Shown in pieces: positions 1 through 61,632 of a DNA stretch of 61,632 nt. Numbering within the stretch: position 1 is the first letter of the stretch; each line of letters opens with the position of its first letter. Both the position numbers and the translations under genes were made by a program. Origin of the DNA: a virus; IMG/VR virus record IMGVR_UViG_3300049783_001456, positions 1 through 61,632 of that record; one strand, 5' to 3'. The notes beneath the pieces were generated by a model that saw nothing but the letters and a program-made list of their open reading frames with translations, made no database searches and was not told the origin of the DNA.

Positions 1-1613
1 CAGGTCTCCTGGAGAACCTCGAAGTCTGTCTTCGATGCGAGCTCTACGACGCTGGGTTCGCGGTGGCCGATAGCAGGAGAGTCTGCGGTCTGCTTCCGAG
101 CCTCGAACCGACGGCCAGGCTTGTTAGTTAGATCCGGGAAAGCAGAATGGACAGCTTTCTGCAGAACGTCCTTGGTGAGCTCTGGGCGCATCGCAGAGAT
201 AACGTTCTCAACTGCTTCAGGAGTCGGGGCTGGACCGGTAACTCCCAGCAACGCTCTAGCATCGTCCGGGGAGAGGATCCCAGACAGCACCAGAGCGGGC
301 AGTCCGACGCTGGAGAAGGGAGAGGAGGCTGCATCGATAAGAGCTTCGTCCTTCTCTGGGAGGCTGGGGAGGCGAGTGCGTTGGCGAACCGCTCGCTCAG
401 TCTCTGCGTCCATCGTTATGACGCCGGCAGTGACCATGGAAGTCAGGTCGGTGATCGCCAGAGCCTGCTCACCTTGTGGGTACGACCACTCGAGAAGAGG
501 TGCCTGCTCGTCTTCGCCGAAGTTCCAGTCGACCAGGTCGTTGATCACGTGCTCGTTGGTGGTGTCGCGATACCAATTCGCGATCGCCTCGACCAGCATC
601 TGGAAGAAGTCAGCGAACGTCTCGCCGAGGGCACGGCTGCCCGTCTGTGTCTGCCCAAGCTGCACGACCATAGCCATGAAGGTGCGTGCCATGCTCTCGT
701 CGTAATAGCGGATCGAAGCCATGATGTCAGGGAGAGTTCCACGTACACCCTCGATACCGACGGTCGCTCCGTTGGCCAGGCCGACTCCACCGTTCTCGCT
801 TGCACGCATCGACTGAGCCAGCTTGGCGTACTGGGCCGGATCTCCGCCGGGAGGTGCCGTGGCTGTGGGGATACCCAAACCGAACCGCTCGTTCTTCATC
901 GAGTCGACACGGAGCGCTCGGTCCTTCAACACCCAGTCGCGGTACATCGGTCGGAGCATGGAGCGACCGTACCAATTACTGCCTTCACGCTTCCACACGT
1001 AGGCAGCGAGCGCTGATACGGGGATCTGAGGAGTGGATTCCCGGAGGTAGTTCAGACCTTGCCTGATGCTGGTTCCGTAGAACTTCGGGATATGCCCGAA
1101 CTGGTTGATGCCCGACAGTCCACCATCACGAGAGATGAGGATGTCTTGGATAGAGCCTGGCATGCGAGGTGCGAGCTTGCGGAGACGCCAGCCATCTTTC
1201 GCCAGGTCGAAGTTGTCCGTGTCTGGCACTTGCTCAAAGAACATGTGCCCGTACCAAGGAGCAAGGAGAGCATGCTCTAGGTGGTCACGGTGCTTGAACC
1301 TCCGACGTGAGCGAGGTGATACTTCATTGCTCCCTTTGATCGGTATCCCGAGGTCGGTGCTGACCTGCTGTACGACTTCGTCCCGAGCACCGTTGGGGTT
1401 CAGGGTCCATTCCATTCGGAGGATCGGCATCGTGACGGAGTCACACAAGCTACTGACCTGGGAGTCAACACGCATTTGGTTTACAGTCTGCACTCGCTGG
1501 CTTCCGACCCACGCAGGTGGTTCTGTAGAATCAGCCGTGCTTACAGCGAAAGAGCTCCACCCTGGGAGAGCCTCTACGCTTCCGATCTCTGTTTTGGGTG
1601 CTAGTGTAGCCAA
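1..1613 (-). CDS. Phage portal protein (DUF935/Mu gp29-like), 3' end cut by window edge
   Basis: Reading runs from a TTG start at 1613, preceded by an AAGGAG site in the end of the terminase gene, leftwards to base 1 without a stop (537 codons plus two bases). The portal forms the dodecameric ring through which DNA enters the capsid. Supporting features are the position directly after the large terminase, the length, and an N-terminal half typical of DUF935-type portals with repeated Arg/Trp-rich helical segments. The last visible bases are TG; if the contig is circular, the next base from 61632 completes a TGA stop. The C-terminal helical region looks continuous in style with the MuF-like protein at the other window end, so a portal-MuF fusion is an alternative. 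The family call is from context and sequence style, not a search. Confidence 0.8.
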   Translation of the reverse strand, partial: MATLAPKTEIGSVEALPGWSSFAVSTADSTEPPAWVGSQRVQTVNQMRVDSQVSSLCDSVTMPILRMEWTLNPNGARDEVVQQVSTDLGIPIKGSNEVSPRSRRRFKHRDHLEHALLAPWYGHMFFEQVPDTDNFDLAKDGWRLRKLAPRMPGSIQDILISRDGGLSGINQFGHIPKFYGTSIRQGLNYLRESTPQIPVSALAAYVWKREGSNWYGRSMLRPMYRDWVLKDRALRVDSMKNERFGLGIPTATAPPGGDPAQYAKLAQSMRASENGGVGLANGATVGIEGVRGTLPDIMASIRYYDESMARTFMAMVVQLGQTQTGSRALGETFADFFQMLVEAIANWYRDTTNEHVINDLVDWNFGEDEQAPLLEWSYPQGEQALAITDLTSMVTAGVITMDAETERAVRQRTRLPSLPEKDEALIDAASSPFSSVGLPALVLSGILSPDDARALLGVTGPAPTPEAVENVISAMRPELTKDVLQKAVHSAFPDLTNKPGRRFEARKQTADSPAIGHREPSVVELASKTDFEVLQET

Positions 1614-1626
1614 CTTGATCTCCTTG

Positions 1627-3210
1627 TCACCATTGTATGCCCAGGATATCGCTCGTTATCATGCGCTGTATATGATGTTGATTCGTGGTTCCGTCCGGTC
1701 TATCTGGAGCAAGAGCATACGCTAGCGCATCCCCTCGGTCAGGGCTGGACACCCCACGAGACTTCATAGCGTCTTTGCCTTCGATAAGGATCTGTCCCTG
1801 GCTGTTGATCTTGTACCTGACGTTTGAGAGTTGAGCGAGTAGGTCGTCGTCTTCAGGATCGATGTCGAGCCAACCATCAGACCCGTTCCCACTGGGACCG
1901 GCGAACGCTTCGCGCATGTTCCACCACAACTCTGCTCGCTTGTTTACGAAACGTGGCTTGCCGTTCGACATCAGTTGCCGGGCAGCAGCGCCGCCGATGA
2001 TCGCCACTGTGGGGAAGCCTTGCTCCTTCAGGAGGTCCGTCACGCCGCCACCCACACCAACATCATCGATACAGATGACGGGAAGCGTAGACCCCGATTC
2101 TTGGTGCTCCATGCTTCGCTTAGCAATCACACCTGCAAACTCAGTGATAGGTCCGTATGCGATGTCCTCAACAACTCTGCAATGCCCACCTTGACGGAGT
2201 ATCAGGATGCTGTGATCGACCCCGTACCGGGCAACGTCAGCGCCGAACTGAGCAGAGTTGGGGGTCACGCGAACTTCTCTCGCAGCGGCAAGCGTCAGCC
2301 AGTGTGGGTTGATCAAGGTGTCTGTCGTGACTGTGGGGAAACGACCTCGAACCTTGCTCTGGAAGATCGGGCTGTTGACACCCCAACGCTTGATTCTCTC
2401 TGCAACCCAGGTGGGTGAGACCAGTAAGTCTTTCAGGTCTTCGGGGATCACTTCGTCCGTCGGTGAGATCCCTTCGCTGATCATATACTTCTTCAGGTCG
2501 GGGTGCTTCTCTACTTCTTCCCGGTTGAACCTCGGCGAGGTAAGAGCATCGATAGGAACGACGTTCCAACCAGACCCCGGTTTGCATACTGTGTTGAAGT
2601 GTGAGTTGGGGTCGTCCGGGTTCCCCACAGCCAGAACTCGAGCGTACTCGTTGGTTGCGAGAGAGTCGACCGCATCGTACAGCAAGCGTGGGATGCCGCA
2701 GGCCTCGTCGAGGATGACGAGAACGTAACGAGCGTGGATGCCCTGGAAGCCTGTGGCGTCGTAATCGGATGGCTTGCGACCGTAGGCAACGAGCTCGGAA
2801 ACGCCACCCTTGTGGCCGATCTTCCATTCGTTGGCTCCGGTGACATAACCGAACAGTTCAGCCTTGCGGTGAGCACGACCAATCTCACGCCAGAGGATTG
2901 CCCCGACTTGAGCTGCAGTAGGGGCTGTCGTTACGACGAAGGCGTCCCCCTTGGGGTGGGAGTCCAGCCACCAGGCGGTCAACCTTGAAGCTGTGAAGGA
3001 CTTCCCGACGTCGTGACAAGAAGGAACAGCAGTGTATCGGTTCTCCACGACAGAGCGCATGATGGCTCCTTGATCGCGAGTGATCCATTCGTCCATCTTG
3101 TCGCGGACCCACTGAACCGGATCCTGCCCGTAGGGGTCAGTTGGAGGGTCGAGCCTGTTTGCTAACGCTTCAGCCCAGTTCAGTCCTGCAGGCGTAGCGA
3201 GAGTCTTCAT
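1627..3210 (-). CDS. terL: Terminase large subunit
   Basis: A 527-residue packaging motor. The ATPase half carries a Walker A-like SCHDVGKS near residue 65 and a Walker B YVLVILDEA about 100 residues later. The C-terminal nuclease half begins with FGADVARYG and has a second acidic site in ICIDDVGVGGG and a late acidic motif near DRGDALAYA. These are the expected features of a Terminase_6-type large subunit that packages DNA into the procapsid through the portal. It ends 14 bases before the portal start and follows the tail-fibre genes, an unusual upstream neighbour for terL. The likely small subunit lies about 8.5 kb away at 11765-12472 rather than next door. Confidence 0.95.
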   Translation of the reverse strand: MKTLATPAGLNWAEALANRLDPPTDPYGQDPVQWVRDKMDEWITRDQGAIMRSVVENRYTAVPSCHDVGKSFTASRLTAWWLDSHPKGDAFVVTTAPTAAQVGAILWREIGRAHRKAELFGYVTGANEWKIGHKGGVSELVAYGRKPSDYDATGFQGIHARYVLVILDEACGIPRLLYDAVDSLATNEYARVLAVGNPDDPNSHFNTVCKPGSGWNVVPIDALTSPRFNREEVEKHPDLKKYMISEGISPTDEVIPEDLKDLLVSPTWVAERIKRWGVNSPIFQSKVRGRFPTVTTDTLINPHWLTLAAAREVRVTPNSAQFGADVARYGVDHSILILRQGGHCRVVEDIAYGPITEFAGVIAKRSMEHQESGSTLPVICIDDVGVGGGVTDLLKEQGFPTVAIIGGAAARQLMSNGKPRFVNKRAELWWNMREAFAGPSGNGSDGWLDIDPEDDDLLAQLSNVRYKINSQGQILIEGKDAMKSRGVSSPDRGDALAYALAPDRPDGTTNQHHIQRMITSDILGIQW

Positions 3211-3225
3211 GATTGCTACCCTACC

Positions 3226-3753
3226 TCAGAGCACCAGCTCTTTTACGAGGTGGACTGCGGCCGCAGCAAGCTGCTGGATTGCTTCGGTCTGTTGGGCGTT
3301 CGACATTTCGCGCACCTGCTGAATCCTTTCGAGCGCCTCGACTGCCCCTTTGATTCGTTCGGTCACTGCGTCGCGTTCGGCCTGCTCGGCGTCGGCTTTC
3401 AGCTCGGCGTCGGTCTTCGGGCGGACCGTCCAAACGACAGTGGAAACATTCCCGACTGTGACAACGGTTCGATCGTGGCTTTCCTCGGCTGTGTCTTCTG
3501 GCCGTGGAGTCCTGACCATCGACGCCCAAACCTGAACCGGTCGGCCGTCCACCAGATCGACCGACGACGACGTATAGCTGACGGTCTTGGTGTCTTCTGG
3601 CCGTGGCGTTCTGGTCACCTCAAAGATTCCGAACGTTGCAAGAATGGCCGGGTCCATTGGCCGGATATCTATGTCGCCGCCATCAGTGTGAATGATGGCG
3701 GGCACCTTGAACGGGTAAGCCATAACGCCGTTTGTGACTTGTGCGAAACTCAT
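3226..3753 (-). CDS. Tail-fibre-associated hypothetical protein
   Basis: 175 residues starting at MSFAQVTNG, chosen because an AAAGG site lies just upstream; the longer open frame adds an Arg/Cys-rich N-terminus that is only the reverse reading of the Gly-rich gene. It contains the phrase RTPRPEDT twice, about 30 residues apart, and ends in a charged helical tail (KADAEQAERDAVTERIKGAVE). The helical tail resembles small tail-fibre accessory or XkdW-like proteins, and a comparable architecture occurs in 5011-5424. It sits between the Gly-rich fibre gene and terL. The exact function is not recognisable. Confidence 0.75.
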   Translation of the reverse strand: MSFAQVTNGVMAYPFKVPAIIHTDGGDIDIRPMDPAILATFGIFEVTRTPRPEDTKTVSYTSSSVDLVDGRPVQVWASMVRTPRPEDTAEESHDRTVVTVGNVSTVVWTVRPKTDAELKADAEQAERDAVTERIKGAVEALERIQQVREMSNAQQTEAIQQLAAAAVHLVKELVL

Positions 3754-3779
3754 TGCGCGCCTTTCGATTGAGTGTCCAT

Positions 3780-4634
3780 TCAGATTGCGTACCTGACAAT
3801 GACAATGCCCGAACCGCCATCGGACCCGGCTCGGTTGCTGCCACCGGCACCACCGCCGCCGCCGCCCGTGTTGACCGTTCCAACGATTCCGTTTTCGTTG
3901 TAAGCACCGCCTGCACCGCCGCCACCCGTACCGCCTGCGGCACCTGCACCGAAACCGGTACCGTCGAGACCGCCGCCGCCGCCACCGCCAGCAAAATAAT
4001 CCCCTGAGCCTGACGGCCATTCTTTGCCGTCGCCGCCAGCGCCTGGAGAATTCGGCGACTGCGTTGCATCGAACCCGACCTCTCCAGCACCGCCGCCACC
4101 AGCGCCGTTGTCGTAACTGCTTGAAGTCTGACCAAAGCCGCCACGGAATCCCTGGCCTGCGACCCCGGTGCCTGGTGTCGGTGTTGTTTCACGAATGGAG
4201 CATCCACCGCCCGAACCGCCATCCTTAGCGTCGCCTGTTCCGCTGAGGTCACCACCGCCGCCGCCGCCGCCGTCAGTCACGACGAGCGAGCCGATAGAAG
4301 AATCGGCCCCGTTGAGACCGGGAGAGTTACCGCCTGAGGGGTTTCTGACTCCGCCGTCTCCGACGGTGATTGTCTGCGTAGCTGAGATCGTTAGTGAGGT
4401 TCCTTCGCTCATGCCGCCAGCACCGCCGCCACCGCCGACGTTGTTACCGCCAGACGCACCGCCAGCGACGACCAGATATTCGACAACACCACCAGACGTG
4501 ACCGTCAACGTGCCCGAAGCCGTAAACGTGTGATATTTGAATCCGTCGCCCGGTGTGGTCTCGGTGCCGCCAGACATCACCGGACTACTAGCCGAAGATG
4601 TCACATGCGCTGAAGCAAATATGCCGAGGCTCAT
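3780..4634 (-). CDS. Glycine-rich tail fibre/receptor-binding protein
   Basis: 284 residues. Start MSLGIFASAHVTS overlaps the stop of the upstream gene as ATGA. After a short N-terminal beta segment (FKYHTFTASGTLTVTSGG, then VVEYLVVAGG), the protein becomes extremely Gly-rich, with many GGGGGG runs. It ends with GSGGSGIVIVRYAI-like sequence (actual end SDGGSGIVIVRYAI). The VVEYLVVAGG...IVIVRY frame is the signature of the Gly_rich_2 domain found at tips of phage fibres, where polyglycine-II sandwiches bind receptors. The neighbouring LamG-like and collagen-like proteins support an adhesin role. The forward Pro-rich open frames over this gene are antisense readings. Confidence 0.8.
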   Translation of the reverse strand: MSLGIFASAHVTSSASSPVMSGGTETTPGDGFKYHTFTASGTLTVTSGGVVEYLVVAGGASGGNNVGGGGGAGGMSEGTSLTISATQTITVGDGGVRNPSGGNSPGLNGADSSIGSLVVTDGGGGGGGDLSGTGDAKDGGSGGGCSIRETTPTPGTGVAGQGFRGGFGQTSSSYDNGAGGGGAGEVGFDATQSPNSPGAGGDGKEWPSGSGDYFAGGGGGGGLDGTGFGAGAAGGTGGGGAGGAYNENGIVGTVNTGGGGGGAGGSNRAGSDGGSGIVIVRYAI

Positions 4635-5011
4635 GGTGTCGCCAAATCGCCGACAGCCAACCACGTGTCGGTCGCTATCTTGCGCAACGTAACCCCCGAA
4701 TACTGGTCACGAAACACCAGCGACGGCGTCGCATTAACCGTCACCCCCGCACCCGCGGCAATCGTCACGATCCCGGCACCGAGGCCAGCCACATCGACAA
4801 ACGAACCGACCGCAAACGCCACATCACTATTCGGTGGAACGGTGACCGTGACAGCCGAACCATTCGAGCAAGTCACCAAGCCATAAGCGTCGGTCAATAC
4901 CAACGTAACCGCCGTTCCAGTCTGAGCGTTGATTGCTTGCGCTGGGTCAACGGCGAGGTTGAAACCAGCGGGCACCCACTTCTCGCCATCCCAAAGTTTG
5001 AGGACACCCAT
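4631..5011 (-). CDS. Small tail-fibre protein with beta-rich domain
   Basis: 126 residues beginning MGVLKLWDGEKW, a phrase common at the start of phage fibre-tip proteins where a short WDG segment precedes a beta-structured attachment domain. The remainder is Val/Thr/Ala-rich beta sequence ending in KIATDTWLAVGDLA, which closely matches in style the C-terminus of the 756-residue fibre (SADTWIIAGG). The two may share a homologous C-terminal fold. Coupled by ATGA to the downstream Gly-rich gene, it is probably part of the same fibre complex. Confidence 0.7.
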   Translation of the reverse strand: MGVLKLWDGEKWVPAGFNLAVDPAQAINAQTGTAVTLVLTDAYGLVTCSNGSAVTVTVPPNSDVAFAVGSFVDVAGLGAGIVTIAAGAGVTVNATPSLVFRDQYSGVTLRKIATDTWLAVGDLATP

Positions 5012-5424
5012 CAGAGACCACCCATCGGGTTGCTAGTCAATTCAATCACGAGAGCCGTTAATCGTTCGATCTGTCGTCGCATCTGTGCAGGGGTCGGGTT
5101 GGCGACTTCAAGGTAAGTCGGCAATTCTGCTGCGATGACTTGCAGCCTGGCCCGTTTGGCTTGCTCTGCTTCGGCCTGGATGCGTCGGTCTGCAAGTTCC
5201 TGGTCAAACGTCCATGCCTCGGTGAACGTGTCACCAAACCGGACGACGCTGCGCGCATGGTCAACGCTGGGCCGGTCCACCTCAATCAGCGGGAAGTATC
5301 CGGCGTCTAGGTCGGCAGGGACGAACCGGCCTTCGTTGTCGTCGTCTTGAATCCAATGGAGCTTTGGGGGTTTCCCGAATCGTTGAGTAACGGTTATTCT
5401 GTCTTCGCTGTAAATCGTGATCAT
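5011..5424 (-). CDS. Hypothetical tail-fibre accessory protein
   Basis: 137 residues from MITIYSEDRITVTQRFG. The preferred start has an AAAGG site seven bases upstream; an alternative start at 5439 overlaps the previous stop. An N-terminal beta portion is followed by a charged helix (AEAEQAKRARLQVIAAEL) and a short C-terminal helix with PAQMRRQIERLTALV. This pattern resembles XkdW/DUF4376-like small proteins encoded with fibres that assist assembly. No catalytic motif is seen. Confidence 0.7.
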   Translation of the reverse strand: MITIYSEDRITVTQRFGKPPKLHWIQDDDNEGRFVPADLDAGYFPLIEVDRPSVDHARSVVRFGDTFTEAWTFDQELADRRIQAEAEQAKRARLQVIAAELPTYLEVANPTPAQMRRQIERLTALVIELTSNPMGGL

Positions 5425-5435
5425 GGCGTTGCCTT

Positions 5436-6125
5436 TCATGGTGTCCCGTAATGGTCCTGCGACCAGGCCAGCAAGCTCGATTGTTCGGTGGAGGTAAATG
5501 CGCCGTTCTTTACACCAACAAAGACGGCCGACTGCCCAGTTCCTCTGTAAGTTGAATTAAAAGTTCCGACAGTCAATCGAGTGATGTCCTGGGTTCCAGC
5601 GTTCTCAACCTGACCACTACCATCAATCAGGTACTCGGAAGGCGCTCCGGCTGCGTAAAACGTATGTATATGAGCGTCTTGGTCACCGGCGACAGCCCCA
5701 GAAAAGCTGCCCCCGGCAAAGGCCCGCCATGAGCCCTGATGTATCCACCCGAAAAAGGCGCTTTGGCCGCTAAGCCATAACGCAACTCGGTTTGCTGAAA
5801 CGTTCCGACTAATTACCACAGCCGTAAACGGCTGCGCAACTGCCATGTATGCGTTTAGCTTGTCGTCAATGCCAGACATAACTATTGCAGGCGTTCCAAA
5901 TACGGAATCGGAAGCGTCGTATGTCGGCGGGTTAGTTGACTCAGTCAGGTCTGTTCCGCCCGAAACTTCATTCGGCCACGTCGGAACAGAATCACCATCA
6001 GCCAAGCCAAGCGCCTTGAACGCTGTCCCTTCTGTCCAATACAATGACTGCCAGGTGATGTCTGTTTCAGGGTTGAACCCGCCAGCGCTTTGCTCTGCGA
6101 TTGCTCCCAATGCTTGCAACATCAT
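5436..6125 (-). CDS. LamG/concanavalin-like tail protein
   Basis: 229 residues from MMLQALGAIAEQ, starting inside the stop of the 756-residue fibre gene (ATGA). The sequence is beta-rich with repeated aromatic-Gly turns (FFGWIHQGSWRAFAGGSF), then DITRLTVGTFNSTYRGTGQSAVFVGVKNGAFT and a closing helix SLLAWSQDHYG. This arrangement is typical of concanavalin/LamG-like jelly rolls on phage fibres that bind carbohydrate. I infer host-surface glycan recognition. It is translated with the neighbouring fibre genes. Confidence 0.7.
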   Translation of the reverse strand: MMLQALGAIAEQSAGGFNPETDITWQSLYWTEGTAFKALGLADGDSVPTWPNEVSGGTDLTESTNPPTYDASDSVFGTPAIVMSGIDDKLNAYMAVAQPFTAVVISRNVSANRVALWLSGQSAFFGWIHQGSWRAFAGGSFSGAVAGDQDAHIHTFYAAGAPSEYLIDGSGQVENAGTQDITRLTVGTFNSTYRGTGQSAVFVGVKNGAFTSTEQSSLLAWSQDHYGTP

Positions 6126-8392
6126 GCCGTCTGACCTCCAGCGATGATCCACGTGTCCGCCGAGGCATCGGCGCACGTTAGGAGCAGGCTCTTGTTCTGC
6201 GGGATTGTCAGGTTTGGTGACGACCCAATCAGCGACAAGCCTGTGACGGACACTGTGACCCCACCAGCGCCAGCAGCAAAGATGCCCACCATGTCGCCGT
6301 CGGCAAACTCAACATTAGCGAACAGCGGAATTGTCACAGTGACTAGGGCAGCGGCCGTCATGATCTTGTAGCTGTTTATGTCAGAAACGGCGAGCGTGTA
6401 CGTCGTGGCTGACTCGGTAGTTGGGGGAACGCTGGGTGATGCAGCGACTGCGTCAGTGTCAAACCACAACACCGTGGCATCACCAGTCGGTGCGCTCGCT
6501 TGCTGCACCAGCGTCCCAATGTTTGCACGGGCCGCCGCAAAGTCCAGCAGATCATTCAGGCTGTTGCCCTTGAGCAACGCACCTGCAAGCACCGAGCTCG
6601 AGCCGCCCTGGACGCCCATTGTGTACTCACGGAACTCGGCGAGGCTGGACTGATTGGTGTTGCTGGCTGTGCTAGAAACGAACCACCAGCCGAAGAACGT
6701 TGCGTTCTTGAGCTGCGGGTTGAGCACGAAATCTTCAAGCAGCGAACCGGCGCGAGCGAGCACGAGGTTGGCGTAGTTCCCCTGGCCCCGTTGCAGCGCG
6801 AACAGCCCAGAAGAGAACCGGAACAGTCGGTGAGCCACCCACGTGGTGCTGCCGAGTGCGGTAACCGTCGTGGCGTTATCCCACTCAAGCGGCAGCTCAG
6901 TTTCGGTAGCTGACTCAATCCCCGTTCTCGACATGAGACTGAAAGACGCACCAGCCACGGCGTCGAAGCTCTTGATATGGGCATTGTGGATATCGCCCGT
7001 GCCACCGAACTCAAGCAACGTTCCTGCTGAAACGTCGAAGCCGAGGTCTGCATCTCGTCCCGTAATCGTCTGGTCACGCTTGAACGGGACACCTGCGTCC
7101 AGGAGAAATGTGTAGATATCTCGCAGGCTGTTGGAATCGTTGCCGAGCGGGTTGTTGAGGTACTCGAACGCGATCACCTGGTTCGTGCTGGTGTTCACGC
7201 CGATACGCATCAGGAATAGTTTGCGACTCCAGTCTTCGCGGGTCGGCGTAGTCGTCTGCTGCTGCAGCACACTGCTGGAGTCAAGGTAAACATACGTTGA
7301 GCTCGCGTTCAGGTTGTTGACCGTGACGCCTGTGGCACCAGCGTAGATTATATGGAAGAAGCCGAGGTCGCTGTAGATCTGCCCATCCACGGCAGACAAG
7401 TCAAACGTCGTGCTGTTGACTGCTGCGGTGTAAGTGACAGCCACGCCGGTACCGCGAGCCTTCTGCAGAGCGTGATCTACGGCGTCGGCGAACGCCTGCA
7501 GGTTTGTCTCGCTTGCGACCACAAGCGCTGCGTCTGAGAGCGTCATGTTCGCGATATCGAAGGTCGGTGAAGCCCCGCTGGCCACGCTCTGGTTGAGCGC
7601 CTTGACCGCCGCGACCGACTGGAGCTCAGAATCCATCAGCGCCCCCGCACCTTGCACGTTTGCAGCGTCTACGGTTGCATCAGAACCAGCGGGGCCAGCC
7701 ACGGTGGAGTCAGCGCCTGCAGGGCCAGCCACGGTGGAGTCAGCGCCAGCGGGGCCAGCCACGGTGGAGTCAGCGCCAGCAGGTCCAGTGGGGCCAGCCA
7801 CGGTGGAGTCAGCGCCAGCAGGTCCAGCCACAGTGGAGTCAGCGCCAGCAGGTCCAGTGGGGCCAGCCACGGTGGAGTCAGCGCCTGCGGGGCCAGTGGG
7901 GCCAGCCACGGTGGAGTCAGCGCCTGCAGGGCCAGTGGGGCCAGCCGGTCCCTGCGACACTGCAAGATTGAGGAGGATAGTCTGAACCGTCGAGGAGACG
8001 CTGCTAGCTGCCCCCGACAATACGACCTCTATAGTGTTCACGCTGCCACCTGTGGGCTCAGCGTCGCCCCTGGTGATGTCTGCTCGGACAGATGCGGAGA
8101 AGTAGAGGATGGTCCCGAAGGTTGAACCCTCAATATCCCCCACGATCTTATCCTCGAACAGTCTGGACTTATCCCCCGAGAATGAGAGGCTGAGTATTCC
8201 GTCCGCTGAAGCGCTCTCATCTACGACGAGATCAACACCCACCGAGGAAGTCGGGAAGGAGCGAACCGTTGAGGTCCAAGTGGATAGAGAAAGATCGACC
8301 GCTGCGCCATCACCATCAACGACGCTAAGTATGATCGTGCGCGGGTCTCCTCGGGTGATGCGAGGTAGTTTGACTTCAGCGATATCTGCCAT
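6122..8392 (-). CDS. Long tail fibre with collagen-like repeats
   Basis: 756 residues and first gene of the reverse fibre block. Residues 1 to about 140 form a beta-rich attachment domain (ITRGDPRTIILSVVDGDGA), similar in style to baseplate upper-protein N-termini. Residues about 145-240 are tandem collagen-like Gly-X-Y repeats, chiefly GPTGPAGADSTVA units. A middle region follows (NQVIAFEYLNN, IYTFLLDAGVPFKRDQT), then C-terminal beta repeats ending TWIIAGGQTA. Collagen-like triplets form trimeric stalks in phage fibres. The repeats are near-identical at DNA level, so copy number is likely to vary. ATG start chosen; it has only a weak ribosome site. The upstream region diverges from the gene at 8503. 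Confidence 0.85.
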   Translation of the reverse strand: MADIAEVKLPRITRGDPRTIILSVVDGDGAAVDLSLSTWTSTVRSFPTSSVGVDLVVDESASADGILSLSFSGDKSRLFEDKIVGDIEGSTFGTILYFSASVRADITRGDAEPTGGSVNTIEVVLSGAASSVSSTVQTILLNLAVSQGPAGPTGPAGADSTVAGPTGPAGADSTVAGPTGPAGADSTVAGPAGADSTVAGPTGPAGADSTVAGPAGADSTVAGPAGADSTVAGPAGSDATVDAANVQGAGALMDSELQSVAAVKALNQSVASGASPTFDIANMTLSDAALVVASETNLQAFADAVDHALQKARGTGVAVTYTAAVNSTTFDLSAVDGQIYSDLGFFHIIYAGATGVTVNNLNASSTYVYLDSSSVLQQQTTTPTREDWSRKLFLMRIGVNTSTNQVIAFEYLNNPLGNDSNSLRDIYTFLLDAGVPFKRDQTITGRDADLGFDVSAGTLLEFGGTGDIHNAHIKSFDAVAGASFSLMSRTGIESATETELPLEWDNATTVTALGSTTWVAHRLFRFSSGLFALQRGQGNYANLVLARAGSLLEDFVLNPQLKNATFFGWWFVSSTASNTNQSSLAEFREYTMGVQGGSSSVLAGALLKGNSLNDLLDFAAARANIGTLVQQASAPTGDATVLWFDTDAVAASPSVPPTTESATTYTLAVSDINSYKIMTAAALVTVTIPLFANVEFADGDMVGIFAAGAGGVTVSVTGLSLIGSSPNLTIPQNKSLLLTCADASADTWIIAGGQTA
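7660..7965 (-). repeat. Collagen-like coding tandem repeats
   Basis: Near-identical tandem units encode GPTGPAGADSTVA or the shorter GPAGADSTVA. Long and short units alternate, which suggests past expansion and contraction by recombination. These repeats create the misleading forward Gln/Trp/Arg- and Ser-rich open frames in the same place. Confidence 0.9.
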
Positions 8393-8502
8393 AGCGATTA
8401 CAATATACCTGACTCGGGTGATGTCTGCGACGACTCGTCCAATGTGCCCGGAACAGTTGACACCTGTGCTAGGGTACGAAGACCAACAGAGGAGGGGATA
8501 AA

Positions 8503-9531
8503 GTGACTACGAGAATTACGAAGCTCGACAACTGGACAAGAGGCGGAAGCCCTGGGACGGAACTGAAGTCTTCAGGGCACCGCAGTATCCGAACAGCGCG
8601 AGATGGACGGTTTGGGGCTCACGGGGTCTATCACCGATACTCGACCCCTCAGAAGTTTCAGGCTCCTTTCGTTTGGCGAGGTGAGATCAAGATCAGGGAA
8701 GTTATGGACCCCCCTGTCTTCGAGGACGGAACTCCCGCTTGGTATGATCCAGCGGTTAACTTCGACATGATCTACCCAAGCAACGATCTCAACGTATTCT
8801 GCAACTTCGCTCGTTGGGACGACCATCAGAAGACAAGCTCCTCGGCGGAGATGCGAGACGAGCGCCCGGACAAGCCGTATCAGTACCGCACTGGGGTCGC
8901 CTCCCGCACTAGGGAGCGCCTGCCTTTCGACCCCGTAGACGGTCGATTCCATGACTTCATCGTGGTTGTGCTGAGTACATCTCACTACGCCATGTCGCTC
9001 GACGGATTCACGTTCTTCGAGATACAGGAGAAGCTGCCCGCGACGATCCCACCAGGTCGCTGGCCTGTGGGGTTGCGCCTGGACTTCTGTGATGTTGAGT
9101 TCAGGAACATGACCGTTGAAGAGACCACCGTAACCAACCCACAACCCATCACACCTTTCAGGAGCAACCCGATGACATTGACGCCCATTGAACCCCGACG
9201 CGAAATCGACACGAGAGGAGGTCAGCTCCGCAAGGACGGCACCTTGATCCCCGACGGCGGAGGTCGCTTGCGCAAGGGGATGCCTCGCCGGATAAAGGTT
9301 GTCGCTGGCACCTCAGGCTCGTTTACCGTCTCAGCGTTCTCGGCATCCAGGCCTGGCTACGTGACCGTGTCGTCCGACGGATCCTTCTCCGGGGAAGCGA
9401 ACGCTGTTAGCTTCGCTCCGAACGACGTGCGTGAGAACGGAATGCTGCTCGGTGCACCGGACGGGTGCATCTGGGTCAAGGCCACGCAAGACTGCGACAT
9501 CGCTGTCGACTGCACAGCCGTTGGAAATTAG
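8503..9531 (+). CDS. Unknown protein, possible virion or adhesin component
   Basis: 342 residues from a GTG with a GGAGGGG site. The N-terminal 220 residues look like a beta-sandwich (HDFIVVVLSTSHYAMSLDGFTFFEI, then RWPVGLRLDFCDVEFRNMTVEE), reminiscent of concanavalin-like glycanase or LamG folds, but I see no clear catalytic motif. After a linker (QLRKDGTLIPDGGGRLRKG with a duplicated LRK phrase), a small C-terminal beta domain follows (IKVVAGTSGSFTVSAFS). It is transcribed away from the fibre block. A virion-associated carbohydrate-binding protein is an inference only. Confidence 0.7.
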   Translation: MTTRITKLDNWTRGGSPGTELKSSGHRSIRTARDGRFGAHGVYHRYSTPQKFQAPFVWRGEIKIREVMDPPVFEDGTPAWYDPAVNFDMIYPSNDLNVFCNFARWDDHQKTSSSAEMRDERPDKPYQYRTGVASRTRERLPFDPVDGRFHDFIVVVLSTSHYAMSLDGFTFFEIQEKLPATIPPGRWPVGLRLDFCDVEFRNMTVEETTVTNPQPITPFRSNPMTLTPIEPRREIDTRGGQLRKDGTLIPDGGGRLRKGMPRRIKVVAGTSGSFTVSAFSASRPGYVTVSSDGSFSGEANAVSFAPNDVRENGMLLGAPDGCIWVKATQDCDIAVDCTAVGN

Positions 9532-9544
9532 TTCCTGTCTAGGG

Positions 9545-9609
9545 TAGCTTTCCAGGAACCGTTGCACTATGATGGTTGTTACTGGCCAACGGGGTCGGTA
9601 ACAACCAAG
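9545..9609 (+). promoter_or_regulatory. Repeated promoter/leader cassette, copy 1
   Basis: TAGCTT (9545-9550), 17 bp spacer, TATGAT (9568-9573). A dyad GTTCCTG/CAGGAAC flanks the -35 box. The leader hairpin at 9576-9604 has a 12-bp stem (two G-U pairs) around loop AACGG, the longest stem of all copies. Drives the gene at 9620. Confidence 0.75.
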
Positions 9610-9619
9610 GGAGTAAGAC

Positions 9620-9928
9620 ATGATAGTCAACCAGTCCGCTGCATACTCGGCAATGACACCAGTACTCGAGCAGATCCGTGAAGACGCTGTCGAAATGAAG
9701 CGGATGCGGGTCAACGTGCGCAACCTCCTCCCTGGCGACATGTTTGTCGGCAGCGGGAAGGTCGTCCGTCAGATGTTTGACCACATCTTCGGCGAAGACC
9801 TTTTCGAGAAAGCCACCCTCCAGCCCGGTCGGGTGCTCGTCCAGTTCGGCCAGGTCACCGGCCTAAGCGTCGTCAACGGCGACGACCTCCACTGCGTCGA
9901 GATCTTCCGCCCCGTGCAAGAATCATGA
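9620..9928 (+). CDS. Hypothetical small protein
   Basis: 102 residues following cassette copy 1. The sequence is mixed: an N-terminal helix (TPVLEQIREDAVEMKRMRV) and a beta-rich half (GDMFVGSGKVV, GRVLVQFGQVTGLSVVNGDD). The ending GDDLHCVEIFRP hints at a small barrel-like domain, but I do not recognise the family. The stop overlaps the start of the next gene. Confidence 0.75.
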   Translation: MIVNQSAAYSAMTPVLEQIREDAVEMKRMRVNVRNLLPGDMFVGSGKVVRQMFDHIFGEDLFEKATLQPGRVLVQFGQVTGLSVVNGDDLHCVEIFRPVQES

Positions 9929-10092
9929 AGCGCAAGTGCGTGTCGTGCAGTGGTCGGGGTTGGCACCCAGTCCAGTTCTTCACCCCCGAATACGGATATC
10001 AGATACTCGAGGACTCCTGCCTCGACTGCTCCGGAGCGGGAGACCTGGTTTGTGAGGCAGAGGGTTCTATCGAAATGGCGCTGGTCCGATGA
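9925..10092 (+). CDS. Small zinc-finger-like protein (DnaJ-type CxxCxGxG)
   Basis: 55 residues. Two cysteine pairs occur as CVSCSGRGW and CLDCSGAGD, matching the CxxCxGxG repeats of the DnaJ central zinc domain, so a single zinc site is likely. ATGA coupling to both neighbours supports it as real. Other short CxxC proteins in this genome include 22425 and 22795. Role unknown. Confidence 0.7.
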   Translation: MKRKCVSCSGRGWHPVQFFTPEYGYQILEDSCLDCSGAGDLVCEAEGSIEMALVR

Positions 10093-10256
10093 TCCACTCA
10101 CACGTCCTAGACAACGGCACTGAGGTGCTTGTTTCCGAAAGCCTGGGCTGCTGCGAAGAATACTCTCCGGTCGGAGTGCTCTACTTCCGTGGTGGTGTTG
10201 GTAGGTGCACCCAGTGCGCTCTCCGCCTCGGTTGGTTGGACGAACCACTACGGTAA
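10089..10256 (+). CDS. Small Cys-containing hypothetical protein
   Basis: 55 residues starting inside the previous stop. Contains adjacent cysteines (LGCCEEY) and a later CTQC pair, so it may bind one metal ion. It is followed by a hairpin terminator at 10286-10330, so this three-gene unit (9620-10256) is a transcription unit. Function unknown. Confidence 0.65.
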   Translation: MIHSHVLDNGTEVLVSESLGCCEEYSPVGVLYFRGGVGRCTQCALRLGWLDEPLR

Positions 10257-10285
10257 CGTCAGCGGTTCCTCCCCCTACTGCTCGG

Positions 10286-10330
10286 TCATCCCCACACCCT
10301 GAAACACGGAGTGGGGATGATCTCGTTTTC
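10286..10330 (+). terminator. Rho-independent terminator
   Basis: CATCCCCAC (10287-10295) pairs with GTGGGGATG (10311-10319), followed by TCTCGTTTTC. It closes the 9620-10256 unit just before cassette copy 2. Confidence 0.75.
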
Positions 10331-10334
10331 AGGG

Positions 10335-10404
10335 TAGCTTTCTACCAGGAACTAGAGTATGATGATTCGTACCGGCCAACGGGGTCGGCAACTATCAAGG
10401 AGTT
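10335..10404 (+). promoter_or_regulatory. Repeated promoter/leader cassette, copy 2
   Basis: TAGCTT (10335-10340), 17 bp, TATGAT (10358-10363). Leader hairpin CCGGCC-AACGG-GGTCGG at 10372-10388, then AAGGAG ahead of the gene at 10410. The left dyad arm is missing here because the terminator abuts it. Confidence 0.75.
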
Positions 10405-10409
10405 CTCCA

Positions 10410-10643
10410 ATGTTTGGATGTCACAAGTGCGGCACTGTCGGTTCAACTGAAGCGTGTGCAACCCTGGTCCGGCCTGACGGTGTCCCTTACGTGAACACGG
10501 CCTGCGTGCCGGTCAGCTCGTCCGGTGCCGTCTGGGCTCATGAAGATCAGTGGCTTGACACCTTCTTCAATCAGCGCCGTGAGAGCTCTTACTTCGGTGA
10601 GGTTGAGGCTGACTACGTCGGCTGGTGGCCTGCGTCTATTTGA
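10410..10643 (+). CDS. Hypothetical protein with N-terminal CxxC
   Basis: 77 residues from MFGCHKCGTVG, with AAGGAG about eight bases upstream. Cysteines at positions 4, 7 and 16 (CHKC, EACATL) and a later TACV could bind a metal. The C-terminal half is aromatic and acidic (DQWLDTFFNQRRES, YFGEVEADYVGWW). The end overlaps by eight bases the convergent gene 10636-10779. Not recognised. Confidence 0.7.
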   Translation: MFGCHKCGTVGSTEACATLVRPDGVPYVNTACVPVSSSGAVWAHEDQWLDTFFNQRRESSYFGEVEADYVGWWPASI

Positions 10644-10779
10644 ACCGGGCTGTTCGTCTCAGAGTAGCTCTGCTCATAGCAGCTGCACGCTTCCCTGAGA
10701 TGGACGCCTCTCGGTCCTTCCAGCGTAGTCCTACGCAATCCTCGCAGTAGCAGCGTCGGGCGTCGGGGTTGTGACTCAT
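10636..10779 (-). CDS. Small Cys/Arg-rich hypothetical protein
   Basis: 47 residues: start MSHNPDARRCYCEDC, end TLRRTARFK. Three cysteines in CYCEDC and many Arg/Lys suggest a nucleic-acid-associated mini zinc protein. ATGA-coupled to the JAMM gene upstream. Last gene of the reverse string that runs from 11720. Confidence 0.6.
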   Translation of the reverse strand: MSHNPDARRCYCEDCVGLRWKDREASISGKRAAAMSRATLRRTARFK

Positions 10780-11120
10780 AGCATCTCCTGAAGTTGTAGT
10801 CTGCCTTCGTCGTCTGGGAGGTAGACACCGAGGTCTTCATCCATGACGCTGTAGATCCAGCACTGGAGTTCGGGCTGAGCTAGGAGCTCGTCGAGCTCGC
10901 TCGGGATGGCGGGGTCGAAGCTGTGCGAATGCCACACGCCGGTGACCCTGCCAGTCTCCCACCAGAGGTCCGCAGACGCCTGAGGGATCAGGAAGCTATT
11001 CTGAGGGTCTTCCGCCACGTTGTTGCAGATGACGAACCCTCCGTAGTCCAGCAGGAATCCACAGGCCTCTGACGGGAACTGAGTGTTGGCTTCCTGGGCA
11101 ATAGCCTGCTTGATGTCCAT
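10776..11120 (-). CDS. JAB/MPN (JAMM) metallopeptidase-like protein
   Basis: 114 residues from MDIKQAIAQEANTQ, preceded by a GAGGGGG site; the longer open frame extends into the next gene. The JAMM signature is clear: an early Glu in PSEACGFLL, then GVWHSHSFDPAIPSELDE giving HxH followed by S and D at the expected spacing. JAB-domain proteins hydrolyse isopeptide or peptide bonds; in phages they usually occur in tail-tip proteins fused to NlpC/P60 domains. Here the domain stands alone among tiny genes far from the tail cluster, so a regulatory or host-directed role is also possible. Confidence 0.85.
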   Translation of the reverse strand: MDIKQAIAQEANTQFPSEACGFLLDYGGFVICNNVAEDPQNSFLIPQASADLWWETGRVTGVWHSHSFDPAIPSELDELLAQPELQCWIYSVMDEDLGVYLPDDEGRLQLQEML

Positions 11121-11266
11121 CAGTTCCCCCTCGTTGATGCGGTGGCCTGGTTGTGGTGACCGATGCAGTGGCGTCGTTTCAACCCACCCCTGTCGTTTCG
11201 TTCCCACCAAGACTGTTCCGCTGAACTCGACCTGCAGAGTTTGCAGTGCTTGGGGGTGGGGATCAT
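11120..11266 (-). CDS. Small zinc-finger-like protein
   Basis: 48 residues; stop and next start overlap as TGATG. HCKLCRS and RRHCIGHHNQ provide a Cys2-Cys/His arrangement with Trp pair between, similar in layout to the HNH-like or zinc-ribbon mini proteins common in actinophages. Too short for a confident family. Confidence 0.6.
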   Translation of the reverse strand: MIPTPKHCKLCRSSSAEQSWWERNDRGGLKRRHCIGHHNQATASTRGN

Positions 11267-11367
11267 CGGTTGATCACGAAGACCCAGGCAGCGGCGCTCC
11301 AGAGGACGACATAGACGGCAGCGGCGAGCGACATTGCGAGGTCGCTGTCGGAAGGTTTGAGTTTCAC
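11263..11367 (-). CDS. Small membrane peptide
   Basis: 34 residues from GTG. A single hydrophobic span (SLAAAVYVVLWSAAAWVFVI) after a charged N-terminus predicts one transmembrane helix. It overlaps both neighbours by four bases, which supports expression. Function unknown. Confidence 0.55.
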   Translation of the reverse strand: MKLKPSDSDLAMSLAAAVYVVLWSAAAWVFVINR

Positions 11368-11540
11368 AGTATCTCCACAGTGACTAGAGGTTCGTGGTGG
11401 CTGTTGAACCAGGCTTGGACTTGCTTATCCTTCTCCAGGAGGACGGAGCCACTGTGCCCTGGGCACGGTTCACCCTCAGACTCCAGCAGGACAATAGACT
11501 GGCAGCTACGACAGCCGAGGCACACGCTGTAGAGAGTCAC
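11364..11540 (-). CDS. Small Cys-rich hypothetical protein
   Basis: 58 residues from GTG with an AGAGG site. CLGCRSCQS near the N-terminus and a later CPGH give a possible zinc knuckle; the rest is acidic and aliphatic. GTGA overlap with the next gene supports reality. Confidence 0.55.
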   Translation of the reverse strand: MTLYSVCLGCRSCQSIVLLESEGEPCPGHSGSVLLEKDKQVQAWFNSHHEPLVTVEIL

Positions 11541-11720
11541 TCAAGACCTCTTGTGCGGGTGGGGTCGGGTGCCAACCCAACAGAGGACTACGTCCCACAG
11601 GACCCTGAGCTTGTTTCTCCCCACGCCGTGGCTGTTGCCGCAGCATGGGGAACTCTGTAGGACCCACCCGTGGGGGAGGCCTCCTGCGGCACCCCAGTCT
11701 TTCCAGTTCATCTTGTTCAT
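11541..11720 (-). CDS. Small hypothetical protein, probably from leaderless mRNA
   Basis: 59 residues: MNKMNWKDWGAAGGLPHG at the start and PHPHKRS at the end, with a CC pair in the middle. No ribosome-binding site is visible. A promoter matching the genome consensus ends eight bases upstream of the ATG, so the transcript should begin at or next to the start codon. First gene of the reverse string 11720 to 10636. Confidence 0.55.
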   Translation of the reverse strand: MNKMNWKDWGAAGGLPHGWVLQSSPCCGNSHGVGRNKLRVLWDVVLCWVGTRPHPHKRS

Positions 11721-11727
11721 AGCCTAC

Positions 11728-11755
11728 AGCCTACCCCACGCCAACTGAGAAACTA
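11728..11755 (-). promoter_or_regulatory. Reverse-strand promoter of consensus type
   Basis: Read on the reverse strand: GGGGTAGTTT (-35 box TAGTTT at 11750-11755), 16 bp spacer ending GGGG, -10 box TAGGCT (11728-11733). The ATG of the next gene is eight bases from the -10 box. Confidence 0.65.
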
Positions 11756-11764
11756 CCCCAACCA

Positions 11765-12472
11765 TCAGATTAGGTCGATCTCTATGGCAGTGTTCTTGCG
11801 GAGCTCTGCGGATAGTGCAGCGTTCAACGCCTCACGCAAGTCCGGTGCCAAGCCTGCAGTTGCTACAGCGTTGTTGAGCGCTCTGAAGAAGACGTCGCTG
11901 GTGTCTTCAGCCAGTTGTATGCGACGCTCTTCGATGCCTGCCTCGAGCGCTGTCTTACAGGCTCGTTCGTAACGCTCGGTCCACACCCTCAGCAAGTTGA
12001 CGTAGATGCTCGGGACCATCTCCTCTTTGCTGTCGAGTCCCCAGAAGGCGTCGTTGGTTGTCACCTGCTTGGTTTGGATCATGTCGCCTGGACCTTCGAT
12101 GAGGACCTCGCTGACGGAAGGTTCTTCCTGCAGCTCGCCAACCTTGAAGCTGAGGACACGCATCATCGAACCAGAGATACGGACGACCTCGAGCAACCCA
12201 TCTATCGGGTGCTGATCGGGAAGATCGCATTCCCGCATGAGGTCGGCTATCTCCCCCTCGGCAGACATCATGGCGAGCTTATGAGATGCCGCCACCTTCG
12301 TCTTGGTCAACGCTCCGCCGTGGGAACGGCAAACCTCCGCACCGGCGATGGGTGCCTTTGTACAGGGCACCTGTCTGTCAGTCCCGGTGCGGTGTGCCTT
12401 GCAGGCAACGTTCCCGTGTCGGGTGACGTGGATCTTGCCGCAGTCATCACAGATCTTCTTTGCTCGGCTCAC
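11765..12472 (-). CDS. Candidate terminase small subunit (HGG-type)
   Basis: 235 residues from GTG (MSRAKKICDDCGK). The N-terminal 55 residues hold several cysteines and the HGG signature (CTKAPIAGAEVCRSHGG), which in actinophages marks small terminase subunits and related DNA-binding proteins. The rest is helical (ADLMRECDLPDQHPIDGLLEVVRIS; YVNLLRVWTERYERACKTALEAG), as expected for an oligomerising small terminase. The C-terminus EALNAALSAELRK is also common in this class. It lies about 8.5 kb from terL on the same strand. Confidence 0.7.
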   Translation of the reverse strand: MSRAKKICDDCGKIHVTRHGNVACKAHRTGTDRQVPCTKAPIAGAEVCRSHGGALTKTKVAASHKLAMMSAEGEIADLMRECDLPDQHPIDGLLEVVRISGSMMRVLSFKVGELQEEPSVSEVLIEGPGDMIQTKQVTTNDAFWGLDSKEEMVPSIYVNLLRVWTERYERACKTALEAGIEERRIQLAEDTSDVFFRALNNAVATAGLAPDLREALNAALSAELRKNTAIEIDLI

Positions 12473-12474
12473 TT

Positions 12475-12609
12475 CTACTCGGCTTTCTTGAGGGGGATGG
12501 AACGTTCGGATTTCTTAGAGCACCGATGCATGACTTCCTTGACGCCGCTCGGTTGGGTGGTCATGAAACCACAGCCATTGGCGTGGCACTCCCAGAGTAC
12601 TTCGTTCAT
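12475..12609 (-). CDS. Mini C2HC zinc-finger protein
   Basis: 44 residues: WECHANGCGFMTT and MHRCSKKSER give CxxxxxC...HxxC spacing like a small C2HC finger. GGAGAG site precedes the ATG; overlaps the stop of the lysozyme-like gene. Probably co-translated with the small terminase candidate two bases downstream. Confidence 0.6.
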   Translation of the reverse strand: MNEVLWECHANGCGFMTTQPSGVKEVMHRCSKKSERSIPLKKAE

Positions 12610-13163
12610 GAAGTCTCTCCTCTTTGGTAAGTGAACGGCCAGTCAGGTGCACAGCCGTAGTTCGGTGCGGTCCAAGGTCGCTGCCCACACTCGGCATACA
12701 GCTCAAGCATCACGTCGAACTGCATCCCGATGTCCATGCGGAGCACGTCCTGACTGCAAGTGAACTCGGGGCAAGCCAGGCCATCGGCTGTCCGGTAGTG
12801 GATGCCGTTGATCATGAAGAGACCTGTGTCGCTTCGGTGGTGAGGTGGGCCTGCAGCTACATGCGTCACGTTGCAGTTGGCGTCGGTCCGATCCTGTCCC
12901 TGGATGAATGGGCAGCAGTTTGATTCACGCTTGGCAGTTGGCACCAGGAAGGCGATCACCCGAGGCTTGACGCTGAGTTCGTGTAGCTTGTCCTCGACCC
13001 ACTGGCACTCGAACGCAACGAACGATGTCGGCCACGCTGGCTCCGGCGGTGGAGGTGGCGCGACCATCCGGCGCTGCTCACCCCTCACGGCTGGTTGAAG
13101 ATCGCCCGCTGCTGCACTGGAGAACATGCTGAGGACAGTGGCGATGATGATGGCGATTATCAA
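12606..13163 (-). CDS. Secreted lysozyme/transglycosylase-like protein
   Basis: 185 residues. Residues 1-19 form a signal peptide (MIIAIIIATVLSMFSSAAAG), followed by a Pro-rich linker (PPPPPEPAW). The core has PTAKRESNC, where Glu fits the catalytic acid of SLT/lysozyme folds, then DTGLFMINGIHY, matching the conserved G-L-(F/M)-Q/N-I segment. Six or more cysteines suggest an exported, disulphide-bonded enzyme. It may assist lysis or entry by cutting peptidoglycan, alongside the amidase at 14694-15869. Confidence 0.75.
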   Translation of the reverse strand: MIIAIIIATVLSMFSSAAAGDLQPAVRGEQRRMVAPPPPPEPAWPTSFVAFECQWVEDKLHELSVKPRVIAFLVPTAKRESNCCPFIQGQDRTDANCNVTHVAAGPPHHRSDTGLFMINGIHYRTADGLACPEFTCSQDVLRMDIGMQFDVMLELYAECGQRPWTAPNYGCAPDWPFTYQRGETS

Positions 13164-13363
13164 CGCTCAACCTCCAGAATGATGGTGTTGGCTACGTGAG
13201 GCTTGATGACCATCTGGACTTCGGTACTTCGTACCTGTATGCCACCTTCACCGAACTCTTCAATGCCGAACTCAGTGCCGTTGTCTGTCACGACCCGGAA
13301 CCAACCTTCAACCCCTGCATCTTCCCATTCCCTCTTCTTGAGGTTGTATGTCTGCACCTTCAT
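13160..13363 (-). CDS. Hypothetical small protein
   Basis: 67 residues (MKVQTYNLKKREWEDAG...), beta-rich, with FRVVTDNGTEFGIEEFGEGGI in the middle. ATGA overlap with both neighbours. Not recognised. Confidence 0.6.
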   Translation of the reverse strand: MKVQTYNLKKREWEDAGVEGWFRVVTDNGTEFGIEEFGEGGIQVRSTEVQMVIKPHVANTIILEVER

Positions 13364-13440
13364 CCGTCGTACCTACGAACGTCTTCCAGGGATTCGCGTG
13401 CGTCCTTCTGATCTGCCGTCAGCTCTTCGTAGCTCTTCAC
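13360..13440 (-). CDS. Very small charged protein
   Basis: 26 residues from GTG: MKSYEELTADQKDARESLED then VRRYDG. It overlaps its neighbours as GTGA and ATGA, the main reason to accept it; otherwise the two flanking genes would be separated by a 73-base gap in an otherwise gapless string. Helical and acidic. Confidence 0.5.
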   Translation of the reverse strand: MKSYEELTADQKDARESLEDVRRYDG

Positions 13441-13718
13441 TTCAGCTTCCATTCCTTGTTGCCGGAGAGTACCTTGTTGAAGGACTTGAGCATGCTCTTG
13501 ATCCAGGCTTCAGGCTTGCCTTCAGTCCACTCGCTGCGTGCGTCGTCGGCGAACACCCAGACGTACTTCACGTCTAGAGTGTAGTAGAACCGGGGTCCGT
13601 CGTGGAGTACGACGACGTTGCAGTCGAGCTTCGGCCCTGGGCAGGCGTCGGGCGTCCGCATGGGTTCCCCGAGACGGTGGTTCGTGCACCGGTATCCAAC
13701 GACTGGTGTGTCGCTCAT
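13437..13718 (-). CDS. Hypothetical protein
   Basis: 93 residues (MSDTPVVGYRCTNHRLGE...), with a CxxH and a CPGPKLDC segment near the N-terminus and a beta-rich, Trp/Lys-rich C-terminal half (DVKYVWVFADDARSEW). It is the first gene of the string 13718 to 10636 and has a consensus promoter at 13750-13778 with a GAGAG site. Function unknown. Confidence 0.65.
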   Translation of the reverse strand: MSDTPVVGYRCTNHRLGEPMRTPDACPGPKLDCNVVVLHDGPRFYYTLDVKYVWVFADDARSEWTEGKPEAWIKSMLKSFNKVLSGNKEWKLK

Positions 13719-13749
13719 GTTGAGCTCTCTTTCGTTTGAGGTTTGCTAC

Positions 13750-13778
13750 AGCCTACCCCAAGCTGCTGGGAGACACTA
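13750..13778 (-). promoter_or_regulatory. Reverse-strand promoter of consensus type
   Basis: Reverse reading: GGGGTAGTGT (TAGTGT at 13773-13778), 17 bp spacer ending GGGG, TAGGCT (13750-13755). Same architecture as the forward cassettes; no leader hairpin seen. Confidence 0.65.
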
Positions 13779-13859
13779 CCCCAGGTCTGTAACAGCGATC
13801 ATGAAGGCGAAGACGACAGCCAGAGCCACCAGGATCGACCTAATAAGAAACGGCGTCAC
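13776..13859 (-). CDS. Possible tiny membrane peptide
   Basis: 27 residues from GTG: MTPFLIRSILVALAVVFAFM, then IAVTDLG. The hydrophobic stretch could be one transmembrane helix. It starts inside the LuxR-type gene and its TAG stop is part of the promoter at 13750-13778. No ribosome site is obvious, so this is tentative. Confidence 0.3.
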   Translation of the reverse strand: MTPFLIRSILVALAVVFAFMIAVTDLG

Positions 13860-14049
13860 AGAGCGAAGCACGGAGCGAAGCACGACTGATCCCTGAAGCT
13901 CCGAGCTTCTTTGCGATCGCCTTCAGGTGAGGGTTCACGGTGCCGTCAGAAATCCCCAGCTGCTCGGCGAGGTCGCGATATTGAACGTCGTTCAACCAAA
14001 GGTTGAGCACCTCTTGCTGCCTTGGTGTGAGTGGTAGTTGGTCTGCCAT
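13840..14049 (-). CDS. Solo LuxR/GerE-type HTH regulator
   Basis: 69 residues from MADQLPLTPRQQE. The core LTPRQQEVLNLWLNDVQYRD followed by LAEQLGISDGTVNPHLKAIAKKLG is the LuxR/GerE four-helix DNA-binding domain, with the usual LTxRExEVL and VxxHLxxIxxKLG positions (Asn-Pro replaces the usual Lys-x-His before HL). There is no sensory domain. A 15-residue longer start at 14094 exists. A perfect palindrome AGACCGGTCT lies just upstream (14077-14086). Likely a phage transcription factor. Confidence 0.8.
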   Translation of the reverse strand: MADQLPLTPRQQEVLNLWLNDVQYRDLAEQLGISDGTVNPHLKAIAKKLGASGISRASLRASLCDAVSY

Positions 14050-14076
14050 GGAGCTTAGGGTACTGTGCCCCGAGGC

Positions 14077-14086
14077 AGACCGGTCT
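14077..14086. promoter_or_regulatory. Palindrome upstream of LuxR-type gene
   Basis: AGACCGGTCT is a perfect 10-bp palindrome 28 bases upstream of the chosen start of the HTH gene, overlapping the end of 14085-14264. It could be an autoregulatory operator; a coincidence is possible. Confidence 0.35.
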
Positions 14087-14264
14087 AGAGACATAGCCTG
14101 CAGAAGTCTGGCACCGAGACATCGTTGGGCTCGAGGATGTCGTCAGACTCACGTCGAGGGAACGGTGCACACTTGGCCCTGCCTAAGGGGAAGCGCTCGG
14201 TGTCAGGGTCGTTGACGAGCCTGTGAGCTTTCCCCCTGGGCAGCTTGAAGCAGATCAGGTGCAC
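14085..14264 (-). CDS. Hypothetical small protein
   Basis: 59 residues from GTG (MHLICFKLPRGKAHRLVNDP), ending PDFCRLCL. Cysteines at 5, 32, 54, 57 form a possible split metal site (KCAPF ... CRLC). The spread with one central and two terminal cysteines recalls very short WhiB-like proteins, but the GxWGG turn is absent. Overlaps the previous gene by 10 bases. Confidence 0.55.
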   Translation of the reverse strand: MHLICFKLPRGKAHRLVNDPDTERFPLGRAKCAPFPRRESDDILEPNDVSVPDFCRLCL

Positions 14265-14395
14265 GATTCGCAGACCTCCGGATTCTCAAGGCCACACTCG
14301 AGCGGGGTGTCGTCGCTGAAGAGGTCGGCGTCGGGATCTCCTGTCACCTGCAAGAACTCTTCGAAACCCATCTTGATTACTTTGTCTGATTGCAT
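14255..14395 (-). CDS. Small acidic hypothetical protein
   Basis: 46 residues: MQSDKVIKMGFEEFLQVTGD then an acidic stretch with three cysteines (ECGLENPEVCESC). It lies divergently opposite the leaderless gene 14471. First gene of a short reverse unit that continues into the HTH gene. Confidence 0.55.
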   Translation of the reverse strand: MQSDKVIKMGFEEFLQVTGDPDADLFSDDTPLECGLENPEVCESCT

Positions 14396-14434
14396 GGTCC
14401 GTACCCTACTCTACAAAATACTTCCTGGTTGGGG

Positions 14435-14470
14435 TAGTGTTCCAGGATGTGTTGCGCTATCATGATGTAC
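14435..14470 (+). promoter_or_regulatory. Consensus promoter, leaderless version
   Basis: TAGTGT (14435-14440), 17 bp, TATCAT (14458-14463). The predicted start point coincides with ATG at 14471. Relative to other copies the leader ATAGCC has become ATGGCC, turning the first base of the hairpin into the start codon; the hairpin partner strand is absent. Confidence 0.65.
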
Positions 14471-14701
14471 ATGGCCAACACAAACCTCCTCCTCAACTTC
14501 ACGCTCACCGAAATCCAGGACCTCAAACTCCTCACTCCGCTCTCGGCAGCTGGGCAGATCCTGGTCCGTAACGGCTTCAAGCTGCCAAGCGTCTCTGATG
14601 AATGGCTTCACGCTATGGCTGACACGGCAAACGCTAGCACTGAGTCCTCCGTCAAGGCAGCGCTCGAGGCTATCAAGGCGCATCACCCAGCCTTCAGCTG
14701 A
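14471..14701 (+). CDS. Small hypothetical protein from leaderless mRNA
   Basis: 76 residues starting MANTNLLLNFTLTEIQD. The first 8 residues of the longer frame read through the promoter, so the shorter start is preferred. Helical, with two amphipathic segments (LSAAGQILVRNG and SVKAALEAIKAHHPAFS). The end overlaps by eight bases the convergent endolysin gene. Function unknown. Confidence 0.65.
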   Translation: MANTNLLLNFTLTEIQDLKLLTPLSAAGQILVRNGFKLPSVSDEWLHAMADTANASTESSVKAALEAIKAHHPAFS

Positions 14702-15869
14702 GCGGCATGTAGACAGTCTCGCCTGGCTGGAACACGTGGTCCCATCCACCGTTCCAAGCGTAGAACGTGTCCAGCCTCGAGCGGTCTACCCCGATGCGGT
14801 CCAACGTGGCTAGAGGTCCCTCTCCCGGGAGCACTTGCGTCCGCAGCCCGGATACGCCAGGAGTGAAGATGCGGTGCGGATGGGAAGGCGTCGAGAACGT
14901 CTTGAAGCCTGCCGTGTCGATACGGAGGTTCTTGCTGCCGTCTCCGTATGCGAGCTCAGCCACGCTCCAGGGTGAGTCGCCCGACTCGACGTAGTACATG
15001 ATGTCGCCCACGGCCACGACGTCGAACTCCGGTGTGACTTCGATGGCGGGAGCGGGAGCGTTGAGACCGACGATGTAGTCCATGACTGGCCATGTCTCCT
15101 TGGTACCCACGACGCCATCGCTCGTGATCCCGAAGTAGCGCTGGAGCTCCTGCACTCGCCGCTGGGTCTTGGGGCCGAACCGACCGTCGACAGAGATGTT
15201 GCCGCCGCAGTAGTAGAAGATGACATCTTGCAGGTAGCGGACGTGGTTGGACTCTGCGCCTCTTCGAAGCTCTGCCTTGTTTCCGTCGAGCGGGAACCAC
15301 CACCAATCATGGGGTGGGTTGTATCCGACGTTAGACAGGCCCAGAGGAGCCTGTCTAACGATGCTGGGAGCGCCGTGTCCGATGATGCCTGCTCTCACTT
15401 GGCCGATGACGCCGACACCGCAGCACGACGTGTAGTCGACATCGCCGTGGATGATGACGTCCCAATTCGGTCGAGTCGCAATGAGCTCATTGGCTGCCTT
15501 GACGGCTGCCGGGAAGGCTGGGTCCTGAGCGCCGACCATGATCTGGATCGTCCGCGACTTGTAGTTGAAGTTTCCCGAGACCTTCTTGCCTGGGTTGCTT
15601 GCTGGACGCTGGTCCCAACCACGCACTTCGTACGTCAGGCCGAACTGTGCGATGACCCAGGAGTATCCGTAGGAGTATCCCCGGTTGCGCAGGTAGGACT
15701 CGTGAGCGCTGCGGAGATGAGAGCGGAATTCGATGTCGGTGGACGGTGTGTGCGGAGAGGTAGATCCTGGATAGTGGACCACCCAGGTTCCTCCTGCTGT
15801 GTCGTCGGCTGGACCAGCCACCGGGAACATCGGGTCTTGCCAGAGGGATCTTGATATGACAGAGGGCAT
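14694..15869 (-). CDS. Endolysin: amidase plus peptidoglycan-binding and LysM-like domains
   Basis: 391 residues from MPSVISRSLWQDP. An N-terminal PGRP/amidase_2 domain shows WVVHYPG (zinc His), the GYSYGYSWVIAQFG segment and IIHGDVDYTSCCG (second His and the CPG-like zinc Cys position, here CCG). A peptidoglycan-binding_1 domain follows (VRYLQDVIFYY...DGRFGPKTQRRVQELQRYFG). The C-terminus resembles LysM (YYVESGDSPWSVAELAYGDG; FQPGETVYMPL). It cleaves the MurNAc-L-Ala bond to lyse the host. A start at 16091 would add 74 residues that look non-domain-like, and the start choice is uncertain. Confidence 0.85.
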   Translation of the reverse strand: MPSVISRSLWQDPMFPVAGPADDTAGGTWVVHYPGSTSPHTPSTDIEFRSHLRSAHESYLRNRGYSYGYSWVIAQFGLTYEVRGWDQRPASNPGKKVSGNFNYKSRTIQIMVGAQDPAFPAAVKAANELIATRPNWDVIIHGDVDYTSCCGVGVIGQVRAGIIGHGAPSIVRQAPLGLSNVGYNPPHDWWWFPLDGNKAELRRGAESNHVRYLQDVIFYYCGGNISVDGRFGPKTQRRVQELQRYFGITSDGVVGTKETWPVMDYIVGLNAPAPAIEVTPEFDVVAVGDIMYYVESGDSPWSVAELAYGDGSKNLRIDTAGFKTFSTPSHPHRIFTPGVSGLRTQVLPGEGPLATLDRIGVDRSRLDTFYAWNGGWDHVFQPGETVYMPLS

Positions 15870-16232
15870 GCTATGAACCGTACCCTCGCTCCCTCTGATA
15901 CACGTCTCATTTCCCTCCTCTCTCCCGATAATGTCTGTCGGCTCACCTCGTGTCCTCCATGTGAGCGGCAGCCCATCTCCACCTATCCTGCGTCTCGTGA
16001 CCTCCACACGGCCCGGATACTCCAGCAAGACCCAGGTACACCCTTGCAAACAGCCACCAGGAACACCCGACTTAGCCAGTTTTCCGTACATTTCTACTCA
16101 GTACGCTGGTGTTATACCCCCTTCGGCTTAGACGGCTTATTCAGTTCCAATCCTCCTACGTATAGAAAAAATATTCAATATATATAAAGGATGGGAAGCG
16201 ATTAAGCCGTCTAAGCCGAACACCACATTTCC
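15870..16232. other. Long intergenic region with AT-rich core and 18-bp inverted repeat
   Basis: Between the endolysin and helicase genes, both reverse. It contains a very AT-rich stretch (about 16160-16190) between two arms: TTCGGCTTAGACGGCTTA (16122-16139) and its exact reverse complement (16203-16220). Each arm carries two TAAGCCG units nine bases apart. On the reverse strand there is an AGGAGG not followed by a long reading frame, and a GGGGGTATAAC -10-like box just beyond the left arm. The remainder (15870-16090) may encode the optional longer endolysin N-terminus. Confidence 0.7.
16122..16220. repeat. Perfect 18-bp inverted repeat flanking AT-rich DNA
   Basis: Arms 16122-16139 and 16203-16220 are exact reverse complements separated by 63 bases of A/T-rich sequence. 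Each arm holds a direct repeat of TAAGCCG. It sits beside the primase-helicase gene, so a replication origin with iteron-like sites is plausible; an operator or terminator is the alternative. Confidence 0.8.
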
Positions 16233-18710
16233 TTACTCTATGCAGGGGCTAAAGCTGATTCCCTGAAAGACCCAAGGACGAGTCGGGAGTTCCTGATTGT
16301 ACGATTCTGGCCTGTTTATGCTGTCAAGATCTCGAGTTTGCATCTTTTCAACATGTGGGAACGTGCTGCTGCCGACGATCCTGGCCACGATTAGGGGTAG
16401 ACCCCACACTGTTTGACCCCGACCGATGAGCCATTTCGAGAAGACGTAATGGAAGTCGGCGGTGCTGACTCTGGAGTTTGGGTCCAGGTGGACGTTGCCT
16501 TCACCTAGGAAGAGGCGGAGCATGTCCGACCCTCCACGCCACTCCTGAGTGTCTTGCTCGACCCTGGCAGGCCTCGGAGGGAGCACCTCGCCGCTCTCGT
16601 GCCATCGCACTGCACCTTTCACGAGCCAAGCGAGGACAGCCTCTCGACGGCCTCCTACACCGCTGCTGACGTTGGCCCTGAAGTTGTCCTTCTTCGGGAA
16701 GGTCTTGTTGTACTTGACTAGCGCCAACCGTCGCCACGTCCCGTGGTCCGTCTCGTGTATCTGCGGCGTGTAGTTGGTCATGAGAAAGAGGGAGTGCGTC
16801 GGCTTCCAGGACATGTTGTCTTTGAACATGCCACGGGCTGTGATACGGTCTGTTCCGAGCACTGCCTTGAGGCGCTGCACGTTCAGCTTTCCAGCCTCCG
16901 GCGTCTCCTCGATAACAGCCACCCGGACACCCAGCAGAGACATGAGCTCGGTTGGGTGGTCGTTGGGTGAGGCCCGCAACAGCTTGTCGGGGACGAGGGT
17001 AATGTGCTCACCCAGTGCCGAGAAGAGTCCCGCTAACAGCGTCGACTTCCCGTTAGAGCCGTTGCCGACGCCGACAGGGAGTACGTCGTCGGAGGTGGGC
17101 CAACCGGTGGCAGCCTGTCCGAAGCGGAGCTGCATCCAGTCCATCACGTCCGGCTCGAGTGCTTCGAGGCAGGCGTCCCAGTCTGGGTGGGTCGCATCGG
17201 GTTCGTAGTCTGCTTCGGTGAGCTTGGTCATGAGGTAGCGACGTTGGTGCTCGAGAAGCTCACCGTTACGTAGGTCGATGACACCGTTGCCGACGTTGAG
17301 GAGGTAGTTCTGCGTGTCGAAGCTGTTTGATCGGACAGCCACGAACCCCTTCATGAGCTTCGCTACCGAACCGACCTTGTTGGCTCCCAGTAGACCTTTC
17401 GCAGCAGACACAGCAGCCTTGAGGTCTTTGGGGTCGCCGATGTCAGCCTTGTACTTCTTGATCAGCTTGGGGGCGAGGTTGCTCATCACCTTGCGGACTG
17501 CCTCGACGGACTCCTCGTTGGAGCGGAGCGACCACTGGCGACCGTCCCAGCTCATCCAACCCATTCCCGACGACCAACACCAGTCGTTGTCGAGACCTTT
17601 GCGGGCGACCCACATAGTCATGTACGAGTCGTCGAGCTGCTTCGGGAGATCAGGGAGCGCCTTGAGGGTTGCCTCGGGAGGGTCGACCATAGCGAAGTCG
17701 TCGACGGGGTCGAAGCGCTCGAGCCAAGGTGGCGTGTCGACGGGGTCGAGGGTCGCCTTGTCGACGAGCGCACCTTCTGCCCACTTGTCGAGGATGTAGT
17801 TACCGAGCTCCTCGTCGGACGTCACGTTGCTGATGAACTGCTCAGCGTCTTCCCGAGTGAAGTCGGTCCAGGGCGACGCCACCATCTTAGAGAGCGACCA
17901 GGCAAACCGGTAGCACTGAGCGTCCCAGCCTCTGCCGGATTCCTCGTCCCGGTCCTGCTCCTTGAAGTCCTCATAATTGACGTCTTGGAACGTCTTGAGC
18001 CAACCGGCGAGGCGCTCGTCTACGTACTCTCGTGCCTCCCTCTGCTTGTCTTCGTCAAGTTCGTCGTATCGGTCGCCGTCGTACTCGCTGACGTTGCCGA
18101 GCCCAGACCCACCGCTATGGGTGTCGTGCCACGTGCGGATGAATTTGGCGAAGTCCTCGACGCTTGTATCGACACCGAGGAGGTTCAGGTTGTCGAGGTC
18201 GGGGTCGAGCTCCCACTTGTAGGTGAGCATCTTGCCCCGGTTTGCTTCGGACTTGCTCGCCTTGACGGTGGGTGCTAGGTAGATGAACGTGCGACCGACC
18301 CCTTCAGCGTTACCACCTTGGAAGTCGATTCCCGGTAGGACGTCTTGGATCTTGCGTTCGCCGATAGTAGCCACCAAGTAGTGTTCGCCTCCTGACGGGG
18401 TCGAGGCACGGCCATACACCGTTGGTAGCTTGCCCCCGAGTGCCTCGGTGAGCGCTTCGATTGTACCACCGTTCTGCGGGTCGATGTCGATGGCGTCGAC
18501 GGTGTGGCCCATGACAGCGCACAGTGCCCAGCCAGGCTTCCAGCGGTCGACTTTCTTTGGGTCAGCTTTGGCCTGTTGCCAGCCGACGGGAAGCTTGAAT
18601 GGGATCTCCCCCTTCTGAGCGTTGGGTCGAGGCGGAGCCACAAACACAGGTACCCCTGCTTCGGCGAGGTACCGTGCGACATTGAGCGCTGATTCCTGTT
18701 CGTCGGTCAC
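16233..18710 (-). CDS. Bifunctional primase-polymerase/SF3 (D5-like) helicase
   Basis: 825 residues from a GTG that overlaps the preceding stop (GTGA); the longer frame only reads through that small gene. The N-terminal 200 residues are a prim-pol (AEP) domain: VDAIDIDPQNGG supplies the D-x-D metal site near residue 75 and STPSGGEHY the conserved His near 108. The C-terminal half is a D5_N/SF3 helicase with Walker A GNGSNGKST near residue 550, Walker B RVAVIEETPE and sensor segment LFLMTNYTPQI. It would make primers and unwind phage DNA at the origin, consistent with the adjacent inverted repeat. Confidence 0.92.
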   Translation of the reverse strand: MTDEQESALNVARYLAEAGVPVFVAPPRPNAQKGEIPFKLPVGWQQAKADPKKVDRWKPGWALCAVMGHTVDAIDIDPQNGGTIEALTEALGGKLPTVYGRASTPSGGEHYLVATIGERKIQDVLPGIDFQGGNAEGVGRTFIYLAPTVKASKSEANRGKMLTYKWELDPDLDNLNLLGVDTSVEDFAKFIRTWHDTHSGGSGLGNVSEYDGDRYDELDEDKQREAREYVDERLAGWLKTFQDVNYEDFKEQDRDEESGRGWDAQCYRFAWSLSKMVASPWTDFTREDAEQFISNVTSDEELGNYILDKWAEGALVDKATLDPVDTPPWLERFDPVDDFAMVDPPEATLKALPDLPKQLDDSYMTMWVARKGLDNDWCWSSGMGWMSWDGRQWSLRSNEESVEAVRKVMSNLAPKLIKKYKADIGDPKDLKAAVSAAKGLLGANKVGSVAKLMKGFVAVRSNSFDTQNYLLNVGNGVIDLRNGELLEHQRRYLMTKLTEADYEPDATHPDWDACLEALEPDVMDWMQLRFGQAATGWPTSDDVLPVGVGNGSNGKSTLLAGLFSALGEHITLVPDKLLRASPNDHPTELMSLLGVRVAVIEETPEAGKLNVQRLKAVLGTDRITARGMFKDNMSWKPTHSLFLMTNYTPQIHETDHGTWRRLALVKYNKTFPKKDNFRANVSSGVGGRREAVLAWLVKGAVRWHESGEVLPPRPARVEQDTQEWRGGSDMLRLFLGEGNVHLDPNSRVSTADFHYVFSKWLIGRGQTVWGLPLIVARIVGSSTFPHVEKMQTRDLDSINRPESYNQELPTRPWVFQGISFSPCIE

Positions 18711-18883
18711 GCCTCCACCTGCGACCGGCGAAGATTGGCAGCCTGTTCCTCGAGTACCGCAACACGTGCCTCGATACGTTCCGGGTGATGGTGGGCGCAT
18801 GTCAAAGCACCCATCTTGCGGTGCCTTGTGCAGGGCGACCCGTCTAGGTTTGTGCCGACGCACAGCACTTCTTTGATATGCAT
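18707..18883 (-). CDS. Small zinc-finger/coiled-coil protein
   Basis: 58 residues from MHIKEVLCVGTN. CVGTNLDGSPCTRH...LTCAHHH forms a C-C-C-H site similar to the HGG-type finger of 11765-12472. A short coiled coil follows (ARVAVLEEQAANLRRS). Coupled to the primase-helicase by GTGA, and driven by the promoter at 18917-18945. Possibly a helicase accessory. Confidence 0.65.
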   Translation of the reverse strand: MHIKEVLCVGTNLDGSPCTRHRKMGALTCAHHHPERIEARVAVLEEQAANLRRSQVEA

Positions 18884-18916
18884 TGTGTAGCTACCCTCTG
18901 TAGGTGGAGGTGGCAC

Positions 18917-18945
18917 ACTATAGCCCAGCCGATAGTTCTCCACTA
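18917..18945 (-). promoter_or_regulatory. Promoter for primase-helicase unit
   Basis: Reverse reading: GGGTAGTGG (TAGTGG at 18940-18945), 17 bp, TATAGT (18917-18922). Matches the genome-wide consensus. Divergent from the forward gene at 18980. Confidence 0.65.
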
Positions 18946-18979
18946 CCCAAACCAAAATTCTCACGGTACCCTCTACCCC

Positions 18980-19243
18980 ATGCTTGAATCAAAGGTAGAA
19001 TCGATCTTCGCAGACAGGGTCAGGGAGCTAGGTGGTCGGAGTTTCAAGTTCGCTCCGATATTTGCAGGCAACCCGGACCGTATCGTGCTGATGCCAGGGG
19101 GCGTGATCCGCCTGGTCGAGCTGAAGGCCGACGACGGAGCGCTGAGAGCCGTGCAAGTCCTCTGGCACCGTCGAGCTGCCGACCTAGGCACCGATGTTGA
19201 AGTGGTGACTGGCGCCACCGAGGCTAGAGCTTGGATACTGTGA
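18980..19243 (+). CDS. VRR-NUC domain nuclease
   Basis: 87 residues from MLESKVESIFADRVREL. The compact VRR-NUC fold is visible: an N-terminal helix, then NPDRIVLMPGGVIRLVELKADDG with the D...E-x-K catalytic triad, then LRAVQVLWHRRAADLG and VVTGATEARAWI. Stand-alone VRR-NUC proteins are Holliday-junction or flap-type nucleases next to phage replication genes. No clear ribosome site; the ATG follows a TACCCT-like box, so a leaderless transcript is possible. Confidence 0.88.
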   Translation: MLESKVESIFADRVRELGGRSFKFAPIFAGNPDRIVLMPGGVIRLVELKADDGALRAVQVLWHRRAADLGTDVEVVTGATEARAWIL

Positions 19244-19668
19244 GGGGGAAATGGCAGGAGCAGAAAGCGTGCTCTGTAGATACGCACCGATACTTCTTCA
19301 ACTACCGGGAAGCAGCAGTGGCGAAGGCGAAGGCGATATGCGGTGGTTGCCCTGTCAAAGACGAGTGCCTCGACCACGCCATGAACGAACCAGAAGAACA
19401 TGGGCTCTGGGGTGGCCTCACCGAATCTGAGAGGGTGTCCCTGTCCCGCAGGGCGACCCCAACCTCAGGCTCGCGACCGCTCGAGCTTGTGACCTACACA
19501 ACCAGAGCTCGCTCCACGGGATCGACGTGCAGTGCAGGGAAGACAGACAGTGGTTGGGGGGTGTTGTGCGAGACCCATCATACCACTGCGGAGGCGCACA
19601 ACCGGACCGCAGCCGAGTACGCTGTGAGCCGTCCCGAGGAGTGGTGCGAGGGCTGCTCAGTAGTATGA
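19240..19668 (+). CDS. WhiB-family regulator with C-terminal extension
   Basis: 142 residues from GTG overlapping the previous stop (a TTG three codons earlier is possible). The WhiB core has the four Fe-S cysteines: KACS, ICGGC, DEC, and the GLWGG turn (EEHGLWGGLTESER). WhiB proteins bind a 4Fe-4S cluster and the sigma factor in actinobacteria, so this strongly supports an actinobacterial host and a transcription-control role. Past the usual end there are about 70 more residues with CETHH and CEGC, which look like a second small zinc site not normal for WhiB. Confidence 0.85.
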   Translation: MRGKWQEQKACSVDTHRYFFNYREAAVAKAKAICGGCPVKDECLDHAMNEPEEHGLWGGLTESERVSLSRRATPTSGSRPLELVTYTTRARSTGSTCSAGKTDSGWGVLCETHHTTAEAHNRTAAEYAVSRPEEWCEGCSVV

Positions 19669-19724
19669 GGTGTGTGGAAGCTACTAGGTTTCGGCGATAG
19701 CGCACTCTATCTGAAGGACTGAAA

Positions 19725-20192
19725 TTGACTTCCGAACAAACCAACATAGCTTCGAAGTCGGAACTCATCAGTTGGGTTCGGCGGATAGCTCATTTCTTGG
19801 TAGGACCGTTCCCAACGTTCCTGCTGGGAGTATTCATGGTCATCCTCGGTGTAGCGACAAGCGGTGCCGGCAGCGACGGTCTGCCCCTGCAGGACTTCAT
19901 CGTCGTAATCTCTATCGGGGCAGGAGCTGCAGCTGTGTACGCTTCCGTGTTGTTCCGGGACCGCATGCGCCGCTCACATGTTATCATCGCGATCGTCCTC
20001 TCCACCTACTCAGTTATCCGAGGAACGTCCCTAGGAATCCTCAGCTACCGCAACAACGGACGGAGCTTCGTACGCCTCTTCACGGAAGCGACACCCCCAT
20101 GGGTGTGGGCTGTTGTTTGCACGTTCGCCCTGATAGCTTTGGGGATGCTCTTGACAGCTATCCTCGATGAAGAAACAGAACATGAGAGTTGA
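19725..20192 (+). CDS. Four-helix membrane protein
   Basis: 155 residues from TTG. Four hydrophobic spans are clear: FLLGVFMVILGVATSGAG, FIVVISIGAGAAAVYASVLF, VIIAIVLSTYSVI and VWAVVCTFALIALGMLLTAIL. The C-terminus is acidic. Together with the next two genes this makes a membrane-protein trio; holin or antiholin function is a possibility, but the cluster is about 4 kb from the endolysin and on the opposite strand. Confidence 0.7.
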   Translation: MTSEQTNIASKSELISWVRRIAHFLVGPFPTFLLGVFMVILGVATSGAGSDGLPLQDFIVVISIGAGAAAVYASVLFRDRMRRSHVIIAIVLSTYSVIRGTSLGILSYRNNGRSFVRLFTEATPPWVWAVVCTFALIALGMLLTAILDEETEHES

Positions 20193-20419
20193 GGATGACG
20201 TTCAAGGATTTGATCCCGAAGCGCTCAACCGTCATGTTCACCGTCGGAATGGCAATCATCGTATGGTTCGCTGTAGACGAACGGGACATCGGTACAGAGT
20301 GGCTGTTCATCATTGGCGTCCTTCTCGGACTCCCTATGCTCGGACCTGACCAGTCTTGGGGCGATAGGCTGAGAGTCGCCATATCGAAAGACGAAACACC
20401 TACCCAAGGAGAGACATGA
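20189..20419 (+). CDS. Two-helix small membrane protein
   Basis: 76 residues from TTG overlapping the previous stop; an ATG two codons later gives nearly the same protein. Spans: VMFTVGMAIIVWFAV and WLFIIGVLLGLPML, separated by a charged loop. The size and topology fit class II holins, but no diagnostic motif is available. Confidence 0.65.
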   Translation: MRMTFKDLIPKRSTVMFTVGMAIIVWFAVDERDIGTEWLFIIGVLLGLPMLGPDQSWGDRLRVAISKDETPTQGET

Positions 20420-20640
20420 AGAAACTGAATCTGGCCAACCCAGGCGAGAAGCCTTCCGGCTTCGTTGCCGACCTGACCCTCGTGACAGCAGCCGTGGTGG
20501 CCGTTGTGAGCGAGGTCGCGAGCTATGATATCCCAGGATCGCTGCTGGTGCTCGCCGCCCTGGTCGTCAAGCTGGTCGACAAGTATTACGTGCAGCCGAA
20601 GTCGAAGGCGGTCTTCGAGGCTGCCTTCCCTGCCCCATAG
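20416..20640 (+). CDS. Holin-like small membrane protein
   Basis: 74 residues, ATGA-coupled to the previous gene. One or two hydrophobic spans (LTLVTAAVVAVVSEV and LLVLAALVVKLVDKYY) and a short charged tail. Similar to the small holins of actinophages in length and layout. Followed by a strong hairpin terminator, so 18980-20640 is likely one unit. Confidence 0.6.
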   Translation: MKKLNLANPGEKPSGFVADLTLVTAAVVAVVSEVASYDIPGSLLVLAALVVKLVDKYYVQPKSKAVFEAAFPAP

Positions 20641-20697
20641 ATCCCCGCTACCACGGGACCGTGCGCCACTCCTCTCCTGTGGGTGAGCGCACGAAGA

Positions 20698-20741
20698 GAA
20701 CGACCCCCACCGCTTTCATGGGCAGGCAGTGGGGGTCGTTC
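20698..20741 (+). terminator. Hairpin terminator
   Basis: GAACGACCCCCAC (20698-20710) pairs perfectly with GTGGGGGTCGTTC (20729-20741). A second smaller hairpin GTGCGC/GCGCAC precedes it (20661-20692). Little T-run follows. The 20641-20931 gap otherwise holds tandem promoters. Confidence 0.7.
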
Positions 20742-20766
20742 GCCGTTTCGAGCTCAGTACAAGAAA

Positions 20767-20809
20767 GTTCCTGCTTGGGGTAGGTTTAGCAGGAACTAGA
20801 AGGTAAGAT
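20767..20809 (+). promoter_or_regulatory. Upstream tandem promoter with perfect dyad
   Basis: GTTCCTGCT (20767-20775) and AGCAGGAAC (20788-20796) form a perfect 9-bp dyad around TAGGTT (20781-20786); 17 bp spacer; TAAGAT (20804-20809). No leader hairpin. It lies about 75 bp before cassette copy 4. Confidence 0.6.
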
Positions 20810-20856
20810 GATTGTGGTGCTGATAGACTGATCGTAGAAATACTTCTTGCTAGGGG

Positions 20857-20925
20857 TAGCTTTCCAGGATGTGTTGCGGTATCATGATGTACATAGCCAA
20901 CGGGGCTATCACCGAGCAAGGGAGC
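20857..20925 (+). promoter_or_regulatory. Repeated promoter/leader cassette, copy 4
   Basis: TAGCTT (20857-20862), 17 bp, TATCAT (20880-20885), leader hairpin ATAGCC-AACGG-GGCTAT (20893-20909), then AAGGGAG. Drives 20932. Confidence 0.8.
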
Positions 20926-20931
20926 AAGACC

Positions 20932-21237
20932 ATGGAAGCCAAGATAAATGCGACCGTCTGGGATACCGAGCACACGGGCAGGACCCGCAAAGTCATCGCC
21001 GACGTGCACGAGGCCTTCGAGCTCGACCTCGGAGAATTCCTGATATCGTCTTTCCAAGGGTTCATCACTATCGGAAGGTTCACAGGGCGCACACGCCGGT
21101 TCTGGCACCACGCCTGCCCGACGATCGAGCGTTTCGAGGTAGATACCTTCGCCACCACCGAGGGTGTAATCATGGGACGCAAGGGCATGCGCCTCGCCGG
21201 CACCTTGGCCATCCGCCCTGAAAATACTTCCTGCTAG
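20932..21237 (+). CDS. Hypothetical protein
   Basis: 101 residues from MEAKINATVWDTEHTG. Mixed alpha/beta, with a basic stretch (GRFTGRTRRFWHHACP). The stop codon TAG lies inside the next promoter cassette. First of a run of single-gene cassettes. Not recognised. Confidence 0.65.
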   Translation: MEAKINATVWDTEHTGRTRKVIADVHEAFELDLGEFLISSFQGFITIGRFTGRTRRFWHHACPTIERFEVDTFATTEGVIMGRKGMRLAGTLAIRPENTSC

Positions 21238-21240
21238 AGG

Positions 21241-21305
21241 TAGCTTTCCAGGATGTGTTGCGGTATCATGATATACATAGCCAACGGGGCTATCACCTAA
21301 CAAGG
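21241..21305 (+). promoter_or_regulatory. Repeated promoter/leader cassette, copy 5
   Basis: TAGCTT (21241-21246), 17 bp, TATCAT (21264-21269), hairpin ATAGCC-AACGG-GGCTAT (21277-21293), AAGGAG. TCCTG/CAGGA dyad around the -35 box. Confidence 0.8.
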
Positions 21306-21314
21306 AGCAAAGCC

Positions 21315-21476
21315 ATGAAGTTCAAAGTCGGAGATCGCCTCTTCCGTGAATATTCGGTGAAAAATTACGTCTTGATGTCAACCCACGTTGATGCCTACGG
21401 CAGCGTCTCGGTGCTTTCCATGGGTGCGTTTGAAATCGTCCCGCTGGAAGGTCTTCAAGTTCGCCCGGTCCACTGA
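21315..21476 (+). CDS. Hypothetical small protein
   Basis: 53 residues, MKFKVGDRLFREYSVKNYVL then a beta-rich remainder ending GLQVRPVH. Resembles a small SH3-like or KOW-like barrel in style (VGDR...V...GS), but this is only an impression. Single-gene cassette. Confidence 0.6.
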   Translation: MKFKVGDRLFREYSVKNYVLMSTHVDAYGSVSVLSMGAFEIVPLEGLQVRPVH

Positions 21477-21480
21477 GAAA

Positions 21481-21575
21481 CATCCTGGAAAGTTGCCTTT
21501 CGGGGTAGCTTTCCAGGATGGGTTGCGCTATCATGATGTACATAGCCAACGGGGCTGTCAACTAGCAAGGAGAAA
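21481..21575 (+). promoter_or_regulatory. Repeated promoter/leader cassette, copy 6, with 12-bp dyad
   Basis: CATCCTGGAAAG (21481-21492) and CTTTCCAGGATG (21509-21520) are perfect reverse complements around TAGCTT (21506-21511). TATCAT at 21529-21534. Leader hairpin ATAGCC-AACGG-GGCTGT (21542-21558, one G-U pair), then AAGGAG. Confidence 0.85.
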
Positions 21576-21579
21576 CACC

Positions 21580-21768
21580 ATGAACGAGAAATGCGAATTC
21601 TGCAAGCGGACTCTCACGCCCGACCTGAGCCCGGGATGGTTCTACTACCGGTCCGAGATCGGGGCCACCGAGCCGGTCGAGCACATCGGAGCCACCGAGC
21701 ACGTTGCCTGCCGTAGCTGCCTCGAGGAGAACTTCGGGCACCGCCCAGAGGCCATCCTCGAAGTCTGA
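21580..21768 (+). CDS. Small zinc-ribbon protein
   Basis: 62 residues: MNEKCEFCKRTL at the start and HVACRSCLEENFGHRP near the end give two CxxC pairs about 40 residues apart, a zinc-ribbon layout. Single-gene cassette. Role unknown. Confidence 0.65.
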   Translation: MNEKCEFCKRTLTPDLSPGWFYYRSEIGATEPVEHIGATEHVACRSCLEENFGHRPEAILEV

Positions 21769-21774
21769 TAGAAA

Positions 21775-21868
21775 GTTCCTGGGAAGTTTGCCCTCTGAGG
21801 TAGCTTTCCAGGAACCTACCGACTATACTCAACTCAGCTGGCCAACGGGGCCAGCCACTAGCAAGGAG
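21775..21868 (+). promoter_or_regulatory. Repeated promoter/leader cassette, copy 7
   Basis: Dyad GTTCCTGGGAAG (21775-21786)/CTTTCCAGGAAC (21804-21815) with one G-T exception; TAGCTT (21801-21806), 17 bp, TATACT (21824-21829). Leader hairpin GCTGGCC-AACGG-GGCCAGC (21837-21855): the stem sequence differs from other copies but pairing is kept. Confidence 0.85.
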
Positions 21869-21876
21869 AGACCAAC

Positions 21877-22056
21877 ATGGGAACCAACCACGGTGACGAT
21901 CAGATGATCGCCGGGGACAAGTTCTGGCACAACAACTCGATGAAGCCGGTTGAGCTCGCCTCGACTTTCGTCGACACCTACGGACGGGTCGCAGTCATCG
22001 CCGCCAGCGGAGTCTTGCTACTCGTCCACCTCGGAGAGTTGGAGCCGGCATCGTGA
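21877..22056 (+). CDS. Hypothetical small protein, possible membrane anchor
   Basis: 59 residues (MGTNHGDDQMIAGDKFWHNN...). A hydrophobic stretch VAVIAASGVLLLVHLG near the C-terminus could span the membrane. First of three overlapping genes (GTGA overlaps) in one cassette. Confidence 0.6.
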   Translation: MGTNHGDDQMIAGDKFWHNNSMKPVELASTFVDTYGRVAVIAASGVLLLVHLGELEPAS

Positions 22057-22196
22057 GGTACCTCTACCGCCTGCTCTCGATCGCTGGGACGTTCAAGGCT
22101 GCCCGGCGAGGCCCAGGTTCCCTCGGACGGAGACAGGGACGTAGGGTAGCGAATCGGCACTTCAACCGCTGGCTGCGGAAGGTGCTGAAGCCGTGA
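22053..22196 (+). CDS. Very basic small protein
   Basis: 47 residues from GTG: MRYLYRLLSIAGTFKAARRG followed by an Arg-rich tail (GRRQGRRVANRHFNRWLRK). The charge suggests nucleic-acid or membrane-surface binding. GTGA overlaps at both ends. Confidence 0.5.
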   Translation: MRYLYRLLSIAGTFKAARRGPGSLGRRQGRRVANRHFNRWLRKVLKP

Positions 22197-22333
22197 ACGT
22201 CTTCTTCGGTATCTGCTCTATCTACTCTGGTGTCTGGTTCTTTACCCAACGCACCCACTGGGTACACGCCTTCATGGGTGTCCTGTTCATCTTGTCGGGA
22301 GCGCTGTTCATCCTGCCGTCGGTAATTTCTTGA
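22193..22333 (+). CDS. Small two-span membrane protein
   Basis: 46 residues from GTG. Hydrophobic spans VFFGICSIYSGVWFF and FMGVLFILSGALFILPSV, joined by a short loop with TQRTHWVH. Overlaps the previous stop. Function unknown. Confidence 0.55.
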   Translation: MNVFFGICSIYSGVWFFTQRTHWVHAFMGVLFILSGALFILPSVIS

Positions 22334-22350
22334 ATACTTCTTGGTTGGGG

Positions 22351-22418
22351 TAGCTTTTCAGGAACCAGCCCGCTATCATGATGTACATAGCCAACGGGGC
22401 TATCACCTAGCAAGGAGC
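22351..22418 (+). promoter_or_regulatory. Repeated promoter/leader cassette, copy 8
   Basis: TAGCTT (22351-22356), 17 bp, TATCAT (22374-22379), hairpin ATAGCC-AACGG-GGCTAT (22387-22403), AAGGAG. Confidence 0.8.
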
Positions 22419-22424
22419 CAGACC

Positions 22425-22691
22425 ATGAACGCACCGCAGATCCCCGGCACAACAGAATGCAACACCTGCTACGGCACCACGACAATCGACCAGGGTGGCG
22501 CAGAGATCAACTGCCCGGACTGCCCGGTAGCAGAGAACTTCGAAGTAACGACCGTATGGGAGAACGTCTCCGGTCGCGAGTTCACCCGCACTAAGAGCTA
22601 CCGGGCAGCCTGGGTCGCCGACGCTATGGACCTTGCCCTTGGCGACATGCCCGAGTCCTGCAGCGAAATTGTCGATCAGTACCTGGCCTGA
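22425..22691 (+). CDS. DnaJ-type zinc-finger small protein
   Basis: 88 residues from MNAPQIPGTTECNTCYGTTT. CNTCYG and CPDCPV pairs, about 20 residues apart, form a single zinc site of the half-DnaJ type. The rest (TTVWENVSGREFTRTKSYRAA) is beta-rich, and the end is acidic-helical. Single-gene cassette. Confidence 0.65.
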   Translation: MNAPQIPGTTECNTCYGTTTIDQGGAEINCPDCPVAENFEVTTVWENVSGREFTRTKSYRAAWVADAMDLALGDMPESCSEIVDQYLA

Positions 22692-22720
22692 GGAAGTTTC
22701 AAAATACTTCTTGGTTGGGG

Positions 22721-22788
22721 TAGCTTTCCAGGAACCAGCCCGCTATCATGATGTACATAGCCAACGGGGCTATCACCTACCAAGGAGA
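22721..22788 (+). promoter_or_regulatory. Repeated promoter/leader cassette, copy 9
   Basis: TAGCTT (22721-22726), 17 bp, TATCAT (22744-22749), hairpin ATAGCC-AACGG-GGCTAT (22757-22773), AAGGAG. Nearly identical to copy 8 over about 80 bases. Confidence 0.8.
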
Positions 22789-22794
22789 ACAGCC

Positions 22795-22935
22795 ATGACG
22801 AAGAAGCCAGCAATTGACCCCAAGAACCCACTGACCTGGGAGCGCAGCCTTCACGGCAAGAGCACTTGCCCCACCTGCGGTGGCAAGGGCATGCGCCATA
22901 TCCCGGGCTGGGTTGCACGCCACGTCAACCACTGA
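22795..22935 (+). CDS. Mini protein with CPTCGGKG motif
   Basis: 46 residues: MTKKPAIDPKNPLTWERSLH then CPTCGGKGMRHIPGWVARHVN. One CxxCxGxG half-site plus two His; could bind zinc as a dimer or with the histidines. Followed by a hairpin terminator. Confidence 0.6.
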   Translation: MTKKPAIDPKNPLTWERSLHGKSTCPTCGGKGMRHIPGWVARHVNH

Positions 22936-22946
22936 GCTCGAACAGC

Positions 22947-22976
22947 CCGGAGGAGGGGCTCAGTTCCCTCCTCCGG
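22947..22976 (+). terminator. Hairpin terminator
   Basis: CCGGAGGAGGG (22947-22957) pairs perfectly with CCCTCCTCCGG (22966-22976) over an 8-base loop; no T-run. Confidence 0.65.
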
Positions 22977-22994
22977 TCCCGTAACAACTTCCCA

Positions 22995-23006
22995 GCCCAG
23001 TAGGGC
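22995..23006 (+). promoter_or_regulatory. Short leader hairpin GCCC-AGTA-GGGC
   Basis: A small GC hairpin 22 bases before the GTG at 23029, with AAGGAG between. It resembles the GCC...GGC leader hairpin of the cassettes but no consensus promoter lies upstream, so it may be formed in a read-through or processed transcript. Confidence 0.4.
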
Positions 23007-23028
23007 CACAACCACAAGGAGCAACACC

Positions 23029-23232
23029 GTGAACGCAACAGACCAGATCAGCAGCGACTACCGCGAGTTGATCGAAGGATCCAACCTCGACTGGAAGGTC
23101 GCCCAGTACGTCAATCTGATAGCCAAGGCGTGCGACCACAGTTTCAACGAGGTCAAGGCAGCCGCCATCCGCGAGATCGGAATCACCCAGCACGGGCAGG
23201 AGGAGTTCGACACAGCCTGCGATCGCTACTGA
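23029..23232 (+). CDS. Hypothetical helical protein (MNATD family)
   Basis: 67 residues from GTG: MNATDQISSDYRELIEGSNL, all-helical, ending TACDRY. Its first residues MNATD recur in 23353 (MNATDIL) and 24674 (MNADDIR), hinting at paralogous small proteins or at least copied 5' ends carried with the cassette. Confidence 0.6.
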   Translation: MNATDQISSDYRELIEGSNLDWKVAQYVNLIAKACDHSFNEVKAAAIREIGITQHGQEEFDTACDRY

Positions 23233-23278
23233 GCTCGGAACCCCAACCGGGAAGTTTCAAAATACTTCTTGGTTGGGG

Positions 23279-23347
23279 TAGCTTTCCCGCACCGGTTGAG
23301 CTATCATGATGTACATAGCCAACGGGGCTATCACCTAACAGGGAGAA
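23279..23347 (+). promoter_or_regulatory. Repeated promoter/leader cassette, copy 10
   Basis: TAGCTT (23279-23284), 17 bp, TATCAT (23302-23307), hairpin ATAGCC-AACGG-GGCTAT (23315-23331), AGGGAG. The right dyad arm is lost (TTTCCCGCACC). Confidence 0.75.
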
Positions 23348-23352
23348 CCGCA

Positions 23353-23532
23353 ATGAACGCAACAGACATCCTTATCGAAAACTTCGGATATGGAAAAGAC
23401 CTCTCGACGGTCACCCTCGCCGAGATCGAAGACGCCTTCACTTCCGCAGGGTACAGCGAGGAAGACGCCCAAGAAGAAGCGGCCATGCAGGACGGGCGAA
23501 TCCTCCCCCGCAAGATCCGGATCCACCGATGA
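23353..23532 (+). CDS. Hypothetical protein (MNATD family)
   Basis: 59 residues: MNATDILIENFGYGKDLSTV, then EIEDAFTSAGYSEEDAQEEA, then a basic tail LPRKIRIHR. Helical and acidic with a positively charged end. ATGA-coupled to the DUF2786 gene, so possibly its partner. Confidence 0.6.
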   Translation: MNATDILIENFGYGKDLSTVTLAEIEDAFTSAGYSEEDAQEEAAMQDGRILPRKIRIHR

Positions 23533-24239
23533 GCCTCGAAGCCACCATCGCCAAGCTGCTCGCCAAGGCAGAGGGAACCACCAACCAGCACGAGGCAGAA
23601 GCCTTCATGGCCAAGGCCGAGGAGATGATGCTGAAGAACGGCATCGACCGAGCTGCCGCCGAAGCCCACCTGCCGGGACACCGTCGGGAAGAGATCGTCA
23701 CGGTCCGCTGGCGCATCAAGAACGGCCATGGGTACGCCTTGGCCATGGAAGACATCGCCCACGCCATGGCTCCGAACTTCTCTATCAAGTCCTTCCAGAC
23801 CGTCATGGACGACGGCAGCCGGATCATTTGGTACGTCGGCCACGAGAGCGATGTCAAGCAGGCAGAGGAGCTTGCCCAGTCCCTTATCGCCCAGAGCCGT
23901 ACACAGGCGCTGCATTGGTGGAAGACCGAAGGCAAGCAGGATTGCCCAGGGTACACCGACAACGATGCGTACATCGCTCGCCGCCAGTTCATCTCTTCGT
24001 TCGGCTTCGGGGCAGGGGCACGCCTTCGGGAGACACGCAGCCGTGTCGTCGAGGAATCCGACCCCGGCACTTCCCTCATGCTCGTTGACCGTAAGAAACT
24101 GGTCAACACGTGGGTTGACGAGAACATGAACGTCGGCAAGGCACGCCGGACCAACCCCCACAGCGGGAGCGACTCCGCAGCACGAGCAGGACGCTCGGCA
24201 GGCCGTGAAGCGGTCGGAACCAAGAAGGTGACACGATGA
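23529..24239 (+). CDS. DUF2786 domain protein
   Basis: 236 residues. The N-terminus IAKLLAKAEGTTNQHEAEAF followed by MAKAEEMMLKNGID matches the DUF2786 helical signature (KIxxLLAKAxSTxxxxEAxxAxxKAxxLMxxxGI), common in actinobacteria and their phages. The middle is a DUF7168-like region (YALAMEDIAHAMAPNFSIKS; IIWYVGHESDVKQAEELAQSL), then ARRQFISSFGFGAGARLRE. The tail is basic (AGRSAGREAVGTKKVTR). Function unknown. The antisense 304-residue frame here is a shadow. Confidence 0.8.
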   Translation: MSLEATIAKLLAKAEGTTNQHEAEAFMAKAEEMMLKNGIDRAAAEAHLPGHRREEIVTVRWRIKNGHGYALAMEDIAHAMAPNFSIKSFQTVMDDGSRIIWYVGHESDVKQAEELAQSLIAQSRTQALHWWKTEGKQDCPGYTDNDAYIARRQFISSFGFGAGARLRETRSRVVEESDPGTSLMLVDRKKLVNTWVDENMNVGKARRTNPHSGSDSAARAGRSAGREAVGTKKVTR

Positions 24240-24580
24240 TATCAAGCAAGAAGATCGAGCCAGGTCTCTACGAAACGGAAGACGGCCACAGGATCGAGAG
24301 CGTCGAGCACCGGACCGGGGAAGTTGTCAATGGGTGGCTACTCACATATTCAGGGGACGACGAGCCGGAAGATCACGTGTACGAGACCAAGGCTTCAGCC
24401 TTGTCCCAGCTCGACGACAGCGTCCCGCTGGAGTGGCCAACGTGGACGTGCACCGCGAAGGGTTGCGACTACTCGAGCCAACAGCCTCCAGGCGTGTTGG
24501 CGATGGAACATCTTTGCGGCAAAGGGAAGCGCTCGACAAAGCTGAAGAAGGAAGAAGTCGATGGGTACGACCTAATCTGA
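24236..24580 (+). CDS. Hypothetical protein, paralogue of 35973-36161
   Basis: 114 residues, ATGA-coupled to DUF2786. The start KIEPGLYETEDGHRIESVEH aligns with KIEAGLYQSSDGVLVESCRH in the gene at 35973. A C-terminal CTAKGC...HLC segment may bind zinc. The N-terminal half is probably a small beta domain shared by both proteins. Confidence 0.65.
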   Translation: MISSKKIEPGLYETEDGHRIESVEHRTGEVVNGWLLTYSGDDEPEDHVYETKASALSQLDDSVPLEWPTWTCTAKGCDYSSQQPPGVLAMEHLCGKGKRSTKLKKEEVDGYDLI

Positions 24581-24599
24581 AGAAACTTCCTGATTGGGG

Positions 24600-24667
24600 T
24601 AGCTTTCCAGCTACCGGTCCGCTATCATGATGTACATAGCCAACGGGGCTATCAACTAGCAAGGAGC
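24600..24667 (+). promoter_or_regulatory. Repeated promoter/leader cassette, copy 11
   Basis: TAGCTT (24600-24605), 17 bp, TATCAT (24623-24628), hairpin ATAGCC-AACGG-GGCTAT (24636-24652), AAGGAG. Confidence 0.8.
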
Positions 24668-24673
24668 AACACA

Positions 24674-24913
24674 ATGAACGCAGATGATATTCGCCGCACC
24701 ATCCAAATCATTACTCAAGACTCTCTGATAGATTCTGCAAGCTGCCAGGTTCCAACAGCCTGCAACCTGGCAGAAGCAGGCGCCAGCCGTCGGCAGCTTG
24801 ACAACGCCATCCAGAAGCTGGGTCTCGACGACACCCAGTGGTCCAAGATGTTTCGCCAGGTGTTTGACAACGCAATAAAGGCAGCAGCAGCCCACGCAGG
24901 TGATGACCAATGA
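24674..24913 (+). CDS. Hypothetical helical protein
   Basis: 79 residues: MNADDIRRTIQIITQDSLID then TACNLAEAGASRRQLDNAIQ. All-helical; two cysteines only. ATGA-coupled to the next membrane protein. Not recognised. Confidence 0.6.
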   Translation: MNADDIRRTIQIITQDSLIDSASCQVPTACNLAEAGASRRQLDNAIQKLGLDDTQWSKMFRQVFDNAIKAAAAHAGDDQ

Positions 24914-25071
24914 GAAGCCGTTACAAGTACCGCAGGCCATTGCCACTGGCACCAACGCCTGAACCCTTGTTCACACGGGGCGAGCGGGCAGCCTTGGTGG
25001 GCATTGCCCTGTTCGTGGCCTACCTGACAGTGCACGTCATCGCCGCAATGGCAACCGGGAACCTGTCATGA
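24910..25071 (+). CDS. Single-span membrane protein
   Basis: 53 residues. A basic Pro-rich N-terminus (MRSRYKYRRPLPLAP) precedes one hydrophobic helix (ALVGIALFVAYLTVHVIAAM). Overlaps both neighbours by four bases. Function unknown. Confidence 0.55.
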   Translation: MRSRYKYRRPLPLAPTPEPLFTRGERAALVGIALFVAYLTVHVIAAMATGNLS

Positions 25072-25403
25072 GCACCTTCGGGAATCCCCAAGGCCCACGC
25101 CAACACCCAGGGCACCTTCACGATTCTGTGTGCCATGTGGTGGGGTGCCCCGAGGGGATGTTTAAGGGTGAAGACCCCATCGCACCTGTCGTGAAGACCT
25201 ACGGAAAGTTGAGCGCCGAGATCAACACCGAAGACGAAGACTTCAAGGTGTTCTGCAGAGGCTGGGATGCCGCTGTTCGGTGCCACTCTATAGCAGCCCA
25301 CGAACGCAACGAGCGCCGTGACCTCGACTCGTCTACCTACTCCATGGCCCAGGAAGCCCAGCTGTGGGGGTTCTACACTGGCCAGATCTCGATCCCGAAA
25401 TGA
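25068..25403 (+). CDS. Hypothetical protein
   Basis: 111 residues (MSTFGNPQGPRQHPGHLHDS). Acidic middle (SAEINTEDEDFKVFCRGWDA), then helical (AAHERNERRDLDSSTYSMAQ). No motif recognised. Overlaps its neighbours. Confidence 0.6.
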   Translation: MSTFGNPQGPRQHPGHLHDSVCHVVGCPEGMFKGEDPIAPVVKTYGKLSAEINTEDEDFKVFCRGWDAAVRCHSIAAHERNERRDLDSSTYSMAQEAQLWGFYTGQISIPK

Positions 25404-25582
25404 GCCGGAGCGCAGCCAGTCAAGCAGCAGCAAGGTATGCGAACCTCAAGCGTGTTCGCCGCAACAAGATGAACATCTGCGAAGTCTGCCTCCTCTGGGT
25501 CTACACCGACCAGAAGAGCACTTGGATGATCCTGCGAGGGGACGCCATCCGAATCCACGAAGAATGTCGCCCGGTCTCCTAG
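25400..25582 (+). CDS. Small protein with CxxC...C
   Basis: 60 residues: a basic N-terminus (MSRSAASQAAARYANLKRVR), then NICEVCLLWVYTD and EECRPVS. A three-Cys plus His (IRIHEEC) set could form a zinc site. ATGA overlap upstream. Confidence 0.55.
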   Translation: MSRSAASQAAARYANLKRVRRNKMNICEVCLLWVYTDQKSTWMILRGDAIRIHEECRPVS

Positions 25583-25591
25583 AGGCTGGGG

Positions 25592-25618
25592 TATGCTCTA
25601 CCAGAGGCCAACAAGGCC
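25592..25618 (+). promoter_or_regulatory. Variant cassette with GGCC-AACAA-GGCC leader hairpin
   Basis: GGGGTATGCT gives a -10 box (25592-25597) after GGGG but no matching -35 box. The leader hairpin at 25606-25618 has a GGCC stem and AACAA loop. It precedes the gene at 25639. Confidence 0.5.
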
Positions 25619-25638
25619 CACGAACAGAAGGGAAAAGA

Positions 25639-26094
25639 ATGAGCACTTTCAGTGTTGAAGATAGCTTCGGACGGAGCACCAATTTCAAAGGTTCTCTCTT
25701 GGCCGACGAGACAACCGACAACGATAACGAGCGGAAGCCACAGTGGTCCGACGTCGAAGTCTGGGTTACAGAAGCCGGAAACTTCGTCGTCCGCCGGACC
25801 AGCAATTACCGGATACGCCACAACCATGTTGGTTGCACCCGTGCCGAGGGGTTCACCTTGATCGAAGCAGACGAATCAGACACCTACCTCTGCCCAACAT
25901 GTGGAGCCGACGGTAACAGTCTGCACGCCCAGGAAGCTAGAGTGTCAGTTCAGCACTACTTGGACCTGAAGAGTTTCGTAGAGAGCTTCCAGCAGGACGG
26001 TCGGTACAGCCAATTCGCAAGGACGGTTCTCTCCAACATTTCCGACCAGAACGACGCTGTGAACAACTTCTGGAACACGGTCCACGTCGAATGA
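25639..26094 (+). CDS. Hypothetical protein with zinc ribbon
   Basis: 151 residues from MSTFSVEDSFGRSTNFKGSL. Central region holds HNHVGCTRAEGF and YLCPTCGADGN, a possible Cys3-His zinc ribbon. The C-terminal half is helical (HYLDLKSFVESFQQDGRYSQ). The first residues MSTF match 25068, perhaps by chance. Not recognised. Confidence 0.65.
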   Translation: MSTFSVEDSFGRSTNFKGSLLADETTDNDNERKPQWSDVEVWVTEAGNFVVRRTSNYRIRHNHVGCTRAEGFTLIEADESDTYLCPTCGADGNSLHAQEARVSVQHYLDLKSFVESFQQDGRYSQFARTVLSNISDQNDAVNNFWNTVHVE

Positions 26095-26273
26095 TCAACT
26101 ACCTGAAGAGGCAGGAGAAGAGCCGGGAGGCGCTCCAGAAAGCTGTAAGAGGATACGTCAACCTCCGGGCTGGCCATGGCTCCCACACCACGGTCGTTCC
26201 GGCGAAGGACAGGTCCGGCAGGTCGGTAGAAGTTCTGGTTACTCTGGATATTATCTCCGTAGAAACAACGTAA
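26091..26273 (+). CDS. Small basic hypothetical protein
   Basis: 60 residues: MINYLKRQEKSREALQKAVR, then GHGSHTTVVPAKDRSGRSVE and a beta end. ATGA-coupled to the previous gene. Helix plus small beta hairpin; no family recognised. Confidence 0.55.
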   Translation: MINYLKRQEKSREALQKAVRGYVNLRAGHGSHTTVVPAKDRSGRSVEVLVTLDIISVETT

Positions 26274-26288
26274 GTCAATCTCGTGGGG

Positions 26289-26318
26289 TAGGCTCCACAT
26301 CAAGCGCCAACGAGGCGC
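26289..26318 (+). promoter_or_regulatory. Variant cassette with GCGCC-AACGA-GGCGC leader hairpin
   Basis: GGGGTAGGCT provides a -10-like box (26289-26294) without a clear -35 box. Leader hairpin 26304-26318, then AGGAG, then the helicase gene at 26341. Confidence 0.5.
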
Positions 26319-26340
26319 ACCAAATCGAACAGGAGAAAGT

Positions 26341-27516
26341 ATGACTCTCACACCCAATGAAGACCAGCAACAAGCGCTCGAATCGATACACGACTGGTTC
26401 GGCTCGAACACGGACAAGCCGTTCGTACTTGGGGGACTAGCAGGCACAGGCAAGACCGCACTGCTACCGATGCTCCACCAGAGCTTCTCTAAGACGCCTC
26501 GAATCCGCTACGTCTGCCCGACGTGGAAGGCAGCTCACGTACTGACCAAGAAGCTCAATGCGGCTGGTGTCGGGGCTTCAGCAACCTCTATCCACAACTT
26601 GATCTACAACCCAAAGGGAATCCTCCACGACGAGGATTGCGGTATCTGGGACAACCCTGAAGACGGCTGCACCATATCGCCTCCTTGCCGCCAGCTGTGC
26701 TGGGAGTACGACCCCAAGGACCGTCCCGAGCTCCTCATCGTAGACGAAGCCTCGATGGTGGACCCTCGCCAACGTGAAGACATCGCTCGTTTAGGCAGCC
26801 CGACCCTCTACGTCGGCGACCACGGCCAGCTCCCACCGGTACAAGGCAACTCAGTCTTCGACGAACGGAAGCCTGACGCCTTGCTGGAGCGCATTCAACG
26901 GCAAGCCTTGGACAGCCCGATCATCCCACTCAGCCGCATCATCCGGTCGGGTGACTCAAAGTGGTTGCGGCAAGCAGAGGCACTTGGGTTCAAGGTTCTT
27001 GATTCTGGTTCCAAGAGCACCGATAGGTATGACCCGAAGGCAGCGTTGCCACCTCACAGCGACCCGCAGACTGTCTTCATCGCAGCTACCAACTTCGGCG
27101 TCGACAAGTTGAACGCTCTCGTTCGCCGGGTGCTCGAACGAGGCCCAGGCAACCTTGTTCCTGGCGAGCTGGTTATGGCCCAGAACAACAACCGCAAGAC
27201 CGGCATCTACAACGGTCAGCAAGGCGTCATCAAAGACGTCAAGAAGTACGGCAACCAGGTGTCGATCGACTTGGTGATGGAGACCGGTATCCGGTACACA
27301 GGACCTGTCCTCCTCAAAGGTGTGGACGACATTCCGCAACATACTGACACGCCAGTCATTCGGCACAGCTACGCAGTGACTTGCCACAAGGCACAGGGCA
27401 GCGAGTTCAAGAACGTCGTAGTGTACTTGGCCAACTCCCGACCTGAGACCACACGGTGGCTCTACACCGCAGTCACCAGGGCCACGACCAACCTGACTTT
27501 CGTCCGGGCATTCTGA
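26341..27516 (+). CDS. SF1 DNA helicase (RecD/Dda-like)
   Basis: 391 residues. Walker A GGLAGTGKT at 31-39, YVCPTWKAAHVL (motif Ia), ELLIVDEASMVD (motif II), LYVGDHGQLPPV (motif III), then VTCHKAQGSEFKNVVVYL (motif V) and WLYTAVTRATTNL (motif VI). This is the complete motif set of RecD2/Dda helicases, 5'-3' translocases acting at phage forks. There is a Cys-rich insertion (DCGIWDNPEDGC...CRQLC) between motifs Ia and II. Downstream genes are coupled. Confidence 0.93.
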   Translation: MTLTPNEDQQQALESIHDWFGSNTDKPFVLGGLAGTGKTALLPMLHQSFSKTPRIRYVCPTWKAAHVLTKKLNAAGVGASATSIHNLIYNPKGILHDEDCGIWDNPEDGCTISPPCRQLCWEYDPKDRPELLIVDEASMVDPRQREDIARLGSPTLYVGDHGQLPPVQGNSVFDERKPDALLERIQRQALDSPIIPLSRIIRSGDSKWLRQAEALGFKVLDSGSKSTDRYDPKAALPPHSDPQTVFIAATNFGVDKLNALVRRVLERGPGNLVPGELVMAQNNNRKTGIYNGQQGVIKDVKKYGNQVSIDLVMETGIRYTGPVLLKGVDDIPQHTDTPVIRHSYAVTCHKAQGSEFKNVVVYLANSRPETTRWLYTAVTRATTNLTFVRAF

Positions 27517-27707
27517 TGGCCATCAACCGGGAGTTCATCGCCCACATGGACAGGGCGTTCAAGGAAGCAGAAGACAGCGACAGGCAGACTGCAGAGCAGC
27601 TGTGCGCAAGCAACACAGGTTCGTTTATCGAGCTGATCGCCGAGCTGGAAGCGCTGCTACCATGCGAGGACCTAGAGGGTTGCTGCGAGTGTGGGGTTGA
27701 GCAGTGA
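27516..27707 (+). CDS. Small acidic Cys-tail protein
   Basis: 63 residues, TGATG-coupled to the helicase. Helical (EFIAHMDRAFKEAEDSDRQT), ending with an acidic CEDLEGCCECG cluster that could bind a metal. It sits between two helicases and overlaps the second by four bases, so a helicase cofactor role is possible but unproven. Confidence 0.6.
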   Translation: MAINREFIAHMDRAFKEAEDSDRQTAEQLCASNTGSFIELIAELEALLPCEDLEGCCECGVEQ

Positions 27708-29023
27708 AGCTGCGCGACTATCAGTTGCTGGCTCGGGACTTCCTCCGCAACCAGCCCCGAGGCGCTGGCTTGTTCCTCGATATGTCGCTGGGCAAGACCG
27801 CCATCTCGCTGTGCGCTCTCGAGCCTCGCCACCTGCCCGTCCTCGTGATCGCACCAAAGAGGGTCGCCGAGCGTGTATGGATTGCCGAGAGGGACAAGTG
27901 GAGGCCCGACCTGAGTATGGCTCTGGCTGTTGGCGACCCACCCAAACGGAAGGAAGCGGTCGCCGAGCAGGCCGACATCACGGTGAGCTCGAACCACCCT
28001 TCGTTCATTGCCGAACTGAAGCCGATCTACAAGACGGTCATCATCGACGAGAGCTCGGTGTTCCGGGAAAAGATGACCAAGCGTTGGAGAGCGGCACGCA
28101 AGCTGTGCGTCAAGGCCGACCACGTGTGGGCGTTGTCCGGCACGCCGGTACCGGCAGGGTTGCTCAACCTCTGGTCGCAGATGTTCCTCCTAGACGGTGG
28201 AGAGCGCCTCGGAACAACCTTGGGTGGCTACCGAGGCCGATACTTCTTCCCAGGAGCGACGCTTCCTTCTGGGGTGGTTACAGAGTGGATCCTCCGGGAA
28301 GAGTCGCAGGGGTCTATACACGCAAAGATCGAAGGCATCTGCCTCTACATGAGCGCTGCCGACGAGCTCGACCTTCCACCCACACACCACAACGTAGTTG
28401 ATGTGCCGCTGCCGGCAGCAGCCAAGAGCCAGTACAGGGAATTCAAGGATACGTTGGTGCTCGACCTGGAGTTGATCGGCGAAGAGATCTACAGCGCTGC
28501 CAATGCAGCCGTGTTGTCGGGGAAGCTCCGGCAAGTGACCTCAGGGTTCATTTACAGCGACGAGCAGGACGGAACGTACACACCGCTGCACACCGCCAAG
28601 CTAGACGCTCTCGAGGAGATCGTAGACGGCACTGGCGACAACCTGTTGGTGTTCTACAACTTCCGCCCTGAGATCGATATGATCCGGGAGCGGTTCCCAC
28701 AAGCCAAGATGATGGACGATAAGGGTGCACTCGACGCTTGGGACCGAGCCGAGCTCCCGATGATGTTGGCTCACCCTGCTTCCGTAGGTCACGGGCTCAA
28801 CCTTCAGTTCGGCGGGCACACTGCGGTGTGGTTCTCTCTAACCTGGGATCTTGAACTCTACCTGCAATCCAACGGCAGGCTCCCACGCCCAGGACAGAAG
28901 CATTCGGTCGTCATACATTCGATAGAGTGCCCAGGTACCGTCGACAAGATCGTCGCTCGAGCACTCGCCAACAAGGACTTCAACCAAACCAGTTTCCTCG
29001 ACCACGTAAGGAGCCCGATCTAG
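27704..29023 (+). CDS. SNF2-like SF2 helicase
   Basis: 439 residues from GTG. Motif I FLDMSLGKT at about 24-32, motif II TVIIDESS (115-118 DESS in place of DEAH/DEGH), motif III ALSGTPVP, and C-terminal motifs including MLAHPASVGHGLNLQFGG (V) and QSNGRLPRPGQ (VI), the SNF2-type arginine-finger box. Phage SNF2-like ATPases translocate on dsDNA in recombination or replication. The unusual DESS keeps the key Asp-Glu pair, so activity is likely. Confidence 0.9.
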   Translation: MKLRDYQLLARDFLRNQPRGAGLFLDMSLGKTAISLCALEPRHLPVLVIAPKRVAERVWIAERDKWRPDLSMALAVGDPPKRKEAVAEQADITVSSNHPSFIAELKPIYKTVIIDESSVFREKMTKRWRAARKLCVKADHVWALSGTPVPAGLLNLWSQMFLLDGGERLGTTLGGYRGRYFFPGATLPSGVVTEWILREESQGSIHAKIEGICLYMSAADELDLPPTHHNVVDVPLPAAAKSQYREFKDTLVLDLELIGEEIYSAANAAVLSGKLRQVTSGFIYSDEQDGTYTPLHTAKLDALEEIVDGTGDNLLVFYNFRPEIDMIRERFPQAKMMDDKGALDAWDRAELPMMLAHPASVGHGLNLQFGGHTAVWFSLTWDLELYLQSNGRLPRPGQKHSVVIHSIECPGTVDKIVARALANKDFNQTSFLDHVRSPI

Positions 29024-29025
29024 AT

Positions 29026-29475
29026 ATGCAGACTTTCCACACCCACGTAGACCCTCGAGCAGGGGCTGCTGCTCTCGACATGCGACGACTCAACAAGCAA
29101 ATCGTAGAGTGTGTACAGATAATTCGAACAGCAAGAGGCGAGACGGCAGGATACCGCAACCACCCAGCAGTAAAGATGTGGGTCGGTCACGAGCGTTCTT
29201 TGGCGGAGTACACACAGGCAATGATTGACGAGTGGTGGTCTCGAGGGTACGAGAGCCACACCGGTAGCGCACTCAAAGTCGCCGAGTACCTACAGGATCT
29301 CGAAGATACTGGTTGGCCTGCTTGGTGGGGGTACCCAACTATGGTCCAGAGCCACCAGTCCAACTTGGTTCGCAAAGAACCAGAACACTACGGTCCGCTC
29401 TTCCCAGGTGTACCTGACGATCTCCCGTATTTCTGGCCCACCAAGGAACCAAGTTTCGAGGTGTCAGGCAGATGA
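29026..29475 (+). CDS. T4 endonuclease V-like (pyrimidine dimer glycosylase) family protein
   Basis: 149 residues from MQTFHTHVDPRAGAAAL. LDMRRLNKQIVECVQI, RNHPAVKMWVGHERSLAEYT, MIDEWWSRGY and SHQSNLVRKEPEHYGPLFPG are highly characteristic of the Pyr_excise/MSMEG_6728 family of actinobacteria, which share the T4 endonuclease V fold. The activity would be base-excision at pyrimidine dimers, or at other altered pyrimidines. Its presence near a pathway for modified thymidine is suggestive. The catalytic N-terminal Thr of T4 endonuclease V is not at position 2 here (Gln2-Thr3), so activity is uncertain. Confidence 0.7.
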   Translation: MQTFHTHVDPRAGAAALDMRRLNKQIVECVQIIRTARGETAGYRNHPAVKMWVGHERSLAEYTQAMIDEWWSRGYESHTGSALKVAEYLQDLEDTGWPAWWGYPTMVQSHQSNLVRKEPEHYGPLFPGVPDDLPYFWPTKEPSFEVSGR

Positions 29476-29597
29476 CTCTCTACTGTATGGACTGCAACCA
29501 GCCAAGCGAGCAAGAATCGTTCACTGGTTGGACCTGCCCGAACTGCCACACAGAACAGATAGAACCGTTCAGAGCAGGGTGGGATGAAAGTGACTGA
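29472..29597 (+). CDS. Mini zinc-ribbon protein
   Basis: 41 residues: YCMDCNQPSEQE and WTCPNCHTEQ give two CxxC pairs 14 residues apart, a compact zinc ribbon. It overlaps the previous stop (ATGA) and the next gene by 14 bases. Confidence 0.6.
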   Translation: MTLYCMDCNQPSEQESFTGWTCPNCHTEQIEPFRAGWDESD

Positions 29598-30231
29598 GCC
29601 AGGACCACCGAGGCGGATCTACGGGTTCACCCCGTGGGGGAGACCGATATTCGAGGACCCAACAGCAGAACCCAAGGAGCCCAGGATGATCGGACGACAC
29701 CCGTTCCAACCATCGCAGGAGTACCCGATGATATGTGGCGTCTGCAACAAAACGATGGCGCGGCACACCTACGACGAATCTCAGGAGCCGACTCGCCCGA
29801 CCGTAGATACGAGGCCTGACACCGGCACAGGTGACCCAATCCCCTGGATCCGCCACCGACCGACAGTCGATGAGTATTACCTCGGGATCGCCCGAGCAGT
29901 AGCAGCTCGAGCTGAGTGCAGTCGTAGGCAGGTTGGCGCTGTCATCGTCCGGGACCAGTCCATCATGTCTACAGGTTTCAACGGTGCGCCTCCAGGAGAG
30001 CCGAGCTGTCTAGACGGCGCATGCCCAAGGGCACTCAGCGGTGTAGCACCTGGCACTGGATACGCTTCTAGCGGCTGCGTGGCTGTGCACGCTGAAGCCA
30101 ACGCCATCATCCGTGCAGGACGCGAGAGGTGCCTTGGAGCGACGCTCTACGTCACCTCCGAGTGCTGCGACCTGTGCGCCCCGTTGGTGCGTGCTGCTGG
30201 GATAACTAGGGTGGTGACACCTTTGGGGTAG
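29584..30231 (+). CDS. dCMP deaminase with N-terminal extension
   Basis: 215 residues. The deaminase domain starts near residue 95 (DEYYLGIARAVAARAECSRRQVGAVIV), with zinc motif VAVHAEANAI (His/Glu) and SECCDLCAPLV, whose two cysteines replace the usual PCxxC with CCxxC. GFNGAPPGEPSC and CLDGACPRA fit the dCMP deaminase insert. It converts dCMP to dUMP, the substrate of the thymidylate-synthase homologue at 40410. The first 90 residues contain ICGVCNKT, a small zinc site. The stop TAG is part of the next promoter. Confidence 0.9.
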   Translation: MKVTEPGPPRRIYGFTPWGRPIFEDPTAEPKEPRMIGRHPFQPSQEYPMICGVCNKTMARHTYDESQEPTRPTVDTRPDTGTGDPIPWIRHRPTVDEYYLGIARAVAARAECSRRQVGAVIVRDQSIMSTGFNGAPPGEPSCLDGACPRALSGVAPGTGYASSGCVAVHAEANAIIRAGRERCLGATLYVTSECCDLCAPLVRAAGITRVVTPLG

Positions 30232-30257
30232 CGTAATCGAATTCTTTGGGGTACTAT
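30229..30257 (+). promoter_or_regulatory. Consensus promoter without leader hairpin
   Basis: GGGGTAGCGT (TAGCGT at 30229-30234), 17 bp ending GGGG, TACTAT (30252-30257). The transcript has a roughly 45-base leader with no GCC-AACGG-GGC hairpin, then AGGAG before 30310. Confidence 0.65.
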
Positions 30258-30309
30258 GAGTTTCCGAAACAACGTACACACGTAAACCAGAACCAACAGG
30301 AGAAACAAA

Positions 30310-30744
30310 ATGCAGATCACGATCGACACCAACAACCTCTCGGAGATGGACATCAACATGCTGTCCTTCCTCGCCGACCAGGGTGAGGTGCAGAACAATG
30401 TCGAACCCGATGAGGAAGAGCTCGAGCTCGAGATTGACGAAGACGACACTGTCGACCGAGCAGATGAAGCTGCAGCCGCCAAGAAGGAAGCAGCCGCTGC
30501 CAAGAAGGCTGCTGCCGCCAAGAAGGAAGCTGCCAAGAAGGCTGAAGAAGCGACCGAGGAAGAAGCGACCGACGACGATGCACCGACCATGTCGGATGCA
30601 GTTGCTGCCGCCACGAAGCTCGTGTCAAGCGGGCAGGCTGCCCTGGTCAAGACAGCACTAGCCAAAGTCGAAGTGAAGCGAGTTAGCGAGATGGACGTTG
30701 CGGACATTCCGACGTTCCTCGCAGCTCTCGAAGAAGGTGAATGA
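30310..30744 (+). CDS. Acidic/Lys-Ala-rich low-complexity protein
   Basis: 144 residues. An acidic N-terminal half (DEEELELEIDEDDTVDRADE), a long Ala/Lys/Glu coiled-coil-like tract (AAAAKKEAAAAKKAAAAKKE), then a short globular C-terminus (TLV SSGQAALVKTALAKVEV-type helices, FLAALEEGE). ATGA-coupled to the RecB/Cas4-like nuclease. It may tether or chaperone DNA-end proteins, but no family is recognised. The antisense Arg/Trp-rich frame is a shadow. Confidence 0.7.
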   Translation: MQITIDTNNLSEMDINMLSFLADQGEVQNNVEPDEEELELEIDEDDTVDRADEAAAAKKEAAAAKKAAAAKKEAAKKAEEATEEEATDDDAPTMSDAVAAATKLVSSGQAALVKTALAKVEVKRVSEMDVADIPTFLAALEEGE

Positions 30745-31898
30745 GCGTGGCTGCCCACGCAAAGCTGAGCCCAAGCTCGGCTGAACGATGGATAAGTTGC
30801 CCTGCATCTATCCGGATGACGGAGGCAGCTCCCCCTGACGAGGGTTCCAGCTACGCCAACGAAGGTACTGCAGCCCACGAGATGGCCGAGCTGATGGCTC
30901 GGGAGCAGATCCTCGGCAGCATCACCAAGGCCCAGAAGACCAAGGCGCTCAAGGTTTGGCGGAAGCAGTACGACATCTCCGAAGAGGCCGAAGAAGATAT
31001 GGTCGTTCACGGACAGGGATATGTCGACTACCTGAAAGAACGGATGCTCGAGCACCCCGGTTCGGTCCTCCTCTTAGAGCAGCGCCTGCCGACAGGTATC
31101 AAGGATTCATGGGGCACCTCCGACTCGGTCATAGTGTCTTTCGACTACATCGAATCTTGCGACTACAAGTACGGTGCGGGAGTCAAGGTGGAAGCCGAAC
31201 GCAACCCACAGACCAGGCTGTATGGCGTAGGTGCTCTGGAAGCCTACGGAGATCTCCTTGGAGACGTCCAAATGGTGAGGCTCACCGTGTACCAGCCTCG
31301 CCTCAACCACGTCGTCTGGGAGGAGATCCCCGCGTCTGAGTTACGGGAATGGCGGGACAGCCTGATCCCCATAGCAGAATCTGCTCTTGGGCCAGACGCA
31401 CCTTTCGGTCCGAGTGATTCTGCTTGCCGTTGGTGTCCCGCTTCTGGTTCTTGCATGGCCCAGATGGAGTGGGCTACCGAGCGTGACTTCGGTGTGAAGC
31501 CAGACTTCATGTCGGAGGACGAGCTCGCCAAGTCGCTGGACGATATCCCACTCATAAAGAAGTGGTGTGCAGCGGTTGAATCCCACGCCTTGGACGCTGT
31601 GTATTCGAAGGGCCAAGAGATCCCTGGTTACAAGGTGGTCATGTCCGGAGGTAAGAGGTCAGTAACAGACTCCGAAGGCCTCATCAATACCGCAATCGCT
31701 ATCGGGTACACTCGTGACGAAGTGTCAAACACGAAGGCACGTGGGATAGGTGAGCTCGAGAAGATACTCAAGAAGGACTTCGGCTTGGTCGCTGGACCGT
31801 TCGTAACCAAGGGAACCGGCAGCCCATCGCTCGTCCCTGAATCGGACCGCCGCACAGCCATCAACCCCGAGACCCAGGCAGCGGAGGACTTCGCATGA
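30741..31898 (+). CDS. RecB/Cas4-like exonuclease (DUF2800)
   Basis: 385 residues. N-terminus LSPSSAERWISCPASIRM matches DUF2800. The PD-(D/E)XK core is WGTSDSVIVSFDYIESCDYKYG (Asp ... Asp-x-Lys). One N-terminal Cys (WISC) and a C-terminal set CRWC...SGSC form the four-cysteine iron-sulphur staple seen in Cas4 and AddB. It would resect double-strand ends for phage recombination, together with the ssDNA-binding protein at 32443. Confidence 0.88.
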   Translation: MSVAAHAKLSPSSAERWISCPASIRMTEAAPPDEGSSYANEGTAAHEMAELMAREQILGSITKAQKTKALKVWRKQYDISEEAEEDMVVHGQGYVDYLKERMLEHPGSVLLLEQRLPTGIKDSWGTSDSVIVSFDYIESCDYKYGAGVKVEAERNPQTRLYGVGALEAYGDLLGDVQMVRLTVYQPRLNHVVWEEIPASELREWRDSLIPIAESALGPDAPFGPSDSACRWCPASGSCMAQMEWATERDFGVKPDFMSEDELAKSLDDIPLIKKWCAAVESHALDAVYSKGQEIPGYKVVMSGGKRSVTDSEGLINTAIAIGYTRDEVSNTKARGIGELEKILKKDFGLVAGPFVTKGTGSPSLVPESDRRTAINPETQAAEDFA

Positions 31899-32419
31899 AC
31901 CACTTCGTGCAAACACAATCAGGTGAGCCGTTCTTCCCAACGCACCAGAACCCTGGCCAAGTGTTCATTGAAGACATCGCTCATAGCCTTGCCATGCAAT
32001 GCCGCTTCAACGGCCACACCGACAGGTTCTACAGCGTTGCCGAGCACTGCGTGTTACTATCACATGCGGTGTCGCCAAGGAACGCTCCGTGGGCACTGCT
32101 GCATGACGCAGCTGAGGCCTACATCGGGGACATGGTGTTTCCTCTCAAAGAGGAGATCCCCCAGTACAAGCAGATTGAAGACCCTATCATGGGTGTCATC
32201 TGCGCAAGGTTTGGGCTGGAAACCAACCAGCCCGAAGAGGTTACAGAGTACGACCGCAGGATTGTCATTGACGAGCGAGATGCGTTGATGGCAGCGACCC
32301 GTACTGTGTGGCCAGCCCTTGAGGGTTTCGACCCCCTGGGTGTCAACATTGTCGGTTGGAGCCCAGACTGGGCGAAGGCCGAATTCATGAGCCGGTTCCA
32401 CCAGCTCTTCACACGTTAA
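31895..32419 (+). CDS. HD-domain nucleotidase (YfbR/YfdR-like)
   Basis: 174 residues. The HD motif is FYSVAEHCVLLSHAV followed by ALLHDAAEAYIGD, with a later Asp in IVIDERDALMA. The start pattern (IEDIAHSLAMQCRFNGHTDR) is the common one in phage HD hydrolases that dephosphorylate dNMPs or act on modified nucleotides. In a phage with base modification it could remove unwanted nucleotides such as host dTMP. ATGA-coupled to the nuclease gene. Confidence 0.85.
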   Translation: MNHFVQTQSGEPFFPTHQNPGQVFIEDIAHSLAMQCRFNGHTDRFYSVAEHCVLLSHAVSPRNAPWALLHDAAEAYIGDMVFPLKEEIPQYKQIEDPIMGVICARFGLETNQPEEVTEYDRRIVIDERDALMAATRTVWPALEGFDPLGVNIVGWSPDWAKAEFMSRFHQLFTR

Positions 32420-32442
32420 CAACGAGAAACGAGAAACACGAA

Positions 32443-32994
32443 ATGCCTAAGAACCCCACCCGCACAGTGACCGGCAAGGTGCGACTGTCTTACGTCCATC
32501 TCTTTGAGGCGTACACAAGCGACTCCGAAGAGTACGACGCAAAGTTCAGCGTCACCATCTTGATCCCCAAGAAGGACAAGGCCACGCTGAAGAAGATCGA
32601 CGACTGCATCGAAGCTGCCAAGCTGGAAGGCAAGGCGTCGAAGTGGAGCGGGAAGATCCCGAAGAACTTCGCCACCACCATGCACGACGGCGACGAGGAA
32701 GCCGACCTGGAGCGCAACCCGGAATACGCTGGCCACATGTACATGGCGATGTCTTCCAAGCAGCGCCCAGGTGTCGTCGACGAAGACCGCAACACAATCC
32801 TGGACCCGACGGAGGTGTACTCCGGCTGCTACGGTCGGGTGTCGATCAACGCTTTCCCGTTCAGCGCCAAGGGTAACAACGGGGTCAGCTTCGGCTTGAA
32901 CAACGTGCAGTTCCTCGAGGACGGTGACCCGCTGGGTGGCCGTACACGAGCAGAGGACGACTTCGCCGAAGACGACGACGACGGACTCCTCTAG
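32443..32994 (+). CDS. Single-stranded DNA-binding protein (DUF2815)
   Basis: 183 residues from MPKNPTRTVTGKVRLSYVHL. A beta-barrel core (KFSVTILIPKKDKATLKKID), then VYSGCYGRVSINAFPFSAKG and VSFGLNNVQFLEDGDPLGGR, ends in a strongly acidic tail (EDDFAEDDDDGLL). This is the DUF2815 layout, similar to T7 gp2.5: an OB fold with an acidic C-terminal tail that contacts polymerase and helicase. Confidence 0.88.
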   Translation: MPKNPTRTVTGKVRLSYVHLFEAYTSDSEEYDAKFSVTILIPKKDKATLKKIDDCIEAAKLEGKASKWSGKIPKNFATTMHDGDEEADLERNPEYAGHMYMAMSSKQRPGVVDEDRNTILDPTEVYSGCYGRVSINAFPFSAKGNNGVSFGLNNVQFLEDGDPLGGRTRAEDDFAEDDDDGLL

Positions 32995-33030
32995 CAATAT
33001 CTAGGTGTACCGTCGTCGGTGCATCTTGGA

Positions 33031-33084
33031 GGGTGGCCCGACGGTATGGGCTGATCATGCGAGGTTCGAGTCCTCGCCCACCCA
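33031..33084 (+). ncRNA. tRNA-like element lacking an anticodon arm (A)
   Basis: GGGTGG (33031-33036) pairs with CCACCC (33078-33083), like an acceptor stem, followed by a discriminator-like A (33084). A canonical T-arm has stem GCGAGG/CCTCGC (33059-33064/33072-33077) and loop TTCGAGT. Between them lies one short hairpin, CCC/GGG around GACGGTAT (33037-33050). No anticodon arm and no CCA. It sits in the 112-base gap before 33107, directly upstream of AAGGAG. TACCGTCG at 33008-33015 could pair with CGACGGTA (33039-33046) as a competing fold. Confidence 0.5.
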
Positions 33085-33106
33085 CTCACTCAACAAGGAG
33101 AGACAA

Positions 33107-33355
33107 ATGATAGACACACGTGACGTGCTTGAAGCCATAGGGCAAGACCCCGAGCTGCACGCAGCTTACGAAAGCAATACCGAGTTTCGCAACCTGATGA
33201 CACACGTCACCCAGGCAACGAACGGTATCAAGGCGATTCAGATTCTGTGTCGCGGTTACTTGGAACTGGCTGATGAAGTACCAAATGTCTGCGGGGCACC
33301 GCTGTCGCTGGACCCCGCAGACAAGCCTGAACCGAACGACCCCCTACACCCCTAG
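33107..33355 (+). CDS. Hypothetical helical protein
   Basis: 82 residues from MIDTRDVLEAIGQDPELHAA; the first ATG after the AAGGAG. Helical (TQATNGIKAIQILCRGYLEL) with a Pro/Asp-rich tail. Preceded by the tRNA-like element A rather than the usual leader hairpin. Not recognised. Confidence 0.65.
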   Translation: MIDTRDVLEAIGQDPELHAAYESNTEFRNLMTHVTQATNGIKAIQILCRGYLELADEVPNVCGAPLSLDPADKPEPNDPLHP

Positions 33356-33376
33356 AGAAATACTTCCTGGTTGGGG

Positions 33377-33444
33377 TAGCTTTCCAGCAACCCACCCGCT
33401 ATCATGATGTACATAGCCAACGGGGCTATCACCTACCAAGGAGA
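33377..33444 (+). promoter_or_regulatory. Repeated promoter/leader cassette, copy 12
   Basis: TAGCTT (33377-33382), 17 bp, TATCAT (33400-33405), hairpin ATAGCC-AACGG-GGCTAT (33413-33429), AAGGAG. Confidence 0.8.
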
Positions 33445-33450
33445 ACCGCA

Positions 33451-33831
33451 ATGACGAACACCTACCGCACACACGGAAGCCTCACCGGCGATGTTAACGA
33501 CTTCGAAACGGCGAGAGACTACCTCCGTGAAAGCGACATGACGCAGTACGTCAAGCATGCTTCCTTCAAGGGTCTCGAGGACATCGTCCACAACATCCAG
33601 TGGAACCTTCTGGGGGTAGACACCTGGGAAGTCATCGTCATTACCAACCGGGAGCTGACGGCAGAAGAATCCACCGGGGTCAGCGAGTGGATCTCCGGCC
33701 AGAACAGCGACGGCTTGGGTGAGGGGTTCGAGCAGCAAGAGTTCGCCGAGCACGAGGACCTCGACGGGGAATACTCGATGAGCTCGTTCGACTGGCACAC
33801 CAACAAAGCCATCTTGACCCTCGTCAAGTAA
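33451..33831 (+). CDS. Hypothetical protein
   Basis: 126 residues (MTNTYRTHGSLTGDVNDFET). Mixed alpha/beta with WEVIVITNRELTAEESTGVS and an acidic C-terminal half (GFEQQEFAEHEDLDGEYSMS). Single-gene cassette ended by the hairpin at 33842-33871. Not recognised. Confidence 0.7.
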   Translation: MTNTYRTHGSLTGDVNDFETARDYLRESDMTQYVKHASFKGLEDIVHNIQWNLLGVDTWEVIVITNRELTAEESTGVSEWISGQNSDGLGEGFEQQEFAEHEDLDGEYSMSSFDWHTNKAILTLVK

Positions 33832-33841
33832 CGCAACTATC

Positions 33842-33871
33842 CGGGGCAGGGGCCATAGCGCTCCTGCCCCG
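33842..33871 (+). terminator. Hairpin between cassette gene and DNA polymerase
   Basis: CGGGGCAGG (33842-33850) pairs with CCTGCCCCG (33863-33871). It could end the 33451 transcript or act as an attenuator or leader hairpin for the polymerase, whose GTG start is 14 bases downstream. No T-run. Confidence 0.5.
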
Positions 33872-33884
33872 TAGAAAGAACTAC

Positions 33885-35720
33885 GTGACAGACTTCCTCT
33901 ACATAGACATCGAGACCCGTTCCCGGGCGGACCTCAAGAGGCTGGGTGTGTACAAGTACACCGAGTGTCCCGACTTCTCCATCTTGATGGCTGCCTGGTC
34001 GGAGGATGGGGAGCCTGCGAAGATTGCTGTCGGCCACGACGAGATACTTGATATCCCTGGGCTGCTCGACCCACAGCAAACCAAGGTGGCTCACAACGCA
34101 CAGTTCGAGCGGCTGTGCTTGGGTGTACTCGTGGAGTCGCTCCAGGTTCCCGAGCAGTGGATAGACACGCAAGCACTTGCAGCAGAGTATGGGTTCCCTG
34201 TGAGCCTCAGCGCAGCCGCCAAGGCACTTGGGGTCACCGAGAAGGACGACGCTGGGGGCAAACTGATCCGGTTGTTCTGCATCCCTAAGAAGGATGGCAC
34301 CTGGAACGACTTCACCACCCACCCTATGGAGTGGCTCGACTTCATCGCATATTGCGAGCAGGATGTAGACACGATGGTGGAGGTACACCAGAAGCTGGGT
34401 GATTGGCCCAGTGAAGCAGAGCGCAAGGTGTGGAACGCTGACCAGCGTATCAACGACCGGGGGATGTCTATCGACCGGGAGCTGTGTATCGTCGCAGCGG
34501 AGACCGTCGAGGTCAACCGGATATCAGATAGCGCAGAGTTCCGCTTGTTGACTGACGTAGACAACCCACGCTCGGTTCAGCAGGTGAAGCGCTGGTCGGA
34601 GGAGGTCGGCCTGGACCTTCCGAACCTCAAAGCAGAGACCATCCAAGAAGCTATCGACGACCCCGATACCGACCCCGTCCACCGACGTGTGCTCGAGCTA
34701 CGGCAAGATCTTTCCCTGGCTGCTGGTGGTAAGTTCTCGGCAGCACTCGCCATCGTGTCGCCGGATGACCGCATACGTGGCGGGTTCCGCTTCTTCGGGG
34801 CTCATACAGGTCGCTGGTCAGGGCAACGAGTACAGCCGCAGAACCTCCCTCGAGCAAGCGTGGACAATACGGAGGCAGCCATCCTCGACCTCAAGATGGG
34901 TATGGGTGCTGACCCGTACACGCTCAAGGCTCTCGTTCGGGCGATGTTTGTCGGGCCGATTTCGGTCGTTGACTACGCATCCATCGAAGCTCGAGTGGTG
35001 TCTTGGATTGCTAACGAGGAGTGGGCGCTGGAAGCCTTCCGAGAGGGTCGTGATATCTACGTAGAGACGGCCAACCGTATGTCTACTCCCAGCAACCAGT
35101 TGACCCGTTTCCAAGGCAAGGTGGCCGTCCTAGCGCTTGGCTACAACGGAGGTGTTACTGCGCTCCGGGCGATGGGTGCAGAAGGAGACAACGATGACCT
35201 CCGGCGGCTGGTGAACGTGTGGCGCAAGGCCAACGCTCGGATCGTCAATCTGTGGTCGACGATGGAGGGTGCGATCGAGGACGGAGGCAAGGTCGGCCCA
35301 CACGTCAAGATCACCCGTCGTGGTTCCGACATGAAGATGCATTTGCCTTCCGGCAGGGCGATCCACTACCACGGAGTCAAGTGGGAGAAGTATGTTGTCG
35401 TGGACCCAGACACAGACAAGAAGCTACAGAAGCGAGGGTGGCGATACAGCGACCCCAAGCGTGGTGGGGCACGTATCGGCACCTACGGTGGACGCCTTGT
35501 GGAGAACGCCACTCAGGCTATAGCTCGGGACATCCTAGCGGAAGCGCTCGTGCGTCTGGACGAAGCTGGTTACCAAGTCACCGGCCACGTACACGACGAG
35601 GCCATCGTAGAGGGAACCGACCTCGAGGAGATCAACCGCATCATGACGCAGGTGCCCCGTTGGGGACGAGGCCTGCCTATCGACGGCGACGGATACGTCG
35701 CAGACAGGTACAAGAAATGA
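33885..35720 (+). CDS. DNA polymerase, family A
   Basis: 611 residues from GTG. A 3'-5' exonuclease domain with LYIDIETRS (ExoI) at about 5-13, AHNAQFE (ExoII) and the late YCEQDVDTM (ExoIII). The polymerase domain has motif A VDYASIEARV near residue 361, motif B RFQGKVAVLALGYNGG and motif C HVHDEAIVE near 567. It is compact, lacking a 5'-3' exonuclease, like other phage PolA enzymes. In this phage it may have to use 5-hydroxymethyl-dUTP in place of dTTP. Confidence 0.95.
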   Translation: MTDFLYIDIETRSRADLKRLGVYKYTECPDFSILMAAWSEDGEPAKIAVGHDEILDIPGLLDPQQTKVAHNAQFERLCLGVLVESLQVPEQWIDTQALAAEYGFPVSLSAAAKALGVTEKDDAGGKLIRLFCIPKKDGTWNDFTTHPMEWLDFIAYCEQDVDTMVEVHQKLGDWPSEAERKVWNADQRINDRGMSIDRELCIVAAETVEVNRISDSAEFRLLTDVDNPRSVQQVKRWSEEVGLDLPNLKAETIQEAIDDPDTDPVHRRVLELRQDLSLAAGGKFSAALAIVSPDDRIRGGFRFFGAHTGRWSGQRVQPQNLPRASVDNTEAAILDLKMGMGADPYTLKALVRAMFVGPISVVDYASIEARVVSWIANEEWALEAFREGRDIYVETANRMSTPSNQLTRFQGKVAVLALGYNGGVTALRAMGAEGDNDDLRRLVNVWRKANARIVNLWSTMEGAIEDGGKVGPHVKITRRGSDMKMHLPSGRAIHYHGVKWEKYVVVDPDTDKKLQKRGWRYSDPKRGGARIGTYGGRLVENATQAIARDILAEALVRLDEAGYQVTGHVHDEAIVEGTDLEEINRIMTQVPRWGRGLPIDGDGYVADRYKK

Positions 35721-35729
35721 TTATCGAGA

Positions 35730-35774
35730 AACATCCTGGTTGGGGTAGTTTTGCAGGATGTGGTGGGGTATACT
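35730..35774 (+). promoter_or_regulatory. Consensus promoter, leaderless version, with dyad
   Basis: ACATCCTG/CAGGATGT dyad around TAGTTT (35746-35751), 17 bp ending GGGG, TATACT (35769-35774). ATG at 35782 is eight bases beyond the -10 box, so the transcript is predicted to begin at the start codon. Confidence 0.7.
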
Positions 35775-35781
35775 CATAACT

Positions 35782-35976
35782 ATGAGCTTCCCCACACGCA
35801 CCTACTCCACTAACGGCCACACGGTCGAAATCACCAAGACCGCTTGTGAAGCAGTACCGAGCCAGGCCAGCTACAAGGTCAAGGTCGACGGCCAATTCGC
35901 CGGTCAGCCTGGAACCTTGAAGCGTGCCAAGGAATTCGCAGCCCTGAAGATCCGCATGATCGAAGCAGCCGCATGA
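35782..35976 (+). CDS. Small hypothetical protein, leaderless
   Basis: 64 residues: MSFPTRTYSTNGHTVEITKT, then SYKVKVDGQFAGQPGTLKRA, a beta-rich N-terminus and C-terminal helix. First gene of the unit that runs, by overlaps, through the DNA-modification genes to 42331. Not recognised. Confidence 0.65.
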   Translation: MSFPTRTYSTNGHTVEITKTACEAVPSQASYKVKVDGQFAGQPGTLKRAKEFAALKIRMIEAAA

Positions 35977-36161
35977 ACGCCACACGCACCTGGGAAAAGA
36001 TCGAAGCTGGTCTGTACCAGTCAAGCGACGGAGTGCTGGTCGAATCCTGCCGCCACTACGGTGAACAACGTGAAGGTTGGTACAGCACCTATCCGGAAGA
36101 GCGCATCCCAGGTGGTTGGAATCTGACCCTCAAAAGCGCAAAGTTGGATGCCGGTGCGTAG
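35973..36161 (+). CDS. Hypothetical protein, paralogue of 24236-24580
   Basis: 62 residues, ATGA-coupled. KIEAGLYQSSDGVLVESCRH matches the N-terminus of the 114-residue protein at 24236, and both continue with a GWxxTY-like phrase (EGWYSTYPEE; NGWLLTYSGD). This copy lacks the zinc-like C-terminus. A duplicated accessory domain. Confidence 0.65.
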   Translation: MNATRTWEKIEAGLYQSSDGVLVESCRHYGEQREGWYSTYPEERIPGGWNLTLKSAKLDAGA

Positions 36162-36471
36162 CCAACTCAAGATCCGAAACTCAACGAAGAAGAACGGGAG
36201 CGTTCTATCGGAGGTCAAGTTTCCGCAGGGGTTGCCGTTCGAACATAGGAACCTGGGTAGGGTCTCCGTGAGCCGGGTTCGTATCTGGTCTCGTCCAGAT
36301 GGGAGGATGCACCTGGGTTCTATGAACATCGGAAACGGCAACGAACAGAAGTGGGTCGAGACTTCTCTGTTCGAATTCGACCCTCGGCAACTCATTGACG
36401 TCCTGGCCCCCCACGTACTCGAATCTGTAACTAAGTACAAGCCAGGTCATTTCGAAGGGAACGACGCATGA
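36148..36471 (+). CDS. Hypothetical protein
   Basis: 107 residues (MPVRSQLKIRNSTKKNGSVL). Basic N-terminal region, a beta-rich middle (RVSVSRVRIWSRPDGRMHLG), then LFEFDPRQLIDVLAPHVLES. Overlaps the previous gene by 14 bases and the next by four. Its place at the front of the modification genes hints at involvement, but no domain is recognised. Confidence 0.65.
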   Translation: MPVRSQLKIRNSTKKNGSVLSEVKFPQGLPFEHRNLGRVSVSRVRIWSRPDGRMHLGSMNIGNGNEQKWVETSLFEFDPRQLIDVLAPHVLESVTKYKPGHFEGNDA

Positions 36472-37508
36472 CTGATTGGCGACTCCCAGAGAACAAAGAG
36501 CACGCCTTCTTGGCTTTCTACTGGTTCCATCTCGAGCACCGCAGCCACCCAGGAATGGTGTACTCCTTCTTGCCGGCAATCGCCGACGCCTTCGACCTCG
36601 ACGACGACCAGCGTGCCTGGCTCGTGTGGCTGAACGGCAACACTCAGAACGCAGTGACTTCGCTGATGTTGCTCGAGGTTGCCCCGACGCCCAACGACTG
36701 GAAGAAGGCAGTCGACTTCTGGAACGAGAACTTCAAGAAGCTTGAGTGGGACACTGACCGTCGCCACCAGAAGTCCAAGTTCGGCGAGGCCACCGAGGCC
36801 TGGTTCATGGACTTCGGATACCGACCATCAACCGACTGGCTCAAAGCTGGCGCTCGAGGCTGGAGCCATACGTGGAAGCACGCCTTCAGCCAGCCGTACA
36901 TGGGCAGGCTCTCTAGCTGGTCGATGATCGAGTACGCACGTATCCTCCTGGGGCAAGATATCCCCGACTCCGACACGTGGATGCTCGAGGACAAGAGCGG
37001 TTCCAAGTCGCACCGGAATGGCATCGCCGTCGTCAAGGGATATGACGCCACTTACTGGGATGCCGACACCCCCGACTTGCTCGGCATAGTCGGCGAGCTC
37101 GAGGACTATGCAGACCACCTACTGGCTCGCGTCGACCACCCGGACGCCGGACGCCTCACCATGGAGTCGGCACTGTGTACGTTCAAGTCCTGGCACAAGC
37201 CGAACCGACGGTATCCGAACGTGTACGCCGACATGATGTACACCCGTATCAAGAAGGCAGAGGCTCGGTTCGACCGTACCTTCGACCTCCTCTGGGAGAC
37301 CCGAAAGTACGACCTCCCCGAGTACCTTCGACTCGAAGACCAGTCGACCGACCCAGGCGTTGCCGGGGTCAAACAGAACTGGTTCCTCGAGACTGGTGAG
37401 GTTCACTACCTCCACCACGTATCCGATCTCTTCGAGCCATCTGGCTTGGAGCTACAAATCATTGCTGGCGACAAGCTGGCCCCACGAAAGGACCAAACAT
37501 GGAGCTGA
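36468..37508 (+). CDS. Candidate amino acid:DNA transferase / aGPT-pyrophosphorylase-like protein
   Basis: 346 residues, mostly helical. Features include NTQNAVTSLMLLEVAPTPND near the N-terminus, WMDFGYRPSTDWLKAGARGW-like middle (actual AWFMDFGYRPSTDWLKAG), LSSWSMIEYARILLG and FKSWHKPNRRYPNVYADMMY. The helical, Trp-rich layout and the position beside a 5-hydroxymethyl-dU kinase, PLP enzyme and TS homologue resemble the alpha-glutamyl/putrescinyl-thymine pyrophosphorylase or amino acid:DNA transferase families, which displace pyrophosphate from activated 5-hydroxymethyl-dU in DNA. I infer this role from context and overall style. The first 10 bases of the next gene overlap it. Confidence 0.55.
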   Translation: MTDWRLPENKEHAFLAFYWFHLEHRSHPGMVYSFLPAIADAFDLDDDQRAWLVWLNGNTQNAVTSLMLLEVAPTPNDWKKAVDFWNENFKKLEWDTDRRHQKSKFGEATEAWFMDFGYRPSTDWLKAGARGWSHTWKHAFSQPYMGRLSSWSMIEYARILLGQDIPDSDTWMLEDKSGSKSHRNGIAVVKGYDATYWDADTPDLLGIVGELEDYADHLLARVDHPDAGRLTMESALCTFKSWHKPNRRYPNVYADMMYTRIKKAEARFDRTFDLLWETRKYDLPEYLRLEDQSTDPGVAGVKQNWFLETGEVHYLHHVSDLFEPSGLELQIIAGDKLAPRKDQTWS

Positions 37509-38221
37509 CCATCTGCGAGAAGTGGACCCTCTACTGCCCGGAACCAACCGAGGAAGGGCAGTGGTTCCTAGACTACGTGCTGCGTTCACCCAGAGATGCA
37601 GGCATTCACCTCACAGCAGGGTTGAACGCATACCAAGCGCTGTCCGAATTGGGTGTCAAACCTGATACAGCAATGGAGTACTTCGGCGGTATGGGTGCCC
37701 AGTCCGGGATGATCCAACACTTCTTCTCAGTACGTTCGCACCTGGTCCTCGACAACAGCGAGGAGGCAGTCAGGCACATCGAGTCGAACATGGAAGGGTA
37801 CGACGTCGTCGCTAGTTGCGAAGACAGCTACGACCCCGCCAGCTACCGGCCTGCCGACATCGTCGGGTTGGACTTCGGCGACCTCACCGTTTGGAAGACA
37901 CGGGAAGGAGAGAAGCATCGTGAGCTCCTCGACCGTGTCTTCGCCGGCAAGCCGAAAGGTGTTGTTCTGACAGACGTCGCCTGCCGGTATCTGCACCTGC
38001 ATCGGGAACGCTACGAAACGCTCCTCGGGGCTGGCACTTGTGCCGACTATCCAACGTATCTCGAGGCGCTCGCCGACCGGCTCGAGGAGATCTACGGATA
38101 CGTCATGGTGGCTGGGTTCCACCACCGTTGGTCTACCGTCATGGCGCTACGACCTGAAGGCGTGCGAGGCGAGTTCATCCCGACGCCGGAGTCGCCTGTC
38201 GGACTTGTGGTCACTCGATGA
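37499..38221 (+). CDS. SAM-methyltransferase-like protein
   Basis: 240 residues from MELTICEKWTLYCPEPTEEG. MEYFGGMGAQSGMIQHFF resembles the Gly-rich motif I of Rossmann methyltransferases; LVLDNSEEAVRHIE the acidic motif II; and IVGLDFGDLTVWK and GVVLTDVACRYL later strands. There is no NPPY or PC motif of base methylases, so the target could be the modified base or a metabolite. Overlaps both neighbours, so it belongs to the modification operon. Confidence 0.6.
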   Translation: MELTICEKWTLYCPEPTEEGQWFLDYVLRSPRDAGIHLTAGLNAYQALSELGVKPDTAMEYFGGMGAQSGMIQHFFSVRSHLVLDNSEEAVRHIESNMEGYDVVASCEDSYDPASYRPADIVGLDFGDLTVWKTREGEKHRELLDRVFAGKPKGVVLTDVACRYLHLHRERYETLLGAGTCADYPTYLEALADRLEEIYGYVMVAGFHHRWSTVMALRPEGVRGEFIPTPESPVGLVVTR

Positions 38222-39096
38222 AGACAAAGATCCACACAGAGCTCACGCCGGTAGAGTCCCGTGGTGGGCGTCTATGGAAACGTGAAGATGCACATCGCAA
38301 CGACTATGGGGTGAACGGTAGCAAGTACCGGGCATGTCGCCACCTACTGACCCAGGCCATCTTGGATGGGTACACACACGTCGTCACTGCCCAAGCCACA
38401 GCCAGCCCGCAGTCTTCGATCTGTGCTACGTTGTGTGAGGAGCTGGGTCTGGAATGCACTGTCGTTGTCGGAGCCAGTAAACCACACACCGCAATCAAGC
38501 ATCCGAACATCGCTATCGCTATGGCAGCAGGAGCCAACCTCGACACCGGTTGCCGAGTGGCCTACAACGGGACTCTTCAACCCTACGCTTCGAGGCTCGC
38601 TGAGGAGCTCGGAGCATATCAGCTGCCCTACGCCATCACCTACCCAACGAGCGGGACGAGAGAGGGACTCGAGGCCTTCCTCGCAGTAGGTGGAGCGCAG
38701 GTGGTGAACCTACCCGACAGCGTCGAACGTCTCGTCATCCCGTTCGGCTCAGCAAACACAGCTTGCGGGGTGCTCTACGGGTTGAACGAGAAACGACCAG
38801 CCAACCTCAAAGACATCTACTTGATGGAGATCGGACCGAGCCGAAGAGATTGGGCGATGGAGCGACTAGAGATAGTGGGTAAGGAGTTCGAGTTGACCAG
38901 CGTCAACACTCACTTCATCACGCTCCACGAGGTGTGGGCCAGCTACAGCGACCAGATGCCGGAGACGATGGAAGATATCGTGTTCCACCCATGGTACGAA
39001 GGGAAGATGATTCGGTGGCTCAATCTCGTTCAGCCTGATTGGTGGAACCTCCAAGACGAGACCACCTGCTTCTGGATCGTAGGTGGTCCATCGTGA
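38218..39096 (+). CDS. PLP-dependent enzyme, fold type II (ACC deaminase/D-Cys desulfhydrase-like)
   Basis: 292 residues. Near the N-terminus WKREDAHRNDYGVNGSKYRA corresponds to the K-R-E-D...NGGNKxRKL region of ACC deaminase-like enzymes, with Lys in NGSKYRA as the PLP Schiff-base residue. TAQATASPQSSICATLCEEL matches the Gly/Ser-rich substrate loop, and FGSANTACGVLYGL the PLP-phosphate-binding loop. In phages with hypermodified thymidine, PLP enzymes edit the amino acid attached to the base (for example decarboxylation). A fold-type-II member here is unusual. ATGA/GTGA coupled on both sides. Confidence 0.8.
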   Translation: MKTKIHTELTPVESRGGRLWKREDAHRNDYGVNGSKYRACRHLLTQAILDGYTHVVTAQATASPQSSICATLCEELGLECTVVVGASKPHTAIKHPNIAIAMAAGANLDTGCRVAYNGTLQPYASRLAEELGAYQLPYAITYPTSGTREGLEAFLAVGGAQVVNLPDSVERLVIPFGSANTACGVLYGLNEKRPANLKDIYLMEIGPSRRDWAMERLEIVGKEFELTSVNTHFITLHEVWASYSDQMPETMEDIVFHPWYEGKMIRWLNLVQPDWWNLQDETTCFWIVGGPS

Positions 39097-39272
39097 TCGA
39101 GTTCGAAGCCCAGTTCAAGAGCGACTGTGGCAACTGCGAGTTCCCGGTAGAGAAAGGTCAAGCTGCAACCTTTGAGGACAACGAAGCTGTACACATCAAG
39201 TGCCCCAAGGTTCGCCCAGCGTGCCCTGATTGCTGGCTGGTGCACGGCACGGCTCAGGAGTTCTGCGAATGA
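39093..39272 (+). CDS. Small zinc-ribbon protein in modification operon
   Basis: 59 residues from GTG. CGNCEFPVEKGQ, IKCPK and CPDCWLVHG supply two CxxC pairs plus extra Cys/His, a zinc ribbon reminiscent of a FYVE/YHP-like finger used to bind DNA. Overlaps both neighbours by four bases. May present DNA to the modification enzymes. Confidence 0.6.
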   Translation: MIEFEAQFKSDCGNCEFPVEKGQAATFEDNEAVHIKCPKVRPACPDCWLVHGTAQEFCE

Positions 39273-40162
39273 GGACTGATGACTTCCTCGACTTCGTCGT
39301 CGAGCGCCACCGCATCTGGGAACAGAGGCAGGCAGGCACTGCCCAACCTTGGACCGAAGACCCTGTGCTCGCCAACCGCAAGTTCACCAACGTCTTCCGG
39401 GTGCTCGATCCAGGCACTCAGTTCCTCTTGAAGGACCTCTTTGAGCCCGACCTCAACCCTCGGGACACCTTGATGCGAGCGTTCCTCTACCGGCATACAG
39501 GCAAGGTAGAGACGTGGGAGCTGCTGGACCTCATGGTCGGCGAATATCCGACAGTCCCGATGCTCGAAGACGTCCGTAAGATCTGGCATGGGTACCGGGA
39601 CACGAAGGCACCGTTCTTCACGAATGCGTACCTCGTCTATCCGCAATCTTCCACACCCGGTACAGACAAGCTCGACTCGATCGTCGACTTGACAAAGCGG
39701 CTGTTCACTCCTGGTTCGCCAGACGACATCATGCCGGAATGGCTCTCTGCTCAGACCCAGAAGGAGCGGTTCAAGATCCTTCGCCGCAACAAGGGCGTCG
39801 GCGACTTCATGTCAATGCAGATACTGACTGACTGGGGCTACCAATGTGGCGAAGATCGGGAAGACGAATTCCTCGTGCCTGGCCCTGGCTCTATCAAGGG
39901 AGCGAAGGCTCTCGACCCCGACGCCAAGACCATGGAAGTGGTGCGGCGTGTCGTGAAAGAAGTTCGTGGGGTAGCTTCTTCACCTCGGTTGGGGTACCGT
40001 TCACCAAGTCTCATGGACATCGGCTCTAATCTCCTCTGCGAGTGGAGCAAGTACGTGAGGTTCAGAGGGCAATCGTTGCCCAAGACCAACTACATCCCGG
40101 CTCACCCAGGTCCGCAACCGGACCCAGTGCTGCCGAGCTATTACACAGAGGAACTGATATGA
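39269..40162 (+). CDS. 5-hmdU-modification helical protein (HMUDK_hel / aGPT-pyrophosphorylase-like)
   Basis: 297 residues from MRTDDFLDFVVERHRIWEQR. The start matches the HMUDK_hel pattern very well: VERHRIWEQRQAG, then QPWTEDPVLANRKFTNVFRV, LDPGTQFLL. Further: RRNKGVGDFMSMQILTDWGY, DEFLVPGPGSIKGAKAL and SLMDIGSNLLCEWSKYVRFR. This family accompanies 5-hydroxymethyl-dU DNA kinases and is thought to take part in replacing the (pyro)phosphate on 5-hmdU with an amine. It is encoded separately from the kinase at 41819, one gene after the TS homologue. ATGA start. Confidence 0.78.
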   Translation: MRTDDFLDFVVERHRIWEQRQAGTAQPWTEDPVLANRKFTNVFRVLDPGTQFLLKDLFEPDLNPRDTLMRAFLYRHTGKVETWELLDLMVGEYPTVPMLEDVRKIWHGYRDTKAPFFTNAYLVYPQSSTPGTDKLDSIVDLTKRLFTPGSPDDIMPEWLSAQTQKERFKILRRNKGVGDFMSMQILTDWGYQCGEDREDEFLVPGPGSIKGAKALDPDAKTMEVVRRVVKEVRGVASSPRLGYRSPSLMDIGSNLLCEWSKYVRFRGQSLPKTNYIPAHPGPQPDPVLPSYYTEELI

Positions 40163-40410
40163 ACAAAGCGCAAGAGCTGGACCTGCTTATGGTAGACCCA
40201 CCGCCAGGGTCGCACCTCAAGATGAAATTGGTGTACCCAGGCAGCCCGAAGTCCTATGTCTACGTGGCCATCTCTCTAGGCACTCTTTGGTACCTCAGCG
40301 GTATCAGCGGGTCATTCCCGTCTTGGGCTTCCCTGGTTAACTGGATGCAAAACAAGAACGCCGAAGTAATTTCAATCCAAACCGCAACGTCCTGGGAGGA
40401 CCTACTGTAA
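40159..40410 (+). CDS. Hypothetical small protein in modification operon
   Basis: 83 residues (MNKAQELDLLMVDPPPGSHL), then LWYLSGISGSFPSWASLVNW and a short helix. Contains DPPPGS, which superficially recalls the DPPY-type motif of methylases but is in the wrong context for a complete enzyme. Coupled by ATGA upstream; next gene starts at its last stop base. Confidence 0.6.
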   Translation: MNKAQELDLLMVDPPPGSHLKMKLVYPGSPKSYVYVAISLGTLWYLSGISGSFPSWASLVNWMQNKNAEVISIQTATSWEDLL

Positions 40411-41822
40411 TGAACCACAACTACCAATTCAACAACGTCAACGACGCATTGCCTCGACTTATGGAGGCTCTGCTGGGAGACGGTGCGGAGTTCCCTTCTC
40501 GTGCCGGCAACACCAAAGAGTTGATGCACGTCGGTATCACCCTCCGGAAGCCTTGGCAGCGGGAGATCGCACTGCCTGGTCGCAAAGCCAACATCGCTGC
40601 GCAGATCATGGAGACCATGTGGGTGTTGTCGGGTCGCAACGACGTCGCAGGTCTCAGCCATTACCTGCCTCGAGCCATCGACTTCAGTGACGATGGCTTG
40701 GAGTGGCGGGCAGGCTACGGTCCTCGCCTGCGAAACTTCCACGGTGTTGACCAGCTTGCCTACCTCGTTGACACGATCGCTGACTCGCCTGGTTCACGGC
40801 AAGCGGTAGCGTCCATTTGGGACCCGACCGTCGACACTGAGCCCGGCAAAGACATCGCCTGCAACAACTGGATCTCGCTCAGTGCCAGGGACGGCAAGCT
40901 GGACGTTCACGTAGGTCTCCGCTCAAACGACGCCATGTGGGGTTGGAGCGGTATCAACGCTTTCGAATGGTCGGTACTACAGGAAGTAGTGGCACACATC
41001 GCAGGCCTGGAAATCGGATCACTCCACTTCTCCACAACCAGCTTCCACTTGTATGAGCAACACTGGGATAAGGCAAGTTCCCTCTCCAAGCTCAACGGCA
41101 ACTTCATGTACGGTGACTCCCCAAGGTTCAACCTGAGTGGGTACAACGTGCTGAGCCGTTTCGACGAGCTTGCCCAGGAGTGGTTCGCACTCGAAGAAGA
41201 CATCCGCTTCGGCCGGGAGATCGGCAACGCTGTCAACGACTTCCCCGAGCCGATGTTGCGGTCGTGGTTGCGGGTTCTTCAGTGGTACTGGTCAGGCGAG
41301 AGCATCTACCTGCAGCCTCTCCGACGATCAAACCTTTACCACGCTTGCCTGGAAGGTGTCAAGCCTGCCGGCAAGCACCAGGAAGAGCAGCTCGAGATCG
41401 TAGAACCCTACGACCGCATCGACGGTGAGTTCCTCGACTTCGTCAACCGACTGCACACCCAGAAGCACCTGGCATACGGTGACAGCTGGAAGCGTCGAGG
41501 CGAGTATATGATCCTCGCTAACATCGCCCGCAAGGTCGACCGCATCGAGAGCGGCAAGGACACTCCGGACGAGACCCAGGCCGACACCGCACAAGACCTG
41601 ATGGTCTACCTCGCCAAATACAAGTCTTGGCTCAGCGGTGGAGAAGGCAACCCAGACGAGGTCCGCCTCATCCTCCGGGGACAAGAGAGCCTCTACTTCT
41701 CTACGGTAGATATCGTGAGCTTGTTCGATAACCTAGAGAACGCTCACGGACCAGCCTTCAAGATGAGCGTGGTGGACAAACTACTGAGCCAAGCCTACAC
41801 CTTCGCCCTGTCGTTGTGGTGA
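40410..41822 (+). CDS. Thymidylate-synthase homologue (dUMP hydroxymethylase candidate) fused to DUF1599/Nmad1-like domain
   Basis: 470 residues, far longer than TS (about 260-300). Residues 1 to about 300 carry TS features: GSRQAVASIWDP (phosphate Arg, R130), ACNNWISL (C151, catalytic Cys), RSNDAMWGWSGINAFEWSVL (RSxDxxxGxxxN) and SLHFSTTSFHLYEQH (HxY). The Pro-Cys-His of TS is Ala-Cys-Asn here, and LGLPF is WGWSG, changes consistent with a dUMP/dCMP hydroxymethylase rather than a methylase. Residues about 348-420 (HTQKHLAYGDSWKRRGEYMI, NIARKVDRIE) match DUF1599/Nmad1. It probably makes 5-hydroxymethyl-dUMP from dUMP. Confidence 0.85.
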   Translation: MNHNYQFNNVNDALPRLMEALLGDGAEFPSRAGNTKELMHVGITLRKPWQREIALPGRKANIAAQIMETMWVLSGRNDVAGLSHYLPRAIDFSDDGLEWRAGYGPRLRNFHGVDQLAYLVDTIADSPGSRQAVASIWDPTVDTEPGKDIACNNWISLSARDGKLDVHVGLRSNDAMWGWSGINAFEWSVLQEVVAHIAGLEIGSLHFSTTSFHLYEQHWDKASSLSKLNGNFMYGDSPRFNLSGYNVLSRFDELAQEWFALEEDIRFGREIGNAVNDFPEPMLRSWLRVLQWYWSGESIYLQPLRRSNLYHACLEGVKPAGKHQEEQLEIVEPYDRIDGEFLDFVNRLHTQKHLAYGDSWKRRGEYMILANIARKVDRIESGKDTPDETQADTAQDLMVYLAKYKSWLSGGEGNPDEVRLILRGQESLYFSTVDIVSLFDNLENAHGPAFKMSVVDKLLSQAYTFALSLW

Positions 41823-42331
41823 CCCGCTCCATCTACATCATCGGTGCGCCAGGCTCCGGCAAGTCGACGGCCATGGCCCAACTCCTCGAGGGTTGGGCCA
41901 TGGGTCCGTACACTCGTTGGCAGCGGGAGATCTATGGACACTATCTCGAGCACCCCGAGAGAGGACGAGGAGCGTACCTCGGTCACCTTCGCCCCGAGTT
42001 CCCCGGAACGGACGCTCTCTCCCTCTCAGCAGGTCCTCGAGCGGTTGAATGGCTCGACGCTCTCCCACTCCTTGGGCTTGATTGGGTTCTGGCCGAAGGT
42101 GCTCGCCTCGCTCACATGGGTTTCCTACTTGCTCTCAACGAAGCCACAGACCTGACAGTCGTGTATTTGGATGTGGACCCAGAGGTTGCTGCCCAGAGGC
42201 GAATCGACCGGGGTGGGAAACAGCTTTCTGAAAAGTTCTGCAAGACGATGACCACTAAGTCGGCCAACATCTACAAGGGTTGCAAGGAAGCAGGCATAAC
42301 TATCGTGAAGGATGTTCCTGCCTTGAGGTAG
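41819..42331 (+). CDS. P-loop kinase, 5-hydroxymethyl-dU DNA kinase candidate
   Basis: 170 residues from a GTG overlapping the TS stop (an extra GTG lies one codon earlier). Walker A GAPGSGKST near residues 9-17; an acidic WVLAEGARLAH; VYLDVDPEVAAQRRIDRGGK with the lid arginines; and a C-terminal helix ANIYKGCKEAG. The compact adenylate-kinase-like form matches the 5-hmdU DNA kinases of the HMUDK family, which phosphorylate the hydroxymethyl group in DNA. Immediate adjacency to the TS homologue supports this over a nucleotide kinase. Confidence 0.75.
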   Translation: MTRSIYIIGAPGSGKSTAMAQLLEGWAMGPYTRWQREIYGHYLEHPERGRGAYLGHLRPEFPGTDALSLSAGPRAVEWLDALPLLGLDWVLAEGARLAHMGFLLALNEATDLTVVYLDVDPEVAAQRRIDRGGKQLSEKFCKTMTTKSANIYKGCKEAGITIVKDVPALR

Positions 42332-42396
42332 CTTTCCAGGAACAGTTGGGGTAGTATGATTGTCACTGGCCACAAGGGCTAGCATCTACCAAGGAG
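42314..42396 (+). promoter_or_regulatory. Repeated promoter/leader cassette, copy 14
   Basis: GTTCCTG/CAGGAAC dyad (42314-42320, 42337-42343) around TAGCTT (42329-42334), 17 bp ending GGGG, TAGTAT (42352-42357). Leader hairpin CTGGCC-ACAAG-GGCTAG (42366-42382), AAGGAG. It starts inside the end of the kinase gene. Confidence 0.75.
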
Positions 42397-42401
42397 CAAC
42401 C

Positions 42402-42902
42402 ATGATCGCACTTAACGAAGCACCGGCCACTGCCAACCAGAAGAAGTACGCTCGTGACCTGCTTGCACAGCGAGTCGGCATCGAAGCTGCAGAAGAAGTC
42501 CGAATCATCTTGAACACCTGCCGGGAGCGTAACGCTCTGACCGCCAAGCTGCTTTCGGCCTGCATCACACAGCTGCTCAGCATCTCTCGCCGCACCTACG
42601 TGAAGCCCAACCCCCACCTCGATATGGAGGCAGGCGTCTACGTCCTTCCGAGTGGTTCGCTCGTCCGGGTCTACTTCGGCCAGAAGTCCGGCCAGCTGCT
42701 GGCCAAGGTCGCCATCGACGGTGAGCTCGTCTACAGCGGCACTGCCCGCAAGGTTCTTGCCGCTGGCAGCCGCAAGGCCACCGCCGACGAGATCGGTGCG
42801 TGGGGCCAGACCACCGGCACCTGCTTGATCTGCAGCCGCCACCTCAACGACCCCGAGAGCGTTGATCGTGGCATCGGCCCAGTCTGCTTCGCCAAGCTGT
42901 AA
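42402..42902 (+). CDS. DUF6011-domain protein
   Basis: 166 residues from MIALNEAPATANQKKYARDL. The N-terminal 70 residues are helical; the middle is a beta segment (GVYVLPSGSLVRVYFGQKSG); the C-terminus GTCLICSRHLNDPESVDRGI then GPVCFAKL is the DUF6011 zinc motif (C..C...C). Actinophage proteins with this motif are common and uncharacterised, possibly DNA-associated. Followed by tRNA-like element B. Confidence 0.75.
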   Translation: MIALNEAPATANQKKYARDLLAQRVGIEAAEEVRIILNTCRERNALTAKLLSACITQLLSISRRTYVKPNPHLDMEAGVYVLPSGSLVRVYFGQKSGQLLAKVAIDGELVYSGTARKVLAAGSRKATADEIGAWGQTTGTCLICSRHLNDPESVDRGIGPVCFAKL

Positions 42903-42913
42903 CACCTGAAACC

Positions 42914-42956
42914 GGACGGCTTGGAGAAGCCTGGGGTTCGATTCCCCTACCGTCCA
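42914..42956 (+). ncRNA. tRNA-like element lacking an anticodon arm (B)
   Basis: GGACGG (42914-42919) pairs with CCGTCC (42950-42955), followed by a discriminator-like A (42956). T-arm: GGGG/CCCC (42933-42936/42944-42947) with canonical loop TTCGATT. Between acceptor and T-arm is one tiny hairpin CTT-GGAG-AAG (42920-42929; GGCTT/AAGCC is a longer alternative). No anticodon arm, no CCA. It lies in the 88-base gap before 42991 and upstream of AAGGAG. Confidence 0.5.
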
Positions 42957-42990
42957 CGCAATATCAACCCACAACGCCAAGGAGCGTGTT

Positions 42991-43386
42991 ATGCCCAAGC
43001 AACCCACCAACATCCGGGATCTCCGTGAGTCAAAGAACCTGTCGCAAGACAAGGTTGCTGCAGCTGCCGGGGTCACGTACAACGTCTTCGTCCGGATCGA
43101 AGAATGCTCTGGAAAGACCACCCCGCAGGAAGTCTCCAACGTGATGACTGCCCTGAAAGAGATGGAACCAGGCACTCGAAAGCTGGCCGGTCGCCCGTTC
43201 AAGGACGCTGCCAAGGAAGCTGCTGTACGTGCCGCTCGTGAAACCGGGAGCTCGGTTTCTGAGGCGCTCGGTATCGAGCTCATCAAGCCTGCCCGGAAGA
43301 GGGCTCCCGCCAAGAAGGCTGCAGCCAAGAAGGATCCCGCAAACTCCATGGCTTCTGTTCTCTCAAAGGGACGTGCGAAGAAATGA
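42991..43386 (+). CDS. XRE-type HTH protein with basic tail
   Basis: 131 residues from MPKQPTNIRDLRESKNLSQD. Residues 7-60 form an XRE/Cro HTH (LRESKNLSQDKVAAAAGVTY, FVRIEE). The C-terminal third is Lys/Ala/Pro-rich (PARKRAPAKKAAAKKDPANS), as in nucleoid-like proteins. It could be a phage repressor or a DNA-organising regulator. It is preceded by tRNA-like element B and ATGA-coupled to 43383. Confidence 0.75.
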   Translation: MPKQPTNIRDLRESKNLSQDKVAAAAGVTYNVFVRIEECSGKTTPQEVSNVMTALKEMEPGTRKLAGRPFKDAAKEAAVRAARETGSSVSEALGIELIKPARKRAPAKKAAAKKDPANSMASVLSKGRAKK

Positions 43387-43793
43387 ACCTGGGCAAGGTC
43401 AAGCGAACACGAGAAGTTCTTGAGCTCGTGTTCGCTGAGCGGGAATCCCAGGAAGCCCAGTACGGGGAAGAGAATATCGACCGTCCGTCGGGGACAGGGC
43501 CGAGCACTTGCTGGCTCGGACCCTACACGGGAGACTCAGCGGACCAGATCCAGCGGACCCTGCGAACCGATTACGAAGAGTTCGAAGACGAGACCGGTCG
43601 GGTCACCTGGGTCCACCTCATCCGGGAAGAGATCGCAGAAGCGTTTGAAGAAGACGACAACGCCCGCTTGGCATCTGAGATGATCCAAGTAGCTGCGCTC
43701 TGCGTGGCATTCGTAGAGACCTTGGATACACCCCTCAGGTCTCCTCTGGCAAGCGAAGAGCAACTTGCGAACCCCTTGCGCCAGACAACCTGA
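43383..43793 (+). CDS. MazG-like nucleotide pyrophosphohydrolase family protein
   Basis: 136 residues from MNLGKVKRTREVLELVFAER. ERESQEAQYG at the start and WVHLIREEIAEAFEEDDNAR followed by LASEMIQVAALCVAFVE give the acidic helix pattern (EExxE...E...D/E) of MazG/NTP-PPase-like phage proteins. An insertion (RPSGTGPSTCWLGPYTGDSA) is in the middle. It may sanitise the nucleotide pool, for example removing dUTP or dTTP. Last gene of the forward region. Confidence 0.65.
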   Translation: MNLGKVKRTREVLELVFAERESQEAQYGEENIDRPSGTGPSTCWLGPYTGDSADQIQRTLRTDYEEFEDETGRVTWVHLIREEIAEAFEEDDNARLASEMIQVAALCVAFVETLDTPLRSPLASEEQLANPLRQTT

Positions 43794-43799
43794 GGGGAG

Positions 43800-43849
43800 C
43801 ACGAGGCGGGTCAGAAGAGCGTGTCGGAACGCCTGACCCACCTCGTGCG
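43800..43849. terminator. Bidirectional terminator between convergent regions
   Basis: GCACGAGGCGGGTCAG (43800-43815) pairs with CTGACCCACCTCGTGC (43834-43849) with one G-T exception; it separates the forward early region from the reverse tail region. Confidence 0.85.
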
Positions 43850-43851
43850 AT

Positions 43852-44247
43852 CTATTCCAGCTGCGCGGCGACCAGCTGGAGGATCTGAGAGTCCACTGAT
43901 TGGGCCACCATATTCGCAGCCATCTCTGCGCCAGTTAAAGCGCCGTCAACGATCGGCGCGAACCCTGGCTGGCTGGGGTCGTGCGGCTGGAACATAACCA
44001 GCTGTCCGTCATGCTTCACGATGACCACCTCGCCGGTTGCTGGAATGTCGTTGCGCTTGTCAAGAACGTCGGCAGCAGACACCCCGTTGACCGGGGTGGT
44101 GCGGTCCCAGATTTCGTGCGTCCAGCGTGGCGTTTCGGCATCGGTGAGTGCGTCTGAGTCAATAGACTCGAATGCTGCCTGGATTTCTTCGTCTGTTGCT
44201 CTGGGGTGTGTGAATTGTATTGCGTTCTTTACGTCTTGAAGATTCAT
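43852..44247 (-). CDS. Hypothetical tail-fibre-associated protein
   Basis: 131 residues from MNLQDVKNAIQFTHPRATDE, with a GAGGAG site nine bases upstream; the 39 codons before it read into the kelch gene. The first half is helical with acidic residues, then VVIVKHDGQLVMFQPHDPSQ and a helical tail MAANMVAQSVDSQILQLVAA. It is the last gene of the reverse late region, after the kelch fibre. Probably a fibre accessory or chaperone. Confidence 0.7.
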   Translation of the reverse strand: MNLQDVKNAIQFTHPRATDEEIQAAFESIDSDALTDAETPRWTHEIWDRTTPVNGVSAADVLDKRNDIPATGEVVIVKHDGQLVMFQPHDPSQPGFAPIVDGALTGAEMAANMVAQSVDSQILQLVAAQLE

Positions 44248-44260
44248 AGTTTCTCCTCTT

Positions 44261-45211
44261 TTAGGTTGCGGCCAGATAGCCGAGCAGGACGGCACGGCCG
44301 GGTGTGGGTCTGTCGCCGCCTGGGTCGTATTGTTGAACATCACTCGAAACCGATCCGGCCACAATTCCTCCTGTTACTAAAACGGAGCCGTCATTTAACG
44401 TGCTCTGCTTGTGGTAGTAGCGGATGGCTGGAAGTACATCTTTAGATGTCCAAGTGTTAGTAGACAAATCATATTGTTGAACGTCAGCCGACGCCCCGTA
44501 GTCGACAAGTCCTCCTGTTACTAAAACTGTTCCGTCACCCAGCGTGCTCTGACCGTGGTAGTAGCGTTGTGCGGGTAAAGCTGCTTTAGATGTCCAAGTA
44601 TTAGTAGACAAATCGTACTGACGAACATCAGTATTAGCTGCTCCTCCTGTTACTAAAACGGTGCCGTCATTTAACGTGCTCTGGCCGTGCTGGCGCTGGG
44701 TGGCTGGCATTGCTGCTTTAGATGTCCAAGTGTTAGTTGACAAATCGTATTGTTGAACATCACTAGAAACCGATCCACCAACTTCACCGCCTGTAACTAG
44801 AACTGTTCCGTCATCCAGCGTGCTCTGACCGTGGTGGCGCCGGGTGGCTGGCATTGCTGCTTTAGATGTCCAAGTGTTAGTTGACAAATCGTACTGACGA
44901 ACATCAGCCGTAGTTGATCCTCCTGTTACTAAAACGGTGCCGTCATTTAACGTGCTCTGACCGTGGTGGTAGCGGGTGGCTGGCATTGCTGCTTTAGATG
45001 TCCAAGTGTTAGTTGACAAATCGTACTGACGAACATCACTCGAAACCGATCCACCAACTTCACCGCCTGTAACTAGAACTGTTCCGTCATCCAGCGTGCT
45101 CTGACCGTGGTAGCGCCGGGTGGATGGCATTGCTGCTTTAGATGTTACGGACTTGGCAACGAAAGCCGTTTCAGGGATCTGTGTAGCGAGTGCAAAAGCT
45201 AAAGCATCCAT
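44261..45211 (-). CDS. Kelch-repeat beta-propeller tail protein
   Basis: 316 residues. After MDALAFALATQIPETAF there are six kelch repeats of about 45-53 residues, each containing TSKAAMPATRxxHGQST, then LDDGTVLVTGG and DVRQYDLSTNTW. The repeats would form a six-bladed propeller on the tail fibre or baseplate that binds the host surface. The repeats are nearly identical in DNA. Codons (TTA, ACT, AAA, GTA) are more AT-rich than in the neighbours, pointing to recent transfer or expansion. The last helix DPGGDRPTPGRAVLLGYLAA is outside the propeller. Confidence 0.9.
   Translation of the reverse strand: MDALAFALATQIPETAFVAKSVTSKAAMPSTRRYHGQSTLDDGTVLVTGGEVGGSVSSDVRQYDLSTNTWTSKAAMPATRYHHGQSTLNDGTVLVTGGSTTADVRQYDLSTNTWTSKAAMPATRRHHGQSTLDDGTVLVTGGEVGGSVSSDVQQYDLSTNTWTSKAAMPATQRQHGQSTLNDGTVLVTGGAANTDVRQYDLSTNTWTSKAALPAQRYYHGQSTLGDGTVLVTGGLVDYGASADVQQYDLSTNTWTSKDVLPAIRYYHKQSTLNDGSVLVTGGIVAGSVSSDVQQYDPGGDRPTPGRAVLLGYLAAT
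44300..45150 (-). repeat. Kelch coding repeats
   Basis: Six near-identical units of about 140-160 bases. The phrase encoding TWTSKAAMPAT and the one encoding GTVLVTGG recur almost base for base, so gene conversion or slippage is likely. Confidence 0.9.
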
Positions 45212-45747
45212 TAGCTCAACGTCCTTGTCCGGCCGGTGAGTAGTCCAGCGGTGTAGGTCAGTGCAGTTGTCATTGTTACGGTCCCTTCAGGAGTGACGAC
45301 TTCCTCAACCACGGTTGTAGGCAGGTCATCGGTGTACGTCAGCGTCGTTGTCTTCACCGTGGTGCTACCATCTTTCTCGACCACGCTCGTGAGTACACCT
45401 GCGGTATGTGTCATCGTGAGATTTCGCTCGTCGGTCGGTAATAGAAGCGCCTGGTGCTGCTGCACCGAGATATCCGAAGAGCCCTTCTGCATATACGGCG
45501 TGAAGTCTGCCACCGATACCCAGGCAGCTCCGTTGTAGCGCTCTAGCGCTGATGTGGTGCTGTTGTAGATAACTCGGCTGACCCACTCCTCCGCAGACGT
45601 TAGGGCATTCCGAGCGGTGGTAGTCATCGAGGCGATACCTGGGTTATCGTCTACCCACTGAGCGAGTGATTGAACGATGGTATCAAGCTCTGCGGCTGCG
45701 TCTGAACCCAGGGGGTACGGGACGCCTTTCGTGGTGGTGCTGGGCAT
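45211..45747 (-). CDS. Tail/baseplate-fibre protein
   Basis: 178 residues: MPSTTTKGVPYPLGSDAAAE (a common phage tail N-terminus of the type GIPYPVGTD), helical segment, then LERYNGAAWVSVADFTPYMQ, and Thr/Val-rich beta repeats (TVKTTTLTYTDDLPTTVVEE; TVTMTTALTYTAGLLTG). It overlaps the kelch gene and follows the gpI-like gene, so it probably links baseplate to the kelch domain. Confidence 0.75.
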   Translation of the reverse strand: MPSTTTKGVPYPLGSDAAAELDTIVQSLAQWVDDNPGIASMTTTARNALTSAEEWVSRVIYNSTTSALERYNGAAWVSVADFTPYMQKGSSDISVQQHQALLLPTDERNLTMTHTAGVLTSVVEKDGSTTVKTTTLTYTDDLPTTVVEEVVTPEGTVTMTTALTYTAGLLTGRTRTLS

Positions 45748-45762
45748 ATCTGCTGCTTCCTG

Positions 45763-46356
45763 CTATGCGGGGGTCAGGTCGGAATAGTCGCTAATCGTCC
45801 CGGGCTGGGAGTCGATTGTTCCGGTAATTGCGTTGATCTCGATACCCTCTTGAACTTCGTAAACGAACACTAGCCCAGCGGGTTTCAGTGCCGCCACGGC
45901 ATCCTGAACCAGCTGAGAGTCCGGGGTCTCCCCGAGGTAGGTCCGGAGGCGGAACGTCCAGGCGCTGCCCTCGCGCTCATACAGTTCCACTCTGCGGGTT
46001 CCTGTGAGGTGCTGTTGCGCCGCTGCCCTAATGGCGGAGACGCTGCCACGGTTGAAGCCTGCGGCAGCTTTTATGCGAATCCGCTGGCTTGCTTCGTCCA
46101 GCCCGGTGATGGTCTCTACGCCTACGAACTGCGCGACCCAAGGGAGCGCAATAGCTGGAGCCTCGTCCACGTCTAGGAGCTTCCCCCAGCCTGTGTGGGT
46201 GTCGCTGTCACGAACGATGTCGTCTATGGCGACGATCGGATTGAACAGAGCGTAGACAAGCTGGAGCAGCTCGCCGCTCTCGTCTGCACGCGACCAGGGA
46301 CCGAGGGCTGCGTAGGCTTCCTGGACGATGCGGGGAGCGGTGTCGAGCTCGATCAT
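45763..46356 (-). CDS. Baseplate protein I-like (gpI)
   Basis: 197 residues. MIELDTAPRIVQEAYAALGP, then LALPWVAQFVG-type core (IALPWVAQFVGVETITGLDE) and FNRGSVSAIRAAAQQHL match the tail protein I family of P2-like baseplates. It joins with the J-like protein to form the baseplate wedge and carry fibres. Overlaps the upstream J gene by one base. Confidence 0.82.
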   Translation of the reverse strand: MIELDTAPRIVQEAYAALGPWSRADESGELLQLVYALFNPIVAIDDIVRDSDTHTGWGKLLDVDEAPAIALPWVAQFVGVETITGLDEASQRIRIKAAAGFNRGSVSAIRAAAQQHLTGTRRVELYEREGSAWTFRLRTYLGETPDSQLVQDAVAALKPAGLVFVYEVQEGIEINAITGTIDSQPGTISDYSDLTPA

Positions 46357-47501
46357 CAGGTTGCTGTTCCCGTCACTGAGGTAGCGTTAGGAAGTGGGGC
46401 TACACCAGCCAGAGCAACGTCAGCCGTGCCAGCGTCCAGCGTCAATGCGCTGACGTATCGAACACCCTCGACCCGGTTGAGGACCTCGGCAACTTCGAGG
46501 TACCTCACGACGTTCTCGCTTGATCTCCAGGTAGGAGTCGCCTCGTCACCGCCTGCCCATACAGAAGGCGAGAGATAGGTCTGCACAGCCAGTATGCTCG
46601 CGGCACCCAGGGCTGTGGTGTCGTACCCTGAGGAAGCCACGACCGTGAAGTCCACAGCGATGTCAGTGTAGGTCGGATCCTCTACGTGGATGATGAAGTT
46701 GATCTCGCGAAGCGTGGCGAGGTAGGCTTCTAGCTCGTCCTTGATAGTCGTGGAGAGAGCGACCCCGTCCACGTCTACGACCGAGACCGTGATCATCTTC
46801 TCGTTGTCCGAAGTGTCATCCGAAGGATTGTAATTGTCGGTCCCGATCGCACGGTACACACCTGCGATGCGTCGGCTGAGAACGGCTGCGTCCGAGGCTA
46901 GAACGAAGCGAGGAGTGAGCAGCTGCATCTCTGCCCGGAGGCGGGATAGGTAAGCAGCGTCGGTCTCGGCATCTAGCCCACCGCTCGTGGCACCTGAGGC
47001 AGTAATGGAGGAGACGAAAGAGAGGCTGTCCACAAGCTCCCACGCTCCGGGACCGAGACCGTTAGAATCGTCTCCCGCCACCAGCGACTGGATAACCACG
47101 TCGATGGCTTGAGTGTCTCCCGGGGCCACCGTGAAACTGTTCAAGGTGCTGAACGGAACCAGCTGGTCACCTGAGATTCGGTAGGCGACGACAGTCCCAG
47201 CTTCGACGGTGTAGCCTGAGTTGTCTTGCATCGTCCACGTCGTGGCTGTAGAGGCTCCCACTGCTTCAACGAAGACTACACTGACCAGGCTCTCCCCGAA
47301 GTACCGGAAGATCGTATCGGGAACGATGTTGCCAACGTTGCGGGTCTCTGCGTTTATGCGTGAGGCGACCTCAAGAAGAACGACTTCCAGATGTGCCTCT
47401 TTTGGTTCAAACCCTGTGACGTTCGCAACGAGAGATTCCAGCGCTTCGTCCACGAGGACGTCGGGGTCAGTCTCGAATGGGATGCCGATGTAGCCTGCCA
47501 T
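46356..47501 (-). CDS. Baseplate J-like protein
   Basis: 381 residues. Typical Baseplate_J features: ASRINAETRNVGNIVPDTIF, GATSGGLDAETDAAYLSRLR, VYRAIGTDNYNP, LSTTIKDELEAYLATLRE, and RYLEVAEVLNRVEGVRYVSA. Wedge component of contractile-tail baseplates. Adjacent genes (gp25-like and gpI) are in the standard order, and overlaps are a few bases. Confidence 0.93.
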   Translation of the reverse strand: MAGYIGIPFETDPDVLVDEALESLVANVTGFEPKEAHLEVVLLEVASRINAETRNVGNIVPDTIFRYFGESLVSVVFVEAVGASTATTWTMQDNSGYTVEAGTVVAYRISGDQLVPFSTLNSFTVAPGDTQAIDVVIQSLVAGDDSNGLGPGAWELVDSLSFVSSITASGATSGGLDAETDAAYLSRLRAEMQLLTPRFVLASDAAVLSRRIAGVYRAIGTDNYNPSDDTSDNEKMITVSVVDVDGVALSTTIKDELEAYLATLREINFIIHVEDPTYTDIAVDFTVVASSGYDTTALGAASILAVQTYLSPSVWAGGDEATPTWRSSENVVRYLEVAEVLNRVEGVRYVSALTLDAGTADVALAGVAPLPNATSVTGTAT

Positions 47502-47824
47502 CAGTCTCCTGCTTCCCGGACATCTATCGACAGTGTTCGCACCATAGCTTCTACCTTATCGGGTTCCTCCTGTAGAAGGACATCAATACGGTCGTCCCAA
47601 GTAACGGCTCGGTCGATGAGATCGTTCTCGTCTATCTCCGTCTGGAACGTAGGATCTTCGACCCCGAATTCAGGCACCTCCAATCTTTCCCCCAGTGGGG
47701 TCAGGAACAACACTCGAACGTTCTGTTCAAGTTCTTTCGGGGAACCTTGCTCGTTCACTGAAGCTTCCCCGTTCACAGTGAACCTGAAGGGGAACTCAAA
47801 GTGTGGGATCTGAACGTGAGTCAC
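47501..47824 (-). CDS. gp25/gpW-like baseplate wedge protein
   Basis: 107 residues from a GTG that overlaps the previous stop as GTGA; a further upstream start would read through that gene. The family pattern is ELEQNVRVLFLTPLGERLEV, PEFGVEDPTFQ and DDRIDVLLQEEPDKVE. gp25-like proteins link the sheath to the baseplate wedge. Order sheath ... gp25 ... J ... I is as in P2/Mu-type tails. Confidence 0.88.
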   Translation of the reverse strand: MTHVQIPHFEFPFRFTVNGEASVNEQGSPKELEQNVRVLFLTPLGERLEVPEFGVEDPTFQTEIDENDLIDRAVTWDDRIDVLLQEEPDKVEAMVRTLSIDVREAGD

Positions 47825-48114
47825 GGCCACCAGCCTAGTACCCAAGGACGTTCCACGCCGCCACCCAGAAAGAGAACCAGCACTCTGTCACCTGCAGTGG
47901 GTACTGTTTCTGAGTGGTCGTGGGCGTCTGGCCCGAGATCTACACGGCTCGTGGGCCAAGGCGCTGGGCCGAAGACATACTTGCCTTCGTCCCAACCGTC
48001 TATCGTGAAGTACATCCCTTCAGCGGTGACGCTGTGGCACTCACCTTCCACGAAAGAGTTGGATGTTGACTGAGACCGCAAAGGCTGCGATCGAATGAAG
48101 GCGTCGATGTTCAT
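47821..48114 (-). CDS. Baseplate OB-fold-like small protein
   Basis: 97 residues from MNIDAFIRSQPLRSQSTSNS, starting within the stop of the hub gene (ATGA). VEGECHSVTAEGMYFTIDGW then PTAGDRVLVLFLGGGVERPW and VLGWWP suggest a small beta-barrel like the gpV/gp5 OB domain at the tail tip. A longer frame to 48711 over the hub gene is a shadow. Confidence 0.7.
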   Translation of the reverse strand: MNIDAFIRSQPLRSQSTSNSFVEGECHSVTAEGMYFTIDGWDEGKYVFGPAPWPTSRVDLGPDAHDHSETVPTAGDRVLVLFLGGGVERPWVLGWWP

Positions 48115-49490
48115 TTGCAAACCTGATATGAGAAGTGCCAGGGCTCTCGCGTGCGACCTTTGGATGTGCCGTTCTTGAGTTGGTAATTGCACCAACCCTC
48201 CGACTCGAAAGCAGTGACTATTCTGCGGTAGGTGGGATCGTTGAGCCAGTTGGTTGGGTCTCCCTGAGGGTTCGCTCCCATTGCCCGCAGGTCTACGTCG
48301 ACCGCTCGACCCTCGACATGTGCAGAATCTGAGGCCTTGCCGAACTTGGCACGGTCGCCGAGGAAGGCAACCCCTTGAACAGCTGTTGATCGGTACGAGT
48401 CGCTGATGGTGATCTGTACCCTCTGCCCCGAGGGGTTCTGCATTCCGAGAGCTATCTCCACCCGCCTGAAAGAAGCAGCTGCAGCGCTGGCCAACCGGTG
48501 CCCACCCTGCCCAATCTTCACGAGGTCTGCGGGGTCGTCGGGCCAAGTCTGCTGACCAATGGCAGATGCAGCGCCAACGGTAGAACCTCCAGCGTACGAA
48601 ACAACTGAAACTGCAGAAGCCTCTGGCTCTGGGAGAACCGGCCTGGGCTTCTCCAACGATACGTCGGTGAACAGGCTGAACAATGAACGGGATGTCTGCG
48701 TAACGAGCCATTCCCCGTCGGCCGGTCCGAGACCTTCGACAGTCACTACGGTACCGATGGGAACTTCCCAGCGAGCTGCCCGTACTCTCGCTGACAATGT
48801 GGCTATCGTCTTCCCCGTATCGAAGTCGAAGTTGATACTCTCTACACCCTTGCTACCCTCACGTAGGGTGTAAGAAGAAGCCTGCTCGAACAGAGCTGTT
48901 TCAGGGGTGTATGCGATGGTGCTGTTGTTTAGGACATACCTTCGCCAACCACGCTCTTCAGCGATACGTCCGAGAGCTGCCCATGAGTCTTCCGGGATGG
49001 CTTCGGTTGCAGTTGCTTCTACGGCAGGTTGACCTCTAGTGAGTTCAACCTTGCTCTTCTCGCTCGAGCGGAACTTGGCAGGTGTCTCAAACGACAACCA
49101 AGGCTCTTCTTTCACGAGCCGTTCTGCGAAGTCGATATGGGTCAAGGTGTTGGCCCCCACCTTCAACGGTTTGTCGTGGCGACGCAGCGCTGCTACCGGG
49201 AGGTCTTCCATGACCACAGTCAAGGCAGGACCACTCTTCCGAACCTGCACGAGCTCAAAACTGAATTCGCCCACCTTCACGACCAACTGCTGCTTGAACA
49301 ACCCACTATTCAGGAGCTTGTTGGTGTCGTCGTACAGCTCTAGCGTTAGTGTGCTGGCACCCTCGATAGTCCGGGACACGTTCGCTTCTTGGAGTATCTC
49401 AGCAACGTCACTCTGCAGGGTCTTGCCTTCGAGGAAGAGGCTGTTGAACCCATTCAATGTCGCCAGTGCTTGGTCGGCTGCGCTGCTCAT
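48111..49490 (-). CDS. Tail hub protein fused to M15-type peptidase
   Basis: 459 residues. The N-terminal two-thirds resemble gp27/XkdQ-type tail hubs (ILQEANVSRTIEGASTLTLE, FSFELVQVRKSGPALTVVME, DIDFAERLVKE-like segment, TVVTVEGLGPADGEWLVTQT). The C-terminal part is an M15 D,D-peptidase: ISDSYRSTAVQ, DSAHVEGRAVDVDL (the SxHxxGxAxD zinc motif) and EPWHFSYQV (W-H-x). It would cut the host wall at the tail tip during injection. A linker with SGRTGL-like sequence precedes it. Confidence 0.85.
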   Translation of the reverse strand: MSSAADQALATLNGFNSLFLEGKTLQSDVAEILQEANVSRTIEGASTLTLELYDDTNKLLNSGLFKQQLVVKVGEFSFELVQVRKSGPALTVVMEDLPVAALRRHDKPLKVGANTLTHIDFAERLVKEEPWLSFETPAKFRSSEKSKVELTRGQPAVEATATEAIPEDSWAALGRIAEERGWRRYVLNNSTIAYTPETALFEQASSYTLREGSKGVESINFDFDTGKTIATLSARVRAARWEVPIGTVVTVEGLGPADGEWLVTQTSRSLFSLFTDVSLEKPRPVLPEPEASAVSVVSYAGGSTVGAASAIGQQTWPDDPADLVKIGQGGHRLASAAAASFRRVEIALGMQNPSGQRVQITISDSYRSTAVQGVAFLGDRAKFGKASDSAHVEGRAVDVDLRAMGANPQGDPTNWLNDPTYRRIVTAFESEGWCNYQLKNGTSKGRTREPWHFSYQVCK

Positions 49491-50158
49491 GGGAGCTTCA
49501 AAACCTGACCCACTTGGATGCGGTTCGGATCTCTGATATCATTGAGCGTGGCGATCTCGGTGTAGCGTTTCCAGGAGCCTAGCTGAACCTGCGCTATCCG
49601 ACCAAGGGTGTCGCCCTTCTTGACTGTGTAGGAACGAACGGCAGTTGCTGCCGTCTCAACAATCTTTTCTGTGATCCGGGTCGCGGGGGAGGGGGAAGCT
49701 ACTGTCGAAACGAGCACGTCTGCCTCAACGTATTCCATCAGAACGACGGTGGCCGATACTCGGAGAAGCTTCCCGTCGCCCGACCTCCGGATAACCGATA
49801 CTGGGTCTTGCGTGATTGTTTGGATGACCCACAGGAGGTCGGTCATGGGTACTGGCCCAGAGAGGCGAACAGGGGAAGGTTGCTTGGTCGGTCCGACCTG
49901 TTTTCTCATGATGTTGCTGAGTGTACCGTAGTCACGTTCCTGAGGCCGGTTGCTGGAGAGTCCATCGAACATCAAGGTGATGGTCATCTGATATGGGTTG
50001 TACCCTGCCCAGGTTGTGAAACCTTTGTTCTTCGGTCGGGTGATAACCACCCAGCCGCCGTCAGCTTCGGTAACTGCTGCAGAGGCACCTAGAAGGACGC
50101 TGACGGGACGATTCCCGCTCTCGGCCACTACGGGGCTGAAGGTCACTTTCGGAGTCAT
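49487..50158 (-). CDS. LysM-containing baseplate protein
   Basis: 223 residues from MTPKVTFSPVVAESGNRPVS. The N-terminal 150 residues are beta-rich (TWAGYNPYQMTITLMFDGLS; LLWVIQTITQDPVSV). The C-terminal 45 residues are a LysM: YTVKKGDTLGRIAQVQLGSW and LNDIRDPNRIQVGQVLKL. This is the gp53/XkdP-type architecture, linking tube to hub. Overlaps both neighbours by four bases. Confidence 0.85.
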   Translation of the reverse strand: MTPKVTFSPVVAESGNRPVSVLLGASAAVTEADGGWVVITRPKNKGFTTWAGYNPYQMTITLMFDGLSSNRPQERDYGTLSNIMRKQVGPTKQPSPVRLSGPVPMTDLLWVIQTITQDPVSVIRRSGDGKLLRVSATVVLMEYVEADVLVSTVASPSPATRITEKIVETAATAVRSYTVKKGDTLGRIAQVQLGSWKRYTEIATLNDIRDPNRIQVGQVLKLP

Positions 50159-52392
50159 GCTCGGGCTACCCTATCCCCTGCGTGGTCGTACACAGCCTCA
50201 GCGATAACCTTGCGGTCTAGGACGACCTGCAGAGTGATCGGTTCGCTAGACCCACCGCCAGTGAAGGGAGGTGCCATGTTGCGTACGTTGTCGGTCATCG
50301 GAACGACCGAAGCAGCCTCTGGGAGGAAGACGATCTCTTCACCTGGCAGCATATTGACTAGGCCAGCGGAGGTTGTCGTACCTCCGCTGTGCAGCTTGCT
50401 GATCTCGTCAACCTGCGTTACTTCCAGACGGCCACCGCCGATGGTGCCGATGCCAGGGATATTGAACTCAGGTATGTCGAAACCGAGCCCGTTCCATTTG
50501 CGGATGATCCAGTTGAGGGTGTCGATGAAACCGTTCCTCAAGCCGTCCCACATACCGCTGAGTGCGTCAGTGGCACGCCCAGGGATGCCTTCTAGGAAGC
50601 CGACTGCCATGTCGAACTTCTCTACGATCCAATCGTAGACACCTGTGACGGTCGACTTGATTGTTTCGAAGTGCGTGACGATAGCTAGCACAGCTAGGCC
50701 GACCGGTCCGACCAAGATAGCGAGCAGCAACTTCCAGTTATCCACGACCCAGTTGAAGACTCCCATAACTACAGCCTTGACTGTGTCGAAGTTCTTGATG
50801 ATCGCCACTGCAGCTAGGCCGAATGGCCCACCAATGATCACGAATAGCTTGGGCCAGTTCTTCTCGACCCACTTGTAGACAGTCATCGCGATGTTCTTCA
50901 CCGCTTTGAAGGCACCGTCTACGATCCTTCGGAAGGTCTCGCTGTTCTTGTAGGCATAGATCAAGCCTGCAGCCAGGCCAGCTATGGCGACGATGATGAG
51001 GCCGATTGGGTTCGCTGTCATCACCACGTTCAGGAGCGCCTGCGCAGCGGTAACGGCTCGGATGATTCCGGTTACGACCTTGAATGCGATGAACCCAGCG
51101 AGCAGGGCAGCCAGCACCGGCTGGAGTATCTCACCGTTCTCAGCAACCCAACCGAGGCCAGTTGCCAGGAGCTCGATAGGACGGATACCTTCGGGGACCA
51201 ACTCGTTGAATTCGGTGAGGACAGGGACCACTAGGTCTGTCCATATAGTGCCGAGCGATTCGAAGATCGACTGGAGCGCCTCGACAGTACCGGTCAGCAA
51301 GTCGCCAGTACCGAGCATCCCGTCTAGCTCTTGGGTGACCCCCAAGATACCGCTATCCTTGAAGGCTCCGGACAGCTTTTCCCAGAGGTCTCGAACGATG
51401 ATGGCGACCCCACCGAGCTTCTCCATCACACCCAGCAGTGTGCCAGCATCCTCGGTAGCTTCCCCACCTCGGAACACGTTCATGAAAGCTGCCCCGAGTA
51501 GGGGAGCTGTCTTGGTCAGCTCTTCGACTATCGGGCCAAGCCTCTTGTTCAATGCGGTGACGAGCTTGTTTGCCTGGGGGAGCATCGCCGAACCGATTGC
51601 TGTACCAGCTTCTTTGAGTCGCCCAGTGAAGGCACGCCATTGGTTGGCCAAGCCGTCGCTCGTTCTGGAGAGGTCGCCCTGGGCGTCCCCGAGATTCGCC
51701 AAGATGAACTTCTGGCGGAGTGCCACCTTCTCGCCTTCGGTCATCTGCGCTGTGGTCTTCTCGAGACCTTGCTCTAGAGCGAAGGCATCAAGGCTTGCGG
51801 CGGACATGAAGATACCGAACTTGCGCAGTCCTTCTGTCTCTCCGGAGAGGCCTCCCTGGAGCGATGCGAAGACGTCTTCAGGGGCAGCGTTGTAGAACGA
51901 GCCGAGGTCTAGACCCGCTTGCGTGAGCGAAGTAGAGAAGGATGCGAGCTCGTCGATAGGTACCTTGGCTGCTTTACCGAACACGCCGAACTGACGAGCG
52001 GCATCTTGAAGCTCTGCAGTGGGGATACCGAAGTCCTGGTTCAACGTGTCGACGAAACCTTGAACCTCAGTAGAAGCAGGTCCGAAGACGGTGTTGAAAG
52101 CGCTTGCGGTCTCTGCAGCGTTCATGGCGAGGCCAACGAACTTCACAGCCGCCACCCCAGCCGCTACTGTCAGAGCGCCGATTGCGGCAGCGCCGACCTT
52201 GGCTACTTGCATGACGCCGCCGATGCCTGCTTTCAGGATCCCCATTCCTGAACCCATTCGGCGACCAGACCGGTCAGCTTTATCAGCTTTGTCGCCGATT
52301 TCCTTGATCCCCTTCGAGGCCTTGTCGGCGTCGTTGGTGAACTGCTTCCGGTCTTTCAGCTTGAGGCGTGCGCCAATCTCTTCTTCAGCCAT
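50155..52392 (-). CDS. Tape measure protein
   Basis: 745 residues from MAEEEIGARLKLKDRKQFTN (AAGGAGG 11 bases upstream; an in-frame GTG at 52404 is less likely). It begins with coiled coil (ADKASKGIKEIGDKADKADR), then hydrophobic spans (KVGAAAIGALTVAAGVAAVK), the PEDVFASLQGGLSGETEGLR segment, ARQFGVFGKAAKVPIDELAS, and paired Trp-rich membrane-like repeats (WVEKNWPKLFVIIGGPFGLA, WVVDNWKLLLAILVGPVGLA). The repeat pair is duplicated and near-identical. Length sets tail length, so the tail is short to medium. Confidence 0.92.
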   Translation of the reverse strand: MAEEEIGARLKLKDRKQFTNDADKASKGIKEIGDKADKADRSGRRMGSGMGILKAGIGGVMQVAKVGAAAIGALTVAAGVAAVKFVGLAMNAAETASAFNTVFGPASTEVQGFVDTLNQDFGIPTAELQDAARQFGVFGKAAKVPIDELASFSTSLTQAGLDLGSFYNAAPEDVFASLQGGLSGETEGLRKFGIFMSAASLDAFALEQGLEKTTAQMTEGEKVALRQKFILANLGDAQGDLSRTSDGLANQWRAFTGRLKEAGTAIGSAMLPQANKLVTALNKRLGPIVEELTKTAPLLGAAFMNVFRGGEATEDAGTLLGVMEKLGGVAIIVRDLWEKLSGAFKDSGILGVTQELDGMLGTGDLLTGTVEALQSIFESLGTIWTDLVVPVLTEFNELVPEGIRPIELLATGLGWVAENGEILQPVLAALLAGFIAFKVVTGIIRAVTAAQALLNVVMTANPIGLIIVAIAGLAAGLIYAYKNSETFRRIVDGAFKAVKNIAMTVYKWVEKNWPKLFVIIGGPFGLAAVAIIKNFDTVKAVVMGVFNWVVDNWKLLLAILVGPVGLAVLAIVTHFETIKSTVTGVYDWIVEKFDMAVGFLEGIPGRATDALSGMWDGLRNGFIDTLNWIIRKWNGLGFDIPEFNIPGIGTIGGGRLEVTQVDEISKLHSGGTTTSAGLVNMLPGEEIVFLPEAASVVPMTDNVRNMAPPFTGGGSSEPITLQVVLDRKVIAEAVYDHAGDRVARA

Positions 52393-52413
52393 CTCGACGC
52401 ACACCTCCTTCCA

Positions 52414-52641
52414 TTAGTTCTTGCCGCCGAACGCTCTGGCTACGCCATTCTGCACAGTGGCTTGCATGTTCTTCCAGTGGTTGTTCTCTTTCTCGCTTCT
52501 TCGCTCAGCTGCTTCCTGGAGAATCTCTTTGGCGACGAGCCTGTCGACACCCTCCAGGTTCAGGTAGCTGATCGGGTCCCAACCGCATTCTAAGGCGAGC
52601 GCACCGTCCTGAACCGCAGCCCGGTAACGCCCGTTCGTCAT
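52414..52641 (-). CDS. Tail assembly chaperone, second part
   Basis: 75 residues (MTNGRYRAAVQDGALALECG), helical with EILQEAAERRSEKENNHWKN. Its ATG lies inside the stop of the 53174 gene. A run of five G's (52643-52647) just before allows a -1 slip that would fuse the two, the classic GT arrangement before a tape measure. Confidence 0.7.
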   Translation of the reverse strand: MTNGRYRAAVQDGALALECGWDPISYLNLEGVDRLVAKEILQEAAERRSEKENNHWKNMQATVQNGVARAFGGKN

Positions 52642-53174
52642 TCCCCCAAGAGGGTTGAATCTGCTTCTGTCTCGCGGTACCCACTGAACTTGATCAGCTC
52701 TGTAGAGGCAGACAAGATGTCGCCTTGAGTGAGGAACAGTGCGCTCACAACCTGGCGAGCTGTGGGGTGGCGCCCACCGCTGCCTTCCACACCGAGGTTC
52801 TCTGCGAGGTCCCCATCAAACAAGGTGGGGTCGCCATTCTCGTCGCCGGGACGCAGGCTGTATTCCTCGCCGTCGACAATAGCGACGACACCTGCGCAAC
52901 CTCGGATCAAGATGTCCGTATTGGAGTCGAGCTCGACCTCAGCTTGCTTATCCCGCTTGGCCTTCTCTACACGGGACTGTGCAGTCCGGATGAAGCTGTG
53001 CGTCACCGGCTTGTACAGAACCACGATTGTGGGGTTGTTCCAACGAGGTACCGGGAGACGAAGAATCTGCTCCTTGAGTACCTCCTCACGACGTTCCTTC
53101 AGGCTCGACAAGACGCTTGGAGCTGAGCTCCAAGATACCTCTTCGGAGCCGACACGCTCTTCATGATCTTCCAT
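52638..53174 (-). CDS. Tail assembly chaperone, first part
   Basis: 178 residues from MEDHEERVGSEEVSWSSAPS; a 26-codon extension is not favoured because it overlaps the tube gene. Contains LKERREEVLKEQILRLPVPR, VLYKPVTHSFIRTAQSRVEK and a C-terminal AREDVVSALFL-like helix (TARQVVSALFLTQGDIL). Directly upstream of the short coupled gene and tape measure, it matches tail assembly chaperone order. Confidence 0.75.
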   Translation of the reverse strand: MEDHEERVGSEEVSWSSAPSVLSSLKERREEVLKEQILRLPVPRWNNPTIVVLYKPVTHSFIRTAQSRVEKAKRDKQAEVELDSNTDILIRGCAGVVAIVDGEEYSLRPGDENGDPTLFDGDLAENLGVEGSGGRHPTARQVVSALFLTQGDILSASTELIKFSGYRETEADSTLLGE

Positions 53175-53178
53175 TGGT

Positions 53179-53583
53179 CTAAGCCACGCTTCCTTCTGTG
53201 CTGATTTCGATGTCCCAGATTTGGGCACCGCTGCTGTTGCTGTCGGTATCACCCGGCATCACTGCCTTGAGGATACCGCCATAAACCATCGGCTGCCCCC
53301 AGGGGTTGCCGTCTGCGTCGAGAGGCTGACGACTGACGACGCACTTGGCGCTGCCGGTCTTGTTCATGAGGCTGCTCATGTAGCCCCAGTCCGCTCGGTC
53401 GCAAAGACGCGAGAGGGTCAGGTTGCCGATCGACTTCGACCCGCCGAGAGACACTTCAGGTTGCATCCCGCCTGGCTTGTACTTTGTCTCTTCGCTGTCG
53501 GAACCACCTCCCGAAAGCGTGTCCCACACGCCCATCGATTGCCCGTCAATTGTGACGGTGTTGCTCCATTGATCCTGCCTCAT
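53179..53583 (-). CDS. Tail tube protein
   Basis: 134 residues. MRQDQWSNTVTIDGQSMGVW, GGMQPEVSLGGSKSIGNLTL, then PMVYGGILKAVMPGDTDSNS and QIWDIEISTEGSVA fit the small XkdM-like tube proteins. Placed directly after the sheath, it polymerises to form the inner tube. Overlaps the sheath stop by one base. Confidence 0.85.
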   Translation of the reverse strand: MRQDQWSNTVTIDGQSMGVWDTLSGGGSDSEETKYKPGGMQPEVSLGGSKSIGNLTLSRLCDRADWGYMSSLMNKTGSAKCVVSRQPLDADGNPWGQPMVYGGILKAVMPGDTDSNSSGAQIWDIEISTEGSVA

Positions 53584-55016
53584 TACAGCTCCTCTGTGGT
53601 GGGAATCTTGACGAATTCCATGTAGACGATTTCGGCGAACTCTGTCATCCGCACGCCGATGACGGCAGAGAGTTTGCGTTCGGCGAGCGACTCTGGCGTG
53701 TTCACGGTGCTTCCCGTGTCCACGACGAAGGCTTCGGCGGGGGTATCGCCGAACAACGCTCCGAGGTTGTAGTAACCGAGAAGCATGCCTGTGAGGACAC
53801 CTTGGTACTCGGCGATCTTGGCCTTAGTGATCTGAGTGAAGACGAAGGGTTCTGCCTTCTCGGCTGCGTCTGCTTCGAGAGCCATTCGCAGCCGAGCGCT
53901 CGCAGCGCTCAACCATCCAGCGGTCGAGCCGTTAGGACTGACCATGGTTCGGTACCCATACAGCCGTTGAGTGCCACCTACTTCTCGGAAGACGTTGACG
54001 CCTGCCAGGTTGAGGGTGCCTCGTTCGGTGTCGCTCCAGTTGACTCGGTTCAAGCCCAGGCTGAAAGATGGGATTCCGTTGACACCTGCAGCAGGCTCGT
54101 TGGGGTTCCCTGTGGCTGCGTCGTGTGCAGCCATGAGAGCTGCGACAACAGCGCTCGGAGGGACGATACGGGTGGTGCCGACAGTAGCACCCGAGATGAC
54201 GTTCCAACCCTCTACGAGGAAAGCGTAGGACATCTCCTGGTCTGTCAGCGTGGCTTTGACCGCAGTTGAAGCGTTGACGAGGTCAGCCGCAACACTGCTG
54301 TCTGCAGAATCGATCAGTGCGAACCGGTTGGTTACAGCTGCGTGCTTGACTACTCCGGTGTGTGCAGCCGTCGTGGTCGAGCCTGGGATTGAAACCTGCC
54401 CAGCGCCTGCGCCTGCGGGAATGAGATTCAACGCTGCGATGCGGTGAACGTCGGTGATGTTTGCGCGATCGTCGTCGCCACCAGCCAGGTCTTTTGCCGT
54501 TGCAGCAGCAGGTGCCACAGAGCCGACTGCACGGAGCCGGATGTAAGCGTTGGTCGCTGCCCAGGTAACTGCCTCGGTGGGCAGCGTGAACGGGGGAGAA
54601 GTCTCCAGGAGGGTGGTGTCTTCGTAGATGGCCAGGGTGAACCGGGCATCAGCGGTAACCGCGACGAGGACCGAGTAGTCCGAGGTGCCTTCGCCGACGC
54701 TGTCAGCCTCGAGGCTGTCTGCCGCAGCAGCACCTTCAAGAGCGACGGTCGCCTTTGCGGCAGCTGGCCCGACGACGCGAATCATATTGACTGCGACGCC
54801 ACCGTTGCGGAAGTATGTCTCGACCGAGTCACGAACACCATAGGCGACTCGTGCGCCGAAGTGCTTGTCGAAGTCGGTCAGGTTCTTCAGCAGGCGGGCA
54901 ACATCCGTCGGACCACGCTCAGCGAGAGCTGCAATGTGCCAGGTGCCCGTCGGGACGGTGCCTCCTGGGGTCGGTGCTGCAGCTCTGCTGACGATCAGTG
55001 TACCTGGGGTCGTCAT
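53583..55016 (-). CDS. Tail sheath protein
   Basis: 477 residues. The N-terminal region TPGTLIVSRAAAPTPGGTVP, TWHIAALAERGPTDVARLLK and VETYFRNGGVAVNMIRVVGP is the typical sheath start. C-terminal GYRTMVSPNGSTAGWLSAAS, LRMALEADAAEKAEPFVF and FAEIVYMEFVKI are the conserved sheath core. Its presence defines the contractile tail. ATGA-coupled with the small gene upstream. Confidence 0.93.
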   Translation of the reverse strand: MTTPGTLIVSRAAAPTPGGTVPTGTWHIAALAERGPTDVARLLKNLTDFDKHFGARVAYGVRDSVETYFRNGGVAVNMIRVVGPAAAKATVALEGAAAADSLEADSVGEGTSDYSVLVAVTADARFTLAIYEDTTLLETSPPFTLPTEAVTWAATNAYIRLRAVGSVAPAAATAKDLAGGDDDRANITDVHRIAALNLIPAGAGAGQVSIPGSTTTAAHTGVVKHAAVTNRFALIDSADSSVAADLVNASTAVKATLTDQEMSYAFLVEGWNVISGATVGTTRIVPPSAVVAALMAAHDAATGNPNEPAAGVNGIPSFSLGLNRVNWSDTERGTLNLAGVNVFREVGGTQRLYGYRTMVSPNGSTAGWLSAASARLRMALEADAAEKAEPFVFTQITKAKIAEYQGVLTGMLLGYYNLGALFGDTPAEAFVVDTGSTVNTPESLAERKLSAVIGVRMTEFAEIVYMEFVKIPTTEEL

Positions 55017-55231
55017 TGGGTTTCTTCCTCTCCGGTGGTGTCAGTGCTCGCCGAACGGCTTGACTGCTTTTTCGCAGGTGCGCTCTTGACCTCGATTAAG
55101 AGACCCTGAGCAACTGCAACCTTATTGTGTGTGATGTTGAGATTCACTCCAACGGCTTCTTCGCCGGGAGCGAGCGTGCGTCCGTCGTCGAGATCAATCG
55201 GGTGGCTCGCCACGTTCAGAACTTTGGACAT
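55013..55231 (-). CDS. Small hypothetical structural protein
   Basis: 72 residues (MSKVLNVASHPIDLDDGRTL), with GEEAVGVNLNITHNKVAVAQ and a Lys/Ser-rich tail. Similar to the small DUF2635-like proteins that precede sheath genes (short, VLAPGE segment). AAGGAG site seven bases before the ATG. Probably a tail-completion helper. Confidence 0.65.
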   Translation of the reverse strand: MSKVLNVASHPIDLDDGRTLAPGEEAVGVNLNITHNKVAVAQGLLIEVKSAPAKKQSSRSASTDTTGEEETQ

Positions 55232-55232
55232 G

Positions 55233-55847
55233 TCAAACTCCTTGAGTGGTTTCTGTTTCGACTTCTACAAACGTAGCCCGGGATCCGGGGTCGGGGATGG
55301 GATCAGCGAGCGGTTCGTCTGGGCCACCCATGGGGTCGATGGTTCGCTGAACCTCTACAGCGAATTGAACGCTCCCTGCAGCCAACGTTCGAAGCATTTC
55401 GTTCGGGACTTCATCGTAGCGTTCCCCGAGCCAATCGGTGGCGGTCGCGAAACCTCCCAAGCTGGAGTTCTGAACGACCGAAGCACGTACTGCAGCAGCG
55501 TACATTTCAGCGAGCTTGAAGGTTCCTTCTCGGTCCTGCCCCGAAACCACGCAACCTACGCTCAACGCCCAAGTTGCTACGTGGGATCCTCCCAACCTCT
55601 CAGGTTCCGTTGCGAGGCCGGGAGCGACGATAACGCAAGAAGGCATCTGGTTCTCTGCGTACTTGCCTCCGGGGAGATCCAAGGCGCTGACCCAGGACTT
55701 GAAGTTGGGTAGCTTGGACGGGTCTAAACCCTCCAAGCGAGCGACCTCAGCGAGGTATGTCGGGAACCAGAGCTGAAGGTGGGACCTCATCGCGTGGCGT
55801 ACTTTCGTGCCGCTGACGATTGGTCCGAAGATATTGGTCTCGCTCAC
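55233..55847 (-). CDS. Tail terminator/neck protein
   Basis: 204 residues (MSETNIFGPIVSGTKVRHAM). LQLWFPTYLAEVARLEG, then MPSCVIVAPGLATEPERLGG, TWALSVGCVVSGQDREGTF and AEMYAAAVRASVVQNSSLG resemble tail terminator proteins (gpU-like) that cap the tube. It sits between the HK97 gp10-like gene and the sheath operon. Confidence 0.7.
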   Translation of the reverse strand: MSETNIFGPIVSGTKVRHAMRSHLQLWFPTYLAEVARLEGLDPSKLPNFKSWVSALDLPGGKYAENQMPSCVIVAPGLATEPERLGGSHVATWALSVGCVVSGQDREGTFKLAEMYAAAVRASVVQNSSLGGFATATDWLGERYDEVPNEMLRTLAAGSVQFAVEVQRTIDPMGGPDEPLADPIPDPGSRATFVEVETETTQGV

Positions 55848-56317
55848 CCGAACGCTCCGGAACCGACGAGGTGCGACTGGAGCATCTTGAGTATGTTCTT
55901 ACGCAAGACATCCGACAGTTCAACAGGGCGACGCTGAGGCATGCGAGCTCCAGCTTTCTTCTTCTTCTGGTGATAGATTCCGTATGGTACCTTCGAGCCG
56001 AAGAACATCTCGTCCGCTGAAGAGCGGAAGACGTGGTCTGGGTGACCCTTCTCAGTGAGTGAATCTCGGAGACGCAACGTAGCGTGCAGGATTCGGGGGT
56101 CCAAGTTTCGAGCAGCCTTGTACCGGACGGTGGAGGCAGCGAGAGGCTTCCAGCCTCCACTGTATCGACCTTGGTAGGAGAACTGTTCCTTCTCTTTCTG
56201 GAGAAGGTAAGTGTGGATGTCGTCAAACGCTGGACGCATGTCCGCAGCGTTGTCTCCCACTCTTAGGATCTCCCGGGAGAACTGCGTCTCCCCGAAGACC
56301 TCGAGGTCAAGCCTCAT
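55844..56317 (-). CDS. Virion morphogenesis/tail completion protein (gpS/gpG-like)
   Basis: 157 residues. FSREILRVGDNAADMRPAFD, FSYQGRYSGGWKPLAASTVR, ILHATLRLRDSLTEKGHPDH and VPYGIYHQ are the exact signatures of the Phage_tail_S/virion morphogenesis family. It completes the head-tail joint. Overlaps neighbours by four bases. Confidence 0.9.
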   Translation of the reverse strand: MRLDLEVFGETQFSREILRVGDNAADMRPAFDDIHTYLLQKEKEQFSYQGRYSGGWKPLAASTVRYKAARNLDPRILHATLRLRDSLTEKGHPDHVFRSSADEMFFGSKVPYGIYHQKKKKAGARMPQRRPVELSDVLRKNILKMLQSHLVGSGAFG

Positions 56318-56805
56318 GGGTAGGTTCCCCGAAGGTTCGGAGGAACGTTGTAGGTTCCCGGAGGAGGACCGAGGAGAGTGTCCAAGGTGTTCGTGACGGG
56401 GAAGCCGTAGGACGGAGGAGCGGAAGAAGAAGAGGACTCTCCAGGGAGTTCTCCGGCGATGGCTCGCTTCAAGTCGGCAAGCGCTTCTGAATACAACCCA
56501 CGGATCTGATCATATGGGCTGCTTCCCTGAGATACCATCTCCGGGAAGAAGGACAGTTCGATTAGCATCGCTACTTTGTAGGACGCTACGGTCCCTGCTT
56601 GCACCCAGAACGAGGAAAGTATGTCCGATCCGATTGCCGATGCGAGGCTCGACAGCGAGCTCGTGATAAGCTCGAGGACCTGTTCTTCATCGGGTCGGGT
56701 GTCGTCGTTGAAAGTGCCGACCTCATTACCTTCGGTGTCGCGGGTGCGAGCACGAAGGAGAGAACCAACGCTTGCTACATCTACGTTCCAGTCGGAGGTC
56801 GGCAC
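56314..56805 (-). CDS. Head-tail connector-like protein
   Basis: 163 residues. LLRARTRDTEGNEVGTFNDD then RPDEEQVLELITSSLSSLAS, KVAMLIELSFFPEMVSQGSS and YSEALADLKRAIAG fit the helical gp6-like head-tail adaptors. The C-terminus is Ser/Pro-rich (GESSSSSAPPSYGF). Between the capsid block and tail genes, as expected. Confidence 0.75.
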   Translation of the reverse strand: MPTSDWNVDVASVGSLLRARTRDTEGNEVGTFNDDTRPDEEQVLELITSSLSSLASAIGSDILSSFWVQAGTVASYKVAMLIELSFFPEMVSQGSSPYDQIRGLYSEALADLKRAIAGELPGESSSSSAPPSYGFPVTNTLDTLLGPPPGTYNVPPNLRGTYP

Positions 56806-56815
56806 TTTCAGCTAC

Positions 56816-57490
56816 TCACTTCGTGAATTCTGCAGCCGCTTCGGCTGCTTTGACGATGGATACTCTGACAGGCTCGTTCCGTGAGACGGAGCGGCGACCT
56901 TCAGCCTCAACGATGGTTGCGGCAACGGCATGGTTCTCGGAGATGTACTCGATGACATCTTTGGCGTTGCCATCAACAATGGCGTCTGCAGCTTCGGCGG
57001 AGATACCATCGGGGGTCGAGCTGTCCCCGATGAGGTCAGCAGCTTCTTTCGCTGCAGCCTCAGCGTCGAGAGCTGTTTGGAATTCAGCTGCTTCCGCAGC
57101 CTCCTTCTTCCCTGCGTCGTCGAGGGGTTCGTGGCCTCCCCCAAGGTGCTGGTTCTGCTCTTCCTGGCGTACCTTGACCGTAGCCTGTGCAGCTGCGATC
57201 CGTTCCGCCATCTCTGGTCGCTCTGCAGCGAGGTCATTGCTTTCGTCTTCGGTCGCTCCGATGACCCAGTTAAGGATCTCCGAATCCGACGCAGTGTGGG
57301 GGAGTAGGGACATGGTGCCCGGTCGTTCCAGGACTACTCCTGGAAGGACCGTGGCACCGAGTGCGTCCAGGCGTTCTACCTGGTCGTCGGGAATGTCCAC
57401 GGTTTGCCCTCGGAACGCTGTCTCGAAGGAGGATCTCTCCCCCTTCTTGACAGTGTACCGAACGAGTGCGTGGCGGATAGTGCGCTTCAT
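56816..57490 (-). CDS. Hypothetical head-region protein with Ala/Glu-rich coiled coil
   Basis: 224 residues from MKRTIRHALVRYTVKKGERS. N-terminal small beta domain with TVDIPDDQVERLDALGATVL (DUF-type end of capsid proteins), then a long Ala/Glu coiled coil (KKEAAEAAEFQTALDAEAAA). It follows the capsid gene directly. May be a head-associated or ancillary protein. The larger frame to 57664 is reading over the MCP gene. Confidence 0.7.
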   Translation of the reverse strand: MKRTIRHALVRYTVKKGERSSFETAFRGQTVDIPDDQVERLDALGATVLPGVVLERPGTMSLLPHTASDSEILNWVIGATEDESNDLAAERPEMAERIAAAQATVKVRQEEQNQHLGGGHEPLDDAGKKEAAEAAEFQTALDAEAAAKEAADLIGDSSTPDGISAEAADAIVDGNAKDVIEYISENHAVAATIVEAEGRRSVSRNEPVRVSIVKAAEAAAEFTK

Positions 57491-57503
57491 GGGAAGCCCT
57501 TTC

Positions 57504-58439
57504 TCAGTGGCCCGTCGACCGAATGACGGCGAAGGGGTTGTTGACGAACATGACCGGACGAACCGAGCTCTGCACCCAGGTGCGCTCAGTCCCATTCTCG
57601 CGCCACGTCTCGGTGGCCAGAGCCTGCTCGAGACGCATCTCGCCAAGCTGACCTTCCGCGACATAGTAGACGGTGCCGGCAGGGACTCGGTTGGAGGCGT
57701 AGGCCTCGTCGAATCCGTTGTCGATCAACATCTGCTGCAGGGAAGCCCCGTAGAAGAGGCGCATCTCGTTGAGCTGAACCGGGTTCATCAGAACGACGTT
57801 GTACTGAATACCCAATTCGCGCTGGTCGGCGATGAGCTGGCTCTTCCCGAGGTCTGCTCCAGGAGTCAATGCGGGTGCGGTCGGGTCGCTGCCATTCGGG
57901 ATGGCCTCGCTCCAGTCGTTGCCCGTGAACTCGGAGAGACCACCGTTGCCGGCGATTGCTGCAGTCACGACCTCGATTGCACGAGCGTTCAGCTTTCGAA
58001 CGATCGTGTTGGCGAGCTTGATGTTCTCGTTTCGGAACGCCGACTGGTCGTTGCGGTCTCGAGCTTCGTCGGTGAAGTAATACTTCCCGCCGAACTTCTC
58101 AACCTGTGCAACCTTCGGTGCCCGACGGGTGCTCGTGACGATCGGGAACTCGCCACCTGGGGAGACGGGTTCAACGTCGCGGTCCAGGTACAGCTCGTTC
58201 TCGGTGACCAGGTCGTATACGACTGCGCCGCCAGTGACGCCACCCTCGCTCGTGAAGAGCCGGTCCAAGATGAACCGCTGCAGGGTGAGGTCCTGCAGGA
58301 AGTTGGTGATACGGGTCGGCTGTTGCAGCATCGTATCGATGGTGATCGTGTCGCCCGTGACGACGGGTGCCGCCAACGGGTGCGCGACCGGGTTCGGGGA
58401 TGCTCCGGCGAAGACCGGTGCAGGTGTGTTGTGCTTCAT
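57504..58439 (-). CDS. Major capsid protein
   Basis: 311 residues. MLQQPTRITNFLQDLTLQRF and ILDRLFTSEGGVTGGAVVYD, LYLDRDVEPVSPGGEFP (E-loop region), VEKFGGKYYFTDEARDRNDQ, then LIADQRELGIQYNVVLMNPV, MLIDNGFDEAYASNRVPAGT and VRPVMFVNNPFAVIRSTG are typical of HK97-fold MCPs of actinophages. Flanked by decoration and protease genes in the canonical order. Confidence 0.92.
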   Translation of the reverse strand: MKHNTPAPVFAGASPNPVAHPLAAPVVTGDTITIDTMLQQPTRITNFLQDLTLQRFILDRLFTSEGGVTGGAVVYDLVTENELYLDRDVEPVSPGGEFPIVTSTRRAPKVAQVEKFGGKYYFTDEARDRNDQSAFRNENIKLANTIVRKLNARAIEVVTAAIAGNGGLSEFTGNDWSEAIPNGSDPTAPALTPGADLGKSQLIADQRELGIQYNVVLMNPVQLNEMRLFYGASLQQMLIDNGFDEAYASNRVPAGTVYYVAEGQLGEMRLEQALATETWRENGTERTWVQSSVRPVMFVNNPFAVIRSTGH

Positions 58440-58453
58440 TGTTACCAGCCTCC

Positions 58454-58849
58454 TCAGGCGATGTGATTCGTGAGTTGAACGACGGCGTCAGCCTCGTCGG
58501 CTGCGCCCGTGAGGACGATGCCGCAAGCTCGTGCGTCGGCGACCGCGACGACTGCAGCGCCATTGGCGTCTGCGGTGATCGAGTCTCCTGCTGTCAGGGC
58601 TGCGCCTGCTGTGATCGGAACAATCATCCCCGAAGAAATCGTGATGATTGTTACCTTGGCGCCAGTGAGAGCGTCCCAGCTGGCAACGCCGAAGGCTTGC
58701 TCGCCTGCACCCGTGGGTCCGACGGTGTATGTGCCGTCGGCGTTCTTGTCGCCAGAGATCGAGACAAGCGTCTTGCCTGCCACACTGGCCGAAGCTGTTG
58801 CGGTTACCCGCACAGCGTTCTCCATGAAGGGGATGAGTTCGTTCTGCAT
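58454..58849 (-). CDS. Head decoration protein (DUF2190-like)
   Basis: 131 residues. ENAVRVTATASASVAGKTLV, FGVASWDALTGAKVTIITIS, SSGMIVPITAGAALTAGDSI and GVAVVAVADARACGIVLTGA-like sequence (actual GAAVVAVADARACG) match the DUF2190/capsid-decoration pattern, a small Ala/Gly/Thr-rich beta protein binding the capsid surface. Located between the protease and MCP. Confidence 0.8.
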   Translation of the reverse strand: MQNELIPFMENAVRVTATASASVAGKTLVSISGDKNADGTYTVGPTGAGEQAFGVASWDALTGAKVTIITISSGMIVPITAGAALTAGDSITADANGAAVVAVADARACGIVLTGAADEADAVVQLTNHIA

Positions 58850-60405
58850 CAGTCTGAGGTCACTTTCACTCGGTCATTGCTTGTGGTGTGGCTGGCTTCG
58901 ATTGCCCGCTTCCAGTTGGAAGGGTAGGCAGTCTCGTCTGCGGCTGCAACGTCGTTGCCTTCGCCAGTCTCGGTCACCGGCACGAGGCCAGCTTCGAGCG
59001 AGGAGATGAGAGCGCTTGCGCCGACGGGGTCGGCGGAGAGCATCGTCTCATAATGGACTCGGCGAGCAATCGGGAACTTGCCTGCCCGGATGGCCGTATC
59101 GAGAACAGCGTCTCGGTCGGCCTTGTCCTGGCGCTTGACGAGACCTGCAGCTGCGGCAACACCGGAGCGCATTTCTGCAAGCGTGGTGGCGTCCACCAGG
59201 ACCATCCCCTCGGGAATGGATACCTCTGCGTCGGCGACTTCGCCTGCATCGGTCTCAGCTTTGGGGGTGTCGGCGGGAGCGTCGTTCGTCAAGTCCGGTT
59301 CGCCAGAGGCAACCTTATTGGCGAGGACGGCAGCCGAGATTTCCTCGTTGGTTGCTCCGGGCTCAAGGCCCAGGGCGATCAGCGCCTCATCGGTCAGCAT
59401 GACAGTTTTCTCCTCTTGTTCGGGAATGTTGGATGCCGTCACTTTAGCTTCGTCTTCTGGGTTGGGTCGAGAAGTCCTCCCAGCATCCTCAGGAGTGGCG
59501 TGAGAAGCAGCGACGATCTGGCCTGCCTGGGAGGCTGCGACGAGGGTTCCGCCAGCAGCGACATACTGGACCTTCACTTCGACATGTTCGCCGAAGGAGA
59601 TCTCGTCGTTGCTGTCGATAGACACGGGAACTTCCCAGAGGGAACCTTCGTCGTCGTCTACGATCAACGTCATGGGGTTGACTCGGACTTCCCGGCACCA
59701 CCACCACATACCGTTCCCGCTCGCGTCGAGCATTGCGTAGTATGCGGTCTTGACGTTATCCAGATTCACCGAGGCTTTGACCTCAGCCCCTGCGTCAACA
59801 TTCTTGTTTCGTCGGGTCTTCATGTCTACCTTTCGTGAGCGGAAAGCGCCAGCAGCGATTGCCGGCTCGGTTTCTTCCATTGTGTATAGAGGTGGTGGGT
59901 TCTCTCCCCAAAGAGCTTGTATGTCTTCGAGGGTATCGATAGCAGGGTAGCTGGTGCCCAGGAGAGCTACGCCAGTGAGAACCATATCCCACGTGTTACC
60001 GGTGCGGGTGGTGACGTCGAGGTTGCCTTCTATCGAGCGGCGAGGATATGCAGTGTACATGACCTTGGCGAGCCAGAGCGGCATGGCGACAAGGTCACCT
60101 ACAAGAGTCTGGTCGTTGTTCGTCAGACGCAAGTTCTCGATTCGGCCGATGGCAGGCTGACCGTCGAAACGTGGGTCAATGTGACCCAGCTTGACGACCG
60201 GGGTGCGCACTGCTGGATCGTCCTGACTGGCTATGCAAGACTTGAGGTCTTCCATATCGAAGTCGAACGTGCCTGTAGACGTCGCCCAGTCGGTGCCGAC
60301 CTCGAGGAGCTCGACGTTGGGGAGGGTGACGAGGGACGGTTGGGCAACGCCAACGTCACCCGGTTCAACGAGCGCTGCGTGTACGAGCTTGTTCTTAGAT
60401 TTCAC
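58849..60405 (-). CDS. Capsid maturation protease/scaffold (Mu gpI-like)
   Basis: 518 residues. The protease half has VVKLGHIDPRFDGQPAIGRI (the catalytic His region of gpI-like proteases) and PRRSIEGNLDVTTRTGNTWD (the Ser region), with VLTGVALLGTSYPAIDTLED. The C-terminal half is an acidic helical scaffold (LTDEALIALGLEPGATNEEI; GMVLVDATTLAEMRSGVAAA), ending AIEASHTTSNDRVKVTSD. It cleaves the capsid N-terminus and scaffold during maturation. Between MuF-like and decoration genes. Confidence 0.85.
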   Translation of the reverse strand: MKSKNKLVHAALVEPGDVGVAQPSLVTLPNVELLEVGTDWATSTGTFDFDMEDLKSCIASQDDPAVRTPVVKLGHIDPRFDGQPAIGRIENLRLTNNDQTLVGDLVAMPLWLAKVMYTAYPRRSIEGNLDVTTRTGNTWDMVLTGVALLGTSYPAIDTLEDIQALWGENPPPLYTMEETEPAIAAGAFRSRKVDMKTRRNKNVDAGAEVKASVNLDNVKTAYYAMLDASGNGMWWWCREVRVNPMTLIVDDDEGSLWEVPVSIDSNDEISFGEHVEVKVQYVAAGGTLVAASQAGQIVAASHATPEDAGRTSRPNPEDEAKVTASNIPEQEEKTVMLTDEALIALGLEPGATNEEISAAVLANKVASGEPDLTNDAPADTPKAETDAGEVADAEVSIPEGMVLVDATTLAEMRSGVAAAAGLVKRQDKADRDAVLDTAIRAGKFPIARRVHYETMLSADPVGASALISSLEAGLVPVTETGEGNDVAAADETAYPSNWKRAIEASHTTSNDRVKVTSD

Positions 60406-61632
60406 TGGCGATCACCTTTGAACGGTTGAGAACGATAACGAAGGTTTCCGAAGTTCGTTCAAGCCGAACAGCATCATACCCTTGGGACGCAAGTATAAGT
60501 GACGGGTCGTTCTCAAAGGGGGAACCGATGAACTCGTCAGACAACTTCCTCAGGTCTCTCGACGTAGCGGTGTACACCTTGGCGTCGGGAGCCATCGTCA
60601 TATTGAGCTGTTTGCCGCCAGCGCTGAATGGGAGAGCTCGACTGATGTACTCTTCGAACTGTTCTTGCGTACCCTCAACCGTGTAGGTGCCTGTCCCTGA
60701 GATCCCGTCTCCGATGAAGTGGTTGCCGGTGAGGTACTGGGTAGCGAATTCATCCTCTGCCACGACACGGTGGAGGACGTCTGTGGGTCCGAGATCCGCT
60801 GCGTCTTGTACAGCGTCGATACTGTCGACGAGAGTGGGGAGCTCGTTGTACCCAAGAGCTTCGTACACCGCCAATGCCTTCTCCTTCTCGTCCCCGTCTA
60901 CAGCGTTGAAGATACTCTCAAGCTCTCCTCGGTTCGGGGTCTCGGTCACGTCGTCGAGAGCATCTGGCGTCGGCTCTGGCGTCGGCTCTGGCGATATGTC
61001 ATCGTCGCCTTCTTGGTACACGGCAACGAGCGTGCCGCGACAACGGGGTCCGCCCAGGCAGTCCTTGTGGCCACCGGTCGGGTACTCCTGCTCTGCCCCG
61101 AGCATGTCGTCGAACTTCTTCCCATCGATAGCGCTGCACCGTTCGCACGTGTTCTGGTCGAGGAGCTCGCTGGCGTAGATGGTAGAAGGCTTCTCTTTGA
61201 ACACTGCTTTCCGACCAGTGTTCTGAGCTTGCGTCATGGAACCGCCGAGCATGTCGTTCAAGTACGCATCGCTCAGACCGTCCAGATGCTCCCTGACGGC
61301 GTCCACAACCTGGTCGGCGGCGAGGTCGGCACCCAAGTTAACGGCAACACGAGAGGCGCTGTCAGCTATGCCTCGGGAGAGGAGGTTGGCGGTAGACTCG
61401 GCTCTTGAAGCGAGCAACGGTTCGACCGTAGTTGCGGTGTTGACTGTTCCGATGCTGACGCCTTGAGCAAGCGCCTCCGCTCGGGCACCTACGATAGCGT
61501 CTTCCGCAAGTTCCTTCATCCGGTCGAAGAGAAGGTCCGCACCGAGGACGGGAGCTTCCAGGCGAGACAGAGCGACCAGGTCTCCAGCGTCAACCGCTGC
61601 GCGAACCTGCCGAAGGATATCTTCGATCTGTT
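60395..61632 (-). CDS. MuF-like head morphogenesis protein with C-terminal ADP-ribosyltransferase-like domain, 5' end cut by window edge
   Basis: Frame open from the edge; the first in-frame ATG is at 61519 (374 residues), but 37 codons upstream (QIEDILRQVRAAVDAGDLVA...) look coding. From that ATG: a helical MuF region; NTCERCSAIDGKKF (124-137) and GGHKDCLGGPRCRG, the Cys/His site of MuF proteins; a Pro linker (EPTPEPTP, 178-185); then a domain with LHRVV (R251), FIGDGISGTGTYTVEG (268-283) and ILASQGYDAVRLE...VIVLNRSKVI, the layout of phage-type ADP-ribosyltransferases. It would be injected with DNA or packaged and modify host targets. The fusion with the portal upstream is possible. Confidence 0.78.
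   Translation of the reverse strand, partial: QIEDILRQVRAAVDAGDLVALSRLEAPVLGADLLFDRMKELAEDAIVGARAEALAQGVSIGTVNTATTVEPLLASRAESTANLLSRGIADSASRVAVNLGADLAADQVVDAVREHLDGLSDAYLNDMLGGSMTQAQNTGRKAVFKEKPSTIYASELLDQNTCERCSAIDGKKFDDMLGAEQEYPTGGHKDCLGGPRCRGTLVAVYQEGDDDISPEPTPEPTPDALDDVTETPNRGELESIFNAVDGDEKEKALAVYEALGYNELPTLVDSIDAVQDAADLGPTDVLHRVVAEDEFATQYLTGNHFIGDGISGTGTYTVEGTQEQFEEYISRALPFSAGGKQLNMTMAPDAKVYTATSRDLRKLSDEFIGSPFENDPSLILASQGYDAVRLERTSETFVIVLNRSKVIASEI

Follow-up and report, generated by a model that had tools for sequence, protein, structure and literature searches.

A phage operon predicted to make an amino-acid-derived hypermodified thymidine, with a methyltransferase-fold protein as a recurrent additional member

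The operon and its genes

The DNA analyzed here, referred to below as the window, is the 61,632-nt IMG/VR record IMGVR_UViG_3300049783_001456 of an uncultured tailed phage. Its region 36468-42331 carries eight co-directional, overlapping ORFs on the + strand, none of which contains an internal stop, and the successive junctions between them measure -10, -4, -4, -4, -4, -1, and -4 bases. The eight overlapping genes listed in an initial annotation of this DNA are all present. A further ORF of 107 amino acids overlaps the first operon gene by 4 bases. Family matches were obtained using HMMER against Pfam, together with PHROGs and NCBIfam. The genes dealt with below, all on the + strand, are:

29584..30231, +, putative dCMP deaminase (PF00383, 6.2e-21)
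33885..35720, +, family A DNA polymerase (POL), upstream neighbor in most cassettes (identity to phage polymerases)
36468..37508, +, ADDT, putative amino acid:DNA transferase of the aGPT-Pplase2 clade (PF18724, phrog_3271)
37499..38221, +, MT, class I SAM-dependent methyltransferase-fold protein, probable side-chain tailoring (AF2 model, Foldseek, co-occurrence)
38218..39096, +, PLP, fold-type-II PLP enzyme, putative side-chain decarboxylase (phrog_3650, ViI homologue)
39093..39272, +, ZR, small Cys-rich zinc-ribbon-like protein, probably a passenger (phrog_1581, 4.6e-6)
39269..40162, +, HEL, HMUDK_hel (aGPT-Pplase1), probable DNA-recognition partner for modification (PF18723)
40159..40410, +, U83, 83-amino-acid ORF, passenger or accessory (weak phrog_1342, 1.5e-4)
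40410..41822, +, TS, TS-family enzyme, predicted 5-hmdUMP synthase (PF00303, active-site residues)
41819..42331, +, KIN, P-loop kinase, predicted 5-hmdU DNA kinase (PF18751, Walker A GAPGSGKST)

The set POL-HEL-TS-ADDT-PLP-KIN was found, mostly in the same order, in more than 10 other viral contigs, and part of this region is present with 12,243 of 12,243 identical bases in an IMG/VR contig of different metagenomic origin. Because of this recurrence, the gene set is not a product of chance. In other contigs, POL lies directly upstream of the cassette; that of the window is 50 % identical to the polymerase of phage Montesquieu and 48 % to that of LuckyBarnes. ZR and U83 were considered as pathway enzymes and rejected, as other cassettes do without them: ZR has no counterpart in them apart from a weak, distant match in L017, and U83 was seen only in the present virus and its identical contigs. 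Both look like passengers.

The TS-family enzyme and the supply of dUMP

The TS-family protein matches Thymidylat_synt (PF00303) with an E value of 2.2e-20 and keeps the equivalents of the catalytic Cys146 and of the uracil-recognizing Asn177 of the dUMP site. The Trp80/Trp83 pair of the E. coli enzyme is missing, as it is in phages ViI and M6, and is replaced by Ala and Phe, the same replacements as in ViI. The protein scores 134 bits against the ViI enzyme and 123 bits against that of M6 but only 39 bits against E. coli ThyA, to which it is 22 % identical, and its best match in the PDB is a CMP 5-hydroxymethylase (1.8e-25). It carries a C-terminal extension of about 200 amino acids. Of the profile searches suggested with the initial annotation, those with PF00303, PF18723, and PF18724 gave clear matches, and PF07659 was not detected in the C-terminal extension (seven relatives).

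On these features, the protein is predicted to be a 5-hmdUMP synthase and not a dTMP synthase. Many phages carry TS-family genes (1,945 records), and this one could in principle be an ordinary thymidylate synthase, the other genes being unrelated and the DNA containing normal dT. That reading is extremely improbable, since the Trp pair is replaced as in ViI, the protein does not group with ThyA, and it is encoded in a conserved operon together with ADDT and HMUDK_hel. The putative dCMP deaminase upstream of the operon likely feeds dUMP to the TS-family enzyme.

The kinase and HMUDK_hel

KIN belongs to Ploopntkinase3 (PF18751, E value 9.6e-18). In the ADDT- and PLP-containing cassettes seen, it is located directly downstream of PLP or elsewhere within the same cassette. 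The kinases of M6 and ViI are members of PF18748, the family of the characterized 5-hmdU DNA kinase; no match to PF18748 was obtained anywhere in the window, and the two kinase families occurred together in none of nine records tested. The initial annotation had likened KIN to the 5-hmdU DNA kinase, which holds for its P-loop kinase nature but not for its Pfam family. As the window has no PF18748 member, the operon is filed as a variant and not as a plain member of the ViI/M6 type. KIN is not a dNMP kinase; neither it nor the TS-family protein showed the grouping with ordinary nucleotide enzymes that would have spoken against a role in hypermodification. From its sequence, KIN is predicted to be a 5-hmdU DNA kinase belonging to a different family from the M6 and ViI enzymes.

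HEL (PF18723, E value 8.4e-45) is devoid of a P-loop. It accompanies TS or ThyX, no copy turned up in the TET/JBP-type records examined, and no solved structure in the PDB matched it. It is a probable DNA-recognition partner for modification. The idea that HEL and ADDT are distant paralogues was dropped, the profile comparison giving a probability of 0.2 %.

The transferase and the PLP enzyme

ADDT matches PF18724 with an E value of 1.9e-11 (44.6 bits, against a cut-off of 26.2) and phrog_3271 with 1.5e-57. It is 60 % identical to its counterpart in Montesquieu and homologous to ViI orf00247 (1.4e-20); as the identity to the latter is only about 25 %, the amino acid used cannot be read off. 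No phmmer match was found between the window ADDT and the M6 protein, and a comparison with solved structures returned only two unrelated matches, above an E value of 0.1.

The PLP protein matches phrog_3650 (7e-67) and, below the family cut-off, PALP PF00291 (9e-7). It has an invariant Lys36 within the sequence NGSK, the expected Schiff-base lysine. A decarboxylase role for the PLP protein of ViI has reportedly been put forward by Lee et al. in 2022, and the window protein is a putative side-chain decarboxylase. In the PDB, the nearest neighbors of its profile are ACC deaminase and D-cysteine desulfhydrase rather than classical decarboxylases, and the gene order ADDT-MT-PLP could place MT before PLP. 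Both observations would fit an enzyme that, instead of decarboxylating the DNA-bound adduct, acts on the free amino acid, by synthesizing or rearranging it, or eliminates or deaminates the side chain; the base would then keep its carboxylate, which MT might esterify, or MT might N-methylate it. We regard this as quite unlikely, because the protein is a homologue (3e-44) of the PLP protein of ViI, orf00226, and the base in ViI DNA, 5-NeOmdU (PMC6449724, PMC11721090), has a decarboxylated, O-linked serine skeleton (PMC6449724).

Fold of the methyltransferase-like protein

MT has no family match in Pfam, PHROGs, or NCBIfam, yet the earlier description of it as methyltransferase-like is backed by both a confident AlphaFold2 model and Foldseek. 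The model, made from 8 sequences, has a pLDDT of 89.3 and a pTM of 0.89 and replaces an earlier one made from 4 sequences (pLDDT 70). Foldseek returned SAM methyltransferases, with a probability of 1.00 and a TM score of 0.62 to Trm1 (3axs), and a search of BFVD gave a phage AdoMet_MTase protein (TM 0.81). The nearest PDB folds act on widely differing substrates, at TM scores of 0.5-0.6. The conserved motif is E60-x-F-G-G-x-G66 plus D109 and D125, and the residues E60, F62, G63, G64, G66, D109, and D125 are invariant across the 8 MT sequences. An acidic residue is located where strand 2 ends, and the positions of the SAM site (the motif I glycines and the acidic residues) are conserved. As modeled, MT is a protein of the class I SAM methyltransferase fold, for which methyl transfer itself is predicted.

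CmoA and 3-amino-3-carboxypropyl transferases are also among the fold matches, and a phage carboxymethyltransferase acting on DNA cytosine provides a precedent (PMC12783734) for the transfer of another SAM-derived group, carboxy-SAM-derived or 3-amino-3-carboxypropyl, that would give a larger side chain. Such a transfer is very unlikely here: the fold matches are mostly ordinary methyltransferases, and a non-exhaustive look at the window revealed no recognizable Cx-SAM synthase.

Distribution of the methyltransferase-like protein

MT was found in 15 viral records from at least 11 lineages, and ADDT, PLP, and KIN are present in all 14 of the MT records that could be tested. MT thus recurs as part of the ADDT-PLP-kinase module. 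It is located between ADDT and PLP in the window and in the cassettes L022 and L054-L057, the last four of which are of the TET/JBP type and lack HEL; in at least six genomes it lies outside the cassette. It is missing from four cassette-bearing records (15-53 kb) and from Montesquieu, and therefore optional. A pattern scan of 84,980 genomes of bacteria and archaea detected no relatives at its level of sensitivity, and in named phages nothing beyond chance was obtained. A first count (10 of 14 records of the TS type against 0 of 5 of the TET/JBP type, Fisher 0.011) had suggested that MT is tied to TS. This was abandoned because a later scan with A7 revealed MT in four TET/JBP-type cassettes. 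MT keeps company with ADDT and PLP whichever way 5-hmU is made, so its substrate should be the adduct and not the nucleotide.

The product could still be 5-NeOmdU itself or a close decarboxylated adduct, with MT doing unrelated work, for instance the methylation of RNA, a protein, or a different DNA base. TS, HEL, ADDT, PLP, and KIN would be enough for a ViI-like pathway, some cassettes do without MT, and elsewhere MT lies several kb away. Against this, MT occurs, among contigs that are long enough, only in records with ADDT and PLP; it keeps its ADDT-MT-PLP place across two front ends; and the DPPY and PC motifs of DNA N- and C5-methyltransferases are, as judged by eye, absent from its conserved blocks. 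A product of the ViI kind is fairly unlikely for these reasons, and tailoring of the amino-acid side chain is the most likely role of MT.

Proposed pathway and product

The operon very probably puts an amino-acid-decorated base in place of part of the phage thymine. The initial proposal of thymidine hypermodification through 5-hmdU is well supported, on the grounds of homology (PF18724, PF18723, PF00303, PF18751) and not of chemistry. The gene identities, residues, fold, co-occurrence, and order observed are consistent with the following route, each reaction of which is proposed. The dCMP deaminase would provide dUMP, which the TS-family enzyme would convert to 5-hmdUMP, to be polymerized as 5-hmdU. 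At selected DNA sites, KIN, guided by HEL, would phosphorylate the 5-hydroxymethyl group, after which an amino acid would replace the (pyro)phosphate through ADDT. PLP would take off the carboxylate, as expected in ViI, and MT would add a methyl (or other SAM-derived) group to the side chain. One conceivable end product is an N-methylated 5-(aminoalkoxy)methyl- or 5-aminomethyl-dU; the final structure, the amino acid, and the order of the last two steps are likewise suggestions.

The initial annotation had also raised the possibility of a new base, on account of the fold-type-II PLP enzyme and the missing radical-SAM enzyme. The latter is indeed missing from the whole window, but the argument fails, because ViI makes 5-NeOmdU with a PLP homologue and without a detectable radical-SAM enzyme; M6, too, has a fold-type-II PLP enzyme. 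A product beyond 5-NeOmdU and 5-NedU is plausible on another ground, namely the recurrence of MT in the ADDT-PLP-kinase module: the presence of MT next to these genes in no fewer than 11 phage lineages suggests an undescribed DNA base. We consider it probable that the product is a hypermodified thymidine derived from an amino acid, modified by MT, and different from both known bases. More tentatively, with the balance slightly against it, the product may belong to a new class of bases, in which an amino-acid adduct of 5-hydroxymethyl-dU is decarboxylated and methylated from SAM; in tRNA, the methylaminomethyl-type wobble uridines would be its counterpart. A portable module, KIN-ADDT-MT-PLP, would build it from 5-hmU supplied by one of two sources, an hmdUMP synthase acting before replication or a TET/JBP oxygenase acting afterwards.

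The tailoring steps known for phage thymidine are decarboxylation, radical-SAM rearrangement, and acetylation, to which methyl transfer from SAM would be added. The resulting base would have an altered charge or basicity and could defeat restriction and other DNA-reading defenses, and MT would be a new enzyme for site-selective DNA chemistry. The comparison divides the pathway into two interchangeable front ends, the TS family or TET/JBP, and one common back end consisting of the PF18751 kinase, ADDT, PLP, and, optionally, MT. This split, with HEL missing where the front end is of the TET/JBP type, makes the roles of HMUDK_hel and of the as yet uncharacterized PF18751 kinase directly testable.

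Comparison with known systems

Salmonella phage ViI (Ackermannviridae; 5-NeOmdU) shares with the window the W80A/W83F replacements in TS, homologous ADDT and PLP proteins, and the lack of a detectable radical-SAM enzyme. It differs in its PF18748 kinase, in having no MT, and in that its genes are scattered instead of forming one operon. In Pseudomonas phage M6 (Yuavirus; 5-NedU), ADDT, a fold-type-II PLP enzyme, a P-loop kinase, HMUDK_hel, and TS are clustered as in the window, but the kinase is of PF18748, a radical-SAM enzyme is present (weak match, 1.1e-6), MT is absent, and the ADDT is the one without a phmmer match to that of the window.

Glutamicibacter phage Montesquieu (OV696619) has POL-HEL-TS followed by ADDT-PLP-KIN, PF18751 kinases, and the similar ADDT mentioned above; it differs in its two tandem kinases and in having no MT. 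We know of no chemistry for the Montesquieu cassette or for any member of the clade of the window.

Cassettes of the TET/JBP type, seen in Coopervirus mycobacteriophages and in uncultured relatives, have ADDT, PLP, and the PF18751 kinase in common with the window, and L054-L057 also share its MT. In these cassettes, a Tet_JBP oxygenase would make 5-hmU in the DNA, often a ParB-like protein is encoded, and HEL and, where tested, TS are lacking. The oxygenase family (PF12851) is present in the records G018, G019, G023-G025, and BrownCNA and absent from the window. Compared with the well-studied systems, what is new here is the PF18751 kinase in place of one of PF18748, and MT as an extra enzyme.

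The virus and its operon

The virus, an IMG/VR record of 61,632 bases, carries an eight-gene operon in which all eight open reading frames lie where the initial annotation had placed them, free of internal stops and with successive overlaps of 10, 4, 4, 4, 4, 1 and 4 bases. The following features are considered:

29584-30231: putative dCMP deaminase gene, upstream of the operon (PF00383, 6.2e-21)
31895-32419: HD-type protein with weak YfbR likeness (0.0073)
36468-42331, plus strand: operon for ADDT (putative amino acid:DNA transferase), MT (methyltransferase-like protein), PLP (fold-type-II PLP enzyme), a zinc ribbon, HEL (HMUDK_hel protein), an 83-residue unknown, TS (TS-family enzyme) and KIN (PF18751 P-loop kinase)
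43383-43793: 136-residue protein without a match in a Pfam search, conserved shortly downstream of the cassette in viral records G001 (9e-32) and G004 (7e-22)
44261-45211, minus strand: 316-residue open reading frame adjoining the tail genes, made of repeated VLVTGG...STNTWTSKAAMPA units, Kelch-like by eye
53583-55016: tail sheath protein (phrog_23, 2.4e-29)

From the structural genes, which include those for the major head protein, the terminase, the tape measure and a tail sheath, a contractile tail is expected. Its polymerase is closest to those of a Glutamicibacter phage (50 % identity) and a Brevibacterium phage (48 %), a kinship that suggests, without proving, an actinobacterial host. 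The predicted contractile tail is combined with replication genes that resemble those of actinobacterial phages. An identical MT is encoded by IMG/VR contigs from two other metagenomes, one of which shares 12,243 bases of the region with zero differences.

Probable thymidine hypermodification

A Pfam search of the operon returned ADDT, HMUDK_hel, Thymidylat_synt and Ploopntkinase3, as well as PALP below the cut-off. Taken alone, the original proposal that the operon serves thymidine hypermodification is very likely right. ADDT and PLP match the phage ViI proteins annotated orf00247 (1.4e-20) and orf00226 (3e-44), respectively; the PLP protein of phage M6 matched weakly (5.3e-7), and sequence comparison of the M6 and window ADDT proteins gave no match. 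ViI DNA contains 5-NeOmdU, an O-linked serine skeleton minus its carboxylate (PMC6449724, PMC11721090). The Lys in the NGSK motif of PLP, the expected Schiff-base lysine, is invariant in eight proteins, and the solved structures closest to the PLP profile are ACC deaminase and D-cysteine desulfhydrase. According to Lee and colleagues in 2022, PLP enzymes reportedly decarboxylate the amino-acid adduct.

A new base had been proposed on the ground that a fold-type-II PLP enzyme is present while radical SAM is absent. The absence was borne out by a search of the window, and M6 alone among the records tested gave a radical-SAM match, but the argument for novelty fails because both traits are also true of ViI. 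Lee and colleagues, in the 2022 work, reportedly predicted already that the tailoring genes of viral metagenomes come in many permutations. The real novelty of the operon is the methyltransferase-like gene, which had been recognized correctly by eye although every family library missed it.

The window TS retains the nucleophilic Cys along with the Arg that binds phosphate and the Asn that recognises uracil, and its substrate should therefore be dUMP. At the positions of E. coli Trp80/Trp83, Ala/Phe is present in the window and ViI enzymes and Met/Tyr in that of M6. As Trp at this site aids the hydride transfer that makes thymine, its loss fits the predicted hydroxymethylase. The top match among solved structures was CMP 5-hydroxymethylase (1.8e-25), while the top thymidylate synthase scored 2.2e-13. 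The HD-type protein is possibly a dNMP phosphatase lowering dTMP; a weakly similar HD protein (0.0016) adjoins the TS gene of M6.

PF18748, a family annotated as 5-hmdU DNA kinase, is present in M6 and ViI, which lack PF18751; the reverse holds for the window, G001, G004 and the Glutamicibacter phage Montesquieu, which carry PF18751 and lack PF18748. In the cassettes seen to contain ADDT and PLP, the PF18751 gene either belongs to the cassette or adjoins it. The simplest reading is that PF18751 would take the place of PF18748 as the kinase activating 5-hmdU in DNA. HMUDK_hel was found alongside TS, or alongside ThyX in Microbacterium phage Golden, and was not found in the TET/JBP-type records tested. 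We infer that the role of HEL would be to recognise or flip its target bases in DNA that is fully 5-hmdU, and that it would not itself perform phosphotransfer.

HEL is common to many Microbacterium phages. In Golden (gp54-gp55, L048 8819-10289), which has ThyX, the HMUDK_hel gene overlaps that of a PF18751 kinase bearing the annotation terminase small subunit, with no ADDT annotated near the pair; its DNA possibly contains phosphorylated or otherwise modified 5-hmdU. Brevibacterium phage LuckyBarnes (L008 8995-13010) carries HMUDK_hel, a TS 41 % identical to that of the window and two genes annotated as glucosyltransferases. Neither PF18748 nor PF18751 was found in this phage, the DNA of which perhaps contains glycosylated 5-hmdU.

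Distribution of MT and the two predicted sources of 5-hmU

MT gave no match in Pfam, PHROGs or NCBIfam, and none beyond chance among named phages. Its AlphaFold2 model, built with eight relatives (pLDDT 89.3, pTM 0.89), retrieved SAM-dependent methyltransferases in Foldseek with probability 1.00: tRNA methyltransferase Trm1 at TM 0.62 and numerous N-, O- and C-methyltransferases of small molecules at about 0.5. Two AdoMet_MTase proteins of uncultured phages also matched, at TM 0.81 and 0.74. Across the eight sequences compared, motif I (ExFGGxG) is invariant, as are D109 and D125. A literature search of incomplete coverage found no paper on MT.

Scanning IMG/VR with ADDT yielded 27 loci, and most of those of sufficient length have the cassette POL-HEL-TS-ADDT-PLP-KIN (POL, family A DNA polymerase); the window and L022 share the variant order ADDT-MT-PLP-HEL-TS-KIN. 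Scans with MT and whole-record searches gave 15 distinct MT-bearing records. ADDT, PLP and KIN are visible in 14 of them, the remaining one (G005) stopping inside TS. In the window, L022 and L054-L057, MT is flanked by ADDT and PLP; in L024 and L025 it is flanked by POL and HEL, and in the others it is a few kb distant. Among the 14 MT proteins compared, no two of the ten from TS-type records exceed 72 % identity, and the four of TET/JBP type form a single clade (85-93 %), so that at least 11 lineages are represented.

Loci L054-L057 contain ADDT, MT, PLP and KIN and lack HEL; a ParB-like gene precedes this module in the two contigs fully read on that side. Tet_JBP oxygenase is present in G023-G025 and, where tested, in the ADDT-PLP-KIN class without TS and HEL; it is absent from the window. 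Loci L041-L045 and L054-L057, with ADDT-PLP-KIN, Tet_JBP, often a ParB-like protein and no HEL, share their back end with the TS-type cassettes, and their 5-hmU would arise after replication. Mycobacterium phage BrownCNA gp02 (L009 785-1759), annotated as queuine tRNA-ribosyltransferase but matching Tet_JBP (5.5e-6), is next to ADDT and to a PF18751 kinase that is labelled terminase small subunit; behind their misleading names, these Coopervirus genes appear to form a cassette for thymidine hypermodification.

Predicted product

Since MT stays with ADDT and PLP under either route to 5-hmU, it most likely uses the amino-acid side chain, rather than the nucleotide, as acceptor. The gene order ADDT-MT-PLP would allow, though it does not prove, methylation ahead of decarboxylation, and the product would likely be a 5-substituted dU bearing a methylated amine. 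In tRNA, a glycine-derived side chain is added to wobble uridines, the end state being methylaminomethyl (PMC9626948). By analogy, the predicted DNA product may be regarded as a counterpart of these methylaminomethyl wobble uridines.
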